Below, in pieces: positions 1 to 64,000 of a DNA stretch of 64,000 nt. Below the pieces are notes generated by a model. That model was not told the DNA's origin. It saw only the letters and a list, made by a program, of their open reading frames with translations, and did no database searches. Source of the stretch: Loktanella sp. DSM 29012 (lineage in GTDB: Bacteria; Pseudomonadota; Alphaproteobacteria; Rhodobacterales; Rhodobacteraceae); assembly GCF_900110705.1 (NCBI RefSeq), contig NZ_FOEJ01000004.1, forward strand, positions 310,001-374,000. Direction: 5' to 3'. The position numbers and the translations under genes are program-made. Numbering within the stretch: the first letter of the stretch is position 1; each line of letters starts with the position of its first letter.

Positions 1-1085
1 GCGGCTGCGAAATCGTCGTAGTCGAAATCGCGCACCAACCGGGTGCTGCCATCAAGTTCACGGATCGCGATGCTGGGCATCTTGACGCCGTTGAACCAGT
101 TTTTCTTGACCATTGTGTAGCCTGCCGTGTCCTGAAACGAAAGCCGGTCACCCGCCTTGAGCGGGGCATCGAACCGGAATTCACCGAAAATATCCCCGGC
201 CAGACAGGATTTGCCGCAGACCATCCAGGCGTGATCGCCGGTGTTGGGCGCGATTTTGGCAGGTTCGCGGTAGATCAGCAGATCCAGCAGATGGGCTTCG
301 ATGGAACTGTCGACGATGGCCAGGTTTTTGCCGTTGTGCATCGTGTCCAGCACCGTCACCTCGAGCGTGGCGGCACCGCTGATCGCGGCCTCGCCGGGTT
401 CGAGGTAGATCTGCACGCCATAGCGTTCGGCAAAGCCCTTGAGCCGGGCGGCAAAGCGGTCCAGCGGGTAATCCGCACCCGTGAAATGGATGCCGCCGCC
501 CAGGCTGATCCAGTCCATCTTGTGAATGACCTTGCCGAACCGATCCTCGATCAGGGTCAGCATCTCGTCAAAGCGGTCAAAACTGTCGTTTTCGCAGTTG
601 TTGTGGAACATCAGCCCGGTGATCTGGTCAGCGATCGCGTCAATTTCGTCGGGGTCGTGTTCGCCCAACCGGCTGAAGGGACGGGCGGGATCGGCCAGGT
701 CGAATTCCGAGGTCGAGACACCGGGATTGACTCGCAGACCACGGATGTGACCGGCAGACTGGGCCGCAAATTTCGTCAGCTGACCGATGGAGTTGAAAAT
801 GATCTTGTCTGAATGGGCCAGGACCTCGACGATTTCGTGGTCGGCGTAGGCCACGGAATAGGCGTGCGTTTCGCCCGGAAACTTCTCACGGCCGAGACGC
901 ACCTCATAGAGCGAGGACGACGTGGAACCGTCCATGTAGTCTGACATGAAATCGAACACCGACCATGTGGCAAAGCATTTCAGCGCCAACAGGCATTTCG
1001 CCCCGGATTCCGCACGCAGCCATGCGATTTTTTCCATGTTGGGCAACAGGCGGGATTTGTCGATCAGGTAATAGGGAGTTTGCAC
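1..1085 (-). CDS. nspC: Carboxynorspermidine decarboxylase, 3' end cut by window
   Basis: PLP-dependent decarboxylase that converts carboxynorspermidine or carboxyspermidine to the polyamine; alanine-racemase/DAP-decarboxylase fold III, cytoplasmic. Reading the minus strand gives an N-terminal segment with YYLIDKSRLL and then ALKCFATWSVFDFM, where the Lys in ALKCF is the PLP lysine. The C-terminal part has GKSCLAGDIFGEF and GYTMVKKNWFNGVKMPS, typical of NspC. The protein reaches about 361 codons at the window edge, so only a few residues are missing. I chose the GTG at 1085 because an AGAAAG lies about 10 bases upstream; an in-frame ATG at 1121 adds 12 residues but has no visible ribosome site. 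The partner carboxynorspermidine dehydrogenase is often adjacent and would lie outside the window. Confidence 0.9.
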   Translation of the reverse strand, partial: MQTPYYLIDKSRLLPNMEKIAWLRAESGAKCLLALKCFATWSVFDFMSDYMDGSTSSSLYEVRLGREKFPGETHAYSVAYADHEIVEVLAHSDKIIFNSIGQLTKFAAQSAGHIRGLRVNPGVSTSEFDLADPARPFSRLGEHDPDEIDAIADQITGLMFHNNCENDSFDRFDEMLTLIEDRFGKVIHKMDWISLGGGIHFTGADYPLDRFAARLKGFAERYGVQIYLEPGEAAISGAATLEVTVLDTMHNGKNLAIVDSSIEAHLLDLLIYREPAKIAPNTGDHAWMVCGKSCLAGDIFGEFRFDAPLKAGDRLSFQDTAGYTMVKKNWFNGVKMPSIAIRELDGSTRLVRDFDYDDFAA

Positions 1086-1222
1086 GGCAGAGGCTTTCTG
1101 TTGGATTGCACCGTGGTGCATCGAAAGGATCGCGGCGTGGTGCCGGTTTTGAACGATATCGCGAGCGGCTGTCGCATAACTGGCGCGGCCAGTGCAATCG
1201 GCAATACTGGCGCGAGGCTACG

Positions 1223-1696
1223 TCAGGTGTCGTGACGCAGTAATCGCTGTTTTTGCCTTGCCCAGTCACGTTTCGCGTCGGTCTGACGCTTGTCGTGGTT
1301 TTTCTTGCCCTTGGCCGTGGCGATTTTCAGTTTCACCAGCCCGCGGTCGTTGAAATACATCACCAGCGGCACGAGGGTCATGCCTTCACGCTTGGTCGCG
1401 TTCCACAGGCGCGCCAATTCGCGGCGGCTGACCAGCAGTTTGCGTTTGCGCCGGGCCTCGTGGCCAAACATCGCCTGTTCATAGGGGGCGATATAGCCGT
1501 TGGTCAGCCACAGCTCGCCGTCGTCAACCGAGGCATAGCTGTCGGCGATGCTGGATTGGCCGATGCGCAGGGATTTCACCTCTGACCCGTGCAGGATGAT
1601 CCCGACCTCCAGGTCCTCCTGGATTTCGTAATCATAGCGTGCACGCCGGTTTTCGGCGATCACCTTGTAATTCTTGTTGTCCGGTTTCTTGGCCAT
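1223..1696 (-). CDS. smpB: SsrA-binding protein SmpB
   Basis: SmpB carries tmRNA into stalled ribosomes for trans-translation. The 157-residue product starts [20 protein letters not shown] and has the family pattern throughout: HGSEVKSLR, the SIADSYA motif, [19 protein letters not shown] and a basic C-terminal tail that enters the decoding centre. Length is normal for the family. A longer open frame runs upstream to 2086, but it overlaps the divergent YcaQ-like gene and has no SmpB similarity, so the ATG at 1696 is the start. The tmRNA gene itself is not visible in this window. Confidence 0.97.
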
Positions 1697-1779
1697 GCAC
1701 AGCAGATAGGCGACAGTGCGGGGCAGGGCAAGGCTGGCCCGGGCGGACTTGATGCGCCAGACTGGTCGCGACAGGGGGT

Positions 1780-2961
1780 ATGATGCAGGTAGAGCGACTG
1801 GAAAATGCCCGCGCGCGGGCGTTGTTTCTGGACCGGCACGAGCTGGGCGCCGCAGGCCTGGGCAGTGCCATGGCCGCGATCGATGCGCTGGGGTTCGTGC
1901 AATTGGACAGTGTGAACACATTCGCGCGGGCGCACGATATGATCCTGTGGTCACGGCATCGGTCCTATCGTCCGCCCGTCCTGAACCGTCTGCTGGCGCG
2001 CGAACGCGCGGTGTTCGAACACTGGACCCATGACGCAGCCGCGATTCCCATGGACCTGTGGCCATTGTGGCGGATGCGGTTCGCACGCGACCGCATGATG
2101 CTGGAACGCCGCTGGGTGCGTCACCGGCCTGCCGGATTCGCCGCGCAGGTTGACGGGGTCATGCGCCAGATCGCCGATCATGGGCCCTGCACCTCTGGCG
2201 ACGTGGGGCAGGGCGAGGCGCGTGGCAAGGGCGGTTGGTGGGACTGGCACCCCAGCAAGACGGCGCTTGAATACCTGTGGCGCAGCGGTGCGCTGTCGGT
2301 CGTGCGGCGCGAGGGGTTCCGCAAGGTCTATGACCTGACCGAACGGGTGATCCCGCAGGCGGTGCGCGAGACAGAGATCAGCGATGCAGACGCCATCGAC
2401 CGGCTGTGCGCACTGGCGCTGGACAAGCTGGGGTTCGCCACAAGCGGCGAGATCGCGGCGTTCTGGGCGCATGTCACCCCGGCAGAGGCACGGGTCTGGT
2501 GCGACGCGGAGCTGGCCGCAGGCCATGCCGTGCCGGTGGACGTATCAGGGGCCGATGGCCGGATACGTCGCTGCCTTGCGCGTCCTGATCTGCTGGATGC
2601 GAGGGTGCCGGACCTGCCGGGACGGGTGCGCATCCTGTCACCGTTCGATCCCGCGCTGCGCGACCGCAAGCGGGCGGAATGGCTGTTCGGTTTTCACTAC
2701 CGGATCGAGATTTTCGTACCAGCGCCGCAGCGGCGCTATGGCTACTATGTCTTTCCGGTGTGGGAAGGGGACCGGGCGATCGGGCGTATCGACATGGCAC
2801 GGCAGGGTGATGTGCTGGCGGTGCGCGCCTTTTGGCCCGAACCGGGCGTCACGATGGGCAAGGGGCGGTTGTCGCGCCTGCAATCAGAGCTGGCGCGCGC
2901 GGCCGTTTTTGGCGGTTGTGGTCGGATTGATTATGACCCGGATTGGATGCGGGACGCCTGA
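1780..2961 (+). CDS. YcaQ/AlkX-type winged-helix DNA glycosylase
   Basis: A 393-residue protein of the HTH_42 family (winged helix DNA-binding, YcaQ/AZL type). E. coli YcaQ is a DNA glycosylase that unhooks interstrand crosslinks. The N-terminal GFVQLDSVN contains the Q-hydrophobic-D triad that I recall as the catalytic signature of the YcaQ branch (AZL has Q-x-Q). The following RHRSY and [12 protein letters not shown] blocks are also family hallmarks. The start ATG at 1780 follows a GGGGG ribosome site and is preceded by only 83 bases shared with the divergent smpB. It is not part of an obvious operon. Family assignment is firm; substrate is inferred from the family. Confidence 0.85.
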
Positions 2962-2965
2962 CGCC

Positions 2966-3010
2966 GCTGTTTGCGGGCGCTGCCCGCAAATGCGCCCCGC
3001 CCGCCGTCCC
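2966..3010 (+). repeat. REP-like palindromic repeat, copy A
   Basis: Directly after the YcaQ-like stop codon is GCTGTTTG, a perfect 9-bp stem with a GCT loop (2970-2990, arms TTTGCGGGC and GCCCGCAAA), then the tail TGCGCCCCGCCCGCCGTCCC at 2991-3010. Flanks and tail recur after smc (26486-26529) and inside cobN (17475-17514), while the stem interior differs. The hairpin may also end transcription of the upstream gene. Confidence 0.7.
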
Positions 3011-3011
3011 G

Positions 3012-3884
3012 TCAGTTCAGAAGGCCCGCGTGAACCATACCGGCGCGGATGCGGTCCTTGACGCCGTCGGTCAGGCCGACCAGCGGCGCGCGTACCTCTT
3101 CGTTGCCGAGGCCCAGCAACGACAAGCCGTATTTCGCGCCGACCAGCCCCGGTTCGAGAAAGATCGCCTCGTGCAGGGGCATCAGGCGGTCGGTGATCGA
3201 CAATGCGGTCGCGAAATCGCCGGCCAGCGTGGCGTCCTGCATCTGTGCGCACAGCGCGGGTGCCACATTCGCCGTGACCGAGATGCAGCCCGTGCCGCCG
3301 TGGGCGTTGAACCCGAGTGCTGTCGCGTCCTCGCCCGACATCTGCACGAAATCCACACCACAGGTCATGCGCTGCTTAGGTACGCGGGACAAATCGCCGG
3401 TGGCATCCTTGACACCGACGATCATCGGCAGCTTGGCCAGTTCTGCCATGGTGGCGACGGTCATGTCGACGGCGGACCGGCCGGGTATGTTGTAGATCAC
3501 GATGGGCAGGCCGCAATCGGCAGCGGCGGTGAAATGCGCGATCAGACCGGCCTGTGTGGGTTTGTTGTAATAGGGGGTCACGACCAGTGCGGCATCGGCG
3601 CCTGCGGCCTTGGCGGCCTTGACCAGCCGAACGGTTTCCATGGTGTTGTTCGACCCGGCGCCTGCAATGACCGGGATGCGGCCTGCTGCATGATCAACGA
3701 CGGTCTGGACGACCAGATCGTGTTCGTCGTGGGTCAGTGTCGGGCTCTCGCCCGTTGTGCCGACCGGAACCAGCCCGTGCGTGCCTTGCGCGACATGCCA
3801 GTCGACAAGGTTTTTCAGCGTTGCGAGGTCCACCTTGCCGCCGCTGAACGGCGTGACGAGGGCGACGAATGAACCTTTGAACAT
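3012..3884 (-). CDS. dapA: 4-hydroxy-tetrahydrodipicolinate synthase
   Basis: Condenses aspartate semialdehyde with pyruvate in lysine and diaminopimelate synthesis; cytoplasmic TIM barrel. The 290-residue product begins [13 protein letters not shown] and shows GTTGESPTL (substrate-binding Thr pair), [18 protein letters not shown] with the catalytic Tyr of the proton relay, and GVKDATGD with the Schiff-base lysine. Length is standard. An in-frame extension upstream to 4154 overlaps the divergent transglycosylase leader and is not family-like, so ATG 3884 is chosen. Single-gene transcription unit, divergent from the lytic transglycosylase and possibly sharing its 158-base promoter region. Confidence 0.97.
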
Positions 3885-4041
3885 GGGGTGTTGTCCTGAT
3901 GTTGGGGCCGGGCTGCGGGCCATCGGCGAAATCGCGCGGACCCTAGCGGGGTTTCCCCCGAATGCCAAGAATGTGCGTTGCCCCGTCAGCATGATAGACC
4001 ATATTCGAGTGACAGTTCTGTTCCGCGCCACAGGTGCCCCT

Positions 4042-6207
4042 ATGCGATTTTCGATCCCCGGTTTCATGCGTGTTGCCAGTGTCCTTTTCTGGCCTGCCTT
4101 GGCGACAGCGCAGACCGTGACCGATGACGACATCAGGGCGGTCCGTTTGTCCAATGACCGTGACTATGATGCAGCCTATGCCGCAGCCGGGCGCGACGAC
4201 CCGGTGATGACCGATCTGGTGACATGGCAACGCCTGCGGTTCGGCGATGCGCCATTCGCGGATTACATCGATTTCGAGGCGCGGCGCCCGAACTGGCCCG
4301 GCGAAAACGTCGTGCGCGCCGCCGGAGAGCAGGTGATCCCCGAGGACGCAAGTGCGGCGCAAGTCATACTATGGTTCGACGGTTTGCCCCCGCAGACGGG
4401 TCTGGGGGCCGTGCGACTGGCGCAGGCGCTGGTGGCTACGGGCCAGATTGATCGTGCGCGCAACGTCGTGCGCACGGCATGGATCGATCTGGAACTGTCG
4501 GATTTCAGCCAGCAGTTGTTGCTGGACAGTTTCGGTGACGATCTGGCCGATCTGCACGAAGAGAGAACCGATCAGCTGCTATGGGCCTGGCGCACTGACG
4601 CGGCCGAGAAAATGCGCCCCCTGCTGGACGAGGGCCAGCAGGCGTTGCTGACCGCCCGGTCGCGGCTGATCCGCGATGCCTCCGGCGTCGATGCAGCACT
4701 GGCCGCGGTCCCCGAGGATCTGCGCGACACGGCGGGGTTGCTCTATGATCGGTATAACTGGGCAGCTGACCGGGGGCGTCGCAGTGATGCGATGGACCTG
4801 CTGCTGGCGCAATCCACAAGTGCCGCTGCACTGGGCGAACCCTTTCGCTGGTCCGGCTGGCGGCGTATCCTCGCGCGGTACGAGATGCGTAACGGCGACC
4901 CTGAACGGGCCTACCGCATGGCATCACAGCATTTCATGACCCCCGGTGACGGGTACAACTATGCCGATCTGGAATGGCTGTCGGGTTATCTGGCGCTGAC
5001 CTATCTGGACGATGTGGAACTGGCGCTGACGCATTTCGACACCTTTGCCGCCACGGTCGATACGCCAATCAGCGAGGGACGTGCGGGATACTGGCAGGGA
5101 CGCGCCCTGTCTGCCTTGGGCCGGACGGCCGAGGCCGAAGCGGCCTTTGCCCGTGCGGCGGTGCACCAGACCAGTTTCTACGGTCTGCTGGCCGCCGACC
5201 GGCTGGACCTGCCACTGGATCCTGCGCTGATCGGCGCGGACGAGGGGCTGGACTGGCAAAGTGCACCGATCATCGAGGATGACCGCGTGCGGGCCGCCAT
5301 CGCCTTGCTGGAGGCGGGTCAGCGCGGCAAGGCCATCGCATTCGTCAACAATCTGGGCCAGACGCTGGGGGCTGCGGATATCGCACGTCTGGGCCGGGCC
5401 TTTGCCGCGCGGGATGAAACATATCTGACGGTCCTGCTGGGCAAGGCCGCTGCCGAACGCGGCGTCATCGTGCCCTCGGCGTATTTTCCGCTGCACCCCG
5501 TGGCGGACATGGATCTGCCGGTGCCGGCCGATCTGACCCTGGCGATCGCCCGCCGCGAAAGCGAATTCTACATCGGTGCAGGCAGCCCGGTGGGCGCACA
5601 GGGTCTGATGCAGCTGATGCCTGCCACAGCGCGCGAGGTCAGCCGTGAACTGGGCCTGAGCTATTCCGAGGCCAATCTGACGCGCGACTGGCGCTATAAC
5701 GCGCAGCTGGGTGCGGCCTATCTGGCAGGCCTGCGCGAGAGATTTGGTGATTCCGTCATTCAGGTCGCAGCGGGATACAACGCCGGTCCCAGCCGCCCCG
5801 CAACCTGGATGGACGAACGCGGTGACCCACGCCAGGGTGAGGTGGATGTCGTCGACTGGATCGAACATATCCCGTTCCGCGAGACGCGGAACTATGTTCA
5901 GCGGGTCAGTGAATCGCTGCCCATCTACCGTGCGCGTCTGACGGGCACGACGGGCGAGGTCGATTTTCTGAACATGATCACGGGCAGCATGGCATCTGTG
6001 CGGCCACGATTGCGCCCCGATGGGTCGGTGGAACAACCGGTCCCCGCCGAGGTGCTGGCGGCACCGCGGCCTGAATTGCGTCCTGCCGCGTTGGATGCCG
6101 AGGCGCGTGTGGCAACGTCATCGGCACCTCCGGACGTGGTCGAGCTGATTGTCATTCCCGAAGGCAGCGCCCCGCCGGAAACCCTGCGCCCCATCCCGCG
6201 CCCCTGA
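4042..6207 (+). CDS. Soluble-type lytic murein transglycosylase (Slt70-like)
   Basis: Periplasmic enzyme that cleaves the MurNAc-GlcNAc bond of peptidoglycan to give 1,6-anhydromuropeptides. The 721-residue product opens with a signal peptide ending near ALATAQ. A long alpha-helical superhelix of TPR-like repeats follows, and the C-terminal goose-type lysozyme domain starts near residue 500. That domain has ARRESEF with the catalytic Glu at about residue 506, [12 protein letters not shown], and [11 protein letters not shown]. The C-terminus is proline-rich. Start ATG 4042 places the signal peptide correctly; an internal ATG at 4066 is a possible alternative. A weak TTGCCC-N17-ATATTC pair at 3978-4006 could be its promoter. 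It is monocistronic, with the next gene converging. Confidence 0.93.
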
Positions 6208-7257
6208 CTAACGGGGCGGGTTGGTGTCGTTGATCGCCTGAACCGGGCAGGTCATCGACCAGCGCAGCCCCTTGGGATCGAAGTCCTGGGTGACGGTGGC
6301 ATTCAGCGCCGCTTCGGTCATGGTTTGTAGCACGGATGTGCCGAAACCCCGATGCTCTGGCGCCTTGACCGACGGGCCTCCATCCTCGCGCCAGGAGAGG
6401 CTGAGTGTTTCGTCCGTGACCGTCCAGCTGACGGTCAAGCGACCCTCTGACACTGACAGCGCACCGTATTTGGTCGCATTCGTGGCCAGTTCGTGCAGCG
6501 TCAGCCCGATGGATTGCATCGCACTTTCCCGCAGGATCAGCGCGGGGCCGTCGACCGTGATCCGCGGGTCGGTCCTGCTGGCAAAGGGGCTCAGTTGCTC
6601 GCGCACCAGATCGCCCAGTTGCACACCCACGGCGGCCTGCTGCATCAGCAGGTTCTGGTTCTGCCCCAGTGCCGCCATCCGTGCATTGAAACTGGCCAGG
6701 AAATCCTGCGGTTCGGTGGTGCGTGCCGTCAGACGTGCGATGCTTTGCACAATGGTCAGCACGTTTTTCAGGCGATGATTCATTTCTCCCATCAGGGCCA
6801 CGACATGGTCTTCGTGGCTCTTGAGTGCGGAAATATCCATGATCGCCACCAGACCGGACACGGGCCGCGCGTTGCCATCTGCGTCCTGTTTGAACGTGAC
6901 CTGTTTGCGCGCGCTCAGCCACCGATGGCCCCCGTCCGGTCGCGGGACGCGGTGCACCACATCCACGATGTCAGGTTGACCGGGTGCCAGCAGGGCGTCG
7001 ACCTCGTGCTGAACATGAGGCTGGTCTTCGGGATGAATGCGCGCGTGCAATTCATCGCGGGACACGGGGCGCAAGGCTGGCAGATCGAACAGTTCGGCGG
7101 CACGGGCATCCAGCGTGATCGTGTCGTTCACATAATCCACGGTGCCAAGGCCAAGCCCTGCAACCTGAACGCCCAGTTGCAGCAATGCAGCCGACACATC
7201 CGGTTGTCCGGCGACGGGCAGATCGAATAATCCATCAGGTGGCGGCATCACGTGCAA
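6208..7257 (-). CDS. HWE-family sensor histidine kinase with PAS domain
   Basis: A 349-residue cytoplasmic two-component kinase without membrane segments. Residues about 25-145 form a PAS fold (a PAS_3-like region including IHPEDQPHVQ). The dimerisation/phosphoacceptor block has EMNHRLKN with His161. The ATPase part has LHELATNATKYGAL (N box) and a WRE motif in LSWREDGGP, which defines HWE kinases. It ends GFGTSVLQ and GLRWSMTCP. No response regulator lies next to it, so it is an orphan here. In Alphaproteobacteria such kinases often feed PhyR and the general stress response; that link is only inference. ATG 7257 is used; ATG 7248 is also possible. Confidence 0.9.
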   Translation of the reverse strand: MHVMPPPDGLFDLPVAGQPDVSAALLQLGVQVAGLGLGTVDYVNDTITLDARAAELFDLPALRPVSRDELHARIHPEDQPHVQHEVDALLAPGQPDIVDVVHRVPRPDGGHRWLSARKQVTFKQDADGNARPVSGLVAIMDISALKSHEDHVVALMGEMNHRLKNVLTIVQSIARLTARTTEPQDFLASFNARMAALGQNQNLLMQQAAVGVQLGDLVREQLSPFASRTDPRITVDGPALILRESAMQSIGLTLHELATNATKYGALSVSEGRLTVSWTVTDETLSLSWREDGGPSVKAPEHRGFGTSVLQTMTEAALNATVTQDFDPKGLRWSMTCPVQAINDTNPPR

Positions 7258-7280
7258 TCTTTGTAGGTTCAGCGCGTCTT

Positions 7281-7309
7281 TTTTTAGGATCTGCTAAAAA
7301 TTGACGCAA
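7281..7309 (-). promoter_or_regulatory. Candidate sigma-70 promoter for the HWE kinase
   Basis: On the minus strand TTGCGT (7309-7304) is followed after 17 bases by TAAAAA (7286-7281), 24 bases before the kinase ATG. The stretch is noticeably AT-rich compared with its surroundings. Sequence pattern only. Confidence 0.4.
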
Positions 7310-7338
7310 GAGTTGTGGTATTAAACTAATCTTGGTTT

Positions 7339-8205
7339 TCAACTGCGTGCGCGGCTGCGGATCAGTGTGAATACGCCCGCGGCGACGACAATCGCGGTGC
7401 CCAGCGCCACGTTCCATTCCAACACCTCGCCAAAGAACGTCAGCCCGATCGCGGTCGCAAAGACCAGTTGCAGATAGGCAAACGGTTGGACCGATCCCGC
7501 CTCGGCGACCTCGTAGGTCTTGATCAGCAGCCAGTGACCGCTGACGCCCGTGACGCAGAGCACGGCCATGATCGCCCAGTCGGGGCCGGTCATGGGTTCC
7601 CAGAACCAGATGCCAGCGGCGGTGGACGCCACGGCCCCCGCGACGCCCGTCCAGAAAAAGCTGGTGGCGGCGGTGTCCAGTTTCGCCACGTATCGCGTCA
7701 ACAAGCCATATAGCGCGAACATCACCGCCGCGATCAACGGGATGATGGCCGCGGGGGCAAAGACGGTGAATCCGGGTTCCAGAATGATGAGCACGCCGAC
7801 AAACCCCACGCCAATGGCGATCCAGCGGCGCGGCCCCACGCCTTCGCCCAATACGGGACCGGACAGGGCCGCGATCAGCAGCGGATAGCAGGCAAAGACG
7901 GCATGACTTTCGACCAATCCCAGCGCCACGAAACCCGCGACCATCACCATGATTTCTGTCGCCAGCAGCAGACCGCGCAGGATCTGCACCTTGGGCTGGT
8001 TGGTGCGGGCGGCCTGGCGCACCGACCCAGTGCGCAACCGCGCAAGTGTGATGACAAAGGCGGCAAAGAACCAGTAGCGGATCATCACCACCATCATCAC
8101 GTTGTAATCCGTCGCCAGATGCCGCGACAGCCCGTCCTGCACGGCAAAGACGAATGTGGTCGCCGTCATCAGGCCGATACCCAATCGGGTGTTGGAACTT
8201 TGCAT
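7339..8205 (-). CDS. EamA/DMT-family membrane transporter
   Basis: A 288-residue inner-membrane protein with about ten hydrophobic helices, arranged as two five-helix EamA repeats. It starts MQSSNTRLGIGLMTATTFVF and ends in a basic tail. Each half keeps the family's glycine/proline-rich helix patterns, such as YPLLIAALSGPVLGEG and the corresponding PFAYLQLVFATAIGLTFFGE in the second half. Members export amino acids, nucleosides or other small metabolites; the substrate cannot be read from sequence. The start codon lies within a few bases of the stop of mnmD on the same strand (8209), so the two are likely cotranscribed. Confidence 0.9.
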   Translation of the reverse strand: MQSSNTRLGIGLMTATTFVFAVQDGLSRHLATDYNVMMVVMIRYWFFAAFVITLARLRTGSVRQAARTNQPKVQILRGLLLATEIMVMVAGFVALGLVESHAVFACYPLLIAALSGPVLGEGVGPRRWIAIGVGFVGVLIILEPGFTVFAPAAIIPLIAAVMFALYGLLTRYVAKLDTAATSFFWTGVAGAVASTAAGIWFWEPMTGPDWAIMAVLCVTGVSGHWLLIKTYEVAEAGSVQPFAYLQLVFATAIGLTFFGEVLEWNVALGTAIVVAAGVFTLIRSRARS

Positions 8206-8208
8206 GGG

Positions 8209-8874
8209 TTATTCCTTGATCCCGGTGGTCATGTGCCGTTTGCGCCCGTAGCCGGGCTGACGTGTGACGGTGAAACCGGCTGCAGCCAGTGAGGCGCGCA
8301 CATGGCCTGCCGCCGAATAGGTCGCGCAGGTGCCGCCCGTGCGGCAGTGGTCAGCCACCTGTTGCAGCAGTTCCGGCCGCCACAAGGCGGGGTTCTTGGC
8401 CGGTGAAAACCCGTCAAGGAACCAAGCGTCGGCCATGCCGTCCCATGCGGGCAGGGTGGCGTTTGCGTCGCCCGCGATCACCCGCAACGTGAAATCGGGA
8501 CCCGCGACATGCGACAGATCGGCGGCGGCCAGTGTCCCCACCGGCAGACCGTCGAACGGGGCTAGCGCGCGTGCGCGGTCTGCCGGCGTCATCGGGTGCA
8601 GTTCAAAACTGGTGAATATCAGGCGTCCAGCCACGCCGGAGGCGCGGAATGCGCGCAGGGCGCACAGAAAATTCAGCCCCGTCCCGAACCCCAGTTCGGC
8701 GATGTGGAACCCGTCCCGAAACCGTTCCGGCAGGCCGTTGCCACCCAAAAAGACATGGGCGGTTTCATCGACGCCACCGTTCAGCGAATAATAGGGATCA
8801 TCGAACAGGTCGGACACCGGCACCGGGCCGTGTGGCGTGTCTTTCCAACTGAGGATGGCGGGCTGGTCGGTCAT
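8209..8874 (-). CDS. mnmD: tRNA (mnm5s2U34) methyltransferase MnmD
   Basis: SAM-dependent methyltransferase that finishes 5-methylaminomethyl-2-thiouridine at tRNA wobble position 34. The 221-residue product contains the family's YYSLNGGVDET entry motif, the SAM site ELGFGTGLNFL, and FLDGFSPAKNPALW, which is diagnostic for the MnmC methyltransferase domain (DUF752). In enteric bacteria this domain is fused to an FAD oxidase; here it is a stand-alone protein and the oxidase-like gene is divergent, 48 bases away. The open frame runs far upstream to 9915 against the oxidase gene, but only the part from ATG 8874 is family-like. Confidence 0.93.
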   Translation of the reverse strand: MTDQPAILSWKDTPHGPVPVSDLFDDPYYSLNGGVDETAHVFLGGNGLPERFRDGFHIAELGFGTGLNFLCALRAFRASGVAGRLIFTSFELHPMTPADRARALAPFDGLPVGTLAAADLSHVAGPDFTLRVIAGDANATLPAWDGMADAWFLDGFSPAKNPALWRPELLQQVADHCRTGGTCATYSAAGHVRASLAAAGFTVTRQPGYGRKRHMTTGIKE

Positions 8875-8922
8875 GATCGTTTGCCTTAAGCGTCGGGTCA
8901 GGTCTGAACCGGAGAGGGCGCG

Positions 8923-9957
8923 ATGGCAAGTGATGTGACGGTGCGTGGTGCAGGTGTTTTCGGACTTGGCATCGCCTGGGCCTGTCTGCAACGCGGTGCA
9001 TCGGTGCAGGTCATCGACCCGCACGGGCCGGCGTCTGGGGCCAGCGGCGGCATCGTCGGCGCCCTTGCCCCGCATGTGCCGGAACAATGGAACCCGAAAA
9101 AGGCGTTTCAATTCGAAAGCCTGCTGATGGCGGAGGATTTCTGGTCGGACGTGGCCTTGGCCTCGGGGCTGCCGACGGGATATGCCCGCAGCGGGCGGGT
9201 TCAGCCCCTCGCCGATGATGCTGCGGTGGCGCTGGCCCGGTCGCGGGCGCAGGGCGCGCGGGATCTGTGGCAGGGCCATGCCATCTGGCAGGTGACCGAT
9301 GCGCCCCCCGGCGACCTGATCCCCGACAGCCCCACGGGGTTGTGGGTGCATGACACCCTGTCGGGTCTGATCCAGCCACGCGACGCGACCCGCGCCCTCG
9401 CGCAGGCGCTGACCCGCGCGGGCGTGCCGATCCTGTCCGAAGGGCCGGACAGCGGCGCGGTGGTCTGGGCCACGGGCTGGCAGGGTCTGCAAGACATGAC
9501 CGCCGCCCATAGCCGGATGGTGGGCACAGGGGTCAAGGGGCAGGCGGCGCTGCTGGACGTCGATGCGCGCGGACAGGCGCAAGCCTTTGCCGGTGGTGTG
9601 CATATCGTGCCACACCATGACGGCACCACGGCGGTCGGCTCGACCACCGAACGCGAGTTTGACGATCCCGGCACCACGGACGACCAGCTGGATGCGGTGA
9701 TCGCGGCGGCCCGCGCGGCGGTGCCTGCGTTGCGCGATGCAGCCGTGATCGCACGCTGGGCCGGGGTGCGCCCGCGCAGCCGCAGTCGTGCACCGATGCT
9801 GGGCGCGCATCCGTTCAGGCCGGGCCAATTCGTCGCCAACGGCGGGTTCAAGATCGGGTTCGGCATGGCCCCCAAGGTGGCGCAGGTCATGGCCGATCTG
9901 ATGCTCGACGATCATGATGCGATCCCCGATGATTTCCGGGCCGCGGCGAACCTCTAA
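8923..9957 (+). CDS. FAD-dependent oxidoreductase, MnmC oxidase-like
   Basis: A 344-residue DAO-family flavoprotein. The N-terminal FAD-binding Rossmann motif is GAGVFGLG, followed by the acidic residue of VIDPHGPASGASGG. Mid-protein blocks such as ALAPHVPEQWNPKKAFQFES and the C-terminal RPRSRSRAPMLGAHPF and NGGFKIGFGMAP match the oxidase half of MnmC, which removes the carboxymethyl group from cmnm5(s2)U34. Because it sits divergently beside mnmD, I infer that it is the separate MnmC oxidase. A glycine-oxidase-like role on a free amine cannot be ruled out. Its stop overlaps the convergent VOC gene by 4 bases. Confidence 0.8.
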   Translation: MASDVTVRGAGVFGLGIAWACLQRGASVQVIDPHGPASGASGGIVGALAPHVPEQWNPKKAFQFESLLMAEDFWSDVALASGLPTGYARSGRVQPLADDAAVALARSRAQGARDLWQGHAIWQVTDAPPGDLIPDSPTGLWVHDTLSGLIQPRDATRALAQALTRAGVPILSEGPDSGAVVWATGWQGLQDMTAAHSRMVGTGVKGQAALLDVDARGQAQAFAGGVHIVPHHDGTTAVGSTTEREFDDPGTTDDQLDAVIAAARAAVPALRDAAVIARWAGVRPRSRSRAPMLGAHPFRPGQFVANGGFKIGFGMAPKVAQVMADLMLDDHDAIPDDFRAAANL

Positions 9958-10391
9958 TCCGCGGTAATATGCCAGTCGGGCGATGCGGCGACCAGTTCGA
10001 CGGTGTTGCCATCGGGATCACGGGTAAACAGCCCGCGCCAGCCAGCCCAGTCGAAATCGGTGAATTCCGCTGGATGTCCCGCTGCAAGCAGCCAATCGCG
10101 GGCGGCGACCTGCTCATCCCAAGGCAGCGCCAGCGCCAGATGGTGCAACGCTGACCCCGCACCGGTGGTCACAGGCCCCTCATCCGCGAACAAGGCGAGC
10201 ACCGCCACATGGCCTGCGTGGCTTTCGCCCAATTGATAAAAGGTGATTCCGTCGCGGTGGCCGCCGCGCACGCCGCCGGTGATGGGCGTCAGCCCCAGGA
10301 TGCGGCCGTAGAAATCACGCATTGCGGCGTAGTCGCGGCAGCGGATGGCGATTTCGCCCAATGCGCGGGGATGAAACGGGCGGTCGGTCAT
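9954..10391 (-). CDS. VOC-family (glyoxalase/dioxygenase fold) protein
   Basis: A 145-residue single-domain vicinal-oxygen-chelate protein. It starts MTDRPFHPRALGEIAIRC and has the repeated beta-alpha-beta-beta-beta layout: RDYAAMRDFYGRILGL in the first module and LHHLALALP and FTRDPDGNTVELV in the second. His and Glu residues in LHHLALAL and NTVELV are the likely metal ligands. The start ATG overlaps the TGA of the upstream hot-dog dehydratase (10388-10391), so the two are translationally coupled and probably act in one pathway. Substrate unknown. Confidence 0.85.
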   Translation of the reverse strand: MTDRPFHPRALGEIAIRCRDYAAMRDFYGRILGLTPITGGVRGGHRDGITFYQLGESHAGHVAVLALFADEGPVTTGAGSALHHLALALPWDEQVAARDWLLAAGHPAEFTDFDWAGWRGLFTRDPDGNTVELVAASPDWHITAD

Positions 10392-11188
10392 GTCGCCGCC
10401 GCCGTCAGGCACAGGCGTCCGTCCGGGGCGCGCACCCACAGATCGTTGCCGCGCCGGCAAAGTGTTGCGGCCTCGTGCACCAGCAGCGGCGCCGTTGCGC
10501 GGTAGTCGAAACTGCGCAATGGCCCCAGTGCATCCGTGGCGAAATCCATCAGCAGATGTGCCAGCAAGGGGGCATGAACGACCAAGCCGCCGTAGCCCTG
10601 CGCGCGGGCATAGGGGTCGTCATAGTGGATTCGGTGTCCGTTGAAGGTCAGCGCGGAATAGCGAAACAGCGTCACGCTGTCGAAATGATGGACGCGTGTC
10701 TCGGACTGGTCGGTCGGTGCCTGCGCTGGTGCAAGGGTGTCCGCGTCTGTCGCGCGATAGACGATGTCCTGCCATTCGGTCAGCGCGAGGGTCTGGCGCT
10801 GCCGGATGTCATGCCGCAGCCTGACAAAGGCCAGCCGACCGGACCGCCCTTCCTTTTGCGTGATCGTCTCGATCCGGGTGTGTCGTTCGGCGCGCACGCC
10901 GGCCAGCAGGTCGCAGTGCAACACCAGCCGACCAGCGGCCCACATGCGGCGCGGCAACCCCAGATCGGGCAATCCTGCATCCTGAGCCGGGTGGCCATTG
11001 TCGGCCAATCCCTGGGGCGGTTCAGGCGTCCAGAAATAGACATGGTGCCCAAACGGCGGCAATGGATCGCCAACACCATAGCTGCGATCCACGCCCATCG
11101 TCGCCGCCAGTGCCGTGGCACGGGCGGGGTCCATCGTATCGGTCAGGGTCAGGGTTTCGCGGCTGTCCATGTCGACAAAGTGCCGCAA
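10388..11188 (-). CDS. MaoC/HTD2-like hot-dog acyl-CoA hydratase
   Basis: A 266-residue double hot-dog protein of the FAS1-like dehydratase/mesaconyl-C4-CoA hydratase group. The N-terminal half contains LPPFGHHVYFWTPEPP. The C-terminal half holds the catalytic hydratase motif: FNGHRIHYDDPYARAQ followed by GYGGLVVHAPLLAHLL, supplying the Asp and His of MaoC-type enzymes. Relatives hydrate mesaconyl-C4-CoA or itaconyl-CoA, but no citramalyl-CoA lyase or CoA-transferase is adjacent, so the physiological substrate stays open. Start taken at 11188; an ATG at 11170 is equally plausible. Overlaps the VOC gene by 4 bases. Confidence 0.8.
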   Translation of the reverse strand: MRHFVDMDSRETLTLTDTMDPARATALAATMGVDRSYGVGDPLPPFGHHVYFWTPEPPQGLADNGHPAQDAGLPDLGLPRRMWAAGRLVLHCDLLAGVRAERHTRIETITQKEGRSGRLAFVRLRHDIRQRQTLALTEWQDIVYRATDADTLAPAQAPTDQSETRVHHFDSVTLFRYSALTFNGHRIHYDDPYARAQGYGGLVVHAPLLAHLLMDFATDALGPLRSFDYRATAPLLVHEAATLCRRGNDLWVRAPDGRLCLTAAAT

Positions 11189-11228
11189 CGGGCAGCGCAG
11201 GGCAATCGTGCAGGCCGCCGCCGCCCTG

Positions 11229-11759
11229 TCAGATCAGGGCGCGCAGCGCATCCATCTGTGCCTTGAGGAAATCCTGATAGCTGTCAGCGATCAGACGTCC
11301 GTTGTCGTCGAATTGCTCGTAGCTGGCACCGACCAGAACCTCTGGTCCGTTCAGCACGCGCGCATCGAATGCCGTCAGCATCAGGCGCAGGGAAAACTGG
11401 GCACGTTCGCCACCCGACCGGCCAGCGGTGGCCGACATGATTGCAACGGGCTTGTTTTTGAGCACGGCACCATCGGTGCGGCTGATCCAGTCCAATGCGT
11501 TTTTCAACGCGCCTGAAGGGGCCTTGTTGTATTCGGGCGTGGAAATGATGACGGCGTCCGCCGCTGCGATCTGGTCGGAGAGGGTCTGCACCGCGGCGGG
11601 GATGCCCGACGCCTCTTCCAGGTCGCCGTTGTACAGGGGCAGATCAATGTCGCCAAATGTCAGCGTGTCCGCGCCGAACAACCGCCCTGCTTCTGCGATC
11701 AACAGCCGGTTATGTGACGCCTTGCGCAACGATCCTGAAATGCCGAGAAGTTTGGCCAT
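11229..11759 (-). CDS. NADPH-dependent FMN reductase
   Basis: A 176-residue flavodoxin-fold protein of the SsuE/chromate-reductase type. It starts MAKLLGISGSLRKASHNRLL, where GSLRKASHN is the FMN phosphate-binding loop, and continues with DLPLYNGDLE and STPEYNKAPSGALKNALDW, the isoalloxazine-binding signature. ATG 11759 is preceded by AAAGGAGG, one of the strongest ribosome sites in the window. It lies 41 bases upstream of the hot-dog gene on the same strand, so it may head that small unit. Likely role is quinone or xenobiotic reduction; no monooxygenase partner is visible. Confidence 0.9.
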   Translation of the reverse strand: MAKLLGISGSLRKASHNRLLIAEAGRLFGADTLTFGDIDLPLYNGDLEEASGIPAAVQTLSDQIAAADAVIISTPEYNKAPSGALKNALDWISRTDGAVLKNKPVAIMSATAGRSGGERAQFSLRLMLTAFDARVLNGPEVLVGASYEQFDDNGRLIADSYQDFLKAQMDALRALI

Positions 11760-11842
11760 GGAAGCCTCCTTTGAATTAGTCGAAGCTGAGGTAAGGCGCG
11801 GTGGCAAAAGGCCAATGTGCGAATGCGCGAAAGGGGTGTGCA

Positions 11843-13477
11843 ATGAGACACGGCGGTAAAATTCTGTCCGATCAGCTGGTGAAACTGGGGGTGGACCGCG
11901 TGTTTTCGGTGCCGGGCGAAAGCTTTCTAGCGGCATTGGACGGTTTGTACGACAGCGGTATCCAGAACGTCGTCTGCCGTCACGAAGGCGGGGCCGCAAT
12001 GATGGCCGAGGCGCACGGCAAGCTGACCGGCAGGCCGGGCGTGTGTTTTGTCACTCGCGGGCCGGGGGCCTGCAACGCCAGCGCGGGCGTGCATGTGGCG
12101 ATGCAGGACAGCACGCCGATGGTTTTGTTCATAGGCCAGATCGACAACGGCCACACGGACCGCGAAACGTTCCAGGAGGTCGATTACAAACAGATGTTCG
12201 GCGGGCTGGCGAAATGGGTGGCCCAGGTGGACGATACGGATCGTTTGCCGGAATATATCGCGCGCGCCTTTCGGCTGGCACAGTCCGGCAGACCCGGTCC
12301 CGTGGTGCTCGCCCTGCCCGAAAATATGCTGAGTGCGGCCTCGGATGTGCCTGATTTTCAGGGACTCGTGGCGCAACCTGCAGCTGACGTGGGTGCGCTG
12401 CCCAATATTCTGGATCAGCTGATGCAGGCGGCGCGTCCCCTGGTCGTGGTCGGTGGGCCGCATTGGTCCCCGGCCGCGCAACAGGCGCTGGAACGCTTTG
12501 CCACGGCCACGGGCGTGCCCGTCGTGACCAGTTTTCGCAGGCAGGATTACATGGACAACCGGCACGACGGTTTTGCCGGTGACCTGAATGTCGGGGTTAA
12601 CCCTGTGCTGGCGCAAAGGGTCCGGGATGCGGATTGCCTGCTGCTGCTGGGAACACGGTTCGGCGATATCGAAACGCAGGGCTATACGCTGGTCGATCCT
12701 GCGGCGCCGGCCCAGACGATCCTGCATATCCACGCCGAAGCGGACGAAATCGGACGCGTCTACGGCGTTGACGCGCAGGCGGTCTGCCAAGCGGATCATG
12801 CGATCATCACGCTGGCGGCATTGGTAGAAGACCCCGTCCCTGCGCCGCGCTGGTCTGCGTGGACCGCCGCCGCGCGTGCGGACTATCTCGACTGGATCAA
12901 GCCGCGCGAGACGCCGGGCGCGGTCAAGCAAGAACAGATCATCCGTTGGCTGTCCGATCACCTGCCTGGCGATGCAATCCTGACCAATGGGGCAGGCAAT
13001 TATGCCGCCTGGCTGCACCGCTATTTCAGCTACAAGCAGTACGGAACCCAGTTGGCGCCGACCTCGGGGTCGATGGGATATGGATTTCCCGCAGCGATTG
13101 CCGCGTCGTTGCGACATCCGGACCGGCCGGTGGTCTGCCTTGCGGGGGACGGGTGTTTCCAGATGACCTGCAACGAGATGTCGACGGCCGTTCAGCACGG
13201 TGCCACCCCGATCGTGATCGTGATGAACAATGGGCGCTACGGCACGATCCGGATGCATCAGGAACGGAATTATCCGGGGCGTGTGTCTGGCACCGTGCTG
13301 GCCAATCCGGACTACGCGGCCCTGGCGCGCGCCTATGGCGGGTTCGGTGCGACGGTCACGACGCAGGACCAGTTCGCGGAGGCCTTTGCCGCGGCGCGCG
13401 CCGCCGGCACCGTCGCGATCATCGAATGTGTGCTGGACCCTGCTGTTCTGGCACCCGGCGCATCACTGGGCGGGTAG
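11843..13477 (+). CDS. Thiamine-diphosphate-dependent enzyme, acetolactate synthase-like
   Basis: A 544-residue ThDP enzyme with the three canonical domains: the N-terminal PYR domain with catalytic Glu in VCRHEGGAAMMAEAH, the central TPP-enzyme-M domain, and the C-terminal PP domain with GDGCFQMTCNE ... VIVMNN, the GDG-x-NN thiamine/Mg motif. No small ACT-domain subunit is next to it, so it is unlikely to be the biosynthetic acetolactate synthase. Members of this branch include decarboxylases and carboligases of unknown substrate. ATG 11843 follows an AAGGGGTG ribosome site. It is divergent from the FMN reductase and followed by a structured repeat. Confidence 0.85.
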   Translation: MRHGGKILSDQLVKLGVDRVFSVPGESFLAALDGLYDSGIQNVVCRHEGGAAMMAEAHGKLTGRPGVCFVTRGPGACNASAGVHVAMQDSTPMVLFIGQIDNGHTDRETFQEVDYKQMFGGLAKWVAQVDDTDRLPEYIARAFRLAQSGRPGPVVLALPENMLSAASDVPDFQGLVAQPAADVGALPNILDQLMQAARPLVVVGGPHWSPAAQQALERFATATGVPVVTSFRRQDYMDNRHDGFAGDLNVGVNPVLAQRVRDADCLLLLGTRFGDIETQGYTLVDPAAPAQTILHIHAEADEIGRVYGVDAQAVCQADHAIITLAALVEDPVPAPRWSAWTAAARADYLDWIKPRETPGAVKQEQIIRWLSDHLPGDAILTNGAGNYAAWLHRYFSYKQYGTQLAPTSGSMGYGFPAAIAASLRHPDRPVVCLAGDGCFQMTCNEMSTAVQHGATPIVIVMNNGRYGTIRMHQERNYPGRVSGTVLANPDYAALARAYGGFGATVTTQDQFAEAFAAARAAGTVAIIECVLDPAVLAPGASLGG

Positions 13478-13555
13478 CCGAATTTTCGCGAAAATTCGGG
13501 TGGGGGCGCTGCCCCCGGCTGCGCCTCCCCCGGGATATTTTTGCCCAGAAGAAGG
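13478..13555. repeat. Palindrome plus GC hairpin and GGGATATTTTT intergenic repeat
   Basis: Begins one base after the ThDP enzyme stop. A perfect 22-bp palindrome (13478-13499, centre TTCGCGAA) is followed by a 6-bp GGGGGC/GCCCCC hairpin with GCT loop (13502-13516), then GCGCCTCCCCCGGGATATTT and AGAAGAAGG before the bluB stop. From memory this architecture recurs in Rhodobacteraceae intergenic DNA. It sits between convergent genes and could act as a bidirectional terminator. Confidence 0.7.
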
Positions 13556-14179
13556 CTAGACCACCTGCCAGGGGGTTGCGGTGTTTTCCTGCCAGTCGGC
13601 GCGATGTAACAGCGGTGTGTCGTCCGTTCGGGCAGGCAAGCCGAGGCAGAGATAGGCTGTCAGTTGCCAGTGTGGCGGGGCCGCCAGCGTGGCATGCAAT
13701 GCGACGGGGTCGAGGATCGAGACCCAGCCTGTGCCGATATTGTCCGCACGGGCCGCCAGCCAGAGGCTGTGGATCGCACAGACTGTGGAAAAGCTGAGCA
13801 TTTCCGGCATGGTCTGGCGACCCAGACCGTGTCCTTCTTCCGGATTATCGGCCGTGAATACGGCCAGGTGGACCGGTGCTTCGCGCAGGCCCGCGAGTTT
13901 GAGGGCGTCATAAGCGCGTCGTCGGTCGTCGGTATAGGCTTTTGCTGCTGCGGCGTTGGCGCGTTCGAAATTGGCGACGACCGCGGCGCGGGTTGCAGGT
14001 GTGTCCACTTGCATCACGCGCCAGGGGCGGGCATTGCCGACCGATGGCGCAAGGTCCATCGCCGCGCGCAGGCGCGCGATCCGGTCTGGCGCAATCGGAT
14101 CGGTGCGGAAATGGCGCACGTCGCGGCGCCATGTCAGGATGTCTTGCAATGCGGCTGCATGTGCCTTGGTCAGCTGCAT
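13556..14179 (-). CDS. bluB: 5,6-dimethylbenzimidazole synthase
   Basis: Flavin-destructase that cannibalises reduced FMN with oxygen to make 5,6-dimethylbenzimidazole, the lower ligand of cobalamin. The 207-residue nitroreductase-fold protein shows WRRDVRHF near the N-terminus, APSVGNARPWR, the lid segment EEGHGLGRQTMPEM, and ARADNIGTGWVSI. These are hallmarks separating BluB from ordinary nitroreductases. It lies 6 bases downstream of cobO on the same strand, matching a joint role in late cobalamin synthesis. Confidence 0.95.
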   Translation of the reverse strand: MQLTKAHAAALQDILTWRRDVRHFRTDPIAPDRIARLRAAMDLAPSVGNARPWRVMQVDTPATRAAVVANFERANAAAAKAYTDDRRRAYDALKLAGLREAPVHLAVFTADNPEEGHGLGRQTMPEMLSFSTVCAIHSLWLAARADNIGTGWVSILDPVALHATLAAPPHWQLTAYLCLGLPARTDDTPLLHRADWQENTATPWQVV

Positions 14180-14185
14180 GATGGG

Positions 14186-14794
14186 TCAGTATTCGACACC
14201 GATCTGCGCCTTGATGCCGGCGCGGAAGGGATGTTTGACCAGCTCCATTTCTGTCACCAGGCCCGCCGCCTCGATCAGGTCGGCATGGGCGTTCCGGCCG
14301 GTCAGGACCACGTGGGTCATGGGCGGTTTTTCGGCGCGCAGAAAGGCCACCACCTCGGCTGCATCGACATAGTCATAGCGGATCGCGATGTTGATTTCGT
14401 CCAGCAGGACCATCTTGTTGGCCGGGTCACGGATCAGGTCGCGGGCCTTGGCCCAGGCGGCCTGCGCCATTTCCGTGTCGCGGCTCTTGTCTTGGGTTTC
14501 CCATGTGAACCCCTCGCCCATGGTGTGAAATGCGCAGGTGTCGGAGAATTTCGACAAGATCAGGTCGCGTTCGCCCGTGCTCATCCCGCCCTTGATGAAC
14601 TGGACGACGGCGCATTGCATGTCATGCGCGATGCAGCGAAAGATCATGCCAAAGGCGGCAGATGATTTGCCCTTGCCCTTGCCGGTGTGGACGATGATCA
14701 GGCCCTTTTCGTCGGTTTTTGTCGCCATGATCTTGTCGCGGGCGGCCTTTTTCTTGGCCATCTTGGCGTTGTGGCGTTCGGTGTCGTCGGTCAT
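14186..14794 (-). CDS. cobO: Cob(I)yrinic acid a,c-diamide adenosyltransferase
   Basis: Transfers the 5'-deoxyadenosyl group of ATP to the cobalt of cob(I)yrinic acid a,c-diamide. The 202-residue protein has a basic N-terminal arm rich in Lys, the P-loop HTGKGKGKSSAAFG, then VVQFIKG, FHTMGEGFTWETQD, LLDEINIAIRYDYVD and VLTGRNAHADLIEAADL-like sequence, all typical of the CobA/CobO/BtuR family. It is cotranscribed with bluB downstream and lies 26 bases after lrgB. Confidence 0.96.
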   Translation of the reverse strand: MTDDTERHNAKMAKKKAARDKIMATKTDEKGLIIVHTGKGKGKSSAAFGMIFRCIAHDMQCAVVQFIKGGMSTGERDLILSKFSDTCAFHTMGEGFTWETQDKSRDTEMAQAAWAKARDLIRDPANKMVLLDEINIAIRYDYVDAAEVVAFLRAEKPPMTHVVLTGRNAHADLIEAAGLVTEMELVKHPFRAGIKAQIGVEY

Positions 14795-14820
14795 GGCGCA
14801 CTCCGGTTTTGATTGGGGTA

Positions 14821-15546
14821 TTAGTAGGCGGCGACCAGATAGGGCGCAAGCAAGGGCGCGATCAGTGCCGTCAGCAGCGCGTTCAAGCCCATGCCGATGC
14901 CTGCGAATGCGCCTGCGGTTTCATTGACCTGAAATGCGCGGGCGGTGCCGATGCCGTGGCTGGCCACGCCCATGGCGAAACCGCGTGCGCGGTAGTCGGT
15001 GATGCGCAGTGCGTTGAAAATGGGTGTGCCGATGATGGCGCCCGTGACGCCTGTGACGATGACCAGCACGGCGGTCAGTGCAGGCTGGCCGCCCAGTGCC
15101 TCGGTGATGCCGATGGCGACGGGGGCGGTGACAGATTTCGGAACAAGGCTGAGCAGGGTGTCGGGGCCGACGCCTGCCAAACGCGCGATCGCCACGGCGG
15201 ACACCATCGCTGTGGCTGCGCCGACGATCAGAGCGGCCAGCATCGGCAGAAAACTGCGCCTGATCAACGCGAGGTTGGTATAGAGCGGGACGGCCAGGGC
15301 GACGGTCGCAGGTCCGAGCATGAAGTGGACGAACTGTGCACCTTCGAAATAGGTGGCGTAGCTGGTGTTCGTCAGGGTCAGGACGACCGACAGGATCGCC
15401 ACGGCCAGCAGGACGGGATTGACGATGGGTTTGCGCCCCGATGCGCGAAAGGCCGCGTCACCGATGCCGTAGGCAATCAGCGTCAAGGTCAGCCACAGCA
15501 GCGGCCCCTGTGAAAGGTAGATCCAGATATCGGTCACATCGGTCAT
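14821..15546 (-). CDS. lrgB: LrgB/CidB-family membrane protein
   Basis: A 241-residue inner-membrane protein with several hydrophobic helices. It is related to LrgB/CidB, proteins linked to murein hydrolase control and, in some bacteria, to transport of pyruvate or glycolate. Family-like blocks are MLGPATVALAVPLY, PKSVTAPVAIGITEALGG and ASHGIGTARAFQ. Its start overlaps the stop of lrgA by 4 bases (15543-15546), so LrgA and LrgB are translationally coupled. It precedes cobO by 26 bases, an unusual neighbour. Confidence 0.9.
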   Translation of the reverse strand: MTDVTDIWIYLSQGPLLWLTLTLIAYGIGDAAFRASGRKPIVNPVLLAVAILSVVLTLTNTSYATYFEGAQFVHFMLGPATVALAVPLYTNLALIRRSFLPMLAALIVGAATAMVSAVAIARLAGVGPDTLLSLVPKSVTAPVAIGITEALGGQPALTAVLVIVTGVTGAIIGTPIFNALRITDYRARGFAMGVASHGIGTARAFQVNETAGAFAGIGMGLNALLTALIAPLLAPYLVAAY

Positions 15547-15884
15547 CGGCCCAGCACCCGTGCCACGCCGATGAAGGTGTAGACCGCCGCAATGATCGCC
15601 AGCGCGGTCGACCCCAGGATGGCCAGCGCCAGACCCAGGCCGTCGTCGCCCAGGCGATCGAGCTGGCCCACTACGCCAACGCCTGCGGGCACGAACAGTA
15701 ATGACAGATGTGCCAGCAACCCTTGTGCCGTGGTGGTGATCGCAGCAAGCCGCGGCACGGCCATCAACGCCACGAACAGCAGCGCCATGCCAAGAACTGG
15801 GCCGGGCAGGGGGAGGCCTGCGCCACGGCTGATCGCCTCGCCCAAGAGCTGAAACCCCAAGAGAATGGTCAGATGTTGTATCAT
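15543..15884 (-). CDS. lrgA: LrgA/CidA-family holin-like membrane protein
   Basis: A 113-residue small membrane protein with four predicted hydrophobic helices, starting MIQHLTILLGFQLLGEAISR. The block GLPLPGPVLGMALLF matches the LrgA/CidA/YohJ family signature, and LLAHLSLLFVPAGVGV follows as expected. It heads a minus-strand cluster lrgA-lrgB-cobO-bluB. LrgA/B were first described as antiholin-like; in Gram-negative bacteria the role is uncertain. Confidence 0.9.
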   Translation of the reverse strand: MIQHLTILLGFQLLGEAISRGAGLPLPGPVLGMALLFVALMAVPRLAAITTTAQGLLAHLSLLFVPAGVGVVGQLDRLGDDGLGLALAILGSTALAIIAAVYTFIGVARVLGR

Positions 15885-16183
15885 GTCACCGGTCTAAGCG
15901 CAGAAGTTGTGGCAGGAAAGAAACGATTTTCACGGCTGCACGATCGGGAGCGAAAAAAGATGTGGCGCGGCTTGGCGCGGCTTGCCAAGAGAAGCGCCAG
16001 AGCAGCACGACTTGGAATCCCTGAAAATGCGCATTTTTGTCCTGACCCTCTTTGCGCTTTATCTGGGTACGGCGGCGCTGGCTGTCGGGCTGTAGTCAGG
16101 ACAGCCCCTGCCGCAACGGGCCGTTGCAGCATGCCTGCGACCTGATGCGATCCTGTATCAAGATTGCGCCGCATGTTTGCGCG
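15885..16183. other. Gene-poor 300-base interval between cobN and lrgA
   Basis: Should contain the lrgA promoter on the minus strand. A tandem copy of GGCGCGGCTT lies at 15964-15983. On the plus strand a 22-codon frame at 16027-16095 (MRIFVLTLFALYLG...) reads as one hydrophobic helix, but it lacks a ribosome site, so I do not call it a gene. No terminator with a T run is visible after cobN. Confidence 0.5.
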
Positions 16184-19100
16184 CTACAGTAATCCCGCGA
16201 TGCGCGCGCGGGCCGAATTCGATTTGGGTGACCACAGGCCACGGTCGATAGCCTCTTGCAGGCGGGCCGCGATTTCGGCCAGCGCGGGCGCGTTGGTATC
16301 GACGATGAACTGGCGCGTGTCGTCGTCTGCCAGAACGGCCTCTTCGACGAGGTCAAAGTGGTGATTGCGCACGGCCCCGGTCGTGGCGGCAAAGGCAAAG
16401 AGGTAGTCAACGGTCGCCGCGATCTCGAAAGCACCCTTGTAGCCGTGGCGTTTCACACCCGCGATCCATTTGGGGTTCACGACGCGGGACCGCACGACGC
16501 GGCCGATTTCATCCTCGAGCGTGCGGATCAGGGGGCGTTCGGGACGCGAATGGTCGTTGTGATAGATCGGGCGATCCTGCCCCTGAAGCGTGGCGACGGC
16601 TGCGGCGGCGCCGCCCTCGAACTGGTAGTAGTCGTCACTGTCCAGCACATCGTGTTCACGGTTGTCCTGGTTCTGAACGATCGCATCGGTCTGGGTCAGA
16701 CGTTGCTCGAATGCAGGGCGCGCGGCGGTGCCCTTTGCGTCAGCCCCGTAGGCATAAGAGCCCCAGGTCAGATAGGCCTCGGCGAAATCGCTGCGGTCCG
16801 ACCAGATGCGTTCGTCGATCAAGGCCTGCAGGCCCGCACCGTAAGCCCCGGGTTTTGATCCAAAGACACGGGACGCGTCCTCGCCCGCGCGCGCGCGGGC
16901 TGCGGCAGGGTTGATGTCCTGGGGTTCGTCCAGCGCCTGGATCGCGCGGGCGGCACTGTCGACAAGCGCGATCAACTGCGGAAAGGCGTCCCGGAAAAAA
17001 CCCGATATGCGCAGTGTGACGTCGACGCGCGGGCGACCGAGGGCAGACGACGGTATGATCTCGAAACCGGTCACCCGGCGGTTGGCGGCGTCCCACTTGG
17101 GTTTGCACCCCATCAATGCCAGCGCCTGCGCGATGTCGTCGCCACCCGTGCGCATGTTCGCGGTACCCCATGCGGTCAGCAGCAGGCTGCGCGGCCAATC
17201 CCCGTGGGTTTGCAAATGCGTGTCGATCAGCAGGTTGGCGGATTTCCAGCCGAGCGCCCAGGCTGTCGGTGTCGGCACCGCGCGGCTGTCGACGGAATAG
17301 AAGTTGCGCCCTGTCGGCAGGGTATCCAGCCGCCCGCGTGTCGGCGCGCCCGATGGCCCCGGCGGGATCGCGCGGCCATCCAAGGCACGCAGGAGGGCTG
17401 CCCCCTCGTCCGGACCACAGGCGGCGACGGCAGGGCGGATACGCGCCTCGATTTCCGATATGACGGCGGCCGACGCTGTTGGGCTGACGCCCAATGCGCC
17501 CCGCCCACCGTCCCCTGAGGCGGCGCGCAACGTTTCGGGAAGAGTGCCGCTTGTCAAAAGTTCTTGTGACAGCGCCTCTAGCCGCTCGACCGTATCGCCA
17601 TTGGTCCGCCAGCCTTTTGCGTCGCCAAGTGCGCCGGGTTTTTCTGGCGCGGGGGCCGCCAGGTTGCAGTCGAGCGGGTCGATGGACAGGTCGAAATCCA
17701 GCGCGAGCGCGCGCAGCAGCGAGGCATTCGCGCCCTTGCCATCACCACGCGGCACGCGGGCAAGCGCGATGCTGAGGTCGATTTCCTGCTGGCCCGTGGG
17801 GCTGACACCAAAGACATGCAATCCGTCGCGGATCTGTGCCTCTTTCAACTCGCAGAGGTAGGCGTCGAGTTTCGCCAGATCGCCGTCGGCGTCGCCCTTG
17901 AAGCCTGCATCCTGGCTGAGGCCCGTGACCTCTGACAGGGACAGGATTTCGCGGCGCAGGTGGTCGAGACGGCGGGGATCGAGGCCTGCCGCCTCGTAGT
18001 ATTCGTCGACCAGCGCCTCGAGATCGCGCATGGGGCCATAGCTTTCTGCGCGGGTCAGGGGCGGGGTCAGGTGGTCGATGATGACGGCTGCCGTGCGGCG
18101 TTTGGCCTGCGTGCCTTCGCCTGGGTCATTGACGATGAAGGGATAGATATGCGGCACGGGCCCCAGCGTGACCTCTGGCCAGCAGGTACCGGAGAGGGCC
18201 AGCGCCTTGCCCGGCAGCCATTCGAGGTTGCCGTGTTTGCCCATGTGCACGAGCGCATGTGCACCCCAATGGTGGCGCAGCCAGAAATAGAAGGCCAGGT
18301 AGTTATGCGGCGGCACCAGGTCGGGGGAATGGTAGGTCTCGGTCGGGTCGATATTATAACCGCGCGCGGGTTGCAGGGCCACGACCGCATTGCCGAAACG
18401 ATGGATCGACAATTTGAAACCTGCGCTGGTTTCGGTGGCGGGTGCCTCCGGCGGGAGTATTTCCGGCAAGATGATGAACGGGTCGTCGTCAGGTGCGCCC
18501 CAGCGCGTGGTGATCTGTTCGCGGACCTCCCACGGGAGAGCGTCGAAGTGCTGTTGGTAGATGTCGAGCGGCAGGAATTCACCGCCTTCGGTGTCTGCGC
18601 GGTCGGTCAGCCAGTTGGTGGGACCCGCCATCATCTGGTCCATCAGCGCCTGTGCGCTGGCGGGCGGTGCCGTGGCATAGCCTGCGTCTTGCAGCAGCCC
18701 CAACGCGTGGACCGTGGCGGCGGGGGTGTCGAGGCCGACACCATTGGCGAGGCGGCCGTCCTTGTTGGGGTAATTGGCAAGGATCAGGGCGACCTTGCGG
18801 TCGGCTGCGGGGGTGCGCTGAAGCCGTGTCCAGTTGGCGACAAGATCGGCCACCCATGTGATCCGATCACCCTGCGCCTGATAAGTAGCGATGGGACATT
18901 CGGTGGCCGCGTCGAAGAAGGCCTCGCCCTTGAAGCTGATAGCGCGGGTCAGGATGCGCCCATCGACCTCTGGCAGGGCGACGTTCATGGCGATGTCGCG
19001 GGCAGACAACCCCTGGGGGCTGTCGCGCCAGGCCTGTTCGGTGCCGCCTGACAGCACGACCTGGAACACGGGCGCGCCCTGTGCCTGCGGACCGGCCAGT

Positions 19101-19945
19101 GGGTTGTCGGGGCTGTCGTCGCCGTCGTGCGGGCTGCCGACGGCAAAGGCGGTGGCATTCAGGATCACCGATGGCGGGGCCTGTCGGAAAAGTTCCGTCA
19201 GGGTGGCCGTCGACAGCGGGTCCTTGAGCGACGCCACAAAGACGGGCAGCGGGTTGAGCCCCTTGCGTGACAATGCGCGGACGAGCCGGTTGATCGGGGC
19301 AAGCCCGCCGCCCTGCACCAGCGCACGGTAGAACACGATTGGCACGACCGGTGCGCCGTCGGTCCAGGCATCCTGCGCTGCAGCCAGGTCGGCCACACCC
19401 GCGCCGGGCCAGTAGACACCCGCCCGCAGCAGCGGGCTGGCGGGGGCAGGGCGGTCGGTATCGTCCACGATGGATTTCGCGCAGGCCAGAAACCGGACGG
19501 CGTTCTGCGGTCCGCCTTCGACAAGGTAGCTCCACAAGGCGTCGTAGTCGGCGTCGGTGACGGTGGACAGGCCGCGCAGGTCGGGGTCCTCTCGGTCGTC
19601 GCCGGGCAGGAACGCGACAGGCACGCCAGCTGTCCGCAGCTGGGCTGCATATTGCGTCAGGCCATAGCGCCAGTATCCGGCACCGCCCAGCACGCGGGCG
19701 ATGACCAGCCGCGATTTCGCGGCACAGGCGTCCAGATGCAGGTCGACCGACATCGGGTGTTGCAGATGCATGAGGCTGGCAAGCCGCAGGCCGGGGGGCG
19801 CGTCCATCGCGGCGCGCGCCTCTGACAATGCAGCGAGTTCTGTATCGGCGGCCGAGATGACAACCACATCGGCGGGTGTCTGGCCCAGATCGATGGGTTC
19901 CGTCCCGTCGGATATCGCGCCCGCACTGGCGGCCAACAGATGCAT
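16184..19945 (-). CDS. cobN: Cobaltochelatase subunit CobN
   Basis: Large subunit of the ATP-dependent aerobic cobaltochelatase (CobNST), which inserts cobalt into hydrogenobyrinic acid a,c-diamide. The 1253-residue protein is full length and has the CobN/BchH hallmarks QPARGYNID, HMGKHGNLEWLPGKALAL, IYPFIVNDPGEG, GPSGAPTRGR with PTGRNFYSVD and PTPTAW, and RHGYKGAFE near the end. CobS and CobT are not in this window. Two linkers look inserted relative to other CobN proteins as I remember them: about residues 490-501 (IILPEILPPEAP) and 811-824 (GDGGRGALGVSP). Both coincide with DNA resembling intergenic repeats. The ribosome site lies in an inverted repeat (19952-19969). Confidence 0.97.
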   Translation of the reverse strand: MHLLAASAGAISDGTEPIDLGQTPADVVVISAADTELAALSEARAAMDAPPGLRLASLMHLQHPMSVDLHLDACAAKSRLVIARVLGGAGYWRYGLTQYAAQLRTAGVPVAFLPGDDREDPDLRGLSTVTDADYDALWSYLVEGGPQNAVRFLACAKSIVDDTDRPAPASPLLRAGVYWPGAGVADLAAAQDAWTDGAPVVPIVFYRALVQGGGLAPINRLVRALSRKGLNPLPVFVASLKDPLSTATLTELFRQAPPSVILNATAFAVGSPHDGDDSPDNPLAGPQAQGAPVFQVVLSGGTEQAWRDSPQGLSARDIAMNVALPEVDGRILTRAISFKGEAFFDAATECPIATYQAQGDRITWVADLVANWTRLQRTPAADRKVALILANYPNKDGRLANGVGLDTPAATVHALGLLQDAGYATAPPASAQALMDQMMAGPTNWLTDRADTEGGEFLPLDIYQQHFDALPWEVREQITTRWGAPDDDPFIILPEILPPEAPATETSAGFKLSIHRFGNAVVALQPARGYNIDPTETYHSPDLVPPHNYLAFYFWLRHHWGAHALVHMGKHGNLEWLPGKALALSGTCWPEVTLGPVPHIYPFIVNDPGEGTQAKRRTAAVIIDHLTPPLTRAESYGPMRDLEALVDEYYEAAGLDPRRLDHLRREILSLSEVTGLSQDAGFKGDADGDLAKLDAYLCELKEAQIRDGLHVFGVSPTGQQEIDLSIALARVPRGDGKGANASLLRALALDFDLSIDPLDCNLAAPAPEKPGALGDAKGWRTNGDTVERLEALSQELLTSGTLPETLRAASGDGGRGALGVSPTASAAVISEIEARIRPAVAACGPDEGAALLRALDGRAIPPGPSGAPTRGRLDTLPTGRNFYSVDSRAVPTPTAWALGWKSANLLIDTHLQTHGDWPRSLLLTAWGTANMRTGGDDIAQALALMGCKPKWDAANRRVTGFEIIPSSALGRPRVDVTLRISGFFRDAFPQLIALVDSAARAIQALDEPQDINPAAARARAGEDASRVFGSKPGAYGAGLQALIDERIWSDRSDFAEAYLTWGSYAYGADAKGTAARPAFEQRLTQTDAIVQNQDNREHDVLDSDDYYQFEGGAAAAVATLQGQDRPIYHNDHSRPERPLIRTLEDEIGRVVRSRVVNPKWIAGVKRHGYKGAFEIAATVDYLFAFAATTGAVRNHHFDLVEEAVLADDDTRQFIVDTNAPALAEIAARLQEAIDRGLWSPKSNSARARIAGLL
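17475..17514 (+). repeat. REP-like palindromic repeat, copy B, inside cobN
   Basis: Plus-strand order is GCTG, the stem-loop TTGGGC-TGAC-GCCCAA (17479-17494), then the tail TGCGCCCCGCCCACCGTCCC (17495-17514). The tail differs at one base from copy A (2991-3010). The layout matches copies A and C, but this copy lies in coding sequence and is read in frame on the minus strand as part of a CobN linker. Confidence 0.6.
18444..18478 (+). repeat. GCCTCCGGCGGGAGTATTT-type repeat inside cobN
   Basis: GCCTCCGGCGGGAGTATTT followed by CCGGCAAGATGATGAA resembles the end of the intergenic repeat at 13525-13553 (GCCTCCCCCGGGATATTTTT, then AGAAGAAG). It also resembles what I remember as a common Rhodobacteraceae intergenic motif. 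On the minus strand it encodes the linker FIILPEILPPEAP in CobN. Confidence 0.5.
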
Positions 19946-19951
19946 TATGCT

Positions 19952-19969
19952 TGACCTTTCGACAGGTCA
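19952..19969. promoter_or_regulatory. Inverted repeat over the cobN ribosome site
   Basis: TGACCT-TTCGAC-AGGTCA is a 6-bp inverted repeat. On the minus strand the GAAAGGT half-site is the only visible Shine-Dalgarno for cobN, 8 bases before its ATG. A hairpin in the leader would hide it; alternatively it is a protein-binding operator shared with the divergent small gene at 20011. Confidence 0.45.
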
Positions 19970-20010
19970 GCGTAGGTCGCATGCCAACCATTGATACATG
20001 AGGCAATCCC

Positions 20011-20271
20011 ATGGACTACAGCAAATCCGGCGCCGCAAAGCCGGGCCGCAACGCGCCCAAGACCCGCGACGGCAAGGGGCGCAACCCGCAGACCGGCGAT
20101 GCGCGCAACGACAAGGCCGCCCTTTTGGAGCGGATGAAAGCCAGTCGCGCTGCCAAGCTGGCGGAAACCGGCGGCCTGCCGCTGGACCGTCCCAATGAAG
20201 GCGCCGACAAGATCGCCATCGACGAGATGGGTCCCAAGACCGTGCGCGGTCCGGAAAAGCTGGACAAGTAA
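20011..20271 (+). CDS. Small conserved hydrophilic protein of unknown function
   Basis: An 86-residue, highly charged protein without membrane segments or cysteines. It starts MDYSKSGAAKPGRNAPKTRD, continues with RNDKAALLERMKASRAAKL and ends GPKTVRGPEKLDK. Pro/Gly/Lys-rich low complexity suggests an unstructured protein with one short helix. Similar short MDYSK... proteins with a DKAALLARMK helix occur, as I recall, in other Rhodobacteraceae, which supports it being real. A GAGG lies 7 bases before ATG 20011. It is on the opposite strand to the cobalamin genes on both sides and splits the cbiM-cobW-GNAT unit from cobN. Confidence 0.6.
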   Translation: MDYSKSGAAKPGRNAPKTRDGKGRNPQTGDARNDKAALLERMKASRAAKLAETGGLPLDRPNEGADKIAIDEMGPKTVRGPEKLDK

Positions 20272-20276
20272 CGCTG

Positions 20277-20726
20277 TCATAGCTGGCATTCCATGAACAC
20301 CGAATGCGGTCCCTCGACGTAGTCGCCGAATGGGCCGCATGGCGTGAACCCATGCCGTGCATAAAGCCTGTGCGCGGCGTAGAGGTCATCGCCACTCTCA
20401 AGGCGCAAAAGGGCGAGGCCTTGGGTGCGCGCCTCGGCGATCAGGGCCTGCATAAGAGCCGCACCTGCCCCAGATCCGCGTGCGGCGGGATCCACGAACA
20501 TCGACTTCACCTCGCCGTAGTCTCCCTTGTTCGCGAGTGCGACACAGCCCAGGGCATCGCCGTCCTGGTTGGCGATGAAAAACCGGATGTGCGGTGCGGC
20601 CAGTTCGTCGACCGACAGGGCAAAGCTGAACTCTGGCGGATATTTCGACAGCAGGAATGCGTGGCTTGCCGTCAGCAGGCGGCGACCGTCGGGGTCGCGC
20701 GGATCGGCTGGCGCGACGGTCAGCAT
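20277..20726 (-). CDS. GNAT-family N-acetyltransferase
   Basis: A 149-residue single-domain acetyltransferase. Motif A is present as KSMFVDPAARGSGAGAALMQAL, which contains the acetyl-CoA pyrophosphate loop RGSGAGA. It ends with LYARHGFTPCGPFGDY, the usual beta6-beta7 region. Its ATG shares one base with the cobW stop (TGATG at 20726), so it is translated in a coupled way with the cobalt chaperone gene. The substrate is unknown; a small-molecule amine is more likely than a protein from the domain alone. Confidence 0.9.
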   Translation of the reverse strand: MLTVAPADPRDPDGRRLLTASHAFLLSKYPPEFSFALSVDELAAPHIRFFIANQDGDALGCVALANKGDYGEVKSMFVDPAARGSGAGAALMQALIAEARTQGLALLRLESGDDLYAAHRLYARHGFTPCGPFGDYVEGPHSVFMECQL

Positions 20727-21811
20727 CAGGCGGACAAGGCTGCCGTGATCGCGGCACGGTCAAGACCGGCCTGACCGATCACCACGAGGCGTGCGCCGCG
20801 CGGGGTCTGTCCCAGCGGCTGATCGTAGTAGTGATCCACGCGCGGTCCGACCGCCTGCACCGTCAGGCGCATCGGCTTGCCAGCGACCGACGTGAACCCC
20901 TTGAGTCGCAGAATATCGTGGGCGCGGATCACGTCGGCAAGCTGGGTCGCAAAGGCCGCCGGATCATCGATTTCCGCCCGCTCGACGACAAAGGAATCAA
21001 ATTCGTCGTGGCCGTGTTCGTGGGCATGGTGGTGGTCGTGATCATCATCCTCGTCGTGATCATGGTCATCGTCATGATCGTGATGATGGTGGTGCACCTC
21101 GTGCCGCGATTCCAGATCGTTTTCGGCACCGATCCCCTGACCCAGCAGAACATCGACCGGCAGGGCACCCATCGCGGTACGAACCACCTGTACGCCGTCG
21201 CGGGATTCGGATTTGAGGCGGGCCGCGAGGGCGGCGGCGGCCTCTGGTTTCATCAGGTCGGTCTTGTTGATGACGATCATGTCGGCACAGGCGATCTGAT
21301 CCTCGAACAGTTCCGACAGTGGCGTTTCGTGATCAAGACCTTCGTCGGCGCGGCGCTGGGCGTCCACGGCATCGACGTTATGGGCAAACCGGCCTTCGTC
21401 GACAGCGACGCCGTCCACGACGGTCACCACGCCGTCCACCGTCACGCGGCTGGCGAGGCCCGGCCAGTTGAACGCCCGCACCAGCGGTTGCGGCAGGGCC
21501 AGACCGCTGGTTTCGATGACGATGTGATCGGGGGCAGGGTCGCGGGCCAGCAGGGCCTCCATCGAGGGGATGAAATCGTCGGCCACGGTGCAGCAGATGC
21601 ACCCGTTCGACAGTTCGACCACGTCGTCCTTGGCGCAGGCGTCCTGATCGCAGCCTTTCAGAATGTCGCCGTCCACGCCCAGATCGCCGAATTCATTGAT
21701 GATCAACGCGATGCGCTTGCCGTTGGCGTTTTGCAGCATGTGGCGGATCAGTGTGGTTTTGCCCGCGCCCAGAAATCCTGTGACGACGGTGGCGGGAATT
21801 TTGCTAGCCAT
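20726..21811 (-). CDS. cobW: CobW-family GTP-dependent metal chaperone with His-rich loop
   Basis: G3E-family GTPase thought to deliver cobalt for cobalamin synthesis. The 361-residue product has the P-loop TGFLGAGKTT at the N-terminus, the metal-binding CICC motif in ELSNGCICCTV, and the NKTD nucleotide-specificity motif in VINKTDLMKPE. Between the GTPase and the C-terminal CobW_C domain, near residues 238-270, is a stretch made almost only of His, Asp and Glu, a probable metal reservoir. Placement 80 bases downstream of a riboswitch-controlled cobalt uptake gene supports cobalt rather than zinc. Confidence 0.93.
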   Translation of the reverse strand: MASKIPATVVTGFLGAGKTTLIRHMLQNANGKRIALIINEFGDLGVDGDILKGCDQDACAKDDVVELSNGCICCTVADDFIPSMEALLARDPAPDHIVIETSGLALPQPLVRAFNWPGLASRVTVDGVVTVVDGVAVDEGRFAHNVDAVDAQRRADEGLDHETPLSELFEDQIACADMIVINKTDLMKPEAAAALAARLKSESRDGVQVVRTAMGALPVDVLLGQGIGAENDLESRHEVHHHHHDHDDDHDHDEDDDHDHHHAHEHGHDEFDSFVVERAEIDDPAAFATQLADVIRAHDILRLKGFTSVAGKPMRLTVQAVGPRVDHYYDQPLGQTPRGARLVVIGQAGLDRAAITAALSA

Positions 21812-21838
21812 GGGAACGCTCCTGCGCGGAATAGGGAT

Positions 21839-21865
21839 CGGGCCAAGGGGATACCCCTCGGCCCG
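21839..21865 (-). terminator. GC-rich hairpin between the CbiM-like gene and cobW
   Basis: CGGGCC-A-AGGGG, loop ATA, CCCCT-C-GGCCCG: 11 base pairs with one A/C mismatch. No T run follows on the minus strand, so it may be a partial terminator or a processing site that lowers cobW expression relative to the uptake gene. Confidence 0.45.
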
Positions 21866-21891
21866 TTGATTTCAAGTCAATGGGGTGTTGT

Positions 21892-22566
21892 TCAGGCGGC
21901 GTTGTAGACGCGGCTGTTCAGCAGCGAAGAGCCGTTCGCGCGCAGTGCCTTGGCACCCGCCAGCACGACCAGATCGACCAGCGGTTCCAGCAGCAACACG
22001 GTCATGTAGGCCGCACCGAATGTTGCCAGCGACACCATCGTTTCGGCACCCATGCCCTGACCCCACATCACCCAGAAAGCAACCCAGGCCACGATGCCGG
22101 CCTGATAGGTGGCGGACAGTTTCAGGGCCTGCGTGTAGGTCAGATCGACGTAAGCCGTGTCGGATGCGATGACCTTGCGTGCGACAAAGTGCAGGCCCAG
22201 CAGGGGCACCAGCAGCGTGGTCACGTTCATCGCGTATTGCGGCAGATCGGTGGGCGACAGGAACAACGCCTGAACAAGCAAGCCCAGGGCCAGACCGATC
22301 GCGGCGGGGGCCGTGCCAAGCATCAGCAGCAGGGTCGATCCCAGGATCAGGTGGACCTCGGACGGACCTGCGGCAAAGTGGGGCAGGACCTCGAAGAAGA
22401 TCACTGTCGCTATGGTGGCCATCGCGGCGCGTGCGCCGAGGCTGACCAACCCGCGCTCTGCGGCGCTTTCCCATACCAGTTTTGCGCTGACGGTGGCAGC
22501 GCCTGCTGCGGTCACTGCGCCCAGTGCCATTTTTGCGCCTGTCACAAGGCCCGGTTCGATATGCAT
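21892..22566 (-). CDS. CbiM-like cobalt uptake permease
   Basis: A 224-residue integral membrane protein starting MHIEPGLVTGAKMALGAVTA. The N-terminal Met-His-Ile is the metal-binding end of CbiM-type substrate-capture proteins of energy-coupling-factor transporters. Several hydrophobic helices follow, including SEVHLILGSTLLLMLG and GLHFVARKVIASDTAY. No CbiN/CbiQ/CbiO is adjacent, so it may work alone or with distant ECF parts. ATG 22566 has AAAGGAGA about 8 bases upstream; the 70 codons that could be added upstream are riboswitch sequence. Regulation by a cobalamin riboswitch points strongly to cobalt. Confidence 0.85.
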   Translation of the reverse strand: MHIEPGLVTGAKMALGAVTAAGAATVSAKLVWESAAERGLVSLGARAAMATIATVIFFEVLPHFAAGPSEVHLILGSTLLLMLGTAPAAIGLALGLLVQALFLSPTDLPQYAMNVTTLLVPLLGLHFVARKVIASDTAYVDLTYTQALKLSATYQAGIVAWVAFWVMWGQGMGAETMVSLATFGAAYMTVLLLEPLVDLVVLAGAKALRANGSSLLNSRVYNAA

Positions 22567-22611
22567 AATGTCGTCTCCTTTGCCCGCCATCCCCGGCGGG
22601 TGGTGTTTCAA

Positions 22612-22818
22612 TGTGCAGGGCCGGTCTCCTGGCTTGCGGGTCAAGGTGCGGCGTCGCCTTCCCGGGGCTGGCCCCAGTGGCATATCGACGGCGCACTCTC
22701 CGCTTACAGTCGCGGGGGCGGCTGCGGCTGGGGGCCTCCTTGATCGGATCGGCCCGTTCCGCATTCCCAGTTTCATCCCCGACGCTTTGCGTCTGTGTGG
22801 GGAACCTTGCCTGCCCTT
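22612..22818 (-). ncRNA. Cobalamin (AdoCbl) riboswitch
   Basis: On the minus strand the conserved blocks appear in order: AAGGTTCCCC, GATGAAACTGGGAATGCGG, CCCCCGCGACTGTAAGCGGA, CCGGGAAGGCG and the B12 box AAGCCAGGAGACCGGCC (22637-22621). It ends about 45 bases before the start codon of the CbiM-like gene, so it probably controls translation or early termination. TTGACG at 22846-22841 with a 17-base spacer to GCACAA gives a plausible promoter that would start the RNA just before the first conserved block. Confidence 0.95.
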
Positions 22819-23014
22819 TGTGCGCCTCGGGGGTGTCCAGCGTCAAGGGCGGACTGCGGCGTTCTGTCAGGCTTTCCCGACGTGAGGGGCTGGCCGGAGC
22901 TGCGCAATATCTTGTGGATAACTGGGCGGATCAGCGCAGATGCGGTGCTGCGCGCGTTGACTCGGGGCTTTGCCGTGACGCATCCTGCCCGCCAGTCCAA
23001 GGATAGCGTGCGCA
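22819..23014. other. Divergent promoter region between the riboswitch and smc
   Basis: About 200 bases with no credible gene. It holds the -35 candidate of the riboswitch transcript on the minus strand and, on the plus strand, TTGACT at 22957-22962 as a weak -35 for smc with no good -10. The smc leader shows only a short AAGGA upstream of its ATG. Confidence 0.5.
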
Positions 23015-26000
23015 ATGCAGTTCACCAAGCTCCGCCTGAATGGCTTCAAGAGCTTTGTCGACCCGACCGATCTGGTGATCGCGGACGGGTTGACCGGTGT
23101 CGTGGGGCCAAACGGTTGCGGAAAATCCAACCTTCTCGAGGCGTTGCGCTGGGTCATGGGCGAAAACCGCGCCTCTGCGATGCGCGGCGGCGGCATGGAG
23201 GACGTGATCTTTGCGGGCACGGCGACGCGCCCTGCACGCAATTTCGCCGAGGTCGTGCTGCAGATCGACAACGGCGAACGGCTGGCACCTGCCGCGTTCA
23301 ATGACAGCGATTCGCTGGACATCACGCGGCGCATCACCCGCGATGCAGGGTCTGCCTACAAGGTCGGTGCAAAGGATGTGCGCGCCCGCGACGTGCAGAT
23401 GCTGTTTGCCGATGCCTCGACCGGGGCGCATTCGCCGGCGCTGGTCCGGCAGGGGCAGATCAGCGAGTTGATCAACGCCAAACCCAAATCCCGCCGTCGC
23501 ATCCTGGAAGAGGCGGCTGGTATTTCAGGGCTGTATCAGCGCCGCCACGAGGCAGAGCTGAAGCTGCGCGGCGCAGAAGGCAACCTGACCCGCGTCGATG
23601 ACGTGATCGCGCAACTGGCGGCACAGCTGGGCACGCTGGCTCGGCAGGCGCGGCAGGCGGCACGCTACCGCGAGATCGGAACTGCACTGCGTCAGGCCGA
23701 GGGTGTTTTGTTGTACCGGCGTTGGCGGGATGCGGACGCGGCCTACGCAACCGCGCAGACTGCCGTGCGCGACTGCACCGCACAGGCCGTGCGGGCCGAG
23801 GCCGCTGCCCGCGCGGCAGCCTCGGCGCGGCAGACGGCCGAGGACGCACTGCCGGCGTTGCGCGACGAGGACGCCATCGCCGCCGCCGTGATCCAGCGCC
23901 TGATCGTGGAACGCGACCAACTGGAATCGGCAGAGGCACGCGCGGTCAAGGCCATCGAGACCCTGACCGCACGCATTGCCCAGCTGTCCCGCGACATCAG
24001 CCGCGAGGTCGCGCTGAATGCCGATGCAGGCGAGAGCATCGCTGCACTGGAGGCCGAACAGACCGCGCTGGAGGCCGCGCAGGCCGGTCATGAAGATGCC
24101 TTGCAATCGGCGATGGGCGAGGCTGTCGCCGCAGCCGAGGTGCTGGGGACCCGAGAGGCCGATCTGGGGCAGGCGACCGAGGATGCGGCACGCCTTGCGG
24201 CGCGGCATCAATCCGCACAGCGACTGGCCGAGGACAGCGCCAAACGGGTGGCGCGGGCCGAACAGCAGGAACAACAGGCACGCGATGCCAATGCTGCTGC
24301 CGTGGCCACGCTTGCGACACTTGCGCAGACCTCTGATGCGGCGCGGCAGGCCGAAGAAGCCGCAACCGAAACGGCGCGTCGTGCCGAGGAAACGCTCGCC
24401 ATGGCCGAGGCGGCACGCGCAAGGACGCAGGCCAGCGAATCCGAGGCGCGTGCCGCGCGGTCCGCAGCCGAAGGCGAGGCCAGCGCGTTGCGTGCAGAGG
24501 TCGCGGCGCTGACCCGGCTGGTGGACCGCGACCGGGGTGATGCAACCGCGCTGCTGGATGCATTGACCGTGGCACCGGGATTTGAGCGGGCGTTGGGGGC
24601 CGCATTGTCCGACGACCTCAAGGCACCGGTGGTGACGGATGATGCCGCGACAGGCTGGGTCGCGCTGGAGGCCTATCCGACAGTGCCGCCACTGCCGGGT
24701 GACGCACGTCCGCTGGCCGACATGGTGACGGGGGCCACGGCCCTGACGCGCCGCCTGTCGCAGGTCGGGGTGGTCGCGGCAGACCGGGGGGCTGCAATGC
24801 AGCGGGATCTGCAGCCGGGGCAACGGTTGGTATCGGTCGAGGGTGATCTGTGGCGCTGGGACGGATTGCGGGCAGGGGCGGCGGATGCGCCTTCGGCTGC
24901 GGCGTTGCGTCTGGAACAGGTCAACCGGCTGGCGCGTCTGCGTACCGATCTGGCGCAGGCCGAAACGGTTGCCGGTGACGCGCAGGCGGCGCACGACAAG
25001 CTTGCCACACGGCTGAAGGAGTTGACCGAGGCCGACGCATCCGCCCGCGCGGCCCGGCGCGCGGCCGATGCACAGGTCACGGACGCACGGCGCGCCGCCT
25101 CGCGCGCCGAGGCGGATCGTGATCTGGCACAAAGCAAACTGGATGCCTCCGCGCTGGCGCAGACGCGGCACGCGGATGAGGCAACGGCGGCCCGGACTGA
25201 ATTGCAGCAGGCCACCGCCGCAGTCGCACAGCTGGAGGACCTGACCGCGGCCCGCGCAGCCGTCGACGATCTGCGCGTCACGGTCGAGGCCGCGCGCATG
25301 ACGCTGATGGCCCGCCGCGCTGCCGCGGATGAGTTGCGCAGTGCCGGTGACACGCGCGCGGCGCGACTACGCACCATCGCCAAGGATCTGACGGGCTGGC
25401 GCACGCGGCTGGACACCGCCACCGGGCGGCTGGCCGAACTGGAAGCGCGCAAGGCCGCGTCCGAGGCAGAATTGACCGCTGCGCACGATACGCCTGCCAC
25501 GTTGGCAACACAGCGTGAAACATTGGCCGGGTCCTTGCAGGCGGCGGAACGGCGTCATGCCGCCGCGCGTGATGCGCTTTCGGTCGGGGAAGGCGATCTG
25601 CGGACGGCGACCCTTGCGGAACGCGATGCCGAACGCGCCGCATCCGAGGCGCGCGAGGCCCGTGCCGCGGCGGATGCCCGTGCAGAAGCCGCAGGCGAGA
25701 CCGTTGCGGCGGCTGTCATGAGCATCCGTGACGCACGTGACCTGACACCGGCCGCATTGATCGAGGTGCTGGCCATTGATCCGGACACGATCCCGCCCGT
25801 TGACCGGATCGAAGCCGAGGTCGCAGGTCACCGACGTCAGCGCGACGCCTTGGGGTCCGTCAATCTGCGGGCCGAGGAGGACAGCCGCGCGGTGCAGTCC
25901 GAACATGCGTCGCTGGTCGAGGAGAAGCGCGACCTCGAAGAGGCGATTGCCGCACTGCGGTCGGGAATCGCAAGCCTGAACCGCGAGGGACGCGAACGGC

Positions 26001-26470
26001 TGCTGACGGCATTCGAGCAGGTCAACGAAAGCTTTGGCACCCTGTTTGCGCATCTGTTCGGTGGTGGTGAGGCACGGCTTGAACTGGTCGAAAGCGATGA
26101 TCCGCTGGATGCCGGGCTGGAAATCATGTGCCAGCCACCGGGCAAGAAGTTGTCGACGCTGAGCCTGTTGTCGGGTGGTGAACAGACGCTGACGGCCATG
26201 GCGCTGATTTTCGCGGTGTTCCTGGCGAACCCCGCGCCGATCTGTGTTCTGGACGAGGTAGATGCGCCGCTGGACGATGCAAACGTCACCCGATTCTGTG
26301 ATCTGCTGGACGAGATGACACGCCGGACACAGACCCGGTTCCTGATCATCACGCACCACGCTGTTACCATGAGCCGGATGGACCGCCTGTTTGGTGTGAC
26401 GATGGCGGAACAGGGCGTCAGCCAACTGGTGTCGGTTGATCTGAAAAAAGCGGAACAGATGGTGGCCTGA
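23015..26470 (+). CDS. smc: Chromosome segregation protein SMC
   Basis: Condensin ATPase that compacts and segregates the chromosome. The 1151-residue protein has the N-terminal Walker A GPNGCGKSN within MQFTKLRLNGFKSF..., two long Ala/Arg/Glu-rich coiled-coil arms (about residues 170-500 and 660-980), and a hinge near residues 510-650. The C-terminal ABC signature is LLSGGEQTLTAMALIFAVF, followed by Walker B CVLDEVDAPLDDAN. Length is typical of the alphaproteobacterial form. No scpA/scpB is adjacent. It is followed by REP-like copy C and tRNA-Cys. Confidence 0.97.
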   Translation: MQFTKLRLNGFKSFVDPTDLVIADGLTGVVGPNGCGKSNLLEALRWVMGENRASAMRGGGMEDVIFAGTATRPARNFAEVVLQIDNGERLAPAAFNDSDSLDITRRITRDAGSAYKVGAKDVRARDVQMLFADASTGAHSPALVRQGQISELINAKPKSRRRILEEAAGISGLYQRRHEAELKLRGAEGNLTRVDDVIAQLAAQLGTLARQARQAARYREIGTALRQAEGVLLYRRWRDADAAYATAQTAVRDCTAQAVRAEAAARAAASARQTAEDALPALRDEDAIAAAVIQRLIVERDQLESAEARAVKAIETLTARIAQLSRDISREVALNADAGESIAALEAEQTALEAAQAGHEDALQSAMGEAVAAAEVLGTREADLGQATEDAARLAARHQSAQRLAEDSAKRVARAEQQEQQARDANAAAVATLATLAQTSDAARQAEEAATETARRAEETLAMAEAARARTQASESEARAARSAAEGEASALRAEVAALTRLVDRDRGDATALLDALTVAPGFERALGAALSDDLKAPVVTDDAATGWVALEAYPTVPPLPGDARPLADMVTGATALTRRLSQVGVVAADRGAAMQRDLQPGQRLVSVEGDLWRWDGLRAGAADAPSAAALRLEQVNRLARLRTDLAQAETVAGDAQAAHDKLATRLKELTEADASARAARRAADAQVTDARRAASRAEADRDLAQSKLDASALAQTRHADEATAARTELQQATAAVAQLEDLTAARAAVDDLRVTVEAARMTLMARRAAADELRSAGDTRAARLRTIAKDLTGWRTRLDTATGRLAELEARKAASEAELTAAHDTPATLATQRETLAGSLQAAERRHAAARDALSVGEGDLRTATLAERDAERAASEAREARAAADARAEAAGETVAAAVMSIRDARDLTPAALIEVLAIDPDTIPPVDRIEAEVAGHRRQRDALGSVNLRAEEDSRAVQSEHASLVEEKRDLEEAIAALRSGIASLNREGRERLLTAFEQVNESFGTLFAHLFGGGEARLELVESDDPLDAGLEIMCQPPGKKLSTLSLLSGGEQTLTAMALIFAVFLANPAPICVLDEVDAPLDDANVTRFCDLLDEMTRRTQTRFLIITHHAVTMSRMDRLFGVTMAEQGVSQLVSVDLKKAEQMVA

Positions 26471-26485
26471 TGATATCGGCACGGC

Positions 26486-26529
26486 GCTGTTTGGCCCGTT
26501 CCGGGCAAACCCGCCCCGCCCGCCATCCC
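26486..26529 (+). repeat. REP-like palindromic repeat, copy C
   Basis: Fifteen bases after the smc stop: GCTGTTTG, a hairpin GTTTGGCCCG-TT-CCGGGCAAAC (26489-26510, one bulged G), then the tail CCCGCCCCGCCCGCCATCCC (26510-26529). Compared with copy A (2966-3010) the flanks match while the stem interior is changed to another palindrome. May also act as the smc terminator. Confidence 0.7.
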
Positions 26530-26587
26530 ACCGACTGGTCTGATCGCAAGCATCGCGTCGGCCAGAAATCTATCGAAAAAGGGGTGA

Positions 26588-26661
26588 TGGAGGCGAGTAC
26601 CGGAATCGAACCGGTCTACACGGATTTGCAATCCGCTGCATAACCTACCTGCCCACTCGCC
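26588..26661 (-). tRNA. tRNA-Cys (GCA)
   Basis: 74 bases including an encoded CCA. The acceptor GGCGAGT pairs with ACTCGCC, the anticodon loop TTGCAAA carries GCA, and the T arm has GGTTCGATTCC. All stems pair when read on the minus strand. Confidence 0.97.
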
Positions 26662-26817
26662 ATCCGTCGCCCGGATAGGACGGAACGCGGGCGGGGTCAA
26701 CGGGGATTGCGCAATCGCGTGCCGGCGCTATCTCACAAACGCAGATCAATGCGTTGCCCGCGACCGCCAGCTATGGCATTGGTGATGGATAAACAATTCA
26801 GACGGACAAATCAGACC

Positions 26818-27471
26818 GTGGCAGATTTTCAAGCACGCCGCACGATGATGGTCGATACGCAAGTGCGGCCTTCAGACGTGACCAAATTCCCCATCATCGA
26901 CGCAATGCTGTCCATCCCGCGCGAGGCGTTTGTGCCGTCATCGCTGCGCGAGGCTGCCTATGTGGGCGAGAACCTGGTGCTGTCCCCAGAGCGCGTGATG
27001 CTGGAACCGCGCACCTTGGCAAAGATGCTTGATGCCCTCGACGTGCAACCGCACGAGGTGATGTTGGATCTGGGCTGTGGTCTGGGATATTCCGCTGCCG
27101 TGGCTGCCCGGCTGGCCGACTTTGTCGTGGCCGTCGAATCCGACGCGGATCTGGCGGATGACGCGCAGACAAATTTGTCGGACCACGGGATCGACAATGC
27201 CGCCGTCATGGTCAACCCGCTGGAAGATGGCTGTGCCAAATCTGCGCCCTATGACCTGATGATGATCCACGGTGCTGTGGAAGTCGTCCCCGACAGCCTG
27301 CTTGACCAGCTCAAGGATGGCGGGCGCATCGCGGCGATCTTTGCCGACGGCGCGTTGGGGACCGTGCGGATCGGCATCAAGGCGCATGGTCGTGTCAGCT
27401 GGCGCTATGCCTTCAATGCAGGGGCCCCGATCCTGGGTGGCTTTCGCAAGCCCAAGGAGTTTGCCTTGTGA
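26818..27471 (+). CDS. Protein-L-isoaspartate methyltransferase-like protein
   Basis: A 217-residue SAM methyltransferase-fold protein of the PCMT family. It opens VADFQARRTMMVDTQVRPSDVTKF, then PREAFVPSS, YVGENLVLSPERVML, the SAM motif MLDLGCGLGYSAAV and GGRIAAIFAD. Motif I differs from classic isoaspartyl methyltransferases (usually GTGSGYQ), so the repair activity is uncertain. Start GTG 26818 is chosen because the next upstream in-frame ATG codons (26776, 26788) add residues unlike the family. The stop overlaps the GTG start of tolC (27468-27471); I remember the same pairing in other roseobacters. A functional link to export is inference. Confidence 0.8.
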   Translation: MADFQARRTMMVDTQVRPSDVTKFPIIDAMLSIPREAFVPSSLREAAYVGENLVLSPERVMLEPRTLAKMLDALDVQPHEVMLDLGCGLGYSAAVAARLADFVVAVESDADLADDAQTNLSDHGIDNAAVMVNPLEDGCAKSAPYDLMMIHGAVEVVPDSLLDQLKDGGRIAAIFADGALGTVRIGIKAHGRVSWRYAFNAGAPILGGFRKPKEFAL

Positions 27472-28829
27472 GCATTCTGGAAACGTTGCGTCGTGGGGCC
27501 GCGGTGCTGTGCGTATCGGTAATCGGTCAACTGGCCCATGCGGATACACTGAGCCAGGCGCTGACGGATGCCTACGCGAATTCCGGATTGCTTGCGCAGA
27601 ACCGTGCTGTCTTGCGTGCCGCGGACGAGGACGTCGCACAGGCGACCGCTCGCCTGCTGCCCGTGATCAACTGGGCCGCGTCGGTGAATACCCAAAGCCC
27701 GCGCCCCGTGGGTGCGGACCGCTTTACCGGGTCTTTGTCCCTGACCGGCCAGCTGACACTGTATGACGGTGGTGCAAACCGCCTGGCGATTGCGGCACAA
27801 AAGGAACTGGTGCTGGGCACGCGGCAGGCGCTGCGGTCTGCCGAACAACAGGTCCTGCTGCGCGGTGTTCAGGCCTATATGGGCGTGATCGCCGCCAATG
27901 CCTTTATTTCGTTGCGTGAAAACAATCTGCGGCTGCTGAACCAGGAACTGGGTGCCGCCCAGGACCGGTTCGAGGTCGGCGAGGTCACACGCACGGACGT
28001 CGCACTGGCCCAGGCGCGTCTGGCCGAGGCGCGTACCCTGCTCGAATCCGCGCGCGGTGATCGCGAACAGGCCGAAGCGGAATTCGCTGCGGCCATCGGG
28101 CGCGCGCCCGGCAACCTCACGACAGCGCAGCCAGCGCCGGTTGCGCAGTCCGAGGCCGATGCGGTCGCTGTTGCAGTGCGCAGTCATCCCGACATCCTTC
28201 AGGCGCAATTCGGCGTGTCTGCCGCAGAGCTGGGAATCGCTCGCGCCGAGGCGGCCTATGGCCCGCGTGCGACGCTGGATGCACAGATCGGCGTTGATCC
28301 CGATCTGAACGTCGGCAACAGCGTCGGCCTCAGCATTGGTGGGCCGATCTATCAGGGTGGGGCGCTTGCGTCCGTGGTGCGTCAGGCGATGGCGCAGCGT
28401 GACCAGTCGCGTGCCGGCCTGCACATCACGACCCTTGGGATTCGTCAGCAGGTTGCAAATGCCTATGCGGTCTATCAGGTCGCACGGTCGCAATTGTCAT
28501 CTACCGCCGAACAGGTGCGCGCCGCGCGTCTGGCGTTCGACGGTGTCCGCGAAGAAGCGACACTGGGGGCCCGCACGACACTGGACGTCCTGAACGCTGA
28601 ACAGGACCTGCTGGATGCGCGTGCCAACGTGATCACCGCACAGCAAGCCGAGGTAAATGCCTCTTATGCGGTTTTGTCCGCGATGGGGCTGTTGACCACG
28701 GATCATCTGCGTCTTCCGGTGCAGCAATACGATCCCAACGCCTATTACGAGCTGGTGAAAGACGCGCCGCCGGCACTGTCCGAGCAGGGTCGTGCGTTGG
28801 ACCGTGTTTTGCGCGCAATCGGTCAGTAA
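27468..28829 (+). CDS. tolC: TolC-family outer-membrane efflux/secretion protein
   Basis: A 453-residue outer-membrane channel for type I secretion and RND efflux. It starts with a signal peptide ending near GQLAHADTL, followed by SQALTDAYANSGLLAQNRAVLRA, the TolC helical repeat. Two structural repeats are visible, with FEVGEVTRTDVALAQARLAEA in the first and VREEATLGARTTLDVLNAEQ in the second, the usual coiled-coil hallmarks. The GTG start overlaps the PCMT-like stop, so expression is translationally coupled. No ABC or RND partner is adjacent. Confidence 0.93.
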   Translation: MSILETLRRGAAVLCVSVIGQLAHADTLSQALTDAYANSGLLAQNRAVLRAADEDVAQATARLLPVINWAASVNTQSPRPVGADRFTGSLSLTGQLTLYDGGANRLAIAAQKELVLGTRQALRSAEQQVLLRGVQAYMGVIAANAFISLRENNLRLLNQELGAAQDRFEVGEVTRTDVALAQARLAEARTLLESARGDREQAEAEFAAAIGRAPGNLTTAQPAPVAQSEADAVAVAVRSHPDILQAQFGVSAAELGIARAEAAYGPRATLDAQIGVDPDLNVGNSVGLSIGGPIYQGGALASVVRQAMAQRDQSRAGLHITTLGIRQQVANAYAVYQVARSQLSSTAEQVRAARLAFDGVREEATLGARTTLDVLNAEQDLLDARANVITAQQAEVNASYAVLSAMGLLTTDHLRLPVQQYDPNAYYELVKDAPPALSEQGRALDRVLRAIGQ

Positions 28830-28897
28830 CCTGGATACATTTGTTGTTTGGCAAGACGCTTCGGTCTAGGGTCAGGAACAGACGTTGAGGATGCAGA

Positions 28898-29710
28898 ATG
28901 GCCGAACCGATGAGCAACGCCAGAATTGAGGATGTGCTGTCGTCCATTCGCAGGCTTGTCGCGGAAGACAACGCCGCCGAACGTGAGGCACCGCGCCCAA
29001 GCGCGAGAATCGAAAAGTTTGTTCTGACCCCCGCCTTGCGTGTGGATCACGAAGAAGACGCACGCGACTCGGATGCAGAGTCGGACGCGCCCTTTGTGCT
29101 GGAGGCATCGCATGCGGTGACACCGGCCGAGGACACGTCCGGCCCCGCGTCACTCCTCTCGACCATCGCGGAACTTGAGGCGGCCGTCAGTGACCAGGCC
29201 GAGGACTGGGAAGACGACGGCACGGGCACTGAACTGGACAAAAGTTGGTCCAGCGCCGGTTTCCGTGGCGATGTGCCCGTCGAGGATGCGATCGAGCTGG
29301 ACAGCGCCGATCGCCCGCTGGGTGTGCCACAAGGGCCAGAGGCCTGGCCCGCCACATTGTCAGAGGCCGCCCGCCTGTACCGTGTCCAGGACGAGGATGA
29401 AGACGATTCAGCACAGGTCCTGTTTCGCCATCATCGTCACCGTGCCGCGGCAGACCATGAGGCTGTTGATCAAGACTATAACGACGACCTGATCGAGGCA
29501 CCGGACGAGCGCGACCCAGAGGCAGAGGCTGCGCTGCATATGTTTCTGGAAGGCGGGCTGACGGTCAAGAACGATCAGTTGCAGGAAATCGTGCGCCAGA
29601 TCGTGCGCGAGGAATTGCAGGGTACAATGGGTGAGCGCATCACGCGCAACGTGCGCAAACTGGTCCGCCGCGAAATTCAGCGTGTCCTGTCCAGTTCTGA
29701 CCTGACCTGA
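28898..29710 (+). CDS. PopZ/DUF2497-like acidic protein
   Basis: A 270-residue acidic protein. The N-terminal helix MSNARIEDVLSSIRRLVAED is like the SIRRI helix of PopZ and DUF2497 proteins. A long Asp/Glu/Ala-rich, probably disordered middle follows. The C-terminus is an amphipathic helical region, LQEIVRQIVREELQGTMGER ... RKLVRREIQRVLSS, resembling the oligomerisation helices of PopZ. In Caulobacter PopZ forms polar microdomains that tether ParB-parS. This gene may be the roseobacter polar organiser, but the similarity is architectural and I cannot test orthology here. It follows tolC by 68 bases. Confidence 0.6.
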   Translation: MAEPMSNARIEDVLSSIRRLVAEDNAAEREAPRPSARIEKFVLTPALRVDHEEDARDSDAESDAPFVLEASHAVTPAEDTSGPASLLSTIAELEAAVSDQAEDWEDDGTGTELDKSWSSAGFRGDVPVEDAIELDSADRPLGVPQGPEAWPATLSEAARLYRVQDEDEDDSAQVLFRHHRHRAAADHEAVDQDYNDDLIEAPDERDPEAEAALHMFLEGGLTVKNDQLQEIVRQIVREELQGTMGERITRNVRKLVRREIQRVLSSSDLT

Positions 29711-29713
29711 GCA

Positions 29714-31180
29714 TCAATCGGACGGTCGCTGCACCTCTGCTGCCATCGCAAGGACTGCATCAACATCAAGATGATTTTCGACATGATCGGCGAGTGCGTC
29801 GAGCGTGGCCTGTACCTGACCGCCGTAATCACCAGCTGCCACGGGTTTTCCAAGGTCGGACAGATAGGCCGCGCGAAACCGGTCCTTGGCAAATAATCCG
29901 TGCAGGTAGCAGCCGCGCACACGTTGCGATGGGCTGGCGGCCCCTTCGGGCCTGCCATCCAGTGACAGCCAAGCCCGGTCGGTGTCTGGCCCCGTCGTGG
30001 CACCCAGATGGATTTCATACCCCGATACGGGGTCACCGCTGGGCAGATAACTGGCCTGCGACAGTGCCAACCTTTTGCTGGGGTGCAGCGTGGTCTGCAC
30101 ATCAAGGTGACCCAGCCCCGGCACGCTGCGTGCAGGCCCTTCGAGACCATCGGGGTCGCTGATACGGGTGCCCAGCATCTGGTAGCCACCGCAGATCCCC
30201 AGCACGTGGCCGCCGCGCCGGATATGGGCCGCCAGGTCAATATCCCATCCCTGTGCGCGGAAATGATCGAGATCCGCGATGGTGGATTTCGATCCGGGCA
30301 GGATGATCAGATCGGCGTCCAGGGGCAGGGGGCGGCCTTCGGGGATGATGTCGACGCTGACGCCCGGTGTCGCGGACAGCGGGTCCAGATCGTCGAAATT
30401 CGCGATGCGATTCAGGCGGGGCACGACGATGCGAATATCGCCGCCGCCCCGGCTGGCGATGTCCATGACATCTTCGGCGGGCAATTTCCAGGCATCGGCG
30501 AACCACGGCAGGACCCCCAGCGGTGCCCATCCTGTGCTGTCGGCAATGGTGATCATGCCCTCATCGAACAGGCTGACATCGCCGCGGAACTTGTTGATGG
30601 CGAATCCCTTGATCAGGGCGGCATCCGCAGGGTCCAGCACAGCGCGGGTGCCCACCATTTGGGCGATGACACCGCCCCGGTCGATGTCACCGATCAGAAC
30701 GACCGGCACATCCGCTGCCGCGGCAAAACCCATGTTGGCAATATCGCCTGCGCGCAGGTTGACCTCGGCCGGGCTGCCTGCGCCTTCGACGACGATCAGG
30801 TCGCAGGACTGCGCAAGCCTGTAAAAGCTGTCCAGAACACGGGGCAGGAGTGTCGGTTTCAGTGCTGCGTAGTCACGGGCGCGCACGGTGGTCAGGCGCT
30901 GGCCCTGCACCACGACCTGTGCACCGACATCCGTTTCGGGTTTGAGTAGGACCGGATTCATGTCGACCACCGGATCGCGCCCACAAGCCAGCGCCTGAAG
31001 CGCCTGCGCCCGCCCAATTTCACCGCCATCAACGGTGACGGCTGCGTTGTTGGACATGTTTTGCGGTTTGAACGGTGCGACAGAGAGACCGCGGCGCACC
31101 GCTGCCCGCGCAATTCCAGCGACAAGCAACGATTTGCCGACATTGGACCCGGCCCCCTGGATCATGATCGCACGTGTCAT
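29714..31180 (-). CDS. cobQ: Cobyric acid synthase
   Basis: Glutamine-dependent amidotransferase that amidates four side chains of adenosylcobyrinic acid a,c-diamide. The 488-residue product has the N-terminal P-loop-like [30 protein letters not shown] and GDIDRGGV. The class-I GATase domain in the C-terminal half has the nucleophile Cys in [13 protein letters not shown] and the His in RGCYLHGLF. Length is normal. It stands apart from the main cobalamin block and converges on the PopZ-like gene with only 3 bases between them. Confidence 0.97.
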
Positions 31181-31230
31181 CGCGGCTCCTTTGCCGTAGT
31201 CTTAGGTGACGGGCAGCGACAGGAAAAGAC

Positions 31231-31806
31231 ATGAACACGCCAGCGCACGTGGTTTTCGGGCTGTTTACCTTTGCCGACCCAAAGGATCGTCGTGTCACCG
31301 GTGCCGCGATCACGGGGGCGCTGTTACCCGATCTGTCGCTGTACCTGTTGGCCGGCTGGGCGTTGCTGGTGCAACGCATTCCGGGCCAGGTCGTTTTTGG
31401 AGAGCTGTACTATTCGGACGCCTGGCAGGCCGTTTTCAGGATCGATAATTCCTTCATCCTGTGGAGCATGGCCCTGGCCGCAGGCATCGCACTGAAATCC
31501 CGGGTGGTCGTGGCGCTGTGCGCGGCGGCCCTGTTGCATCTGGTGTTGGATTTCCCGTTCCACCGAGAAGATGCGCGCGCGCATTTCTGGCCCCTGACAG
31601 ACTGGAAATTCATCAGTCCTGTCAGCTATTGGGATCCCGCGCATCATGGCCGGATCGTCGCGGGCGTTGAGGTTGCGGCAGTTGTCGCCGCAACGCTGTG
31701 GCTGTGGCGGCAGCATCCGGGATGCGTGATGCGCACGCTGCTGGCTGTGCTGCTGGTGCTCGAGGTGACGCCGCCGTTGATGTTTGGCCTGATGAGCCTG
31801 GGCTGA
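31231..31806 (+). CDS. Multi-helix membrane protein beside cobQ (YdjM-like)
   Basis: A 191-residue membrane protein starting MNTPAHVVFGLFTFADPKDR, with about four hydrophobic helices. It carries polar patterns typical of membrane-bound metal-dependent hydrolases (DUF457/YdjM-like): GALLPDLSLYL near the N-terminus and LLHLVLDFPFHREDARAHFW, in which His and Asp residues could bind a metal. Homologues next to cobQ are sometimes named after that neighbour without evidence. It is divergent from cobQ with a 50-base gap. Real gene, function unknown. Confidence 0.75.
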   Translation: MNTPAHVVFGLFTFADPKDRRVTGAAITGALLPDLSLYLLAGWALLVQRIPGQVVFGELYYSDAWQAVFRIDNSFILWSMALAAGIALKSRVVVALCAAALLHLVLDFPFHREDARAHFWPLTDWKFISPVSYWDPAHHGRIVAGVEVAAVVAATLWLWRQHPGCVMRTLLAVLLVLEVTPPLMFGLMSLG

Positions 31807-31863
31807 AACGCAAAACGCGGCACCCGAGGGCACCGCGTCAAATATGTCATTCAATCAATCGGA

Positions 31864-32187
31864 TCAGGCGGCCTTGGCGTCCTGCTCTGCGGCATGGCGG
31901 CGTTCGCTTTCTTCGCGGGACAGCGCGACCGAGGTGCGCACACCTTTGCCCACAAAATCCATCAGGCCGGCAACGACACGTTCGTTGGGGTCGATGCCTG
32001 CGCAGGACAAGACTTCACGACCATCACGAGAGCGGGCCCAGCGTGCGATCTGCTCTGGTCCGTTGCCATATTTCTTGTCGTCGGCAATTGCATCGTCCAG
32101 CGCAGCGAGTACAACTGCTGCAAACAGTTTGCGTGCGCGGTTGCCTTGCTCGTTGTTGAATGCGGTCCCGTCAACGAAATCTCTCAT
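31864..32187 (-). CDS. DUF6280-like small protein
   Basis: A 107-residue soluble protein starting MRDFVDGTAFNNEQGNRARK, then LFAAVVLAALDDAIADDKKY, ARSRDGREVLSCAGIDPNER and a helical charged end. It contains one cysteine and no membrane span. I associate this with a Rhodobacteraceae-restricted family (DUF6280, from memory). The open frame extends upstream to 32301, but ATG 32187 follows GAGAAGGA at the right spacing. It is divergent from efp. Confidence 0.75.
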   Translation of the reverse strand: MRDFVDGTAFNNEQGNRARKLFAAVVLAALDDAIADDKKYGNGPEQIARWARSRDGREVLSCAGIDPNERVVAGLMDFVGKGVRTSVALSREESERRHAAEQDAKAA

Positions 32188-32334
32188 GTGTGGTCCTTCT
32201 CGCTTGTTTCGGTCATCGCAGTTACGGTGACGCTCTATATGCTCTGAATCACCCTTCAGGAGGGCGCCTGATTTGGAATGACTGCCATGCGCGAAATGCA
32301 TGGCTATCAGTCGAAATCAGCCGATCTAGTTGTC

Positions 32335-32363
32335 TTGCGGCGCAACTGCCTGCCAGATATAGA
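32335..32363 (+). promoter_or_regulatory. Sigma-70-type promoter of efp
   Basis: TTGCGG (32335-32340), a 17-base spacer, then TATAGA (32358-32363), 52 bases before the efp ATG. Good match to the housekeeping consensus and in the expected place. Confidence 0.5.
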
Positions 32364-32415
32364 GCCGGTTAAGAAATCATCAAGTTTTCGCCACAATTTT
32401 GACACGAAGTGACCC

Positions 32416-32979
32416 ATGCCAAAAATCAACGGTAATGAAATTCGCCCCGGCAATGTGCTGGACCACGAAAACGGCCTGTGGGCTGCGGTCAAGGTCGATC
32501 ACGTCAAGCCCGGCAAAGGCGGTGCCTTTGCGCAAGTCGAGCTGAAAAACCTGCGCGACGGTCGCAAACTGAACGAACGGTTCCGGTCCGCCGACAAGGT
32601 CGAACAGGTGCGTCTGGAACAAAAGGACCAGCAATTCCTGTTCGAATCCGACGATATGCTGACCTTCATGGATAGCGAAACCTACGATCAGATCGCGCTG
32701 CCCGCCGATATCCTGGGCGACCGTCGCCCGTTTCTACAGGACGGCATGATCGTCAAGATCGAATACTACGGCGAAGAAGCGCTGAACGTGACCCTGCCGC
32801 TGCGCGTCACCTGTAAGGTCGTCGAGACCGAGCCGGTCGTCAAAGGTCAGACCGCTGCAAACAGTTTCAAGCCTGCTATCCTGGACAATGGCGTGCGCGT
32901 CATGATCCCGCCATTCGTGGGTACCGACGAGGATATCGTCGTGAACACCGAACTGATGGAATACGTCGAACGCGCCTAA
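32416..32979 (+). CDS. efp: Elongation factor P
   Basis: Relieves ribosome stalling at polyproline stretches. The 187-residue protein begins [15 protein letters not shown] and shows the [16 protein letters not shown] tip with the conserved lysine, then the OB domains with [31 protein letters not shown] and [18 protein letters not shown]. No modification genes (epmA/epmB) are visible here. It is monocistronic with a promoter at 32335-32363 and a strong hairpin after the stop. Confidence 0.97.
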
Positions 32980-33003
32980 GGCGGTTTCGGCAAGTGTGTC
33001 ATT

Positions 33004-33036
33004 CAACCTCCCCAGGTTACCGATCTGGGGAGGTTG
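33004..33036. terminator. 12-bp perfect hairpin between efp and ygfZ
   Basis: CAACCTCCCCAG, a 9-base loop, CTGGGGAGGTTG. It lies between convergent genes, 24 bases after the efp stop and 34 bases after the ygfZ stop. Without a clear T run on either side it may need Rho or serve as an RNA 3'-end stabiliser. Confidence 0.65.
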
Positions 33037-33069
33037 TGACGCAGAGGTCTTAACAGAAGCTTACCGTCG

Positions 33070-33813
33070 TCAGGGCTGCGCGTCCAAATCGACGAAAACC
33101 CGCGTTTGATCCGCGAACACAGTGTCGCTGCGATCGAAACGCATGTAGGCGATGGCCTGATGGCCCGCCACCGTGTGCAAGACGCCCGCATCCTTGCCAT
33201 CCTGGGACAGCGCTGTGCCGGCCGCGGCATCACCGTCCAACGTGACGCGGACCAGCCCCTTGCGCAGGGTCGTCTTGTGTTTCATGCGCGCCACGATTTC
33301 CTGTCCGACGAAACAACCCTTGCGAAAATCGACGCCGTTTAGACGTTCGAATCCCGCCTCGAGGATGTAGGTTTCGGGCGTCAGTTCGATACCTGTCTCG
33401 GGGATGAGATGGGCCACGCGCAGCGCATCCCAATCGGTCGCATCCGACCCGTCTGTCGTGGCATAGGCGCGCCAGCCCAAGGCAGGGTGTCGGGGATCAG
33501 CCAGCGCCCCGTCCGGCGCATCCCCTGTCCCGCGCGATACGATCAGGTCCGTTGTTTCGATCTGCACGTCCGCCCGCAAACGGTACATGTTCAGGCGCTG
33601 ACCCAACCCCTGCGCATGGCTGGCGGCCACGTCGATCAGCAGGCGGTCAGGCTGACCGAGAACAAAGAAATCGGCCAGAAACCTACCCTGCGGCGACAGC
33701 AGGGCCGTGTAGACGATCCCGCCGTCGGCGCGGGTCACGTCGTTGGTCACCAGACCCTGCAGAAATTCAACGCGGTCAGTGCCGGTCAGCGCCAGAACGA
33801 TGCGATCAGTCAT
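33070..33813 (-). CDS. ygfZ: YgfZ/GcvT-like folate-binding protein
   Basis: Tetrahydrofolate-dependent protein that assists iron-sulfur cluster maintenance. The 247-residue product has the diagnostic KGCFVGQEIVARMKH motif (YgfZ signature K-G-C-[FY]-x-G-Q-E) and the N-terminal EFLQGLVTNDV block typical of COG0354. It starts at ATG 33813, inside the last codons of the upstream ABC transporter (8-base overlap), so the two are coupled. The longer frame to 33891 is a read-through of the transporter end. Confidence 0.92.
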   Translation of the reverse strand: MTDRIVLALTGTDRVEFLQGLVTNDVTRADGGIVYTALLSPQGRFLADFFVLGQPDRLLIDVAASHAQGLGQRLNMYRLRADVQIETTDLIVSRGTGDAPDGALADPRHPALGWRAYATTDGSDATDWDALRVAHLIPETGIELTPETYILEAGFERLNGVDFRKGCFVGQEIVARMKHKTTLRKGLVRVTLDGDAAAGTALSQDGKDAGVLHTVAGHQAIAYMRFDRSDTVFADQTRVFVDLDAQP

Positions 33814-35626
33814 TGTTTTCAGCAGCCTTTGATTTGAATTGCATCCGGTAGAGATCGGCATAGATGCCACCCCGCGCCAGAAGTTCGTCATGCGTGCCCT
33901 GATCCGCGACGCGTCCTTGGTCCATCACCACGATGCTGTCGGCATTCTGGATCGTGGACAGGCGGTGCGCGATCACCAAGGTCGTGCGCCCCACGCTCAG
34001 CCGTTCCAACGCCTGCTGGACCACGGCTTCTGATTTGGTGTCCAGCGCGCTGGTTGCCTCGTCTAGCAGAAGGATCGGCGTGTCGCGCAACACGGCGCGG
34101 GCAATGGCCACGCGCTGACGCTGACCACCTGACAGGTTCGATCCGCGCGGGCCAGCGGCGCTGTCCAGGCCGTGCGACAGCTGCGGCAGAAAATCAGTGA
34201 CATGGGCTGCGTCAAGGACTTCGCGCAGGCGGTCCTCGGTGATGTCATCGCGGCCGAGCAGGATATTTTCGCGCAGGCTTTCGTCAAACAAGGCGGCATC
34301 CTGTGTCACGACCGAAAACAGTGCGCGCAACTGGCCCAGGTCGATGTCGGACACAGCGGTGCCGTCGATGCTGACCTCGCCTCCGTTCGGTTCGACCAGA
34401 CGGGTCAGCACATTGAACACGGTACTCTTGCCTGCGCCGGATGCGCCGACCAGCGCCGTGGTCTGGCCAGCCTTGGCCGTAAATGTGGCCCCCCGCAGAA
34501 CGGGCAGGTCGCCGTAACGCATTTCGACATCGCGGAACCGGATTTCGGGTGCGCCCTGCGGTGCAGGTTTGGGGTGTGCCGGCGACAGCAGGGTGGGACG
34601 TTCGTCAAAAACGCTGCGCAGCCGGTCGATGCTGGCCGCCGCAATCTGCCATTTGCCCGATGTGTTCGCGATCCGGCGCAGCGGGTCGAACACCAGTGCG
34701 ATCGCAGTAAAGAACGACATGAATTCGCCCACGGTTTTCGTGCCAGCGATGATTTCGCCGCCGCCGTAGATCATCACGGCCAGAAACCCCATGCCGGTGA
34801 CGATATCGACTAGCGCCGGGACCGTAGCCTGACCCGTGGTCGCTTTGATTTCAGCGCGTGCGCGATCACCCGTCAGCTTGCGGTAGCGCACGGATTGGTA
34901 GGATTCGAGCGCGTTCAGCTTGATCGGGTTGATGCCGTGGAACACCTCGTCCAGGCGCGTTGCCATGCGGCCTGCCAACTCGCGCGCGGAAACCGACCGG
35001 CGGCGCACGTAGCGTTGCGCCAGCAGGGCAGGCAGGACCAGGAACGGCACACCGACGAGGGTCACAAGCGTCCATTGCAGATCGACCGAAACGGCCACGC
35101 CGAACAGCACGATCACGGTCACGGTGTCGCGTCCGATGGACACCAGGATGTCGGCCCAGCTGTTGTTCACCACAGTGACGTCGGATTGCACCCGTTCGAT
35201 CAGCTGACCCGGCGGGTTGACCTGATGATAGGCACTGTCCAGCGTCATCAGATGGTCCAGCAGGTCGGTGCGCATCGCGGCGGCAGCGCGTTGGCTGGCG
35301 CGCATCATCAGGATCTTTTGTCCCGCACTGGTGACGGCGCGCACGACAAAGATCAGCATGATCGCGATGCCCACGCCCCACAGCGCCGTGGTCTGACCCG
35401 CGATGAACACGTCGTCGAACATCGGTTTGATGAGATAGGACAGAAGGCCCAGCATCGCGCCTTCCATCGACATCAGCAGGACGGCGGCGATCAGCAGCTT
35501 GCGGTGGCGGCGCAGATAGGTGCGCCACAGCCACCGGAACATCGGTGTGATGTCGGGCCGGTCGGCGGCAGGCTGGCCTGCGGCGGTGTCGGTGACTGGT
35601 GCGGGTGTTGTGTTCATCACAGACAC
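33806..35626 (-). CDS. ABC exporter, ATPase fused to permease (MsbA-like)
   Basis: A 606-residue half-transporter working as a homodimer in the inner membrane. An N-terminal six-helix ABC_membrane domain (about residues 35-330) is followed by the ATPase: Walker A LVGASGAGKSTVFN, Q-loop VVTQDAALFDESLREN, signature NLSGGQRQRVAIARAV, Walker B ILLLDEATSALD and the H-loop VIAHRLST. Helix content and length fit the lipid A/multidrug exporter group, but the substrate is not determined. ATG 35626 or 35617 could be the start. ygfZ follows with an 8-base overlap. Confidence 0.92.
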   Translation of the reverse strand: MSVMNTTPAPVTDTAAGQPAADRPDITPMFRWLWRTYLRRHRKLLIAAVLLMSMEGAMLGLLSYLIKPMFDDVFIAGQTTALWGVGIAIMLIFVVRAVTSAGQKILMMRASQRAAAAMRTDLLDHLMTLDSAYHQVNPPGQLIERVQSDVTVVNNSWADILVSIGRDTVTVIVLFGVAVSVDLQWTLVTLVGVPFLVLPALLAQRYVRRRSVSARELAGRMATRLDEVFHGINPIKLNALESYQSVRYRKLTGDRARAEIKATTGQATVPALVDIVTGMGFLAVMIYGGGEIIAGTKTVGEFMSFFTAIALVFDPLRRIANTSGKWQIAAASIDRLRSVFDERPTLLSPAHPKPAPQGAPEIRFRDVEMRYGDLPVLRGATFTAKAGQTTALVGASGAGKSTVFNVLTRLVEPNGGEVSIDGTAVSDIDLGQLRALFSVVTQDAALFDESLRENILLGRDDITEDRLREVLDAAHVTDFLPQLSHGLDSAAGPRGSNLSGGQRQRVAIARAVLRDTPILLLDEATSALDTKSEAVVQQALERLSVGRTTLVIAHRLSTIQNADSIVVMDQGRVADQGTHDELLARGGIYADLYRMQFKSKAAENND

Positions 35627-35725
35627 CTAGTCGACCGCCCCAAGTCAGGCAAGGCACAGGGGGTGTTGACGCCGCGCGGGACAGGCATAGGGTTCGCGCA
35701 ATTCAATCCGCAAAGGTCAATTCCC

Positions 35726-36901
35726 ATGTCGTTGTCACACGGTCGGTCCTATCTCGCCATTCCCGGCCCTTCGGTCATTCCCGATGCGGTTCTGCGGGCG
35801 ATGCACCGCGCCTCGCCCAATATCTACGAAGGCGAGCTGCACGACATGACCGCCAGCCTGATCCCCGATCTGCAGATGGTGGCGCGGACCACGGCTGACG
35901 TGGCGATCTACATCGGCAATGGCCACGCGGCATGGGAGGCCGCATTGGTCAATATCTGTGCGCCGGGCGATCTGGTTCTGGTCTGCGCTACCGGCCGGTT
36001 CGGGCACGGCTGGGGTGAAATGGCCAAGGGACTGGGGCTGGAGGTTGAGATCCTGGAATTCGGACAGCAGGCCCCGGTGGATGCCGCAAGGCTGGAGGCG
36101 CGGTTGCGCGCGGATACCGATGGTCGGATCAAGGCCGTGCTGGCCTGTCATGTCGATACCTCGACCGGTGTGAAATCCGATGTGGCGGCGATGCGGGCGG
36201 CCCTGACGGCCAGCGGGCATGACGCCTTGCTGATGATCGACTGCATCGCCTCATTGGGATGCGATGATTTCCGCATGGACGACTGGGGCGTCGACGTGAT
36301 GGTCGCCGCCTGCCAAAAGGGTCTGATGACGCCTGCGGGCATCAGTTTTGTCTGGTTCAACGCACGTGCCGACGCGCGTCAGCCTGCACAGATGTCGACC
36401 TATTGGAACTGGCGGCCACGGGCGCGGCCTGCGCAATTCTACCAGTATTTCTGCGGCACGGCACCGACCCATCATCTGTACGGGTTGCGCGCGGCGCTCG
36501 ATCTGATCAAGGCCGAGGGGCTGGATGCGGTCTTTGCCCGGCATACGGTGCTTGCGCGCGCACTGTGGGCTGCGTTCGAGGCTTGGGGCGCGCAGGGTCC
36601 GCTGCATCTGAACGTGTCGGATGCAGCGCACCGCAGTCATGCGGTGACATCGCTGTGCATGGCAGAAGGGCAGGCCGATGCGCTGCGCCATTGGTGCGAA
36701 CATACCGCCGGTCTGACGCTGGGCATCGGCCTGGGCCGCCAACCGGAAAGCGCCTATTTCCGCGTCGGTCACATGGGCCATATCAACGCGCAGATGATGA
36801 TGGGCGCGCTGGGCACCATTCAGGCGGGCCTGATGGCCACCGGTGTGGCCCACGGGCCGGGGGCGCTGGATGCCGCCGCCGCCGTGATCGCCGCCGGCTA
36901 A
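35726..36901 (+). CDS. Class V PLP aminotransferase (alanine/serine-glyoxylate type)
   Basis: A 391-residue PLP enzyme starting MSLSHGRSYLAIPGPSVIP. GNGHAAWEAALVN is the cofactor phosphate loop, SLGCDDFRMDDWGVDVMVAA leads to the PLP lysine in ACQKGLMTPAG, and QYFCGTAPTHHLYGLRAAL follows. This is the alanine-glyoxylate/serine-glyoxylate aminotransferase group, which includes enzymes of the serine cycle and of photorespiration-like routes. The open frame extends upstream antisense to the ABC gene, but only the part from ATG 35726 is family-like. Substrate not fixed. Confidence 0.85.
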   Translation: MSLSHGRSYLAIPGPSVIPDAVLRAMHRASPNIYEGELHDMTASLIPDLQMVARTTADVAIYIGNGHAAWEAALVNICAPGDLVLVCATGRFGHGWGEMAKGLGLEVEILEFGQQAPVDAARLEARLRADTDGRIKAVLACHVDTSTGVKSDVAAMRAALTASGHDALLMIDCIASLGCDDFRMDDWGVDVMVAACQKGLMTPAGISFVWFNARADARQPAQMSTYWNWRPRARPAQFYQYFCGTAPTHHLYGLRAALDLIKAEGLDAVFARHTVLARALWAAFEAWGAQGPLHLNVSDAAHRSHAVTSLCMAEGQADALRHWCEHTAGLTLGIGLGRQPESAYFRVGHMGHINAQMMMGALGTIQAGLMATGVAHGPGALDAAAAVIAAG

Positions 36902-37224
36902 TTCTGCACAGGATTGGCGGCCAGCCAGTCGTTCATTTCGTCGATCTCGGCCTGTTGGCTTTGCAAGATGGTCTGCGCGAGGGCGCGGACCTCTGGGTCC
37001 GTGCCGTTCGCCAGCACGTCGTTTGCCATGTCGACGGCTGCCTGATGATGGGGAACCATGCCGGCCATGAAATCGTGGTCGGGGTTTCCGGTCATCGGCA
37101 TGTCGCCCATCCCCGCCATGGCACCGTGATCCATCATGGAATCCTGCTGCAAGATCATCATGCTGCCGATCCCCAGACCAGCCCCCACAACCAACCCGGC
37201 AAGCGCACCAATGCGTGTCGACAT
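36898..37224 (-). CDS. DUF305 protein with His/Met-rich metal-binding segment
   Basis: A 108-residue protein with one N-terminal hydrophobic helix (IGALAGLVVGAGLGIGSMM), so probably periplasmic and membrane-anchored. It then has a Met/His-rich stretch (SMMDHGAMAGMGDMPM) and the DUF305 motif MVPHHQAAVDMAND. DUF305 proteins often sit in copper loci; the Met/His composition suggests Cu(I) binding, which is inference. ATG 37224 is used instead of an upstream TTG. Its stop overlaps the convergent aminotransferase by 4 bases. Confidence 0.85.
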   Translation of the reverse strand: MSTRIGALAGLVVGAGLGIGSMMILQQDSMMDHGAMAGMGDMPMTGNPDHDFMAGMVPHHQAAVDMANDVLANGTDPEVRALAQTILQSQQAEIDEMNDWLAANPVQN

Positions 37225-37307
37225 CTCAATTTCCAATCATGTCAGAAGGTGACGCGCAGACTGCACGCCTTGTGATCCAGTCAGCACGGGGCCTGGACAT
37301 GTGCAAG

Positions 37308-37514
37308 TCACTTTACAGAGGGGGGATCGTCGCGGTCGCAGCCATGGACGCGGATGAAGCGCACCCGCAGCTGGTCCAGGCAGGCCGCAGTCAGGACCAC
37401 CCAGAAAAAACCGAACAACGCACCGATGCACCAGAACGCCATGAACAGGATCAGGCCAAGCGTCCCGAGGAACGCGTTGGTGTAGTCCTGGACCCGTCCA
37501 ACCTTGCGCTGCAT
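37308..37514 (-). CDS. Small membrane protein, two hydrophobic helices
   Basis: A 68-residue protein starting MQRKVGRVQDYTNAF, then GTLGLILFMAFWCIGALFG and FFWVVLTAACLDQLRV, giving two closely spaced membrane segments and a basic, cytoplasmic-looking tail. The ATG at 37514 has AGGAG at 7-base spacing; an ATG two codons upstream is too close to it. I recall similar short MQRK...VQDYTNAFL proteins in related genomes but know no function. Confidence 0.6.
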   Translation of the reverse strand: MQRKVGRVQDYTNAFLGTLGLILFMAFWCIGALFGFFWVVLTAACLDQLRVRFIRVHGCDRDDPPSVK

Positions 37515-37564
37515 CGTCATTCTCCTGTCCGCAGTATCAACCTGCGGTCAGGATGGTGCTACGG

Positions 37565-38677
37565 TCAAGCGTGACGACGCGCCGCAGCCAATGCATCCGG
37601 TAACGCTTTTGCGAAGGCGTCGATCTGGTCATCCGGGCCGCAGGTGACGCGGATGCAGCGATCCAGCGGGGCGACACCGGGCATCCGCACGAAAATACCG
37701 CGTGTCGCCAGTTCATCCAGCACCGCACGCGCAAAGGTCCCGTCAGCCCCGCAGTCGATCGCGACGAAATTGGTGGCCGAGGCCAGTGGCACCAGCCCGT
37801 TTTCGAGCGCGATCGCCGCCAGCTTGTCGCGGCTGTCCGCGACACGCGCGTTGATCTGCGCCAGCCAGTCCTGATCCCCGAGTGCCGCCAGCGCCGCAGC
37901 CTGTGCCACGCGTCCAACCCCGAAATGGTTGCGCACCCTGTCAAAGGCCGCGATCAGGTCGCGCGCGCCCAGTGCATAGCCGACCCGCAGACCTGCCAAA
38001 CCGTATCCCTTGGAAAAGGTGCGCATGCGGATCACGCGCGCATCATCGGGGGCGACGGCCAGCGCCGTGCCCTGTGGTGCCAGTTCGATATAGGCCTCGT
38101 CCACGATCAGCAGACAGCCTGCCGGTACATTTGTGACCAGATTGCGCATCATGTGCGCGCTGTGATGGCTGCCCATCGGGTTGTCGGGGTTGGCGAGGTA
38201 GATCAGCTTGGCACCGGTTTCGCGGGCCTTGGCAACCAGTCGCTCTGGATCTTCGAAATTGCCGGTATAGGGCACGGTGTGCAGCACACCGCCAAAGCCT
38301 GTGACATGGTAATTGAACGTCGGATAGGCCCCAGCCGAGGTCACGACACTGTCGCCCGGTGCCACCAGCAGGCGCACCAGATTGCCCAGCAATCCGTCGA
38401 TACCTTCACCGATCATGACGTTTTCGGGGGCGACCTCATTGTGTGCGGCGATCGCGTTGCGCAACGCGTGCATGTCCGGATCGGGATACATCCACGCCTC
38501 ATCGGCGGCGGCCCGGATCGCCTCTGCGACACGCGGCGAGGGCCCAAAGCTGGATTCGTTTGCCCCCAGCCGCGCGACAAAGGGTGCACCGCGCATCCGT
38601 TCCAGCCGTTCAGGCCCCACAAACGGCACAGAGGCGGGTAGCCCCTGTGCCAGCCGTGTCAGTCGTGGGTCGGTCAT
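37565..38677 (-). CDS. HisC-like class I/II PLP aminotransferase
   Basis: A 370-residue aminotransferase of the histidinol-phosphate type. ARLGANESSFGPSP lies near the N-terminus, followed by YPDPDMHALRNAIA, NPDNPMGS for substrate/cofactor contact, VDEAYIELAP, and the PLP lysine in RTFSKGYGLAGLRVGYAL. It could serve histidine or aromatic amino acid synthesis; the pyridoxal-dependent hisC paralogues are not separable by eye. Its ATG shares one base with the valS stop (TGATG at 38677), so it is translationally coupled to valyl-tRNA synthetase. Confidence 0.85.
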   Translation of the reverse strand: MTDPRLTRLAQGLPASVPFVGPERLERMRGAPFVARLGANESSFGPSPRVAEAIRAAADEAWMYPDPDMHALRNAIAAHNEVAPENVMIGEGIDGLLGNLVRLLVAPGDSVVTSAGAYPTFNYHVTGFGGVLHTVPYTGNFEDPERLVAKARETGAKLIYLANPDNPMGSHHSAHMMRNLVTNVPAGCLLIVDEAYIELAPQGTALAVAPDDARVIRMRTFSKGYGLAGLRVGYALGARDLIAAFDRVRNHFGVGRVAQAAALAALGDQDWLAQINARVADSRDKLAAIALENGLVPLASATNFVAIDCGADGTFARAVLDELATRGIFVRMPGVAPLDRCIRVTCGPDDQIDAFAKALPDALAAARRHA

Positions 38678-41607
38678 CAGTCGAGTTCCGCCAAACGATC
38701 AAGCGCCGTCGTCAGTTGTGCGGCCTCGGCCTCGCGCTCTGCAAGGTTGGCCCTGGTTTCGGCGACGACCTCTGGCGGGGCGGATTCGGCGAATTTGGGA
38801 TTGTTTGCGCGCCCAGCCAGACCCTTGATTTCCTTTTCCAGCTTGACCAGCGATTTGCCCAGACGCGCCTTTTCGGCGGCCACGTCGATCAGACCCGCCA
38901 GCGGCAGGGCAAAGGTCGCGCCCTTGGTCGCCACGGTCAGCGATCCCTTGGGTGGCGTGTCGGCGGTGTCGATGCTGTCGACCCGTGCCATGCGCATGAT
39001 CATCGCGATGTTGTTGGCCTGCGCGGTTTTAGCGGCATCGTCCGCCTCGATCTGCAGGACCGGGATTTTCAGACCGGCGGGCACGTTCAGTTGCGCGCGG
39101 GCGGACCGGATGCCTTCGATCAGGGAAATCACCCAGTTCATTTCCGCCACCGCATCGGCGTCGGACAGGTCGGTGTATTCGGGCCAGGGGGTCAGCGCCA
39201 GCATCTGGTCGCGGGGGCGCGACTGCTGCCACAACTCTTCGGTCACGAACGGCATGATCGGGTGCAGCAGGATCAGACACTGGTCCAGCGTCCAGGCCAG
39301 CGTCGCCTGCGTTTCCGCCTTGTCCGCGTCGCTGCCGTCCATCAGCAGGGGTTTGGAAAATTCCAGATACCAGTCGCAGAACCGGCCCCAGATAAAGGCA
39401 TAAAGCGCGCTGGCCGCGTCGTTGAACCGGTAGTCGGTCAATGCGGCGTCCACGTCCGCGCGCAACTGTCCGACCTCTGCCATGATCCAGCGGTTGACGG
39501 TCTGGCGGGGTGCGGGCCGTTCGGCGGGTGCGTCAAACGCGCCGTTCATTTCCGCCAGCTTCGCGGCGTTCCACAGCTTGTTGACGAACTTGGCGTAGCC
39601 GCCGATGCGGTCCTCGCTGATTTTCAGCACACCACCGATGGAGGCCATCGCGGCATTGGACATGCGCAGCGCGTCGGCACCGTAGGTGTCCACCATGGTC
39701 AGCGGGTCGATGACGTTGCCCTTGGTCTTGGACATCTTTTCGCCTTTGGCGTCGCGGACCAGCTGGTGCAGGTAGACCGTGTGGAACGGCACGTCGTCCA
39801 TGACGGCCAGCGACATCATCATCATGCGGGCGACCCAGAAAAACAGGATGTCCTGCCCAGTAATCAGCACGTCGCCGGGGAAGTAGCGGTCGAGTTCCTC
39901 GGTCTGATCCGGCCAGCCAAGGGTGCCGAAGGGCCAAAGGCCCGAGGAGAACCATGTGTCGAGGACATCGGGATCGCGTGTGAGTGTGCGGTCGTCGCCT
40001 GCCTGCGCACGCGCCTCGGCCTCGCTCGCAGCACAGAATTGATTGCCATCATCATCGAACCACACCGGGATTTGGTGCCCCCACCACAGCTGGCGGGAAA
40101 TGCACCACGGCTCGATGTTTTCCAGCCAGTGATCGTACACCTTGCGGCCCGAGTCCGGGATGATCGTCGTGCGGCCGTCCTTGACCGCGTCCAGCGCGGG
40201 CTGGACGATCTGGGCGGTGTCCACGAACCATTGGTCGGTGAGCATCGGTTCGATCACGACCTTGGACCGGTCGCCAAAGGGCTGCATGATCTTTTTCGGC
40301 TCGACCAGTGGCACCAGTTGGTCCAGCCGGTCCTCGCCGCCTTCTTCGGGTGCGACCAGTTTTTCGGCAGCAGCACCCAGACGCGGATCATTGGGCGCGA
40401 CCATCACGGCCAGACCTTCTGCGGTGATGTCGTCCACGACGCGCTTGCGCGCCTCGAACCGGTCGAGACCACGATAGTCCTCTGGCACGAGGTTCATCGC
40501 GGCGATCATCGCCTCGTCAAATGTCTGTTCGCCGTTTGCGATGGCCTGCGCGGTCGCGGCCTCTTCGGCGTAGGGTTTGCCATCGGCCCGCATCGCGCCA
40601 CGCGTGTCCATCAGCGCATACATCGGGATGCCGCCGCGTTTGGCGACCTCGTAGTCGTTGAAGTCATGCGCCCCGGTGATTTTCACCGCACCAGAACCGA
40701 AATTCATGTCCGGGTAGGGGTCAGTGATGATCGGGATCAGGCGGCGGGACTCTTTGGGTCCCACCGGGATTTCGCACAGCTTGCCGACGATGGGCGCATA
40801 GCGTGCGTCGTCCTTGTGCACGGCCACGGCACCGTCGCCCAGCATGGTTTCGGGCCGGGTGGTCGCGATCGAGATATAGTCGCGCTCTTCCTCGAAGAGC
40901 ACGTTCCCGTCCTCGTCCTTTTCCACGTAGGTGTAGGTCTCGCCCCCGGCCAGCGGGTATTTGAAATGCCACATGTGGCCGTCGACCTCGATGTTCTCGA
41001 CCTCGAGGTCGGAAATCGCGGTTTCGAAATGCGGGTCCCAGTTCACCAGCCGCTTGCCGCGGTAGATCAGGCCCTTGTCGTACATCTCGACGAACACCTT
41101 GAGCACGGCATCGTGGAAATTGCCGTCCTTTTCGCCCGCAGGCGCGTTGGGTGCTCCCGACATGGTAAAGGCAGAGCGTGACCAGTCCATGCTGTCGCCC
41201 AGCCGACGGGCCTGATCCTCGATCGTGCCCCCGGATGATTTTTTCCAGTCCCAGACCTTTGCCAGAAACTCTTCACGGTCCATTTCCGAGCGTTTGCGGG
41301 TCTCGCCCTTGGCGGCCATGTCCTTTTCCACGACCAGCTGTGTGGCGATGCCCGCGTGGTCCAGACCGGGCTGCCAGAGCGTATCGTAGCCCTGCATCCG
41401 TTTCCAACGGGTCAGAATGTCCATCAGCGTGTGGTTGAACGCATGGCCCACGTGCAACACGCCCGTGACGTTCGGTGGCGGCAGCATGATGGTGAATGTC
41501 TCGTCCCGGCGCTTGCCCGCGCCGGCCTTGAACGCGCCGGACTCTTCCCACATCCGGTAGAGTTCCGCTTCGCGGGTGGCGGGGTCGAACGATTTGGGCA
41601 GGGCCAT
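38677..41607 (-). CDS. valS: Valyl-tRNA synthetase
   Basis: Class I synthetase that charges tRNA-Val and edits threonine. The 976-residue protein begins [20 protein letters not shown] and has the HIGH-equivalent in [19 protein letters not shown], an editing domain with [19 protein letters not shown], and [13 protein letters not shown] (KMSKS). An anticodon-binding domain and a C-terminal coiled coil ([19 protein letters not shown]) follow, as in bacterial ValRS. ATG 41607 is consistent with family length. A 912-codon frame on the opposite strand is a high-GC shadow. Confidence 0.98.
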
Positions 41608-41740
41608 GGGTCTTGTCCTTCAGCTTTGTTGTCGCCCCAATACCCCAAAGCGGGTTGCGGCGAAAAGGGGCAATGCCGGGGGCTGGACACCCGGTCGCGA
41701 TTGTCTGAGGGTTTGTCGCGAAAACACGAGGGGTGGCGCA

Positions 41741-44041
41741 GTGGAAAAATTCGGCAAAAGCCAGTCGGTCAAACGGGTCGAGGATCTGCGGTTCCTGACA
41801 GGCGAGGGACGCTATGTCGACGATATTGCCCCCGCAGATGCGCTGCGGGCGGCTTTTGTGCGCGCACAGGTGGCGCACGGGACCATCACCGGGATCGACG
41901 TGTCGGATGCACTGGCGATGCCGGGTGTTGCGGGCGTCATCACGGGGGCTGACATGCAGGCTGCGGGTGTGGTCATGGACATGGCCGGCGTGCAGGTCAA
42001 AAACCGTGACGGGTCCAAGGGCGCGCATACATCGCGCCCGATTCTGGCACTGGACCGCGTGCGCCATGTGGGTGAACCGATCGCCATCGTGCTGGCCGAC
42101 ACGCTGAACAACGCCCGCGACGCCGCAGAGGCGGTAATCGTCGATATCGACGAACGGCCCGCGCATATGACGCTGGAGGTGGGCGGTGAACCCTTGCACG
42201 ACAGCGCGCCCGAAAACCTCGCATTCGACTATGGGTTGGGTGATGCCGATGCGGTGGCCGCCGCCATCGCGGGTGCGGCGCATGTGGTGACGGTCGCGGT
42301 GCCGGACAACCGTGTGATCGTCAACGCGATGGAACCACGCGGCACCTATGCGGAGTGGACAGATGGCAAGTTGCACGTCGCGATCAACGGGCAGGGGGTC
42401 TGGGGACCAAAGGCTGATTTCAAGAAACACTTTGGTCTGGACGACGACCAGATCCGCGTGACCAATCCGGACACGGGCGGCGGTTTCGGGATGAAGGGGA
42501 TGCGCTACCCTGAGCCGCTGGCCTGTGCGCATGCGGCCCGCGTGCTGGGCCGTCCGGTGCGCTGGATGTCTGAACGCACAGAGGCGATGCTGACCGACAA
42601 CGCGGGGCGTGACCTGACGACGACGGCGACGCTGGCCTTTGATGCGAACAACCGGATAGTGGCCTACCATCTGGACACGGTCGCCAACATGGGGGCCTAC
42701 AACAGCCAGTTCGCGCAGGCGATCCAGACGGATTTGTTTTCCAAGGTGCTGATGGGCACTTATGATGTGCAGACCGCCTTCATGCGGACGCGCGGCATCT
42801 ATACCAACACCACGCCCGTCGATGCCTATCGCGGGGCCGGTCGACCCGAGGCGATCTTTGTCCTCGAACGCACCATGGACGAGGCGGCGCGCCAGCTGGG
42901 CGTCGACCCTTGGGAGCTGCGGCGCGCAAATTTCATCCGGCCTGATCAGTTTCCCTATACGACCGTCAGCGGCGTGACCTACGACGTGGGCGATTTTGCC
43001 GCCGTGCTGGCTGCCGCCAAGGACAGCGCAGACACCACCGGTTTTGCCGCGCGCAAGGCCGCGAGTGCGGCCAAGGGTCGGCTGCGCGGGCAGGGCATTT
43101 GTTATTACATCGAAAGCATCCTCGGCGATCCGTCGGAAACGACGGCCGTGGAATTTCGCGCGGACGGGCGGGTCGATATTTACGTCGGCACGCAGTCAAA
43201 CGGGCAGGGGCACGAAACGGTCTTTGCCCAGTTCCTATCGGACCATACGGGTATTCCTGCAGACCGGATTACCGTGGTGCAGGGCGACAGCGATCTCATC
43301 CCGCAAGGCGGCGGCACAGGTGGATCGCGGTCCGTCACCGTGCAGAACACCGCGACGCTGGCGACGGTCGAGGCGATGATCCCGGCCTTTGCCGCCTATC
43401 TGGCGGACAAGGAAGGTGTCGACGCCGCAGGCGTGACATTCGACGACGAACGCTTTCGCATTCCGGGCAGCAACCTGTCGCCCACTGTGCTGGAGGTCGC
43501 GGATATGGCGCGGGCTGACGGCCGCGACGACCTGCTGCGCCACAGCCAACGAATCACGCTGGACAACCGCAGTTTCCCGAACGGCTGCCACGTGGCCGAG
43601 ATCGAGATTGATCCCGAAACGGGCGAAAGCCACGTGGACCGTTACACGGTGGTCGACGATTTCGGTAACCTCATGAATCCGATGCTGGTCGAGGGACAGA
43701 TTCATGGCGGCGTCGCACAGGGGCTGGGGCAGGCGCTGATGGAACGCACCGTGTTCGACGCGGACGGCCAGCTGCTGACAGCCAGTTTCATGGACTACGC
43801 CATGCCGCGCGCGTCTGAGATGCCCATGATCGGGTTCTCGACCAGACCCACGCCGTCGCTATACAATCCGATGGGTATGAAAGGCTGCGGCGAGGCGGGC
43901 ACGGTCGGTGCGCTGGCCGCTGTCACCAATGCAGCACTTGATGCGATGTGGGACGCGGGCGTGCGCCACGTGGAAATGCCGCTGACGCCCCATCGCGTCT
44001 GGGGTTGGCTCCGGGATGCTAGGTCGCGTGACGCCGCTTAA
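41741..44041 (+). CDS. CoxL-like molybdenum hydroxylase large subunit (form II)
   Basis: A 766-residue molybdopterin-binding subunit of the xanthine dehydrogenase/aerobic CO dehydrogenase family. It starts VEKFGKSQSVKRVEDLRF. The active-site loop reads DAYRGAGRPEAIF, which is the form II signature; true CODH (form I) carries AYxCSFR. Further blocks are GGGFGMKG, HGQGHETVFAQ-like QGHETVFAQF, and GMKGCGEAGTVGA with the catalytic Glu. The normal FAD (CoxM) and 2Fe-2S (CoxS) partners are missing from the neighbourhood, so the enzyme is an orphan here. GTG 41741 follows a GAGGGG site. Substrate unknown. Confidence 0.9.
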   Translation: MEKFGKSQSVKRVEDLRFLTGEGRYVDDIAPADALRAAFVRAQVAHGTITGIDVSDALAMPGVAGVITGADMQAAGVVMDMAGVQVKNRDGSKGAHTSRPILALDRVRHVGEPIAIVLADTLNNARDAAEAVIVDIDERPAHMTLEVGGEPLHDSAPENLAFDYGLGDADAVAAAIAGAAHVVTVAVPDNRVIVNAMEPRGTYAEWTDGKLHVAINGQGVWGPKADFKKHFGLDDDQIRVTNPDTGGGFGMKGMRYPEPLACAHAARVLGRPVRWMSERTEAMLTDNAGRDLTTTATLAFDANNRIVAYHLDTVANMGAYNSQFAQAIQTDLFSKVLMGTYDVQTAFMRTRGIYTNTTPVDAYRGAGRPEAIFVLERTMDEAARQLGVDPWELRRANFIRPDQFPYTTVSGVTYDVGDFAAVLAAAKDSADTTGFAARKAASAAKGRLRGQGICYYIESILGDPSETTAVEFRADGRVDIYVGTQSNGQGHETVFAQFLSDHTGIPADRITVVQGDSDLIPQGGGTGGSRSVTVQNTATLATVEAMIPAFAAYLADKEGVDAAGVTFDDERFRIPGSNLSPTVLEVADMARADGRDDLLRHSQRITLDNRSFPNGCHVAEIEIDPETGESHVDRYTVVDDFGNLMNPMLVEGQIHGGVAQGLGQALMERTVFDADGQLLTASFMDYAMPRASEMPMIGFSTRPTPSLYNPMGMKGCGEAGTVGALAAVTNAALDAMWDAGVRHVEMPLTPHRVWGWLRDARSRDAA

Positions 44042-45044
44042 ACGCCTGTTCGGCCTTTTCCGGTTTCTGCCGCGCCGCAAGAGCAACGCGGCACGCGAAC
44101 CGGGGCAGGCGACCCATGTGATCATCCTCGATGGCACGATGTCGTCGCTGGCGCAGGGTTATGAAACCAACGCCGGGTTGACCTACAAACTGCTGCGCGA
44201 GGCCGGGCAGAAGTCCAATCTGACCGTCTATTACGAGGCAGGTATCCAGTGGCGCGGCTGGCGCGACACGCTGGCCGTCGTGTCGGGGCATGGCATCGAT
44301 GACCAGATCGCGCGGGCCTATGGCGTGTTGGCCTCGCGGTATCGGCCGGGCGACCTAATCGTGCTGATGGGCTATTCGCGGGGTGCCTATGCGGTGCGGT
44401 CATTGTCCGGCATGATCGGACGTGTCGGCCTGTTGCGCCGGCAGCAGGCAACGACACGCGCGGTCCGCCAGGCCTTTCGCCACTATCAGCGGCAAAGCGC
44501 GCCCGAAGTGCTGGCACGGTTCCGTGCGCGGTTCTGTTATGATGCGACACCCGTCGCGGCGGTCGGTGTCTGGGACACGGTCCGGGCGCTGGGCCTGCCG
44601 GTCATCTGGCGTTTCATCGAGAACAACCAAGATTTTCACGATCATCACCTGGGCGATCACGTCGGGCGGGGATTTCACGCGCTGGCGCTGGATGAACGTC
44701 GCAGGGCCTATGTGCCGGTCCTGTGGAATACGGACGCTGATGATGCGGCCTGGGTGGATCAGGTCTGGTTTCGCGGCACCCATGCCGATGTAGGCGGGCA
44801 TCTGGATGGCAAGTCACAGGTGCGCCCCCTGTCGAACATCCCGCTGGTCTGGATGCTGGATCGGCTGTCGCAGGCCGGCATGGCATTGCCCGATGGTTGG
44901 CGTGACAGGTTTCCCACGGACCCCGACGCACCGTCAGTCGGTCAGTGGCACGGCTGGGCCAGGCTGTTCTTGTGGCGCGTGCCGCGTCGCAGGCTGACCG
45001 ACCCGTCGGAACGGATGCATGAAACGGTCAGGCAATCTGCATGA
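44016..45044 (+). CDS. DUF2235 alpha/beta-hydrolase-like protein
   Basis: A 342-residue protein with a basic N-terminus (LKRLFGLFRFLPRRK) and a DUF2235 domain. Visible parts are VIILDGTMSS, YYEAGIQWRGWRD, the nucleophile elbow GYSRGAYAVRSL (G-x-S-x-G), VGVWDTV, the conserved FHALALDERR, and WFRGTHADVGGH with a possible catalytic His. Related proteins include type VI secretion phospholipase effectors, but no T6SS genes or immunity-like neighbour are present. It overlaps the coxL-like gene by 26 bases and converges on the thioesterase with a 17-base overlap. Confidence 0.85.
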   Translation: MLGRVTPLKRLFGLFRFLPRRKSNAAREPGQATHVIILDGTMSSLAQGYETNAGLTYKLLREAGQKSNLTVYYEAGIQWRGWRDTLAVVSGHGIDDQIARAYGVLASRYRPGDLIVLMGYSRGAYAVRSLSGMIGRVGLLRRQQATTRAVRQAFRHYQRQSAPEVLARFRARFCYDATPVAAVGVWDTVRALGLPVIWRFIENNQDFHDHHLGDHVGRGFHALALDERRRAYVPVLWNTDADDAAWVDQVWFRGTHADVGGHLDGKSQVRPLSNIPLVWMLDRLSQAGMALPDGWRDRFPTDPDAPSVGQWHGWARLFLWRVPRRRLTDPSERMHETVRQSA

Positions 45045-45504
45045 TCAGGCAGGTTGTTGAACCCGTGGCATAGAGCTTGCCATCCGCGTCGGTGATGCGG
45101 CCCGTGGCCACGCCGGTTGACCTGCCTGCATGGTCGATCTGGCCTGTGGCGATGATCGGGGTGCCGGGCGGGATCGCGCGGGTGATGTTGATCTTGTATT
45201 CCAACGTTGTGTAGACCGACCCGCGCGGCACGGTCGTCATGACCGCGCAGGCCATCGCGGAATCCAGCAGTGTGCCATACCAGCCTCCGTGGATACCGCC
45301 CATCGGGTTGGTATGCGCGAAATCAGGTGTGCCGTGGAACACGATGCTCCCGTGGTCCACGCTGTGCAAGTGGTAGTTCATGATGCCCGAAATCGGCGGA
45401 CCAGACAGTTCTCCTGCCAATACGGCCTGCATGAATTCCAGCCCTGTCAGTGACAACAGCGTCTCGCGGCTGGGCAGTTCGTCGAATGTCTTGGCAAGTG
45501 GCAT
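45028..45504 (-). CDS. PaaI-family hot-dog thioesterase
   Basis: A 158-residue acyl-CoA thioesterase starting MPLAKTFDELPSRETLLSLT. The hot-dog signature is HTNPMGGIHGGWYGTLLDSAMACAV, where the His and Gly residues and the Asp of LLDSAM form the active site. It ends with a SxTCLIM strand. Substrates are probably aromatic or medium-chain CoA esters. It is encoded 40 bases downstream of metF on the same strand, with no obvious metabolic link. Confidence 0.9.
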   Translation of the reverse strand: MPLAKTFDELPSRETLLSLTGLEFMQAVLAGELSGPPISGIMNYHLHSVDHGSIVFHGTPDFAHTNPMGGIHGGWYGTLLDSAMACAVMTTVPRGSVYTTLEYKINITRAIPPGTPIIATGQIDHAGRSTGVATGRITDADGKLYATGSTTCLIMQIA

Positions 45505-45543
45505 GGGGCGGTCCTGTCCTGAGGTCCGCCCAAGATGGTCTGG

Positions 45544-46410
45544 TCAGGCGACGTTTTGCAAGCGTGCCTGAGGCGCAATTCCCAGCGCGCGGCAAATGTC
45601 CTGCGTCAATTGCGGTTTGTTCAGCGTATAGAAATGCAGATGGTCGACGCCGCCTTGCAACAGCTCGTCACACAGTTCGGTCGCCAATGCGGTCGCAAGC
45701 AGATCGGCGCTTCCGTCGCGGGTCGCGTTTTCAAAGGCCTGCGCGATCACGGGCGGAATGCTTGTGCCGGTGGCGGCGGCAAATTTCGATGCGCCCTTCC
45801 AGTTTTCGACGGGCAGGATGCCGGGAATGATCGGGGCGGTGATACCGGCGGCCACACAGGCATCGCGGAAACGAAAGAATGTGTCTGCCTCGAAGAAGAA
45901 CTGCGTGATGGCCGCAGAGGCACCGGCGTCGATCTTGCGTTTCAGGAACGCGATGTCGTCGGCCTGGCTGCGGGCCTCGGGGTGTTTTTCGGGATAGGCA
46001 CCGACACGCAGCGTGAATTTCCCGGTATCGGCCAGCGCCTCGATCAATTCGATCGAACTTGCGAAGCCCTCGGGGTGGGGTTTGAAACCGTCGCTGCCCT
46101 TGGGTGCGTCGCCGCGCAGGGCGACCAGATCGGTGATTCCCGCGTCAGCATATTCATTGGCGATGGCCAAGGTTTCCTCGCGGGTGGCGTCCACACAGGT
46201 CAGGTGGGCCGCAACCTTGAGGCCGGTGGTTTTGTCGATGGCGGTGACGGCCTCATGTGTCAGCTGGCGGGTGGTGCCGCCGGCACCATAGGTGACCGAC
46301 ACGAATTCGGGGGCCAGCGGCGAGAGCGCATTGACGCAATCCCACAGGCGAAACGAACCCGCGATGTTCTTGGGCGGAAAGAATTCAAAGCTGATGGCGG
46401 GGCGGGTCAT
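45544..46410 (-). CDS. metF: 5,10-Methylenetetrahydrofolate reductase
   Basis: FAD enzyme that reduces methylene-THF to methyl-THF for methionine synthesis. The 288-residue product starts MTRPAISFEFFPPKNIAGSF with the catalytic Glu of FEFFPP, then SVTYGAGGTTR, AHLTCVDATREE, LVALRGDAPKGS and AAITQFFFEADTF, all canonical. Length is standard. It is divergent from the LysR gene metR and separated by 97 bases that contain a MetR box, so activation by MetR is expected. Confidence 0.97.
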   Translation of the reverse strand: MTRPAISFEFFPPKNIAGSFRLWDCVNALSPLAPEFVSVTYGAGGTTRQLTHEAVTAIDKTTGLKVAAHLTCVDATREETLAIANEYADAGITDLVALRGDAPKGSDGFKPHPEGFASSIELIEALADTGKFTLRVGAYPEKHPEARSQADDIAFLKRKIDAGASAAITQFFFEADTFFRFRDACVAAGITAPIIPGILPVENWKGASKFAAATGTSIPPVIAQAFENATRDGSADLLATALATELCDELLQGGVDHLHFYTLNKPQLTQDICRALGIAPQARLQNVA

Positions 46411-46460
46411 GATGGTTCATCCTGATCTGAGTTCTTGCCTAGATGCCACCGCGCCGCATA

Positions 46461-46473
46461 TGAAGCAAATTCA
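46461..46473. promoter_or_regulatory. MetR box between metF and metR
   Basis: TGAAGCAAATTCA is an exact match to the MetR consensus TGAA-N5-TTCA, and it lies in the 97-base divergent region, 51 bases upstream of the metF ATG and 35 upstream of metR. Confidence 0.8.
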
Positions 46474-46507
46474 TAACTTTCACGATGATCATGAGGCAAA
46501 CCGCGAA

Positions 46508-47413
46508 ATGCACATCGAGTTCCGTCACCTGCGCACGATCAAGGCGATTCATGATACCGGCGGGTTGGGCCGTGCGGCGGATATGCTGGGCATCACGCAA
46601 AGCGCGCTGAGCCATCAGATCAAGGGGATCGAGGATCAGGCCGGGGTGGAATTGTTCGTGCGGCGCACCAAACCGCTGCGCCTGTCGGCTGCGGGCATGA
46701 AACTGCTGGCCGCTGCCGAACGCATCCTGCCGCAGGTCGCGGCACTGGAGGCCGAATTCGATGGCCTTGTCGCGGGCAAGGCAGGACGACTGCATATCGC
46801 GATCGAGTGTCACGCCTGTTTCGAATGGCTGATGCCGGTGCTCGATCAGTTCCGCAAGGCTTGGCCAGAGGTCGATGTCGATATTCGCCCCGGACTGGCG
46901 TTTGAAGCGCTGCCTGCGCTGATCCGCGAAGAGGTGGATCTGGTCGTGTCGTCCGACCCCGAGGATTTGCCTGGCGTCGGATTTACCCCGATTTTCGATT
47001 ATGAACCCATCTTCGTGGCCCCTGCCGGGCATCCCTTGGCCCAAAAACCCTATGTCGAGGCGGCGGATTTCGTGGATCAGACCTTGATTACTTATCCGGT
47101 GGACCGGCACCGGCTGGATGTCTTCAACGCCTTGTTGACCCCGGCCAAGGTCGAACCGCTGGCGGTGCGTCAGGTGGAACTGACCGCGATGATCCTGCTG
47201 CTGGTGGCGTCCAACAGGGGGGTTGCGGTTCTTCCTGACTGGGTCGTGCGGCAGGTGCGCTACAACGCCGATTATATCACGCGGCCCCTGACGGCGGACG
47301 GTATCACCAAACGGCTGTATGCGGCGACGCGCACGGCGGATGACGGGCTGCCGTTCATGTCGCATGTTGTCCGGCTGGCGCGCCAGGAGGCGGTCAAACT
47401 GCAACGCGCCTGA
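46508..47413 (+). CDS. metR: LysR-family regulator MetR
   Basis: Homocysteine-responsive activator of methionine genes. The 301-residue protein starts MHIEFRHLRTIKAIHDTGGL and has the LysR winged helix (AADMLGITQSALSHQIKGIE ... ELFVRRTKPLRLS). The periplasmic-binding-fold effector domain holds HIAIECHACFEWLMPVLD, the MetR-specific stretch preceding the homocysteine site. Divergence from metF and the box at 46461-46473 make the assignment firm. A longer in-frame start at 46292 overlaps metF and is rejected. Confidence 0.94.
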   Translation: MHIEFRHLRTIKAIHDTGGLGRAADMLGITQSALSHQIKGIEDQAGVELFVRRTKPLRLSAAGMKLLAAAERILPQVAALEAEFDGLVAGKAGRLHIAIECHACFEWLMPVLDQFRKAWPEVDVDIRPGLAFEALPALIREEVDLVVSSDPEDLPGVGFTPIFDYEPIFVAPAGHPLAQKPYVEAADFVDQTLITYPVDRHRLDVFNALLTPAKVEPLAVRQVELTAMILLLVASNRGVAVLPDWVVRQVRYNADYITRPLTADGITKRLYAATRTADDGLPFMSHVVRLARQEAVKLQRA

Positions 47414-47476
47414 TGTGCTTGTGCGCAGACGCCTGCGGGCCTATACGCCCCGCTTGACGTAAATCGGAGAGTCCCC

Positions 47477-48265
47477 ATGGCTGGCAGCGCAAACCTCAAT
47501 GTGATGATGAAAACCGCCCGCAAGGCCGGTCGCGCCCTGCTCAAGGACTTTGGCGAGGTCGAGCAGCTTCAGGTGTCGACCAAAGGCCCCGGCGATTTCG
47601 TCACCCGCGCCGACCGTCAGGCCGAACAGACGATCCGCGATGATCTGATGCATGCGCGTCCGTCCTATGGTTTTCTGGGCGAAGAGGGCGGCGAGAAAGA
47701 GGGCGAAGACCCGACACGCCGCTGGATCGTCGACCCGTTGGACGGCACCACCAATTTTTTGCACGGCCTGCCGCATTGGGCGGTTTCCATCGCGCTGGAA
47801 CATAAGGGGCAGATCGTGTCGGGCGTGATCTATGACCCGGTCAAGGACGAGATGTTCTACGCCGAAAAAGGTTTTGGTGCATTTGTGAACGAATCGCGCA
47901 TCCGCGTGTCGGGGCGTCATCGCCTGTCGGACGGTCTGTTTGCCACTGGCCTGCCTTGGGCCGGACGCACCGATCTGCCCGAAACGCTGCAAGACCTGGC
48001 AAGGTTGCTGCCCGCCTGCGCCGGTGTGCGCCGGTTCGGTGCCGCCTCGCTGGACCTGGCCTATGTGGCCGCCGGTCGCTACGACGGGTTCTGGGAACGC
48101 CGCCTGAACATCTGGGACGTCGCCGCAGGCGTGCTGATCTGCAAAGAGGCAGGTGCCATCGTCGAGGCGATCACCCCCGACGCCGATCCGCTGGAAACGG
48201 GTGCCATGATCGTGTCGAACAGCGATATCTTTGACAATTTCGCCAAGGTCGTCCGCAAGGCCTGA
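47477..48265 (+). CDS. suhB: Inositol-1-monophosphatase family protein SuhB
   Basis: Mg-dependent phosphatase of the inositol monophosphatase family; SuhB also binds RNA polymerase and rRNA leaders in enteric bacteria. The 262-residue protein begins MAGSANLNVMMKTARKAGR. It has the first metal-site Glu pair in GFLGEEGGEKEG, the signature WIVDPLDGTTNFLHGLPHW, and the second signature in WERRLNIWDVAAGVLICKEAGA, where the WDVAAG Asp completes the site. ATG 47477 follows GGAGAG. Substrate could be inositol phosphate, histidinol phosphate or fructose bisphosphate. Confidence 0.92.
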   Translation: MAGSANLNVMMKTARKAGRALLKDFGEVEQLQVSTKGPGDFVTRADRQAEQTIRDDLMHARPSYGFLGEEGGEKEGEDPTRRWIVDPLDGTTNFLHGLPHWAVSIALEHKGQIVSGVIYDPVKDEMFYAEKGFGAFVNESRIRVSGRHRLSDGLFATGLPWAGRTDLPETLQDLARLLPACAGVRRFGAASLDLAYVAAGRYDGFWERRLNIWDVAAGVLICKEAGAIVEAITPDADPLETGAMIVSNSDIFDNFAKVVRKA

Positions 48266-48493
48266 TGACAGCGCGCCATCCGGTCATCCCGCCGCCGTAG
48301 TCCGCTCAGGTGTGTGTGCGACCTGACCTAAACAGACATTTTGTCGTTAGACGTTGAAAGTTCGGTGTGTGCACGAAGCGGACGTTCGGTGTGAGATTCC
48401 ACCCAAAATTCGTACACTGATGGAGGCTGCGTTTTGTTGCCTACTGATTGCACAATAAGCCCGCCTCATTATCGAGAAGTCACCCTCCGACGG
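48266..48493. other. Intergenic region downstream of suhB, no gene seen
   Basis: About 230 bases with lower GC than the genes around it. I find no ORF with a ribosome site, no tRNA and no strong hairpin. Together with the 391-base gap on the other side it brackets the acyltransferase gene, as expected at an old insertion. Confidence 0.5.
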
Positions 48494-50350
48494 CTAGTCA
48501 AGCGTCCCATCGACAGGTTTGATATCCGTGCATGATGCTGGGACGCTGAGCGGAAAAGATGGTGCATCCACCAAATACTGAACGCGCGAAAACAACTCGC
48601 TTTTATGTGTTTCGATCCCAGTCTCTGAAAGATGCGTCGTATCATGATAGGTCGCTCGCCCATTTGCCCCAACAAACTGAATGGCGCCGTCTTCGGTTAA
48701 AAGGTACGATGAGACATCAAAAAGTGAAACGGCTTGGCCAGTGACCGACGTCAAAATCGTGAGCGCCTCTGCCCGCCGCGACGCTGAAAAATCTGGTTCA
48801 AAAAAGACGTTTTGTTTGTTGTCTCTGACGTCAGCACGGCCGGCATCGTCCGGCAAGCGGGGGACATCTGTGAGCAGAAGTATTTGGGAAGACAGCCCCT
48901 CCAGCTGCTGTAACGTATCGCAAAGGAAGTTGTCGTTGAGATGCAGCTTCCCGCGCCATGCATAGGAAATAATGATCAGTTCGGGCTCGTGTTCTCGCAG
49001 GATCTCTACCACCTGCGGCCACTTGGTTCCGGCCTCACCGGGAAGGAAATTGGTTGCAGGCGATGCCAGAAGGCGGAAATCGAGGCCAAGGTCACGTAGT
49101 TCGCGGCGAAAGACTGCACCGTACATCGTCGCCATGCTGTCGCCCAGCAAGACAACCTCGTGGTCAGATTTATTATCATAGAAGCGGCCTTCAGCACGTA
49201 GCTCGCTGTCACGCGCAAAGACGAAGTGGGTCGATGTGATCTGAAAAGCGGCCACCACAGAAGATATTATCGCAAAGACAGAACCGCACAGCGCCAGATT
49301 TCGACTCCCCGGCTTGTTCAGATAGTGGCGCGCGGGGGTTTCAATCAAATAGTAGCTTAGCAAGGCGAGCCCGAGCGAGAGCAAAACCTTGATCAACACT
49401 CTTGGCTCTGCGGACCAGGTCATCAACCGATAGTCAACAATGCAGAAAATAGGCCAGTGCCAAATATACAGGGAATAAGAGATCTTGCCGACAAAGCGGA
49501 GCGGGCGTGCCGATAGGACCGCAACCACACCTGTTGAAGATTGCAAACAGGCCGCGATCAGCAAGCTTGCCCCAAGCGTGGGGGCAATGGCGTAGACGCC
49601 GGGGTAAGACAGCTCTCCGGACAAGAACACCATGCCGCCGACGACCAAGGATAGTCCTAGCAGGGCAAATACGTTTGAATAGCGTCTTGCGGCGGCTGCG
49701 ATCTCGTCGGAATAGATCGCCAGCAAGGCTCCTGCTAGCAATTGCCAGGCTCGCGTCGGCAGCAGGTAAAAGGCCCAACGTGGTTTCTCTAACGAAACAC
49801 CAATACAGAGAACGAGGCTAAGCAATAAAAGCGCAATAGTGCTCCGTAAAAGCCACGTGCGAGATCCCCAGACGAGCATCAAAAGCAAGGGGAAGAACAC
49901 GTAAAACTGTTCCTCTACCGCAAGGGACCAATAGTGCAAGAGCGGCTGCGCATCGTGCTCTATCCCGAAATAGCTGCCAAGAGTCAGGAGATGGATATTA
50001 GCCAGAAAAACAGAGGTATAGCCCGCTGCTTCAGCAACGTTTGCAAAGTCTTGGTCGTTATAGAGCGCCGCCGCTGCGACGAGTGTCGCGGCAATCGCGG
50101 CAAAGAAGACTGGGAAAATCCGCGCGATGCGACGCTGGTAGAAGTTCAGGAGAGAGAAGCGTTCAGCGTTCAGCTCCTTCAATATCAATCGGGTGATGAG
50201 AAAGCCCGAAATCACGAAGAATACGTCCACCCCGATAAAGCCCCCCGGCAACATTTCAGGGAAGGTGTGAAACAAAAACACCGAAACCACTGCAATAGCC
50301 CGGTAACCGTCAATGGCGGGGATGTAGCTTTGTATGTGCTGCTGTGACAT
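48494..50350 (-). CDS. OafA/YrhL-type membrane acyltransferase with SGNH domain
   Basis: A 618-residue protein that probably O-acetylates a cell-surface polysaccharide. The N-terminal acyltransferase-3 domain (about residues 1-360, roughly ten membrane helices) starts MSQQHIQSYIPAIDGYRAIA. It has the conserved His region in VSVFLFHTFPE and GGFIGVDVFFVISGFLITR, FYQRRIARIFPVFF and LHYWSLAVEEQFYVFFPL. The C-terminal periplasmic SGNH domain has VVLLGDSMATMYG (catalytic Ser) and YHDTTHLSETG (Asp/His). Base composition is clearly less GC-rich than its neighbours and it is flanked by long gene-free DNA, so horizontal acquisition is likely. Confidence 0.92.
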   Translation of the reverse strand: MSQQHIQSYIPAIDGYRAIAVVSVFLFHTFPEMLPGGFIGVDVFFVISGFLITRLILKELNAERFSLLNFYQRRIARIFPVFFAAIAATLVAAAALYNDQDFANVAEAAGYTSVFLANIHLLTLGSYFGIEHDAQPLLHYWSLAVEEQFYVFFPLLLMLVWGSRTWLLRSTIALLLLSLVLCIGVSLEKPRWAFYLLPTRAWQLLAGALLAIYSDEIAAAARRYSNVFALLGLSLVVGGMVFLSGELSYPGVYAIAPTLGASLLIAACLQSSTGVVAVLSARPLRFVGKISYSLYIWHWPIFCIVDYRLMTWSAEPRVLIKVLLSLGLALLSYYLIETPARHYLNKPGSRNLALCGSVFAIISSVVAAFQITSTHFVFARDSELRAEGRFYDNKSDHEVVLLGDSMATMYGAVFRRELRDLGLDFRLLASPATNFLPGEAGTKWPQVVEILREHEPELIIISYAWRGKLHLNDNFLCDTLQQLEGLSSQILLLTDVPRLPDDAGRADVRDNKQNVFFEPDFSASRRAEALTILTSVTGQAVSLFDVSSYLLTEDGAIQFVGANGRATYHDTTHLSETGIETHKSELFSRVQYLVDAPSFPLSVPASCTDIKPVDGTLD

Positions 50351-50741
50351 CGGCCTAGAGTTTTATGATATTCAAAATGGTATTCGCGGAAACTGAAGAG
50401 CCGTCGCTGCACTGTCCAGCAGGAATGTTGATCTTTCAGTTGTTTCTGTTGACGACATGATGCTTCGGGATCTCAAATCCTGAGTCTGCCGAAACCTATC
50501 GCGGCCGTTTGCTCGGAGCACTGGATCTCAGAGGCGCCTGTTTGCGCATGGCCAGCTGCGGGCTGCCCTAAGTATGACCGATGGCAGCCGTACGCAGTTT
50601 GCGAGCGTCCAAGCATAGCGCAGCATAAGTCGGTGTAGGCTCAAACCCGACCTTCGCTGAACAGGTCAAAAGCAATCGCTCTCTGGCGTGAGACGACAGG
50701 CTTGCGCAATCCTCACTGCTTTGCGGTCGCGTCGCCCAACG
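50351..50741. other. 391-base gene-free stretch, probably degenerate DNA
   Basis: No credible ORF, tRNA or conserved RNA. The AT-rich part next to the acyltransferase (50351-50480) should contain its promoter. The distal part (50560-50730) reads on the minus strand as a short open stretch KVGFEPTPTYAALCLDARK without start codon, which looks like a gene remnant or chance reading. The longest gap in the window without an identified element. Confidence 0.5.
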
Positions 50742-51473
50742 TTACCGCCTGCGTGGCACTTTGGGGATGCGGGATTCGCGGTATTGCGCGGGCGGGTGAT
50801 CGGGGTGACCGTCTGTAGCCCGCCAGAACCCGGGGCCACCCAGTCGGAGCCACAGGGGGATCACCAGCAGCAATCCAGCCACGAACCCGCCGTTGTGGGC
50901 CCAGTAGGCGACGCCGTCGTTGGGGCTGAACCCGCCCCACAGCTGCATGACGAACCAGACGGCCAGCGTGATCCATGCGGGGATGGGGATGATCTTGAAA
51001 AACACGATGAAAAAGAAAAACACGTCCACCCGCGCCTTGGGGAACAGCAGCAGGTAGCCGCCCATCACGCCTGCGATCGCCCCTGATGCGCCAATCGTGG
51101 GGATCGGGGAAAACGGCTCGGACGCGACCTGCGCCAGGCCTGCCGCGACTCCGCAGGCCAGGTAGAACAGCGCAAAGGGGACATGCCCCATCCTGTCCTC
51201 GAGGTTGTCGCCGAAGATGAACAGAAACAGCATGTTGCCGCCCAGATGCATGATGCCGCCGTGCAGGAACATGGATGTGATGAAACCGCCCCAACCCTCG
51301 AACCCCGTGACGCGGGCGGGGATCAGGGCGTAATCGTAGTAGAGCTGCCCAAGTGCGGCATCGGTCTGTGCTGCCATAACCGTCCAGAGCCAGATCGCGA
51401 TATTCGCGGCCAGCAGGGCGTAGGTCACGAACGGCGTGCGCGTTGACGGATTGTGGTCACGGATCGGAAACAT
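50742..51473 (-). CDS. Rhomboid-family intramembrane serine protease
   Basis: A 243-residue membrane protein with six or seven hydrophobic helices, starting MFPIRDHNPSTRTPFVTYAL. The catalytic dyad is visible: Ser in TIGASGAIAGVMGGY (GxSG) and His in AHNGGFVAGLLL. SMFLHGGIMHLGGNMLFLFIFGDNLEDRMG is the typical loop and helix 2 with conserved HxxxN residues. The C-terminal tail is cytoplasmic, Pro/Arg-rich. It is 58 bases downstream of putA, with a strong hairpin between them, so it is probably expressed on its own. Confidence 0.93.
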   Translation of the reverse strand: MFPIRDHNPSTRTPFVTYALLAANIAIWLWTVMAAQTDAALGQLYYDYALIPARVTGFEGWGGFITSMFLHGGIMHLGGNMLFLFIFGDNLEDRMGHVPFALFYLACGVAAGLAQVASEPFSPIPTIGASGAIAGVMGGYLLLFPKARVDVFFFFIVFFKIIPIPAWITLAVWFVMQLWGGFSPNDGVAYWAHNGGFVAGLLLVIPLWLRLGGPGFWRATDGHPDHPPAQYRESRIPKVPRRR

Positions 51474-51490
51474 AGCCCCAAGGTGACGGT

Positions 51491-51521
51491 CCGCCGCCCC
51501 GCGTCAAGGGCGGGGCGGCGG
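51491..51521 (-). terminator. 12-bp GC hairpin after putA
   Basis: CCGCCGCCCCGC, 7-base loop, GCGGGGCGGCGG, beginning 10 bases after the putA stop on the minus strand. No T run follows. Very stable; likely ends or attenuates the putA transcript before the rhomboid gene. Confidence 0.65.
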
Positions 51522-51530
51522 ATTTGCTGT

Positions 51531-54500
51531 TCAGCCTGCGACTTCGGCCAGCAGTGCGGCGTTGCCGCCTGCGGCTGTCGTATCGATGCAGACATGGCGT
51601 TCATGGGTCACATGCGCCTTGTCCGGCATCGTCGTGACCAGCGCCGTGATCGGGCCGTCGCGCTGCGTCAACGCCTTGGCATAGGCGCGGGCGCGATCTT
51701 CGTCCCCCCACCACAGCACGCAGGCCAGATCGGACAGCAGCGTCAGGGTCTCGGGCGTGATTTCGCCGCGTGCGGTGACCGGTTGACCACCGAGGGCACG
51801 GACCGCCTCGGCCTGGGCGTCCGCCATGTCCTGTCCCGGCCCCATGCACAGCACCGGGCCGCGCGGATGCGTTGACCAGCGGTTCGATTCGCCGGTCGGT
51901 CCGGGCATGTCGCGCGGTTCGGACGACGCACCCTTGGGTGCATCCGCCAACGCCTTTTCCAGCCGTTTGGCGTTGTCCTCTGTCGTCCAGCCACCGCCCA
52001 GTGCTGCACCCGGCGCAGCGGTGCTGAAACGCGGCAGATACAGTGGGCCGCCTGCCTTGGGGCCGGTGCCGGACAGGCCCTCGCCACCAAAAGGCTGAGA
52101 CCCGACGATGGCGCCGATCTGGTCGCGGTTCACGTAGATGTTGCCGCAGTGGACGTTGTTCACGATCATCTCGACACGGTCGTCGATCCGCGTGTGCAGG
52201 CCGAATGTCAGGCCGTAGCCCGTGGCATTCACCGCATCGACAACCTTGGACAGATCGCGGGCGTTGAACCGGACCACATGCAGGACCGGGCCAAAAACCT
52301 CGCGTTCCAGATCGGCGATACTGTCCAGCGCGATGATGGTCGGGGCCACGAAATGACCCTGTGCCGGGATCGGCAACTGGTGAATCACGCGGCCCTCGGC
52401 TGCGGCCTTGGCGATATGGTCGTCGATACCGGCCTTGGCGGCGGCGTCGATCACCGGGCCGATGTCGTTTGACAGCGACCAGGGATCGCCCAGCGTCAAT
52501 GCGTTCATCGCGCCCTTGAGCATGTCGATCAACTTGTCGGCGACATCCTCTTGCACATAAAGGCAGCGCAGTGCGGAACAGCGCTGTCCGGCTGACCGGA
52601 AGGCCCCGTTGATGATGTCGCGCACGGCGTGTTCAGGCAGGGCGGTGCTGTCGGTGATCATCGCGTTCAGACCGCCGGTTTCCGCGATCAGCGGTGTGCC
52701 GGGCAGGCAGTGTTCGGCCATGGCGGACGCAATCTTGCGCGCGGTGGCTGTCGACCCGGTAAAGGCCACACCCTTGATCCTGCGATCGGATGTCACGGCG
52801 GCACCGACATCGCCACCGCCCGGCAGCAGCTGCACGGCGTTGGCGGGCACACCGGCCTTGTGCATCAGTTCGACCGCCAGTTTTGCGACAACCGGCGTCT
52901 GTTCCGCAGGTTTGGCCAGCACGGCGTTGCCGGCCGCAAGGGCCGCGGCGATCTGGCCCGTGAAAATCGCCAGCGGGAAATTCCACGGGCTGATGCAGGT
53001 CCAGATCCCGCGCGGGGTGGCCTCCGTCTGGTCCAGTGATTGCGCGGCGTAGTAGCGCAGGAAATCGACCGCTTCGCGCAGTTCGGCCACGCAATCGGGC
53101 AGGGCCTTGCCCGCCTCGCGGGTCAGTGCGGCAAACAGCACGCCGTAGTTGTCCTCGAACGCGTCGGCCACGTCGTTGAGGACCCGCGCGCGTTCCTGCA
53201 CTGGCACATCCCAAGTGGTGGCCGCATCCAGGGCCACGGCAACATCATCCGGGGTCGCGTGGGCAATCTGCCCCACAAGATCGCCCGAGATCGCGGGGTT
53301 ATAGCGTTCGATGACCTCGCGGGTGGTATCGGTTTCGCCGGCGATGATCGGCTCGACCGTCCAGACGGCCGTGCGATAGGTATCGCGTGCGGCGGCGATC
53401 TGGCGCAGCGTCGGGATATGCGTCAGGTCGAACCCCTTGGAATTCAGGCGTTCCGGCTGAAACAGGTCAGGACCAGCGTGCAGGTCGGGCACCTTGTTGA
53501 TGTTTTCGAACGGGTCGGCGGCAACAACTTCAGGCGGGACGTCCTCGTCCACGATCTGGTTCACGAACGAACTGTTGGCTCCGTTTTCCAGCAGACGCCG
53601 GACCAGATAGGCCAGCAGATCCTCGTGTGCGCCGACGGGTGCGTAGATGCGGCAACGGGTGCCGCGATCCTTGAGCACGATGGTATGTAGCGTTTCGCCC
53701 ATACCGTGCAGGCGCTGGAATTCGAAATCATCGGTGCCGCGGCCCATCGTATCCGCGATGTCGAGGATCGCGGCAACGGTATGCGCGTTGTGGGTGGCGA
53801 ACTGCGGATAGATGCGGTCGGTCATGCCCAGCAGTTTGCGCGCGTTGACCATATAGCTAACATCAGTGTGCGATTTCGCGGTGAACACCGGGAAACCGTC
53901 GATGCCCATGGCCTGGGCGCGTTTGATCTCGGCGTCCCAATAGGCCCCCTTGACCAGACGCACCATGATCTTGCGGTTCAGGCGTTCGGCCATCGCGTGT
54001 AGGTAATCCAGCACCATGCCGGCGCGCAGACCGTAGGCCTGCACCACGACGCCGAACCCGTCCCAGCCGTCCAGCGACGGTTCTGACAGAACCTCTTCGA
54101 TCACATCCAGAGACAGCGACAGGCGGTCGGCCTCTTCGGCGTCGATATTGAACCCCATGCCCGCCGCCTTGGCGAGAATGGCCAGGGACCGCACGCGGGG
54201 GACCAGTTCGGCCATGACGCGGTCGCGGTGCGCCTCCTCGTAGCGGGGGTGCAGGGCGGAGAGCTTGACCGAGATACCGGGGTTTTCAGCAACGGAATCG
54301 TGCGTGCAATGTTTTGCAATGGCGGAAATGGCACGAGAATAGGACAGTTGATAGGCACGCGCGTCCTTGTCTGTGCGCGCGGCCTCGCCCAGCATGTCAT
54401 AGGAATAGGTGAATCCCTTTTCCTGCATGCCGTCGGCGCGTTTCATCGCCTTTTCGATCGTTTCGCCCAGCACGAACTGGCGGCCCATCTCGCGCATCGC

Positions 54501-54989
54501 GCGGCCCACGGCCGTTCGGATGACGGGTTCGCCCAGACGTTTGACGGCACCACGCAGGTGGCGGGTGATGCCCGGCTTTTCGTCGTCCAGCACACGGCCC
54601 GTCAGCATCAGTGCCCAGGTTGATGCGTTCACCAGGCTGGATGCGGAATGACCCAGATGCTTGCCCCAGTCGGAGGGCGCGATCTTGTCCTCGATCAGGG
54701 CGTCGATCGTGATGCTGTCGGGCACGCGCAGCAGTGCCTCGGCCAGACACATCAGGGCGATGCCTTCGTCGGTCGACAGGCCGTATTCGGCCAGGAACAC
54801 TTCCATCAGGCCGGGTTCGGAGCTGTTTCGAATCTGGCGCACGAGATCGGCACCATTCCTGACGATCCGTGCGCGGTCGGCGTCGGTCAGTTCCGATTGA
54901 CCGACAAGCTCAGCCACGACCGCACGTTCGTCGGCGTAGATGCCAGCCTCGATTTGTTCGCGCAGGGTATTGTGAATATCACGGGGCAT
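51531..54989 (-). CDS. putA: Bifunctional proline dehydrogenase / P5C dehydrogenase
   Basis: Oxidises proline to glutamate in two steps, FAD-dependent then NAD-dependent, at the inner membrane. The 1152-residue protein lacks the N-terminal ribbon-helix-helix of trifunctional PutA. The PRODH barrel (about residues 150-460) contains RDRVMAELVPRVRSLA, VRLVKGAYWDAEIKRAQ and RIYAPVGAHEDLLAYLVRRLLENGANSSF. The aldehyde dehydrogenase part (about 550-1000) contains SPWNFPLAIFTGQ, GFTG-like FTGSTATAR, ETGGLNAMI with catalytic Glu and SAGQRCSALRCLYV with the nucleophile Cys. Regulation is expected from the divergent Lrp-type gene. Confidence 0.98.
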   Translation of the reverse strand: MPRDIHNTLREQIEAGIYADERAVVAELVGQSELTDADRARIVRNGADLVRQIRNSSEPGLMEVFLAEYGLSTDEGIALMCLAEALLRVPDSITIDALIEDKIAPSDWGKHLGHSASSLVNASTWALMLTGRVLDDEKPGITRHLRGAVKRLGEPVIRTAVGRAMREMGRQFVLGETIEKAMKRADGMQEKGFTYSYDMLGEAARTDKDARAYQLSYSRAISAIAKHCTHDSVAENPGISVKLSALHPRYEEAHRDRVMAELVPRVRSLAILAKAAGMGFNIDAEEADRLSLSLDVIEEVLSEPSLDGWDGFGVVVQAYGLRAGMVLDYLHAMAERLNRKIMVRLVKGAYWDAEIKRAQAMGIDGFPVFTAKSHTDVSYMVNARKLLGMTDRIYPQFATHNAHTVAAILDIADTMGRGTDDFEFQRLHGMGETLHTIVLKDRGTRCRIYAPVGAHEDLLAYLVRRLLENGANSSFVNQIVDEDVPPEVVAADPFENINKVPDLHAGPDLFQPERLNSKGFDLTHIPTLRQIAAARDTYRTAVWTVEPIIAGETDTTREVIERYNPAISGDLVGQIAHATPDDVAVALDAATTWDVPVQERARVLNDVADAFEDNYGVLFAALTREAGKALPDCVAELREAVDFLRYYAAQSLDQTEATPRGIWTCISPWNFPLAIFTGQIAAALAAGNAVLAKPAEQTPVVAKLAVELMHKAGVPANAVQLLPGGGDVGAAVTSDRRIKGVAFTGSTATARKIASAMAEHCLPGTPLIAETGGLNAMITDSTALPEHAVRDIINGAFRSAGQRCSALRCLYVQEDVADKLIDMLKGAMNALTLGDPWSLSNDIGPVIDAAAKAGIDDHIAKAAAEGRVIHQLPIPAQGHFVAPTIIALDSIADLEREVFGPVLHVVRFNARDLSKVVDAVNATGYGLTFGLHTRIDDRVEMIVNNVHCGNIYVNRDQIGAIVGSQPFGGEGLSGTGPKAGGPLYLPRFSTAAPGAALGGGWTTEDNAKRLEKALADAPKGASSEPRDMPGPTGESNRWSTHPRGPVLCMGPGQDMADAQAEAVRALGGQPVTARGEITPETLTLLSDLACVLWWGDEDRARAYAKALTQRDGPITALVTTMPDKAHVTHERHVCIDTTAAGGNAALLAEVAG

Positions 54990-55096
54990 AGCACTCTCCG
55001 ATTTTGAATACGGATCACTGTATCAACTTGCCGCTAGTCTATCTGACCTCTATCATATTGATGTGGGGTCAGATGGCCCGCATTTTTGGGGAATTT

Positions 55097-55582
55097 ATGC
55101 CGAATTCGACTGGTGACCTGGACCGATTCGACGCAAAGATTCTTGACGTGCTGGCGGTCGACGGGCGCATCAGTGTCACCGCACTCGCCGAGCGTATCGG
55201 CCTGTCCAAATCCCCAACCCAGGCGCGCCTGCGCAAGCTGGAGTCGGATGGTGTCATTCGGGGCTACCGGGCCCTGTTTGACCCGATCGCACTGGGACGA
55301 GACCACGTATCCTTTGTCGAGGTCAAGTTGTCCGACACGCGCGAGGCGGCCTTGCGGGCGTTCAACGATGCCGTGCTGGCGATCCCGCAGATCGAACAAT
55401 GTCACATGATTGCCGGATCATACGATTACCTGCTGAAGGTGCGGACGCAGGGCATGACCGATTACCGTGCGGTTCTGGCGTCCTTTATCTCGACCCTGCC
55501 GAACGTGTCGGGCACGTCGACCTATGTTGCGATGCAGGCTGTCAAGGAAGAGGGTGTGTCGCCCGTGCCGCCATCAAGCTGA
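55097..55582 (+). CDS. putR: Lrp/AsnC-family proline-responsive regulator
   Basis: A 161-residue Lrp/AsnC regulator, divergent from putA, and by that position the likely PutR activator of proline use. The N-terminal helix-turn-helix reads ILDVLAVDGRISVTALAERI ... SKSPTQARLRKLESDGVIRG. The C-terminal RAM effector domain has GSYDYLLKVRTQGMTDYRAV. ATG 55097 matches family length; upstream in-frame starts at 55004 and 55073 add sequence overlapping the promoter. The AT-richer 107 bases between the two genes are a natural operator region. Confidence 0.9.
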   Translation: MPNSTGDLDRFDAKILDVLAVDGRISVTALAERIGLSKSPTQARLRKLESDGVIRGYRALFDPIALGRDHVSFVEVKLSDTREAALRAFNDAVLAIPQIEQCHMIAGSYDYLLKVRTQGMTDYRAVLASFISTLPNVSGTSTYVAMQAVKEEGVSPVPPSS

Positions 55583-55629
55583 CGGTTGCGTGACTTGACG
55601 GGTGCGTTCATCCGCCCAAGACTGTCGGC

Positions 55630-56178
55630 ATGATCAGAACCCTTTGTCTTTGTTTGACGCTGTACGCCGGCCCTGCCGTGGCGCAGGATGCATGTCCTGC
55701 GGTGCCCGATCACGCAGCGGAAATGGCGCAGGCCATTTCACATATGCAGCGGGCGCAGTCAGCGGCAGAGGCGCAGCGTTCCGCGTCTGCGCTGTGGTCC
55801 TATTGGCTGGACGCGCCTGACAGTCACGCACAGGCGCTGCTGGATGCGGGAATGACCCGGCGTGATCTGGGCGATTTCGCGGGGGCGATCGGTTTTTTCG
55901 ACGATCTGGTCAATTACTGCCCCGCCTACGCAGAGGGTTATAATCAGCGGGCATTGTCATATTTCCTGCAACGCGATTTTGCGGCGTCGCTGGTGGATCT
56001 GGATCGCGCGCTGGACCTTTTGCCCAACCACGTCGCAGCCCTGTCCGGCAAGGCGCTGACGCTGTTCGGCCTGGGGCGCGACGCAGAAGGTCAGGCCACG
56101 TTGCGCGCGGCCGTTGCGATGAATCCTTGGTTGCAGGAACGCCGGTTGCTGGATGAACCGCCCGGCACCGACATCTGA
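55630..56178 (+). CDS. Exported TPR-repeat protein
   Basis: A 182-residue periplasmic protein. A signal peptide (MIRTLCLCLTLYAGPAVAQ, cleavage near AVAQ-DACP) is followed by two to three tetratricopeptide repeats. Examples are ALLDAGMTRRDLGDFAGAIG, YAEGYNQRALSYFLQRDFAA and ALSGKALTLFGLGRDAEGQ, each with the A/G-Y/F-A-P spacing of TPR helices. No enzymatic domain. It probably scaffolds protein contacts in the envelope; partner unknown. Confidence 0.85.
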   Translation: MIRTLCLCLTLYAGPAVAQDACPAVPDHAAEMAQAISHMQRAQSAAEAQRSASALWSYWLDAPDSHAQALLDAGMTRRDLGDFAGAIGFFDDLVNYCPAYAEGYNQRALSYFLQRDFAASLVDLDRALDLLPNHVAALSGKALTLFGLGRDAEGQATLRAAVAMNPWLQERRLLDEPPGTDI

Positions 56179-56218
56179 CGCTTGTCCGCGCGGGCGTGCC
56201 GGATTACCAACGCCGCGT

Positions 56219-56304
56219 GCCCCCGTGGTGGAATGGTAGACACCGGAGACTTAAAATCTCCTGACCTTTTGGTCGTGCCGGTTCGAGTCCGGCCGGGGGC
56301 ACCA
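56219..56304 (+). tRNA. tRNA-Leu (TAA)
   Basis: 86 bases including CCA. Acceptor GCCCCCG/CGGGGGC, anticodon stem GGAGA/TCTCC with loop CTTAAAA (anticodon TAA), long class II variable arm (TGACCTTTTGGTCG), T arm GGTTCGAGTCC. Confidence 0.97.
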
Positions 56305-56319
56305 AGATGTGATATCGGA

Positions 56320-56460
56320 TCAGTCGTCATCCAGCAGAATGCGTGCGGCGTTGCCCTGCGCGTCGTCGTATTGATCGGTTCGGATCGTCCACAGGAACGC
56401 GGCCAGGCCGCAGGCCCCGAGGATCAGCGAGACGGGGATCAGGATCACAAGGACATTCAT
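56320..56460 (-). CDS. ccoS: cbb3 oxidase assembly protein CcoS
   Basis: A 46-residue single-span protein needed to insert redox cofactors into cbb3 oxidase. The minus strand reads MNVLVILIPVSLILGACGLA, then AFLWTIRTDQYDDAQGNAAR and ILLDDD before the stop. The hydrophobic helix followed by FLWTIRTDQYDD is the CcoS signature. Its ATG overlaps the ccoI stop by 4 bases, the last link of ccoG-H-I-S. Confidence 0.95.
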   Translation of the reverse strand: MNVLVILIPVSLILGACGLAAFLWTIRTDQYDDAQGNAARILLDDD

Positions 56461-58574
56461 TTGACGAACCGCATGCGCTGGGCGTTCAACAGAACGGTGA
56501 TGGATGACACGCTCATCGCCAGTGCGGCGGCCAGCGGCGTGGCATAGCCCAAGAGCGCCACAGGTACCGCGATCCAGTTGTACAGCGCCGCAATCGCGAA
56601 ATTCTGCTGCGACAGGTGGCGGGTCATGCGGGCGACCCGGATCAGCAGGGGCAGATCGGCAAAGCTTTCCTTGAGGATGACGACATCAGCCGCGTTGCGC
56701 GATGCATCAAGGGCCGTGGATGGCGCAAGCGAGGCATGTGCCGAGGCCAGTGCCGCGGTGTCGTTCAACCCGTCACCCACCATCAGAACGTGTCGGCCTT
56801 GCTGATCCAGTTGGCGCAGTCGATCCAACTTGTCCTGCGGTCTGGCATCGGCCGTGAAACCGATTCCCAGCCGATCCGCCATGTCACGCGCCGGGGCAGG
56901 GCCATCGCCAGTCAGCATTTCACAGTTCAGGTCCATCCCCGCGATGGCAGCGGCGACCCCGTCGCGCAGCCGTTCGGTCGTTTGCAGGCAGATGGCAGGG
57001 GCCGTTCCGATCCGGAGCCCAAGTCCGCGGAACGGCGCATTCAGCCATGATCCGCGTCCCAGTGCGACAGGCACACCGTCGTGGAAAGCCAGCACGCCGT
57101 TGCCCACGTCCTCGGTCACATCATCCAGGGATGCCGCCCGGACATCGTCCAGTTCCGACAGCACGGCGCGAGACCAGGTGTGGCTGGAGACCTGTGCCAG
57201 TCCTGCGACGATGGCACGCTGATTGGCGTCCAGCCCTGTCACGTCGACATGCGCAGGCAGGGTCAGCGTGCCGGTCTTGTCGAACACAACATGGTCCACC
57301 TCTGCCAGACGTTCGAGGGCCGTGGCGTGTTTGACCAGAAACCCCCTGCTGTAGAGCCTGCTGATCGCACTCGTGCTGACGGCGGGCACGGCAAGGCCCA
57401 GCGCACAGGGGCAGGTGATGATCAGCACGGCGATGGCGACATTTAGCGCGTGACGCAGGTCGCCGTCGTAGGCCACCCAACCGATAAAGGCGAACAACGC
57501 CAGCAAATGCACGGCGGGCGCGTAGATCCGTGCCGCACGGTCGGCCAGACTGGTATAGCGGTTGCGTCCGTTTTCAGCCGTTTCAACCAGTGCCGCCATG
57601 CGGCGCAGGCTGGTGTCGGTGCCATCGACCGTGGCGACCAGATGAAATGGCGCGGCAAGGTTCACCTCGCCCGCTTGCAGGTGATCGCCCCTTGCGGTTT
57701 CCGCAGCTTCGCTTTCTCCGGTCAGCAAGGACCGGTCCAGCAGGGCTGTTTCGCTGGACAATGTGCCATCCACGGGGACACGTTCGCCGGTCGGCACGAC
57801 CACGATATCGCCCGCCCTGATGTCAGCCACGGGGGTCGTCATGGTCAGGCCGTCGATCAGCACCTGTGCGGTATGCACCTCGAGTGCGGTCAGTTCCTTG
57901 GCAGCGGATCGCGCGGCGGTCCGGGTCTGGTGATCCAGATAACGCCCGATCAGCAAAAAGAACGTCAAGGATATGGCTGCATCGAAATAGGCGTGCCTGC
58001 CGCCGTTAAGTACCTCGAACAGGGACATGCCTGCGGCCAGCAGGATGGCCAGCGAAATGGGCACATCCATGTTCAACCGACCAACCCGCAAGGCGGACAT
58101 GGCATTGATGAAAAACGGTTGTCCCGCATAGGCGACAGTCGGCAGTGCGATCAGGGCCGAGATCAGGTGGAACAGGTCGCGGGTGGCATCCTGTGCACCC
58201 GACCAGACCGCGACCGACAGCAGCATGACATTCATCATGGCAAAGCCCGAGACTGCAAGCCGGATCAAGAGCGCGCGGCCCACGTTGTCCTGTGCTGCAG
58301 CCAGTGCCTGAAGATCGAGCGGATAAGCCTCGAATCCGAGTGATTTCAGCGCGTCCAGCGCACGGCCAGGATCGACGGGTCCCGTGATCGACACCCGTTT
58401 CAGCGACAGGTTCACCCGGACATCGGCGACGCCGTTCAGGGTGGCCAGTCCGCGTTCGATCTTGCCGATACAGGCGGCGCAATGGATCGTCGGCACCGAA
58501 AACATCAGCGCGGGTCCGGTGGCGGCAGCGCTGGCCGCGGGGATGCCGGCGCAGGCGGGGCAGGCGGCGGTCAT
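56457..58574 (-). CDS. ccoI: Copper-translocating P-type ATPase CcoI
   Basis: P1B-type ATPase that exports copper for cbb3 oxidase assembly. The 705-residue protein starts with a Cys-rich end (CPACAG) and a heavy-metal-associated domain with the metal site IHCAACIGKIE. About eight membrane helices follow, with the transport motif TCPCALGLAVPAV. The cytoplasmic domains carry TGES in LLTGESEAAE, DKTGTLTLP (phosphorylated Asp) and GDGLNDTAALASAH. Coupled by 4-base overlaps to ccoH upstream and ccoS downstream. Confidence 0.96.
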   Translation of the reverse strand: MTAACPACAGIPAASAAATGPALMFSVPTIHCAACIGKIERGLATLNGVADVRVNLSLKRVSITGPVDPGRALDALKSLGFEAYPLDLQALAAAQDNVGRALLIRLAVSGFAMMNVMLLSVAVWSGAQDATRDLFHLISALIALPTVAYAGQPFFINAMSALRVGRLNMDVPISLAILLAAGMSLFEVLNGGRHAYFDAAISLTFFLLIGRYLDHQTRTAARSAAKELTALEVHTAQVLIDGLTMTTPVADIRAGDIVVVPTGERVPVDGTLSSETALLDRSLLTGESEAAETARGDHLQAGEVNLAAPFHLVATVDGTDTSLRRMAALVETAENGRNRYTSLADRAARIYAPAVHLLALFAFIGWVAYDGDLRHALNVAIAVLIITCPCALGLAVPAVSTSAISRLYSRGFLVKHATALERLAEVDHVVFDKTGTLTLPAHVDVTGLDANQRAIVAGLAQVSSHTWSRAVLSELDDVRAASLDDVTEDVGNGVLAFHDGVPVALGRGSWLNAPFRGLGLRIGTAPAICLQTTERLRDGVAAAIAGMDLNCEMLTGDGPAPARDMADRLGIGFTADARPQDKLDRLRQLDQQGRHVLMVGDGLNDTAALASAHASLAPSTALDASRNAADVVILKESFADLPLLIRVARMTRHLSQQNFAIAALYNWIAVPVALLGYATPLAAALAMSVSSITVLLNAQRMRFVK

Positions 58575-59020
58575 GACTGCACCTGCACGATGACCCGCTG
58601 CTGGAACAACGTCCCGTCAGCGGCCCGCGCCTGCAGGCGCAGGTTCCAGTTGCCGGCCCCTGCATCGACGTGCGCCCGGAACACGTCACCGTCAAAGACG
58701 AAAACGGGCGTCTGGTCGGCGGCCACCATCGTGGCACGGCCAAAGATGGCGGATTCGATCGTGGGTGCCACGGCCTGTCCGTCATGGTGGATGGCAAGGA
58801 TCAGTTCGTCCCCCTCCAGTCGGGCGGCAACATCCCATCTTAGTGCCTGTTGCGCCGTGCGGTCGGCGTCGAACGACTGGCTGGCGACATAGGAATTCTT
58901 GACCTCCAGCCCCGGGAACGTCCGCACCGCGTTGAACGCCAGCGTCAGATTGACCGAGATGATGACCCCGAATGCGAGAACAAAGATGCCGAGGACATGC
59001 CATCCTTTGACTTCGGTCAT
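58571..59020 (-). CDS. ccoH: FixH/CcoH-family oxidase assembly protein
   Basis: A 149-residue single-span membrane protein required for stable cbb3 oxidase. It starts MTEVKGWHVLGIFVLAFGVI with the N-terminal helix, then LAFNAVRTFPGLEVKNSYVA, the FixH hallmark, and a periplasmic beta-rich FixH domain with GNWNLRLQARAADGTLFQQR near the end. Four-base overlaps with ccoG and ccoI indicate translational coupling. Confidence 0.93.
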   Translation of the reverse strand: MTEVKGWHVLGIFVLAFGVIISVNLTLAFNAVRTFPGLEVKNSYVASQSFDADRTAQQALRWDVAARLEGDELILAIHHDGQAVAPTIESAIFGRATMVAADQTPVFVFDGDVFRAHVDAGAGNWNLRLQARAADGTLFQQRVIVQVQS

Positions 59021-60426
59021 TGGCTTTCCTTTCCGTTGAATGTCGTGGCTTGGCTGGTGCGTTCGCCGCTGCTCAGGTCTTCGACCCAGAACCGCAGGTC
59101 CGTGACGGCGCGACCGGCGGCAGGGGCCTGCGGGTCGGCCGTGACATAGACCCGTTGCAGGACCGTTGTGTCGGCGGGAACAGTGACGGTATCGGTGTCG
59201 TCCTGACCTTGGAGGGCGATCTGCAATGTGGCGTCGCTGGTCAGGCTGAGCTGAAGTTGCGCATCCTCGCCCTGCTTGTTGCGCAGGCGCACGTCATAGA
59301 TGTTGCGGATCGCGCCATCGGACTGGACGACATAGGTCGGATTGCGGACGGCAGCGACGGTCAGTTCGATATCGGACCGGATGAACAGCGCATAGACCAG
59401 TCCGATCCCCATGCTGGCCCAGACCGCCGTATACAGCAGCGTGCGCGGACGCAGGACATGCCGCCAGACCGATTTGACCGGCTGGCCCGCCCGTTCGGCC
59501 GCTTCGTCGGTCAGTGCCATATATCCGATCAGACCGCGCGGTTTGCCGATCCGGTCCATCACGTCGTCGCAGGCATCGATGCACAGCGCGCAGGTGATGC
59601 ATTCCATCTGCTGCCCGTTGCGAATGTCGATCCCGGCAGGGCAGACGTTCACGCAGGCCATGCAGTCGATGCAATCGCCCGTGTCGGCGTCACGTTTCTT
59701 GCCGCGCGGTTCGCCGCGCCAGTCGCGATAGGCCACAGTGATCGTATCGGGGTCCATCATCGCAGCCTGGATGCGGGGCCAGGGACACATGTAGTTGCAG
59801 ACCTGTTCACGCATGAACCCACCGAACACAAAGGTGGTCGCGGTCAGGATCGCGATGGTGACATAGGCCACGGGATTTGCCGTGAACTGCACCAGATCGC
59901 GGGCCAGTGTGGGCGCATCGGTGAAATAGAACACCCATGCCCCGCCCGTCGCGAGCCCGATCAGCAGCCAGACCGTCCATTTCGTCAGGCGCAGACGCCA
60001 TTTGTGCAGATCCCACCTGGCCCGGTGCAGGCGGACACGCGCGTTGCGGTCGCCCTCGATCCAGCGTTCCACGAGGATGAACAGATCGGTCCAGACGGTC
60101 TGGGGGCAGGTATAGCCGCACCAGACCCGGCCCAGCGCCGATGTGAACAAAAACAGGCCCAGCCCGGCCATGATCAGCAGCCCTGCCACGAAATAGAATT
60201 CGTGAGGCCAGATCTCGATCCAGAAAAAATAGAACCGGCGGTTCGCCATATCCACCAGCACCGCCTGATCGGGCATGTTCGGGCCGCGATCCCATCTGAT
60301 CCAGGGGGTCAGGTAGTAGATGCCCAGCGTCACGGCCATGATCCACCATTTCAGTTGGCGGAACCTGCCGGAGACGCGGCGCGGAAAGATCGGTTCGCGC
60401 GGGGCGTATAATTGTGTTTCGGACAT
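59017..60426 (-). CDS. ccoG: Cytochrome c oxidase accessory protein CcoG (FixG)
   Basis: A 469-residue membrane protein with two 4Fe-4S clusters that reduces copper for the oxidase. The N-terminal half has about five membrane helices and VWCGYTCPQTVWTDLF, also NYMCPWPRIQAAM. The ferredoxin part has CIDCMACVNVCPAGIDIRNG and MECITCALCIDACDDVMDRI. The C-terminal domain is an immunoglobulin-like FixG domain. First gene of ccoG-H-I-S; AGGAG precedes ATG 60426 and an FnrL-like box lies 53 bases upstream. Confidence 0.96.
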   Translation of the reverse strand: MSETQLYAPREPIFPRRVSGRFRQLKWWIMAVTLGIYYLTPWIRWDRGPNMPDQAVLVDMANRRFYFFWIEIWPHEFYFVAGLLIMAGLGLFLFTSALGRVWCGYTCPQTVWTDLFILVERWIEGDRNARVRLHRARWDLHKWRLRLTKWTVWLLIGLATGGAWVFYFTDAPTLARDLVQFTANPVAYVTIAILTATTFVFGGFMREQVCNYMCPWPRIQAAMMDPDTITVAYRDWRGEPRGKKRDADTGDCIDCMACVNVCPAGIDIRNGQQMECITCALCIDACDDVMDRIGKPRGLIGYMALTDEAAERAGQPVKSVWRHVLRPRTLLYTAVWASMGIGLVYALFIRSDIELTVAAVRNPTYVVQSDGAIRNIYDVRLRNKQGEDAQLQLSLTSDATLQIALQGQDDTDTVTVPADTTVLQRVYVTADPQAPAAGRAVTDLRFWVEDLSSGERTSQATTFNGKESQ

Positions 60427-60478
60427 CGTGGGTCTCCTGTTCGCGAGACCTGTCTAGGATGTCGGTGCAGGCTGTGCC

Positions 60479-60492
60479 TTGATCTGTGTCAA
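60479..60492. promoter_or_regulatory. FnrL-type box upstream of ccoG
   Basis: TTGATCTGTGTCAA (minus strand TTGACACAGATCAA) matches FNR consensus TTGAT-N4-ATCAA at 9 of 10 positions. Centred about 60 bases before the ccoG ATG, it fits activation under low oxygen. Confidence 0.8.
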
Positions 60493-60509
60493 ACACTATC
60501 TGCAAATGC

Positions 60510-60547
60510 CCCAAGGCGGCATGTTTTGCGAACAGGGCCGCCTTGGG
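60510..60547 (-). terminator. 11-bp hairpin after ccoP
   Basis: CCCAAGGCGGC, 16-base loop, GCCGCCTTGGG, starting 31 bases after the ccoP stop on the minus strand and ending just before the FnrL-like box. It separates the structural operon from ccoG. No T run. Confidence 0.6.
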
Positions 60548-60578
60548 ATTGCGGGCCGGGATGTGGCCCGCGCTCTGC

Positions 60579-61442
60579 CTACTCTCCGCCTCCCAGCGCA
60601 TGTACGTAGACAGCAACTGCGCGCACGTCTTCCTCGCTCAGGCGTTGGCCCCAGGCGGGCATGACGCCGAAACGCGCGTTGGTGACGGTTTCGGTCAGTG
60701 CCGCGCGGTCCCCACCATAAAGCCAGATCGCATCCGCAAGGTTGGGCGCACCCAGATCGCGGTTTCCGCCTGCGTCGTTGCCATGGCAAGCGGCGCAATT
60801 GTCCATGAACAGACCTTCACCTGCCTGCGCGAGCGATGCGTCGAAATCGGTGTTGCCAAGGCTGGTGACGTATTCGACCACCGCGGCAATTTCGCCGTCC
60901 TCGAATATCTCGCCATAGGCGGGCATCTGCGAATAGCGCGCATCCCAGTCGGTGTCGTTGCGGATCCCGTGACGGATGGAATAGGCGATCGCCTCTTGAT
61001 CACCGCCCCACAGCCAGTCGTTGTCCAGCAGGTTGGGGAATCCGGTCGTGCCTGCCGCACCCTGTCCGTGACACTGACTGCACTGGGCGCGGAACACGGA
61101 CCCGCCGCGTGCGACCGCATAGCGGTGCAGGTCGTCCGTTGGGGGCAGGTCGGTCAGGTCAGCGGCATTCAGGGCGGCGACCAGATCGGCGTTTTCAGCC
61201 TCGTGGGCGGCGATGTCCTGCGCCACCTCGGTGCGGGTCGCAAAACCAAGAACACCTGACGTCGCACCTGAAATCATCGGCCATGCGGGATAGGCGATCG
61301 TATAGCCGATCCCCCAGACGATACAGGCGTAGAACGTCCACAGCCACCATCGCGGCAGCGGGTTGTTCAGCTCCTTGATCCCGTCCCATTCGTGGCCGGT
61401 CGTCCCGACGCCGGTTTCATGGTCGATCTGTTCGTCAGACAT
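60579..61442 (-). CDS. ccoP: cbb3 oxidase diheme subunit III
   Basis: Membrane-anchored diheme cytochrome c that passes electrons to CcoO/CcoN. The 287-residue product starts MSDEQIDHETGVGTTGHEWD, has the conserved ELNNPLPRWWLWTFYACIVWG entry and one membrane helix, and carries two heme c motifs, CSQCH and CAACH, each followed by its methionine region (SQMPAYGE and GVMPAWGQ). ATG 61442 lies inside the end of ccoQ (8-base overlap). Confidence 0.97.
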   Translation of the reverse strand: MSDEQIDHETGVGTTGHEWDGIKELNNPLPRWWLWTFYACIVWGIGYTIAYPAWPMISGATSGVLGFATRTEVAQDIAAHEAENADLVAALNAADLTDLPPTDDLHRYAVARGGSVFRAQCSQCHGQGAAGTTGFPNLLDNDWLWGGDQEAIAYSIRHGIRNDTDWDARYSQMPAYGEIFEDGEIAAVVEYVTSLGNTDFDASLAQAGEGLFMDNCAACHGNDAGGNRDLGAPNLADAIWLYGGDRAALTETVTNARFGVMPAWGQRLSEEDVRAVAVYVHALGGGE

Positions 61443-61662
61443 TGAATTTGTCCTTCCATTCGTCGCCGCATTTGCAGGCTGCGCAATCATTGGTGCAGGA
61501 TTTTTCCGCCGTATCGTTGCGAAAGGGGATCATGCTGGCGTCCTCGCGGGCATGGCTGAGGCCGGGCCAAAAGGCCCAGACGGCCGCGCCTGCGAAAAAG
61601 GCAAACATGGCCAGCAGCACCCAGCTGTCCGCCAGTTCGCGCAAGAAAGAATAAGTGTCCAT
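61435..61662 (-). CDS. ccoQ: cbb3 oxidase subunit CcoQ with Cys-rich tail
   Basis: A 75-residue single-span subunit: MDTYSFLRELADSWVLLAMF, then a membrane helix and AFWPG. The C-terminal tail ends with four closely spaced cysteines (SCTNDCAACKCGDEW), a CX3CX2CXC pattern that could bind a metal. Classic CcoQ proteins lack this as far as I recall. It lies between ccoO (9-base gap) and ccoP (8-base overlap), so identity is secure. Confidence 0.92.
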   Translation of the reverse strand: MDTYSFLRELADSWVLLAMFAFFAGAAVWAFWPGLSHAREDASMIPFRNDTAEKSCTNDCAACKCGDEWKDKFNV

Positions 61663-61671
61663 CGCGGCCTC

Positions 61672-62397
61672 CTATCGGCTGGCATCGGGGGTGAAGGTCG
61701 AAAAATCGACCAATGTGCCCAGCATTTGCAGATACGCGATCAGCGCATCCATTTCGGTCAGGGCCGACTGTCCGTCAAAGTTCGACACGACCGCACCGGG
61801 ATAGCGTTCGACCAGCGCGTCCCAGTCACCGTCAGGATCGGCCTGCACGCGGAAATCTGCGCTGGCATGGGCGATCTGGTCGTCGGTATAGGGTACGCCC
61901 ACGAAACGGTGGGTACGCAGCAAATCCTCGATGTATTCACCGCTGATCGCAGTTTCCGACAGGAACGCGTATTTGGGCATGACGCTTTCGGGGACGACGG
62001 ATTGCGGGTCCTTCAGGTGGGCCACGTGCCAGTCATCCGAATAGCGCCCGCCGACACGGGCGAGGTCCGGTCCGGTGCGTTTCGACCCCCATTGGAACGG
62101 GTGGTCGTACATCGATTCCGCGGCCAGCGAATAATGACCGTAGCGTTCGACCTCGTCACGCATCGGGCGGATCATCTGGCTGTGGCAGACATAGCAGCCC
62201 TCGCGGATGTAGATGTCGCGCCCCGCCAGTTCGAGCGGCGCATAGGGACGCATCCCCTCGACCTCTTCGATGGTGTTTTCCAGCCAGAACAGCGGTGCGA
62301 TTTCCACGATGCCGCCGACGGTGACCACAAGCAGCGAACTGACCAGCAGCAGCGTCGGGCTGCGTTCAAGGATGGCGTGTTTGTCCAGGATTCCCAT
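61672..62397 (-). CDS. ccoO: cbb3 oxidase monoheme subunit II
   Basis: Membrane-anchored monoheme cytochrome c of the cbb3 complex. The 241-residue protein begins [20 protein letters not shown] with the N-terminal helix, has [20 protein letters not shown] (heme motif CYVCH), [20 protein letters not shown] and [11 protein letters not shown], all strongly conserved, and a C-terminal [10 protein letters not shown]. Ten bases separate it from ccoN. Confidence 0.97.
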
Positions 62398-62407
62398 GTT
62401 CTTTTCC

Positions 62408-64000
62408 TTATTCCGCTGGGGTTGCTTGGGGCAGGGCAGCCCGTGCCGGTGCGGCCCCGCGGATGGTCATCCACATGTTCCAGCACATGATCAGTGCCCC
62501 TGCGAGGAACATCACACCGCCCATTCCACGCACCACATACATCGGGAATTTTGCGGAAACCGTGTCGGCAAAGCTGTTGACCAGGAACCCTTGGTCGTCG
62601 ACCTCGCGCCACATCAGGCCTTCCATGATGCCAGAGATCCACATGGATGCGGCGTAGAGAACGATTCCCAGCGTCGCGAGCCAGAAGTGCCAGTTGATCG
62701 CGGACATCGAATGCATTTCCTTGCGGCCCCACAGGCGCGGCGTGAGGAAATAGATGCAGGCAAAGGTGATCATGCCGTTCCAGCCCAAAGCACCCGAATG
62801 CACGTGGCCGATGGTCCAATCGGTGTAATGCGACAGGCTGTTGACCGCGCGGATCGACATCATCGGACCCTCGAAGGTGGACATCCCGTAAAACCCAAGG
62901 CTCAGGACGAACATCCGCAGGATCGGGTCTGTGCGCAGCTTGTCCCAGGCCCCTTGCAGGGTCATCAGGCCGTTGATCATGCCGCCCCAGCTGGGCATCC
63001 ACAAAACGATCGAGAACACCATGCCCAGCGTCGACGCCCAGTCAGGAAGGGCCGTGTAGTGCAGGTGGTGCGGGCCGGCCCAGATATAGAGAAAGATCAG
63101 CGCCCAGAAGTGGATGATCGACAGCTTGTAGCTATAGATGGGGCGGTTCGCCTGCTTTGGCACAAAGTAGTACATCATCCCCAGGAAACCGGCCGTCAAA
63201 AAGAACCCGACGGCGTTATGGCCATACCACCACTGGGTCATCGCATCCTGCACACCACTGAAGATCTGCACGGATTTGCTGCCCCAGATACTGACCGGGA
63301 CGGACAGGTTGTTCACCACATGCAGCATGGCGACCGTGATGATGAAGGCGAGAAAGAACCAGTTCGCCACGTAGATGTGGCGTTCCTTGCGGCGAAAGAT
63401 CGTGCCGAGAAACACGGCCAGGTATGTCAGCCAGACGAGGGTCAGCCAGATGTCCACGTACCATTCGGGTTCGGCATATTCCTTGGATTGCGTGGCCCCC
63501 AGCAGATAACCGGTTGCGGCCAGAACGATGAACAGCTGATAGCCCCAGAAAACGAACCAATGCGCCTTGCCGCCCCACAGGCGTGCGCCGCTGGTGCGCT
63601 GCACGACGTAGAACGATGTGGCGATCAGGGCGTTGCCGCCGAACGCGAAAATCACCGCACTGGTGTGCAGCGGACGCAGGCGGCCAAAGTTCGTAAATGG
63701 CTGGCCCCAGTCAAAATTCAGTGCCGGAAAGGCAAGCTGGAACGCGATGAATGTTCCGACCAGAAAACCGGCAATCCCCCAAAAGGCCGTCGCGATGACC
63801 CCCGCACGGATGACGCCATCGGCGTAGCGGTGGGTATCGACCGCGGGTTTTGGCTCGTCCGCCTGGCGCAAGATCCAGATGAACAGGCCCGCGGCAATGA
63901 CCATGATCAGGACGGCGTGCACCTGATAGGCCAGGTCGTGCGCCCAGTTCGCGCCGATTGCGGCGATCAGCGTGATCAACGCAAGTATGATGAGTTTGAC
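62408..64000 (-). CDS. ccoN: cbb3 oxidase catalytic subunit I, 5' end cut by window
   Basis: Twelve-helix heme-copper subunit with the low-spin heme, the binuclear centre and the proton channel. The visible 530 codons read through to the window edge (first in-window residues [19 protein letters not shown]), so the start lies a few codons outside. Key parts: [39 protein letters not shown] with the Cu(B) histidine, [29 protein letters not shown] with further Cu ligands, and [13 protein letters not shown] with the high-spin heme ligand. First structural gene of ccoN-O-Q-P; any FnrL box of this operon is outside. Confidence 0.96.

Follow-up and report, generated by a model that had tools for sequence, protein, structure and literature searches.

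Palindromic repeats read in frame in cobN, bchB and xdhB of Rhodobacteraceae probably evolve in concert with their dispersed intergenic copies

The gene for the cobaltochelatase subunit CobN in Loktanella sp. DSM 29012 lies at positions 16184–19945 (minus strand) of the 64-kb stretch of DNA analysed here (the window) and contains two segments that look like intergenic repeats. This raises the question of whether repeats have entered a conserved enzyme and, if so, how such copies then evolve. The identity of the gene (1253 aa) was supported by profile matches to TIGR02257 (1574.5 bits) and PF02514 (1212.8 bits). The initial annotation had proposed that both segments are repeat elements read through without a change of frame. 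Translation bore this out, as the 33 bp repeat at site 1 (18444–18476) encodes residues 490–502 (FIILPEILPPEAP) and the 40 bp repeat at site 2 (17475–17514) encodes residues 811–825 (GDGGRGALGVSPTAS), both in frame and without a stop codon. Both repeats lie on the plus strand, opposite to cobN.

The site 1 repeat matches intergenic copies elsewhere in the genome (e.g. L049, L054 and L057) exactly over GCCTCCGGCGGGAGTATTTCCGGCAAGATGATG, and is different or absent in relatives. Within it, at 18455–18476 (plus strand), is a 22-bp unit, GAGTATTTCCGGCAAGATGATG, the letters of which serve below as a dialect tag. The likeness of site 1 to the repeat at 13525–13553 had also been pointed out; it is real but looser than that to the copies above, the element at 13502–13554 (plus strand) being an intergenic one of related build with a GGGGGC hairpin (CTCCCCCGGGATATTTTTG..AGAAGAAG) and a related end, CTCCCCCGGGATATTTTTGCCCAGAAGAAG, that resembles elements read through in the bchB gene of some other species. 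The site 2 repeat begins with GCTG (17475–17478), continues with the stem-loop TTGGGC-TGAC-GCCCAA (17479–17494; 6-bp arms at 17479–17484 and 17489–17494, loop TGAC) and ends at 17514 with a conserved tail. Its sister between convergent genes at 2966–3010 (plus strand, L022) has the same plan and differs by 1 base in the 20-base tail, as had been claimed, and the plan is shared by a second intergenic sister at 26486–26529 (plus strand, L028). Because their DNA is identical to that of intergenic copies, the cobN linkers are repeat sequence, and the protein-coding insertion of repeats into cobN is supported. An Rfam search over the window returned only a cobalamin riboswitch (RF00174, 100 bits, 22602–22824, minus strand) in the cobalamin gene region and two tRNAs, one of them (26591–26661, minus strand) just beyond the repeat at 26486–26529; the repeats themselves had no match.

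In the window alone neither motif was significant, the observed counts being reached by 18 and 11 of 100 shuffles, and whole-genome counts were therefore decisive. The repeats of site 1 (family 2) terminate in a 22-bp unit with sharp boundaries, GAGTATTTNNGGCAAGATGATG, present in 64 near-identical copies in the genome. A genome-wide comparison with GTATTTNNGGCAAGATGATG found 42 exact copies, 22 with one mismatch, none with two and three with three, and one in the reversed control. All positions of the unit are 95–100% conserved except three, namely the two N positions and the last. Upstream of the unit, GCCTCCGGCGG was found with up to two mismatches in 38 of the 64 copies and a CCCCCG-type end in seven, while 19 had neither. 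The core GCCTCCNNCGGGAGTATTT occurred 36 times with up to two mismatches and not at all in the reversed control. The repeats of site 2 (family 1) follow the plan GCTG, stem-loop and CGCCCCGCCCRCCRTCCC, with 11 sisters in the genome besides the cobN copy, and their consensus is CGCTR, a stem-loop, then GRCGCCCCGCCCRCCRTCCC, with variants. Five exact and five one-mismatch copies of the tail GCGCCCCGCCCNCCNTCCC were found, where about 0.2 would be expected at up to one mismatch by our own estimate, in which the control was scaled by the number of possible sequences; at up to three mismatches there was no excess (76 copies vs 77 in the reversed control). Both motifs are thus far above genome-wide expectation, and the insertion idea survives the test of frequency that had been suggested for it. 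The stems of family 1 vary in sequence and length, yet each is self-complementary, as in the sisters of the cobN stem, and the arms pair over 79 bp in total compared with 43 when they are reshuffled among copies, a total that none of 10,000 reshufflings reached.

Few copies are inside genes. Placement of the 64 units by a crude codon-based gene caller put 24 in sense and 16 in antisense orientation between tandem genes, 17 between convergent and two between divergent genes and four within genes, with one unplaced, so that 57 of 64 lie between tandem or convergent genes; one of the four in genes (L370) is doubtful by its weak coding score. Twelve family 1 copies had GCTR, a hairpin and the tail. 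Ten of them were called intergenic, one is that in cobN, and the last (L032) overlaps the start predicted for a gene; L024 has the tail without the full plan. A plain intrinsic terminator was considered and rejected. Although a GC-rich hairpin precedes many units, some come after an apparently complete terminator that has a T run of its own, or lack such a hairpin (examples of one or the other are L371, L304, L368 and L370), and 16 of the 64 face against both neighbouring genes. At L059 and L062, one copy belongs to a perfect core palindrome (ACTCCCGTCGGA..TCCGACGGGAGT) and the tail of another, GGCAAGATGAT, recurs inverted a few bases on. At four junctions (L431, L429, L197 and L216) two or three units are adjacent, at times of different dialects, and these may be traces of successive gains.

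To place the cobN copies among relatives, 89 CobN sequences were compared, a non-random sample made up of the best 80 of at least 584 confirmed relatives and nine from the genus, in which two pairs are identical and 87 sequences differ; the CobN of G003 and G006 are identical to those of L. salsilacus and Loktanella sp. SALINAS62. The site 1 linker contained the core at up to three mismatches in 26 of the 89 (0.02% of base-shuffled linkers), and the site 2 linker contained the tail in 24 (1.4% of base-shuffled linkers). In the genus, site 1 is recognisable in six of nine sequences at up to three mismatches and site 2 in five of nine. Counted from DPF through the next block inclusive, the site 1 linker has 10–16 residues in 49 of 63 element-free sequences vs 24 in the CobN studied here, and the site 2 linker 14–17 residues in 56 of 65 vs 33. 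In the remaining element-free sequences, 14 at site 1 and nine at site 2, the linkers are longer and differently composed. The initial annotation had held that the flanking blocks are joined by shorter linkers elsewhere, and had named equal linkers in distant CobN proteins as what would speak against insertion; most element-free sequences are indeed shorter, as is the solved CobN 9uk9 at both places, and the proposal stands. The cobN insertions are not private, as both places are also occupied in much of the genus and in other Rhodobacteraceae genera.

Read by eye, the recognisable cobN elements have constant orientation and frame. At site 2, hairpins with other letters are found in relatives (TCGGGC/GCCCGA in L082, GTGGGGT/ACCCCAC in L105 and CGCGCC/GGCGCG in L130), while others, L083, L113 and L123 among them, have no clear hairpin left. 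The linkers of element-bearing genus sequences range from 19 to 38 residues, so indels accompany change there. The linker of L133 is longer than those of L119, L129 and L164, and no clean target duplication was seen by eye. An exact-pattern search of the flanks of 80 named cobN loci found no sisters of the site 2 repeat outside cobN. In one genus genome (G002) the only CobN found is diverged (L087, about 41% identity) and element-free, and its xdhB is still element-bearing (L391).

CobN is not the only enzyme involved. In the same genome the 22-bp unit is also found, in sense orientation, in bchB (L050) and xdhB (L077), in each case between two Pfam domains (PF00148 and PF08369 in bchB, PF02738 and PF20256 in xdhB). 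A screen of 150 core copies at loci fetched from six genomes found eight inside genes by the crude codon-based caller, five in cobN and three in bchB; the xdhB copy escaped the core pattern used. The bchB linker was read by eye in 30 of 87 genomes with a BchB match, together with loci collected earlier. It holds family 2 elements in the genus and in G009, related hairpin-bearing elements in other genera (L335, L339, L347, L350 and L351) and, in L342 and L361, a different repeat read as VPDQVRDG or GQVRDG, which we take to be of the CGTC type. Linkers such as those of L337 and L340 had no repeat recognisable by eye. Occupied by different palindromic repeats in different Rhodobacteraceae genera, the BchB interdomain linker appears to be a site where short repeats settle readily.

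The xdhB element is present in nine of nine genus genomes with a recognisably common 5′ half, and the stretch that starts at PE and runs to the following conserved block has 17 residues in all nine. The hairpin (GGGGGGCTGTCTGCCCCCC in Loktanella sp. DSM 29012) and the bases after it are kept, with small changes in some sequences. The unit itself differs, being GGCAAGATGATG in three genomes, of AAAAAGCGAG type in three, of ACAGAGAG type in two and CCAGATGAAGG in one. At the same place, chain B of the XdhB structure 1jro (presumably from Rhodobacter capsulatus) has GGLSAPPSPPEPIATK at residues ~380–398, a GGLSAP..PPEPIATK linker that resembles a translated element; the xdhB insertion may therefore be old, predating the genus.

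Differences of this kind follow the genome in which a copy resides. Among the matches listed, genomes have their own tail letters, often in several dialects, and the cobN copy carries those of its own genome. In G009 it has GGCAAAATGAT, and GCAAAATGAT is found in 13 of the 16 copies listed for that genome; the cobN copy has GAACAAAAGAA in G010, GCCAGGAAGAA in one Jannaschia genome and GACAGAGAG in G001. When embedded tails were compared with other copies in the same genome, 191 of 196 diagnostic letters matched (null mean 149), none of 100,000 permutations was as good, and the own genome was the best or tied in 14 of 14, although relatedness adds to the concordance and the permutation count is not a pure probability. 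The copies compared were selected by hand from those listed for each genome (7 listed of 17 for G010). Of 16 genomes with embedded copies, 14 contributed to the test; G008, G015 and G021, which also have a cobN element or remnant, were not among the 16, and the cobN copies of G005 and G012 were excluded as too diverged. The G005 copy proved to be another dialect; that of G012 remains without explanation.

The G005 case was informative. Its cobN copy at first resembled decay, but CCAGATGAAGG is present in both xdhB and cobN. If change is concerted, these coding copies should have intergenic counterparts with the corresponding letters, and such a family was then found, with 63 copies of GAGTTTNNNNNGCCAGATGAAGG in G005. 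There were none in Loktanella sp. DSM 29012, G004 or G006, and five further genomes of the genus had between 3 and 17, with 0 or 1 in the reversed controls. Overall, families A, B, X, Y and Z are co-resident, with dominance different among sister species. The cobN and xdhB copies are both of Y type (ACAGAGAG) in G001 and G003 and both of X type (AAAAAGCGAG) in G007, with X and Y copies present in all three.

Positions shared between genomes reveal what changes and what does not. Between Loktanella sp. DSM 29012 and G005, 26 pairs of units have both flanking genes in common, where about one would be expected by chance (our estimate, 64 × 63 over some 3,300 junctions). The pairs account for 22 of the 64 units in Loktanella sp. 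DSM 29012 and 24 of the 63 in G005. Orientation is alike in 23; the three opposite pairs are at junctions with two copies. Units were picked by dialect A in the former genome and dialect Z (up to three mismatches) in the latter, so the diagnostic letters are partly set by the search. The flanks are independent of it, although the best-matching copy per locus was taken, and across 21 locus pairs with both flanking genes in common, taken together, the 60 bases on either side, upstream and downstream, were more alike than in all 20,000 shuffles while the unit differs. A few of these pairs (L072, L371 and L058) show little likeness in the flanks. A wider comparison of same-orientation pairs gave 23 A/Z and four A/X pairs with G005, and ten A/X and one A/Z pair with G007, the loci of which were mostly fetched by core rather than tail. 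Seven pairs with G006 share dialect A by choice of locus, and prove shared positions only. At some junctions shared with G007 or G016 the unit is in the opposite orientation; these and the loci with low-likeness flanks are outside the reach of in-place copying. Position, flanks and mostly orientation are inherited, and the unit changes as a whole, at coding sites as at non-coding ones.

Our preferred reading, to which we give a probability of about 0.6, is that these are fixed-position repeats in concerted evolution, the coding copies in cobN, bchB and xdhB included, and that copying in place is likely. Each repeat would once have entered a permissive interdomain linker, antisense in cobN (both repeats) and, for the site 1 element, in sense in bchB and xdhB, at a length and in a frame that still allowed the protein to be read; that the proteins tolerate them, like the direction of change, we infer. 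The sites would then be largely inherited in place while the 22-bp unit evolves in concert, one or a few dialects coming to dominate each lineage in intergenic and coding copies alike. A single site could swap dialect with its flanks unchanged, and in xdhB its length too. New dialects are most likely copied over old ones by ectopic conversion or by annealing of short DNA among repeats, and one genome-wide process would edit the linkers of three enzymes together. Copying in place is indicated by the co-resident families of differing dominance and the switches of cobN and xdhB between them (G001, G003 and G007). Counting against it, several dialects coexist in some genomes, and neither an ongoing conversion nor a donor was observed. 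The stronger statement, that a genome-wide process rewrites the ~22-bp tag in place at tens of fixed Rhodobacteraceae sites, editing the CobN, BchB and XdhB copies together so that the linkers coevolve through constraints on DNA rather than protein, is made tentatively, at a little under even odds.

The main rival is a trans-acting DNA- or RNA-binding factor for which the unit would be the putative site, a shift in specificity moving all sites, coding ones included, by selection. Because the unit is as sharply bounded as a binding site we keep such a coevolving factor in contention, and the near absence of decayed copies, the positions shared between genomes and the scarcity of copies at divergent promoters (2 of 64) are all in its favour. 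However, it requires that several bases change together at tens of sites, the unit is in sense in bchB and xdhB but antisense in cobN, and a drifting factor predicts no switch between persisting co-resident families of the kind that separates G001 and G003 from G007. We consider it unlikely, at roughly one chance in four.

Less probable again is repeated fresh insertion, with a mobile element of changing sequence re-entering identical tolerant sites. The bchB linker does hold different architectures in different genera, as read by eye. On a tree of the 89 CobN sequences built with the linkers left out, presence or absence changes at least 12 times at site 1 and at least 16 times at site 2. Limimaricola hongkongensis has a remnant-like linker of 20 residues where three congeners have 10, and the unit is inverted at some shared junctions. 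Fresh insertion may explain older site gains and the inverted units, but not units that change as a whole between conserved flanks, as the flanks are retained on both sides of a changed unit in most of the 21 pairs, and the xdhB stretch is equally long, with a shared 5′ half, in nine of nine genomes. Mobility driven by a RAYT transposase was ruled out by the absence of the Y1_Tnp domain (PF01797), which had no match in the genome of Loktanella sp. DSM 29012 and matched in 5 of 14 control genomes.

Very improbable is an uptake signal, by which the unit would mark DNA for uptake and recombination with kin would spread and homogenise a dialect. The analogy is with the DUS of the Neisseriaceae, described in PMC3630211 as a short motif that recurs many times across the genome, with one sequence in each species and another in the next. 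This is the closest parallel to the species-wide dialects seen here. Set against that source, however, there are tens of copies (64 per 3.4 Mb) rather than the thousands of a Neisseriaceae genome, and the motif here is 22 bp with GC-rich partners, has dialects that may co-reside and is without a known role in uptake. Chance resemblance of ordinary linkers, which in CobN do vary widely in length, can be dismissed on the core count in the genome, the dialect concordance, the 33 bases identical to intergenic copies and the shuffles, in which 0 of 4450 base-shuffled linkers per site had one mismatch or fewer to the core or tail vs 22 of 89 and 17 of 89 real ones.

The initial annotation had compared the cobN repeats with the Rickettsia palindromic elements. 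These are found in frame within unrelated metabolic genes, according to sections of PMC10969869 and PMC3733652, and the in-frame insertion with flanks still read is shared by the copies in cobN, bchB and xdhB. Compared by description, the elements here are much shorter (33 bp at site 1 and 40 bp at site 2, vs the ~150 bp given in PMC10969869). They differ also in being in free-living Rhodobacteraceae, in few coding hosts, and in the concerted change of dialect in coding copies, which that comparison did not foresee. GTAG- and CGTC-tagged REPs are described in PMC3733652 as small stem-loops located chiefly where neighbouring genes are in tandem or convergent order, a placement shared here by 57 of 64 site 1 units (crude gene caller). 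Some are stated there to be read in frame in proteins, where flexible linkers are suggested for them. By eye, neither family consensus has a GTAG or CGTC tag beside the stem, where GCTG and GRCGCC are found, with GAGTATTT at the unit, and the RAYT transposase associated with the GTAG type had no match in the genome. The terms ‘Rhodobacter’, ‘Roseo’ and ‘Paracoccus’ are absent from the text of PMC3733652. Among the matches listed in open-licence PMC articles, no description of these repeats was found for Rhodobacteraceae, by their letters or as Roseobacter REPs. The elements described here fail the tag, size and copy-number features tested for these three systems.

In-frame palindromic repeats are already known, and are usually treated as insertions that happened not to destroy the protein; concerted change of dialect inside three enzymes is new. 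One practical warning is that the shared linker peptides ILPPEAP, ASGGSIS and PPESIS are not protein motifs. The dialects offer a natural series in which to ask by what means very short scattered repeats are kept alike in bacteria without a recognised transposase, and where the tolerance of enzyme linkers to imposed sequence ends. The coding copies still belong to a dispersed family and follow its changes, and a process acting at the level of DNA appears to rewrite these enzyme loops repeatedly.
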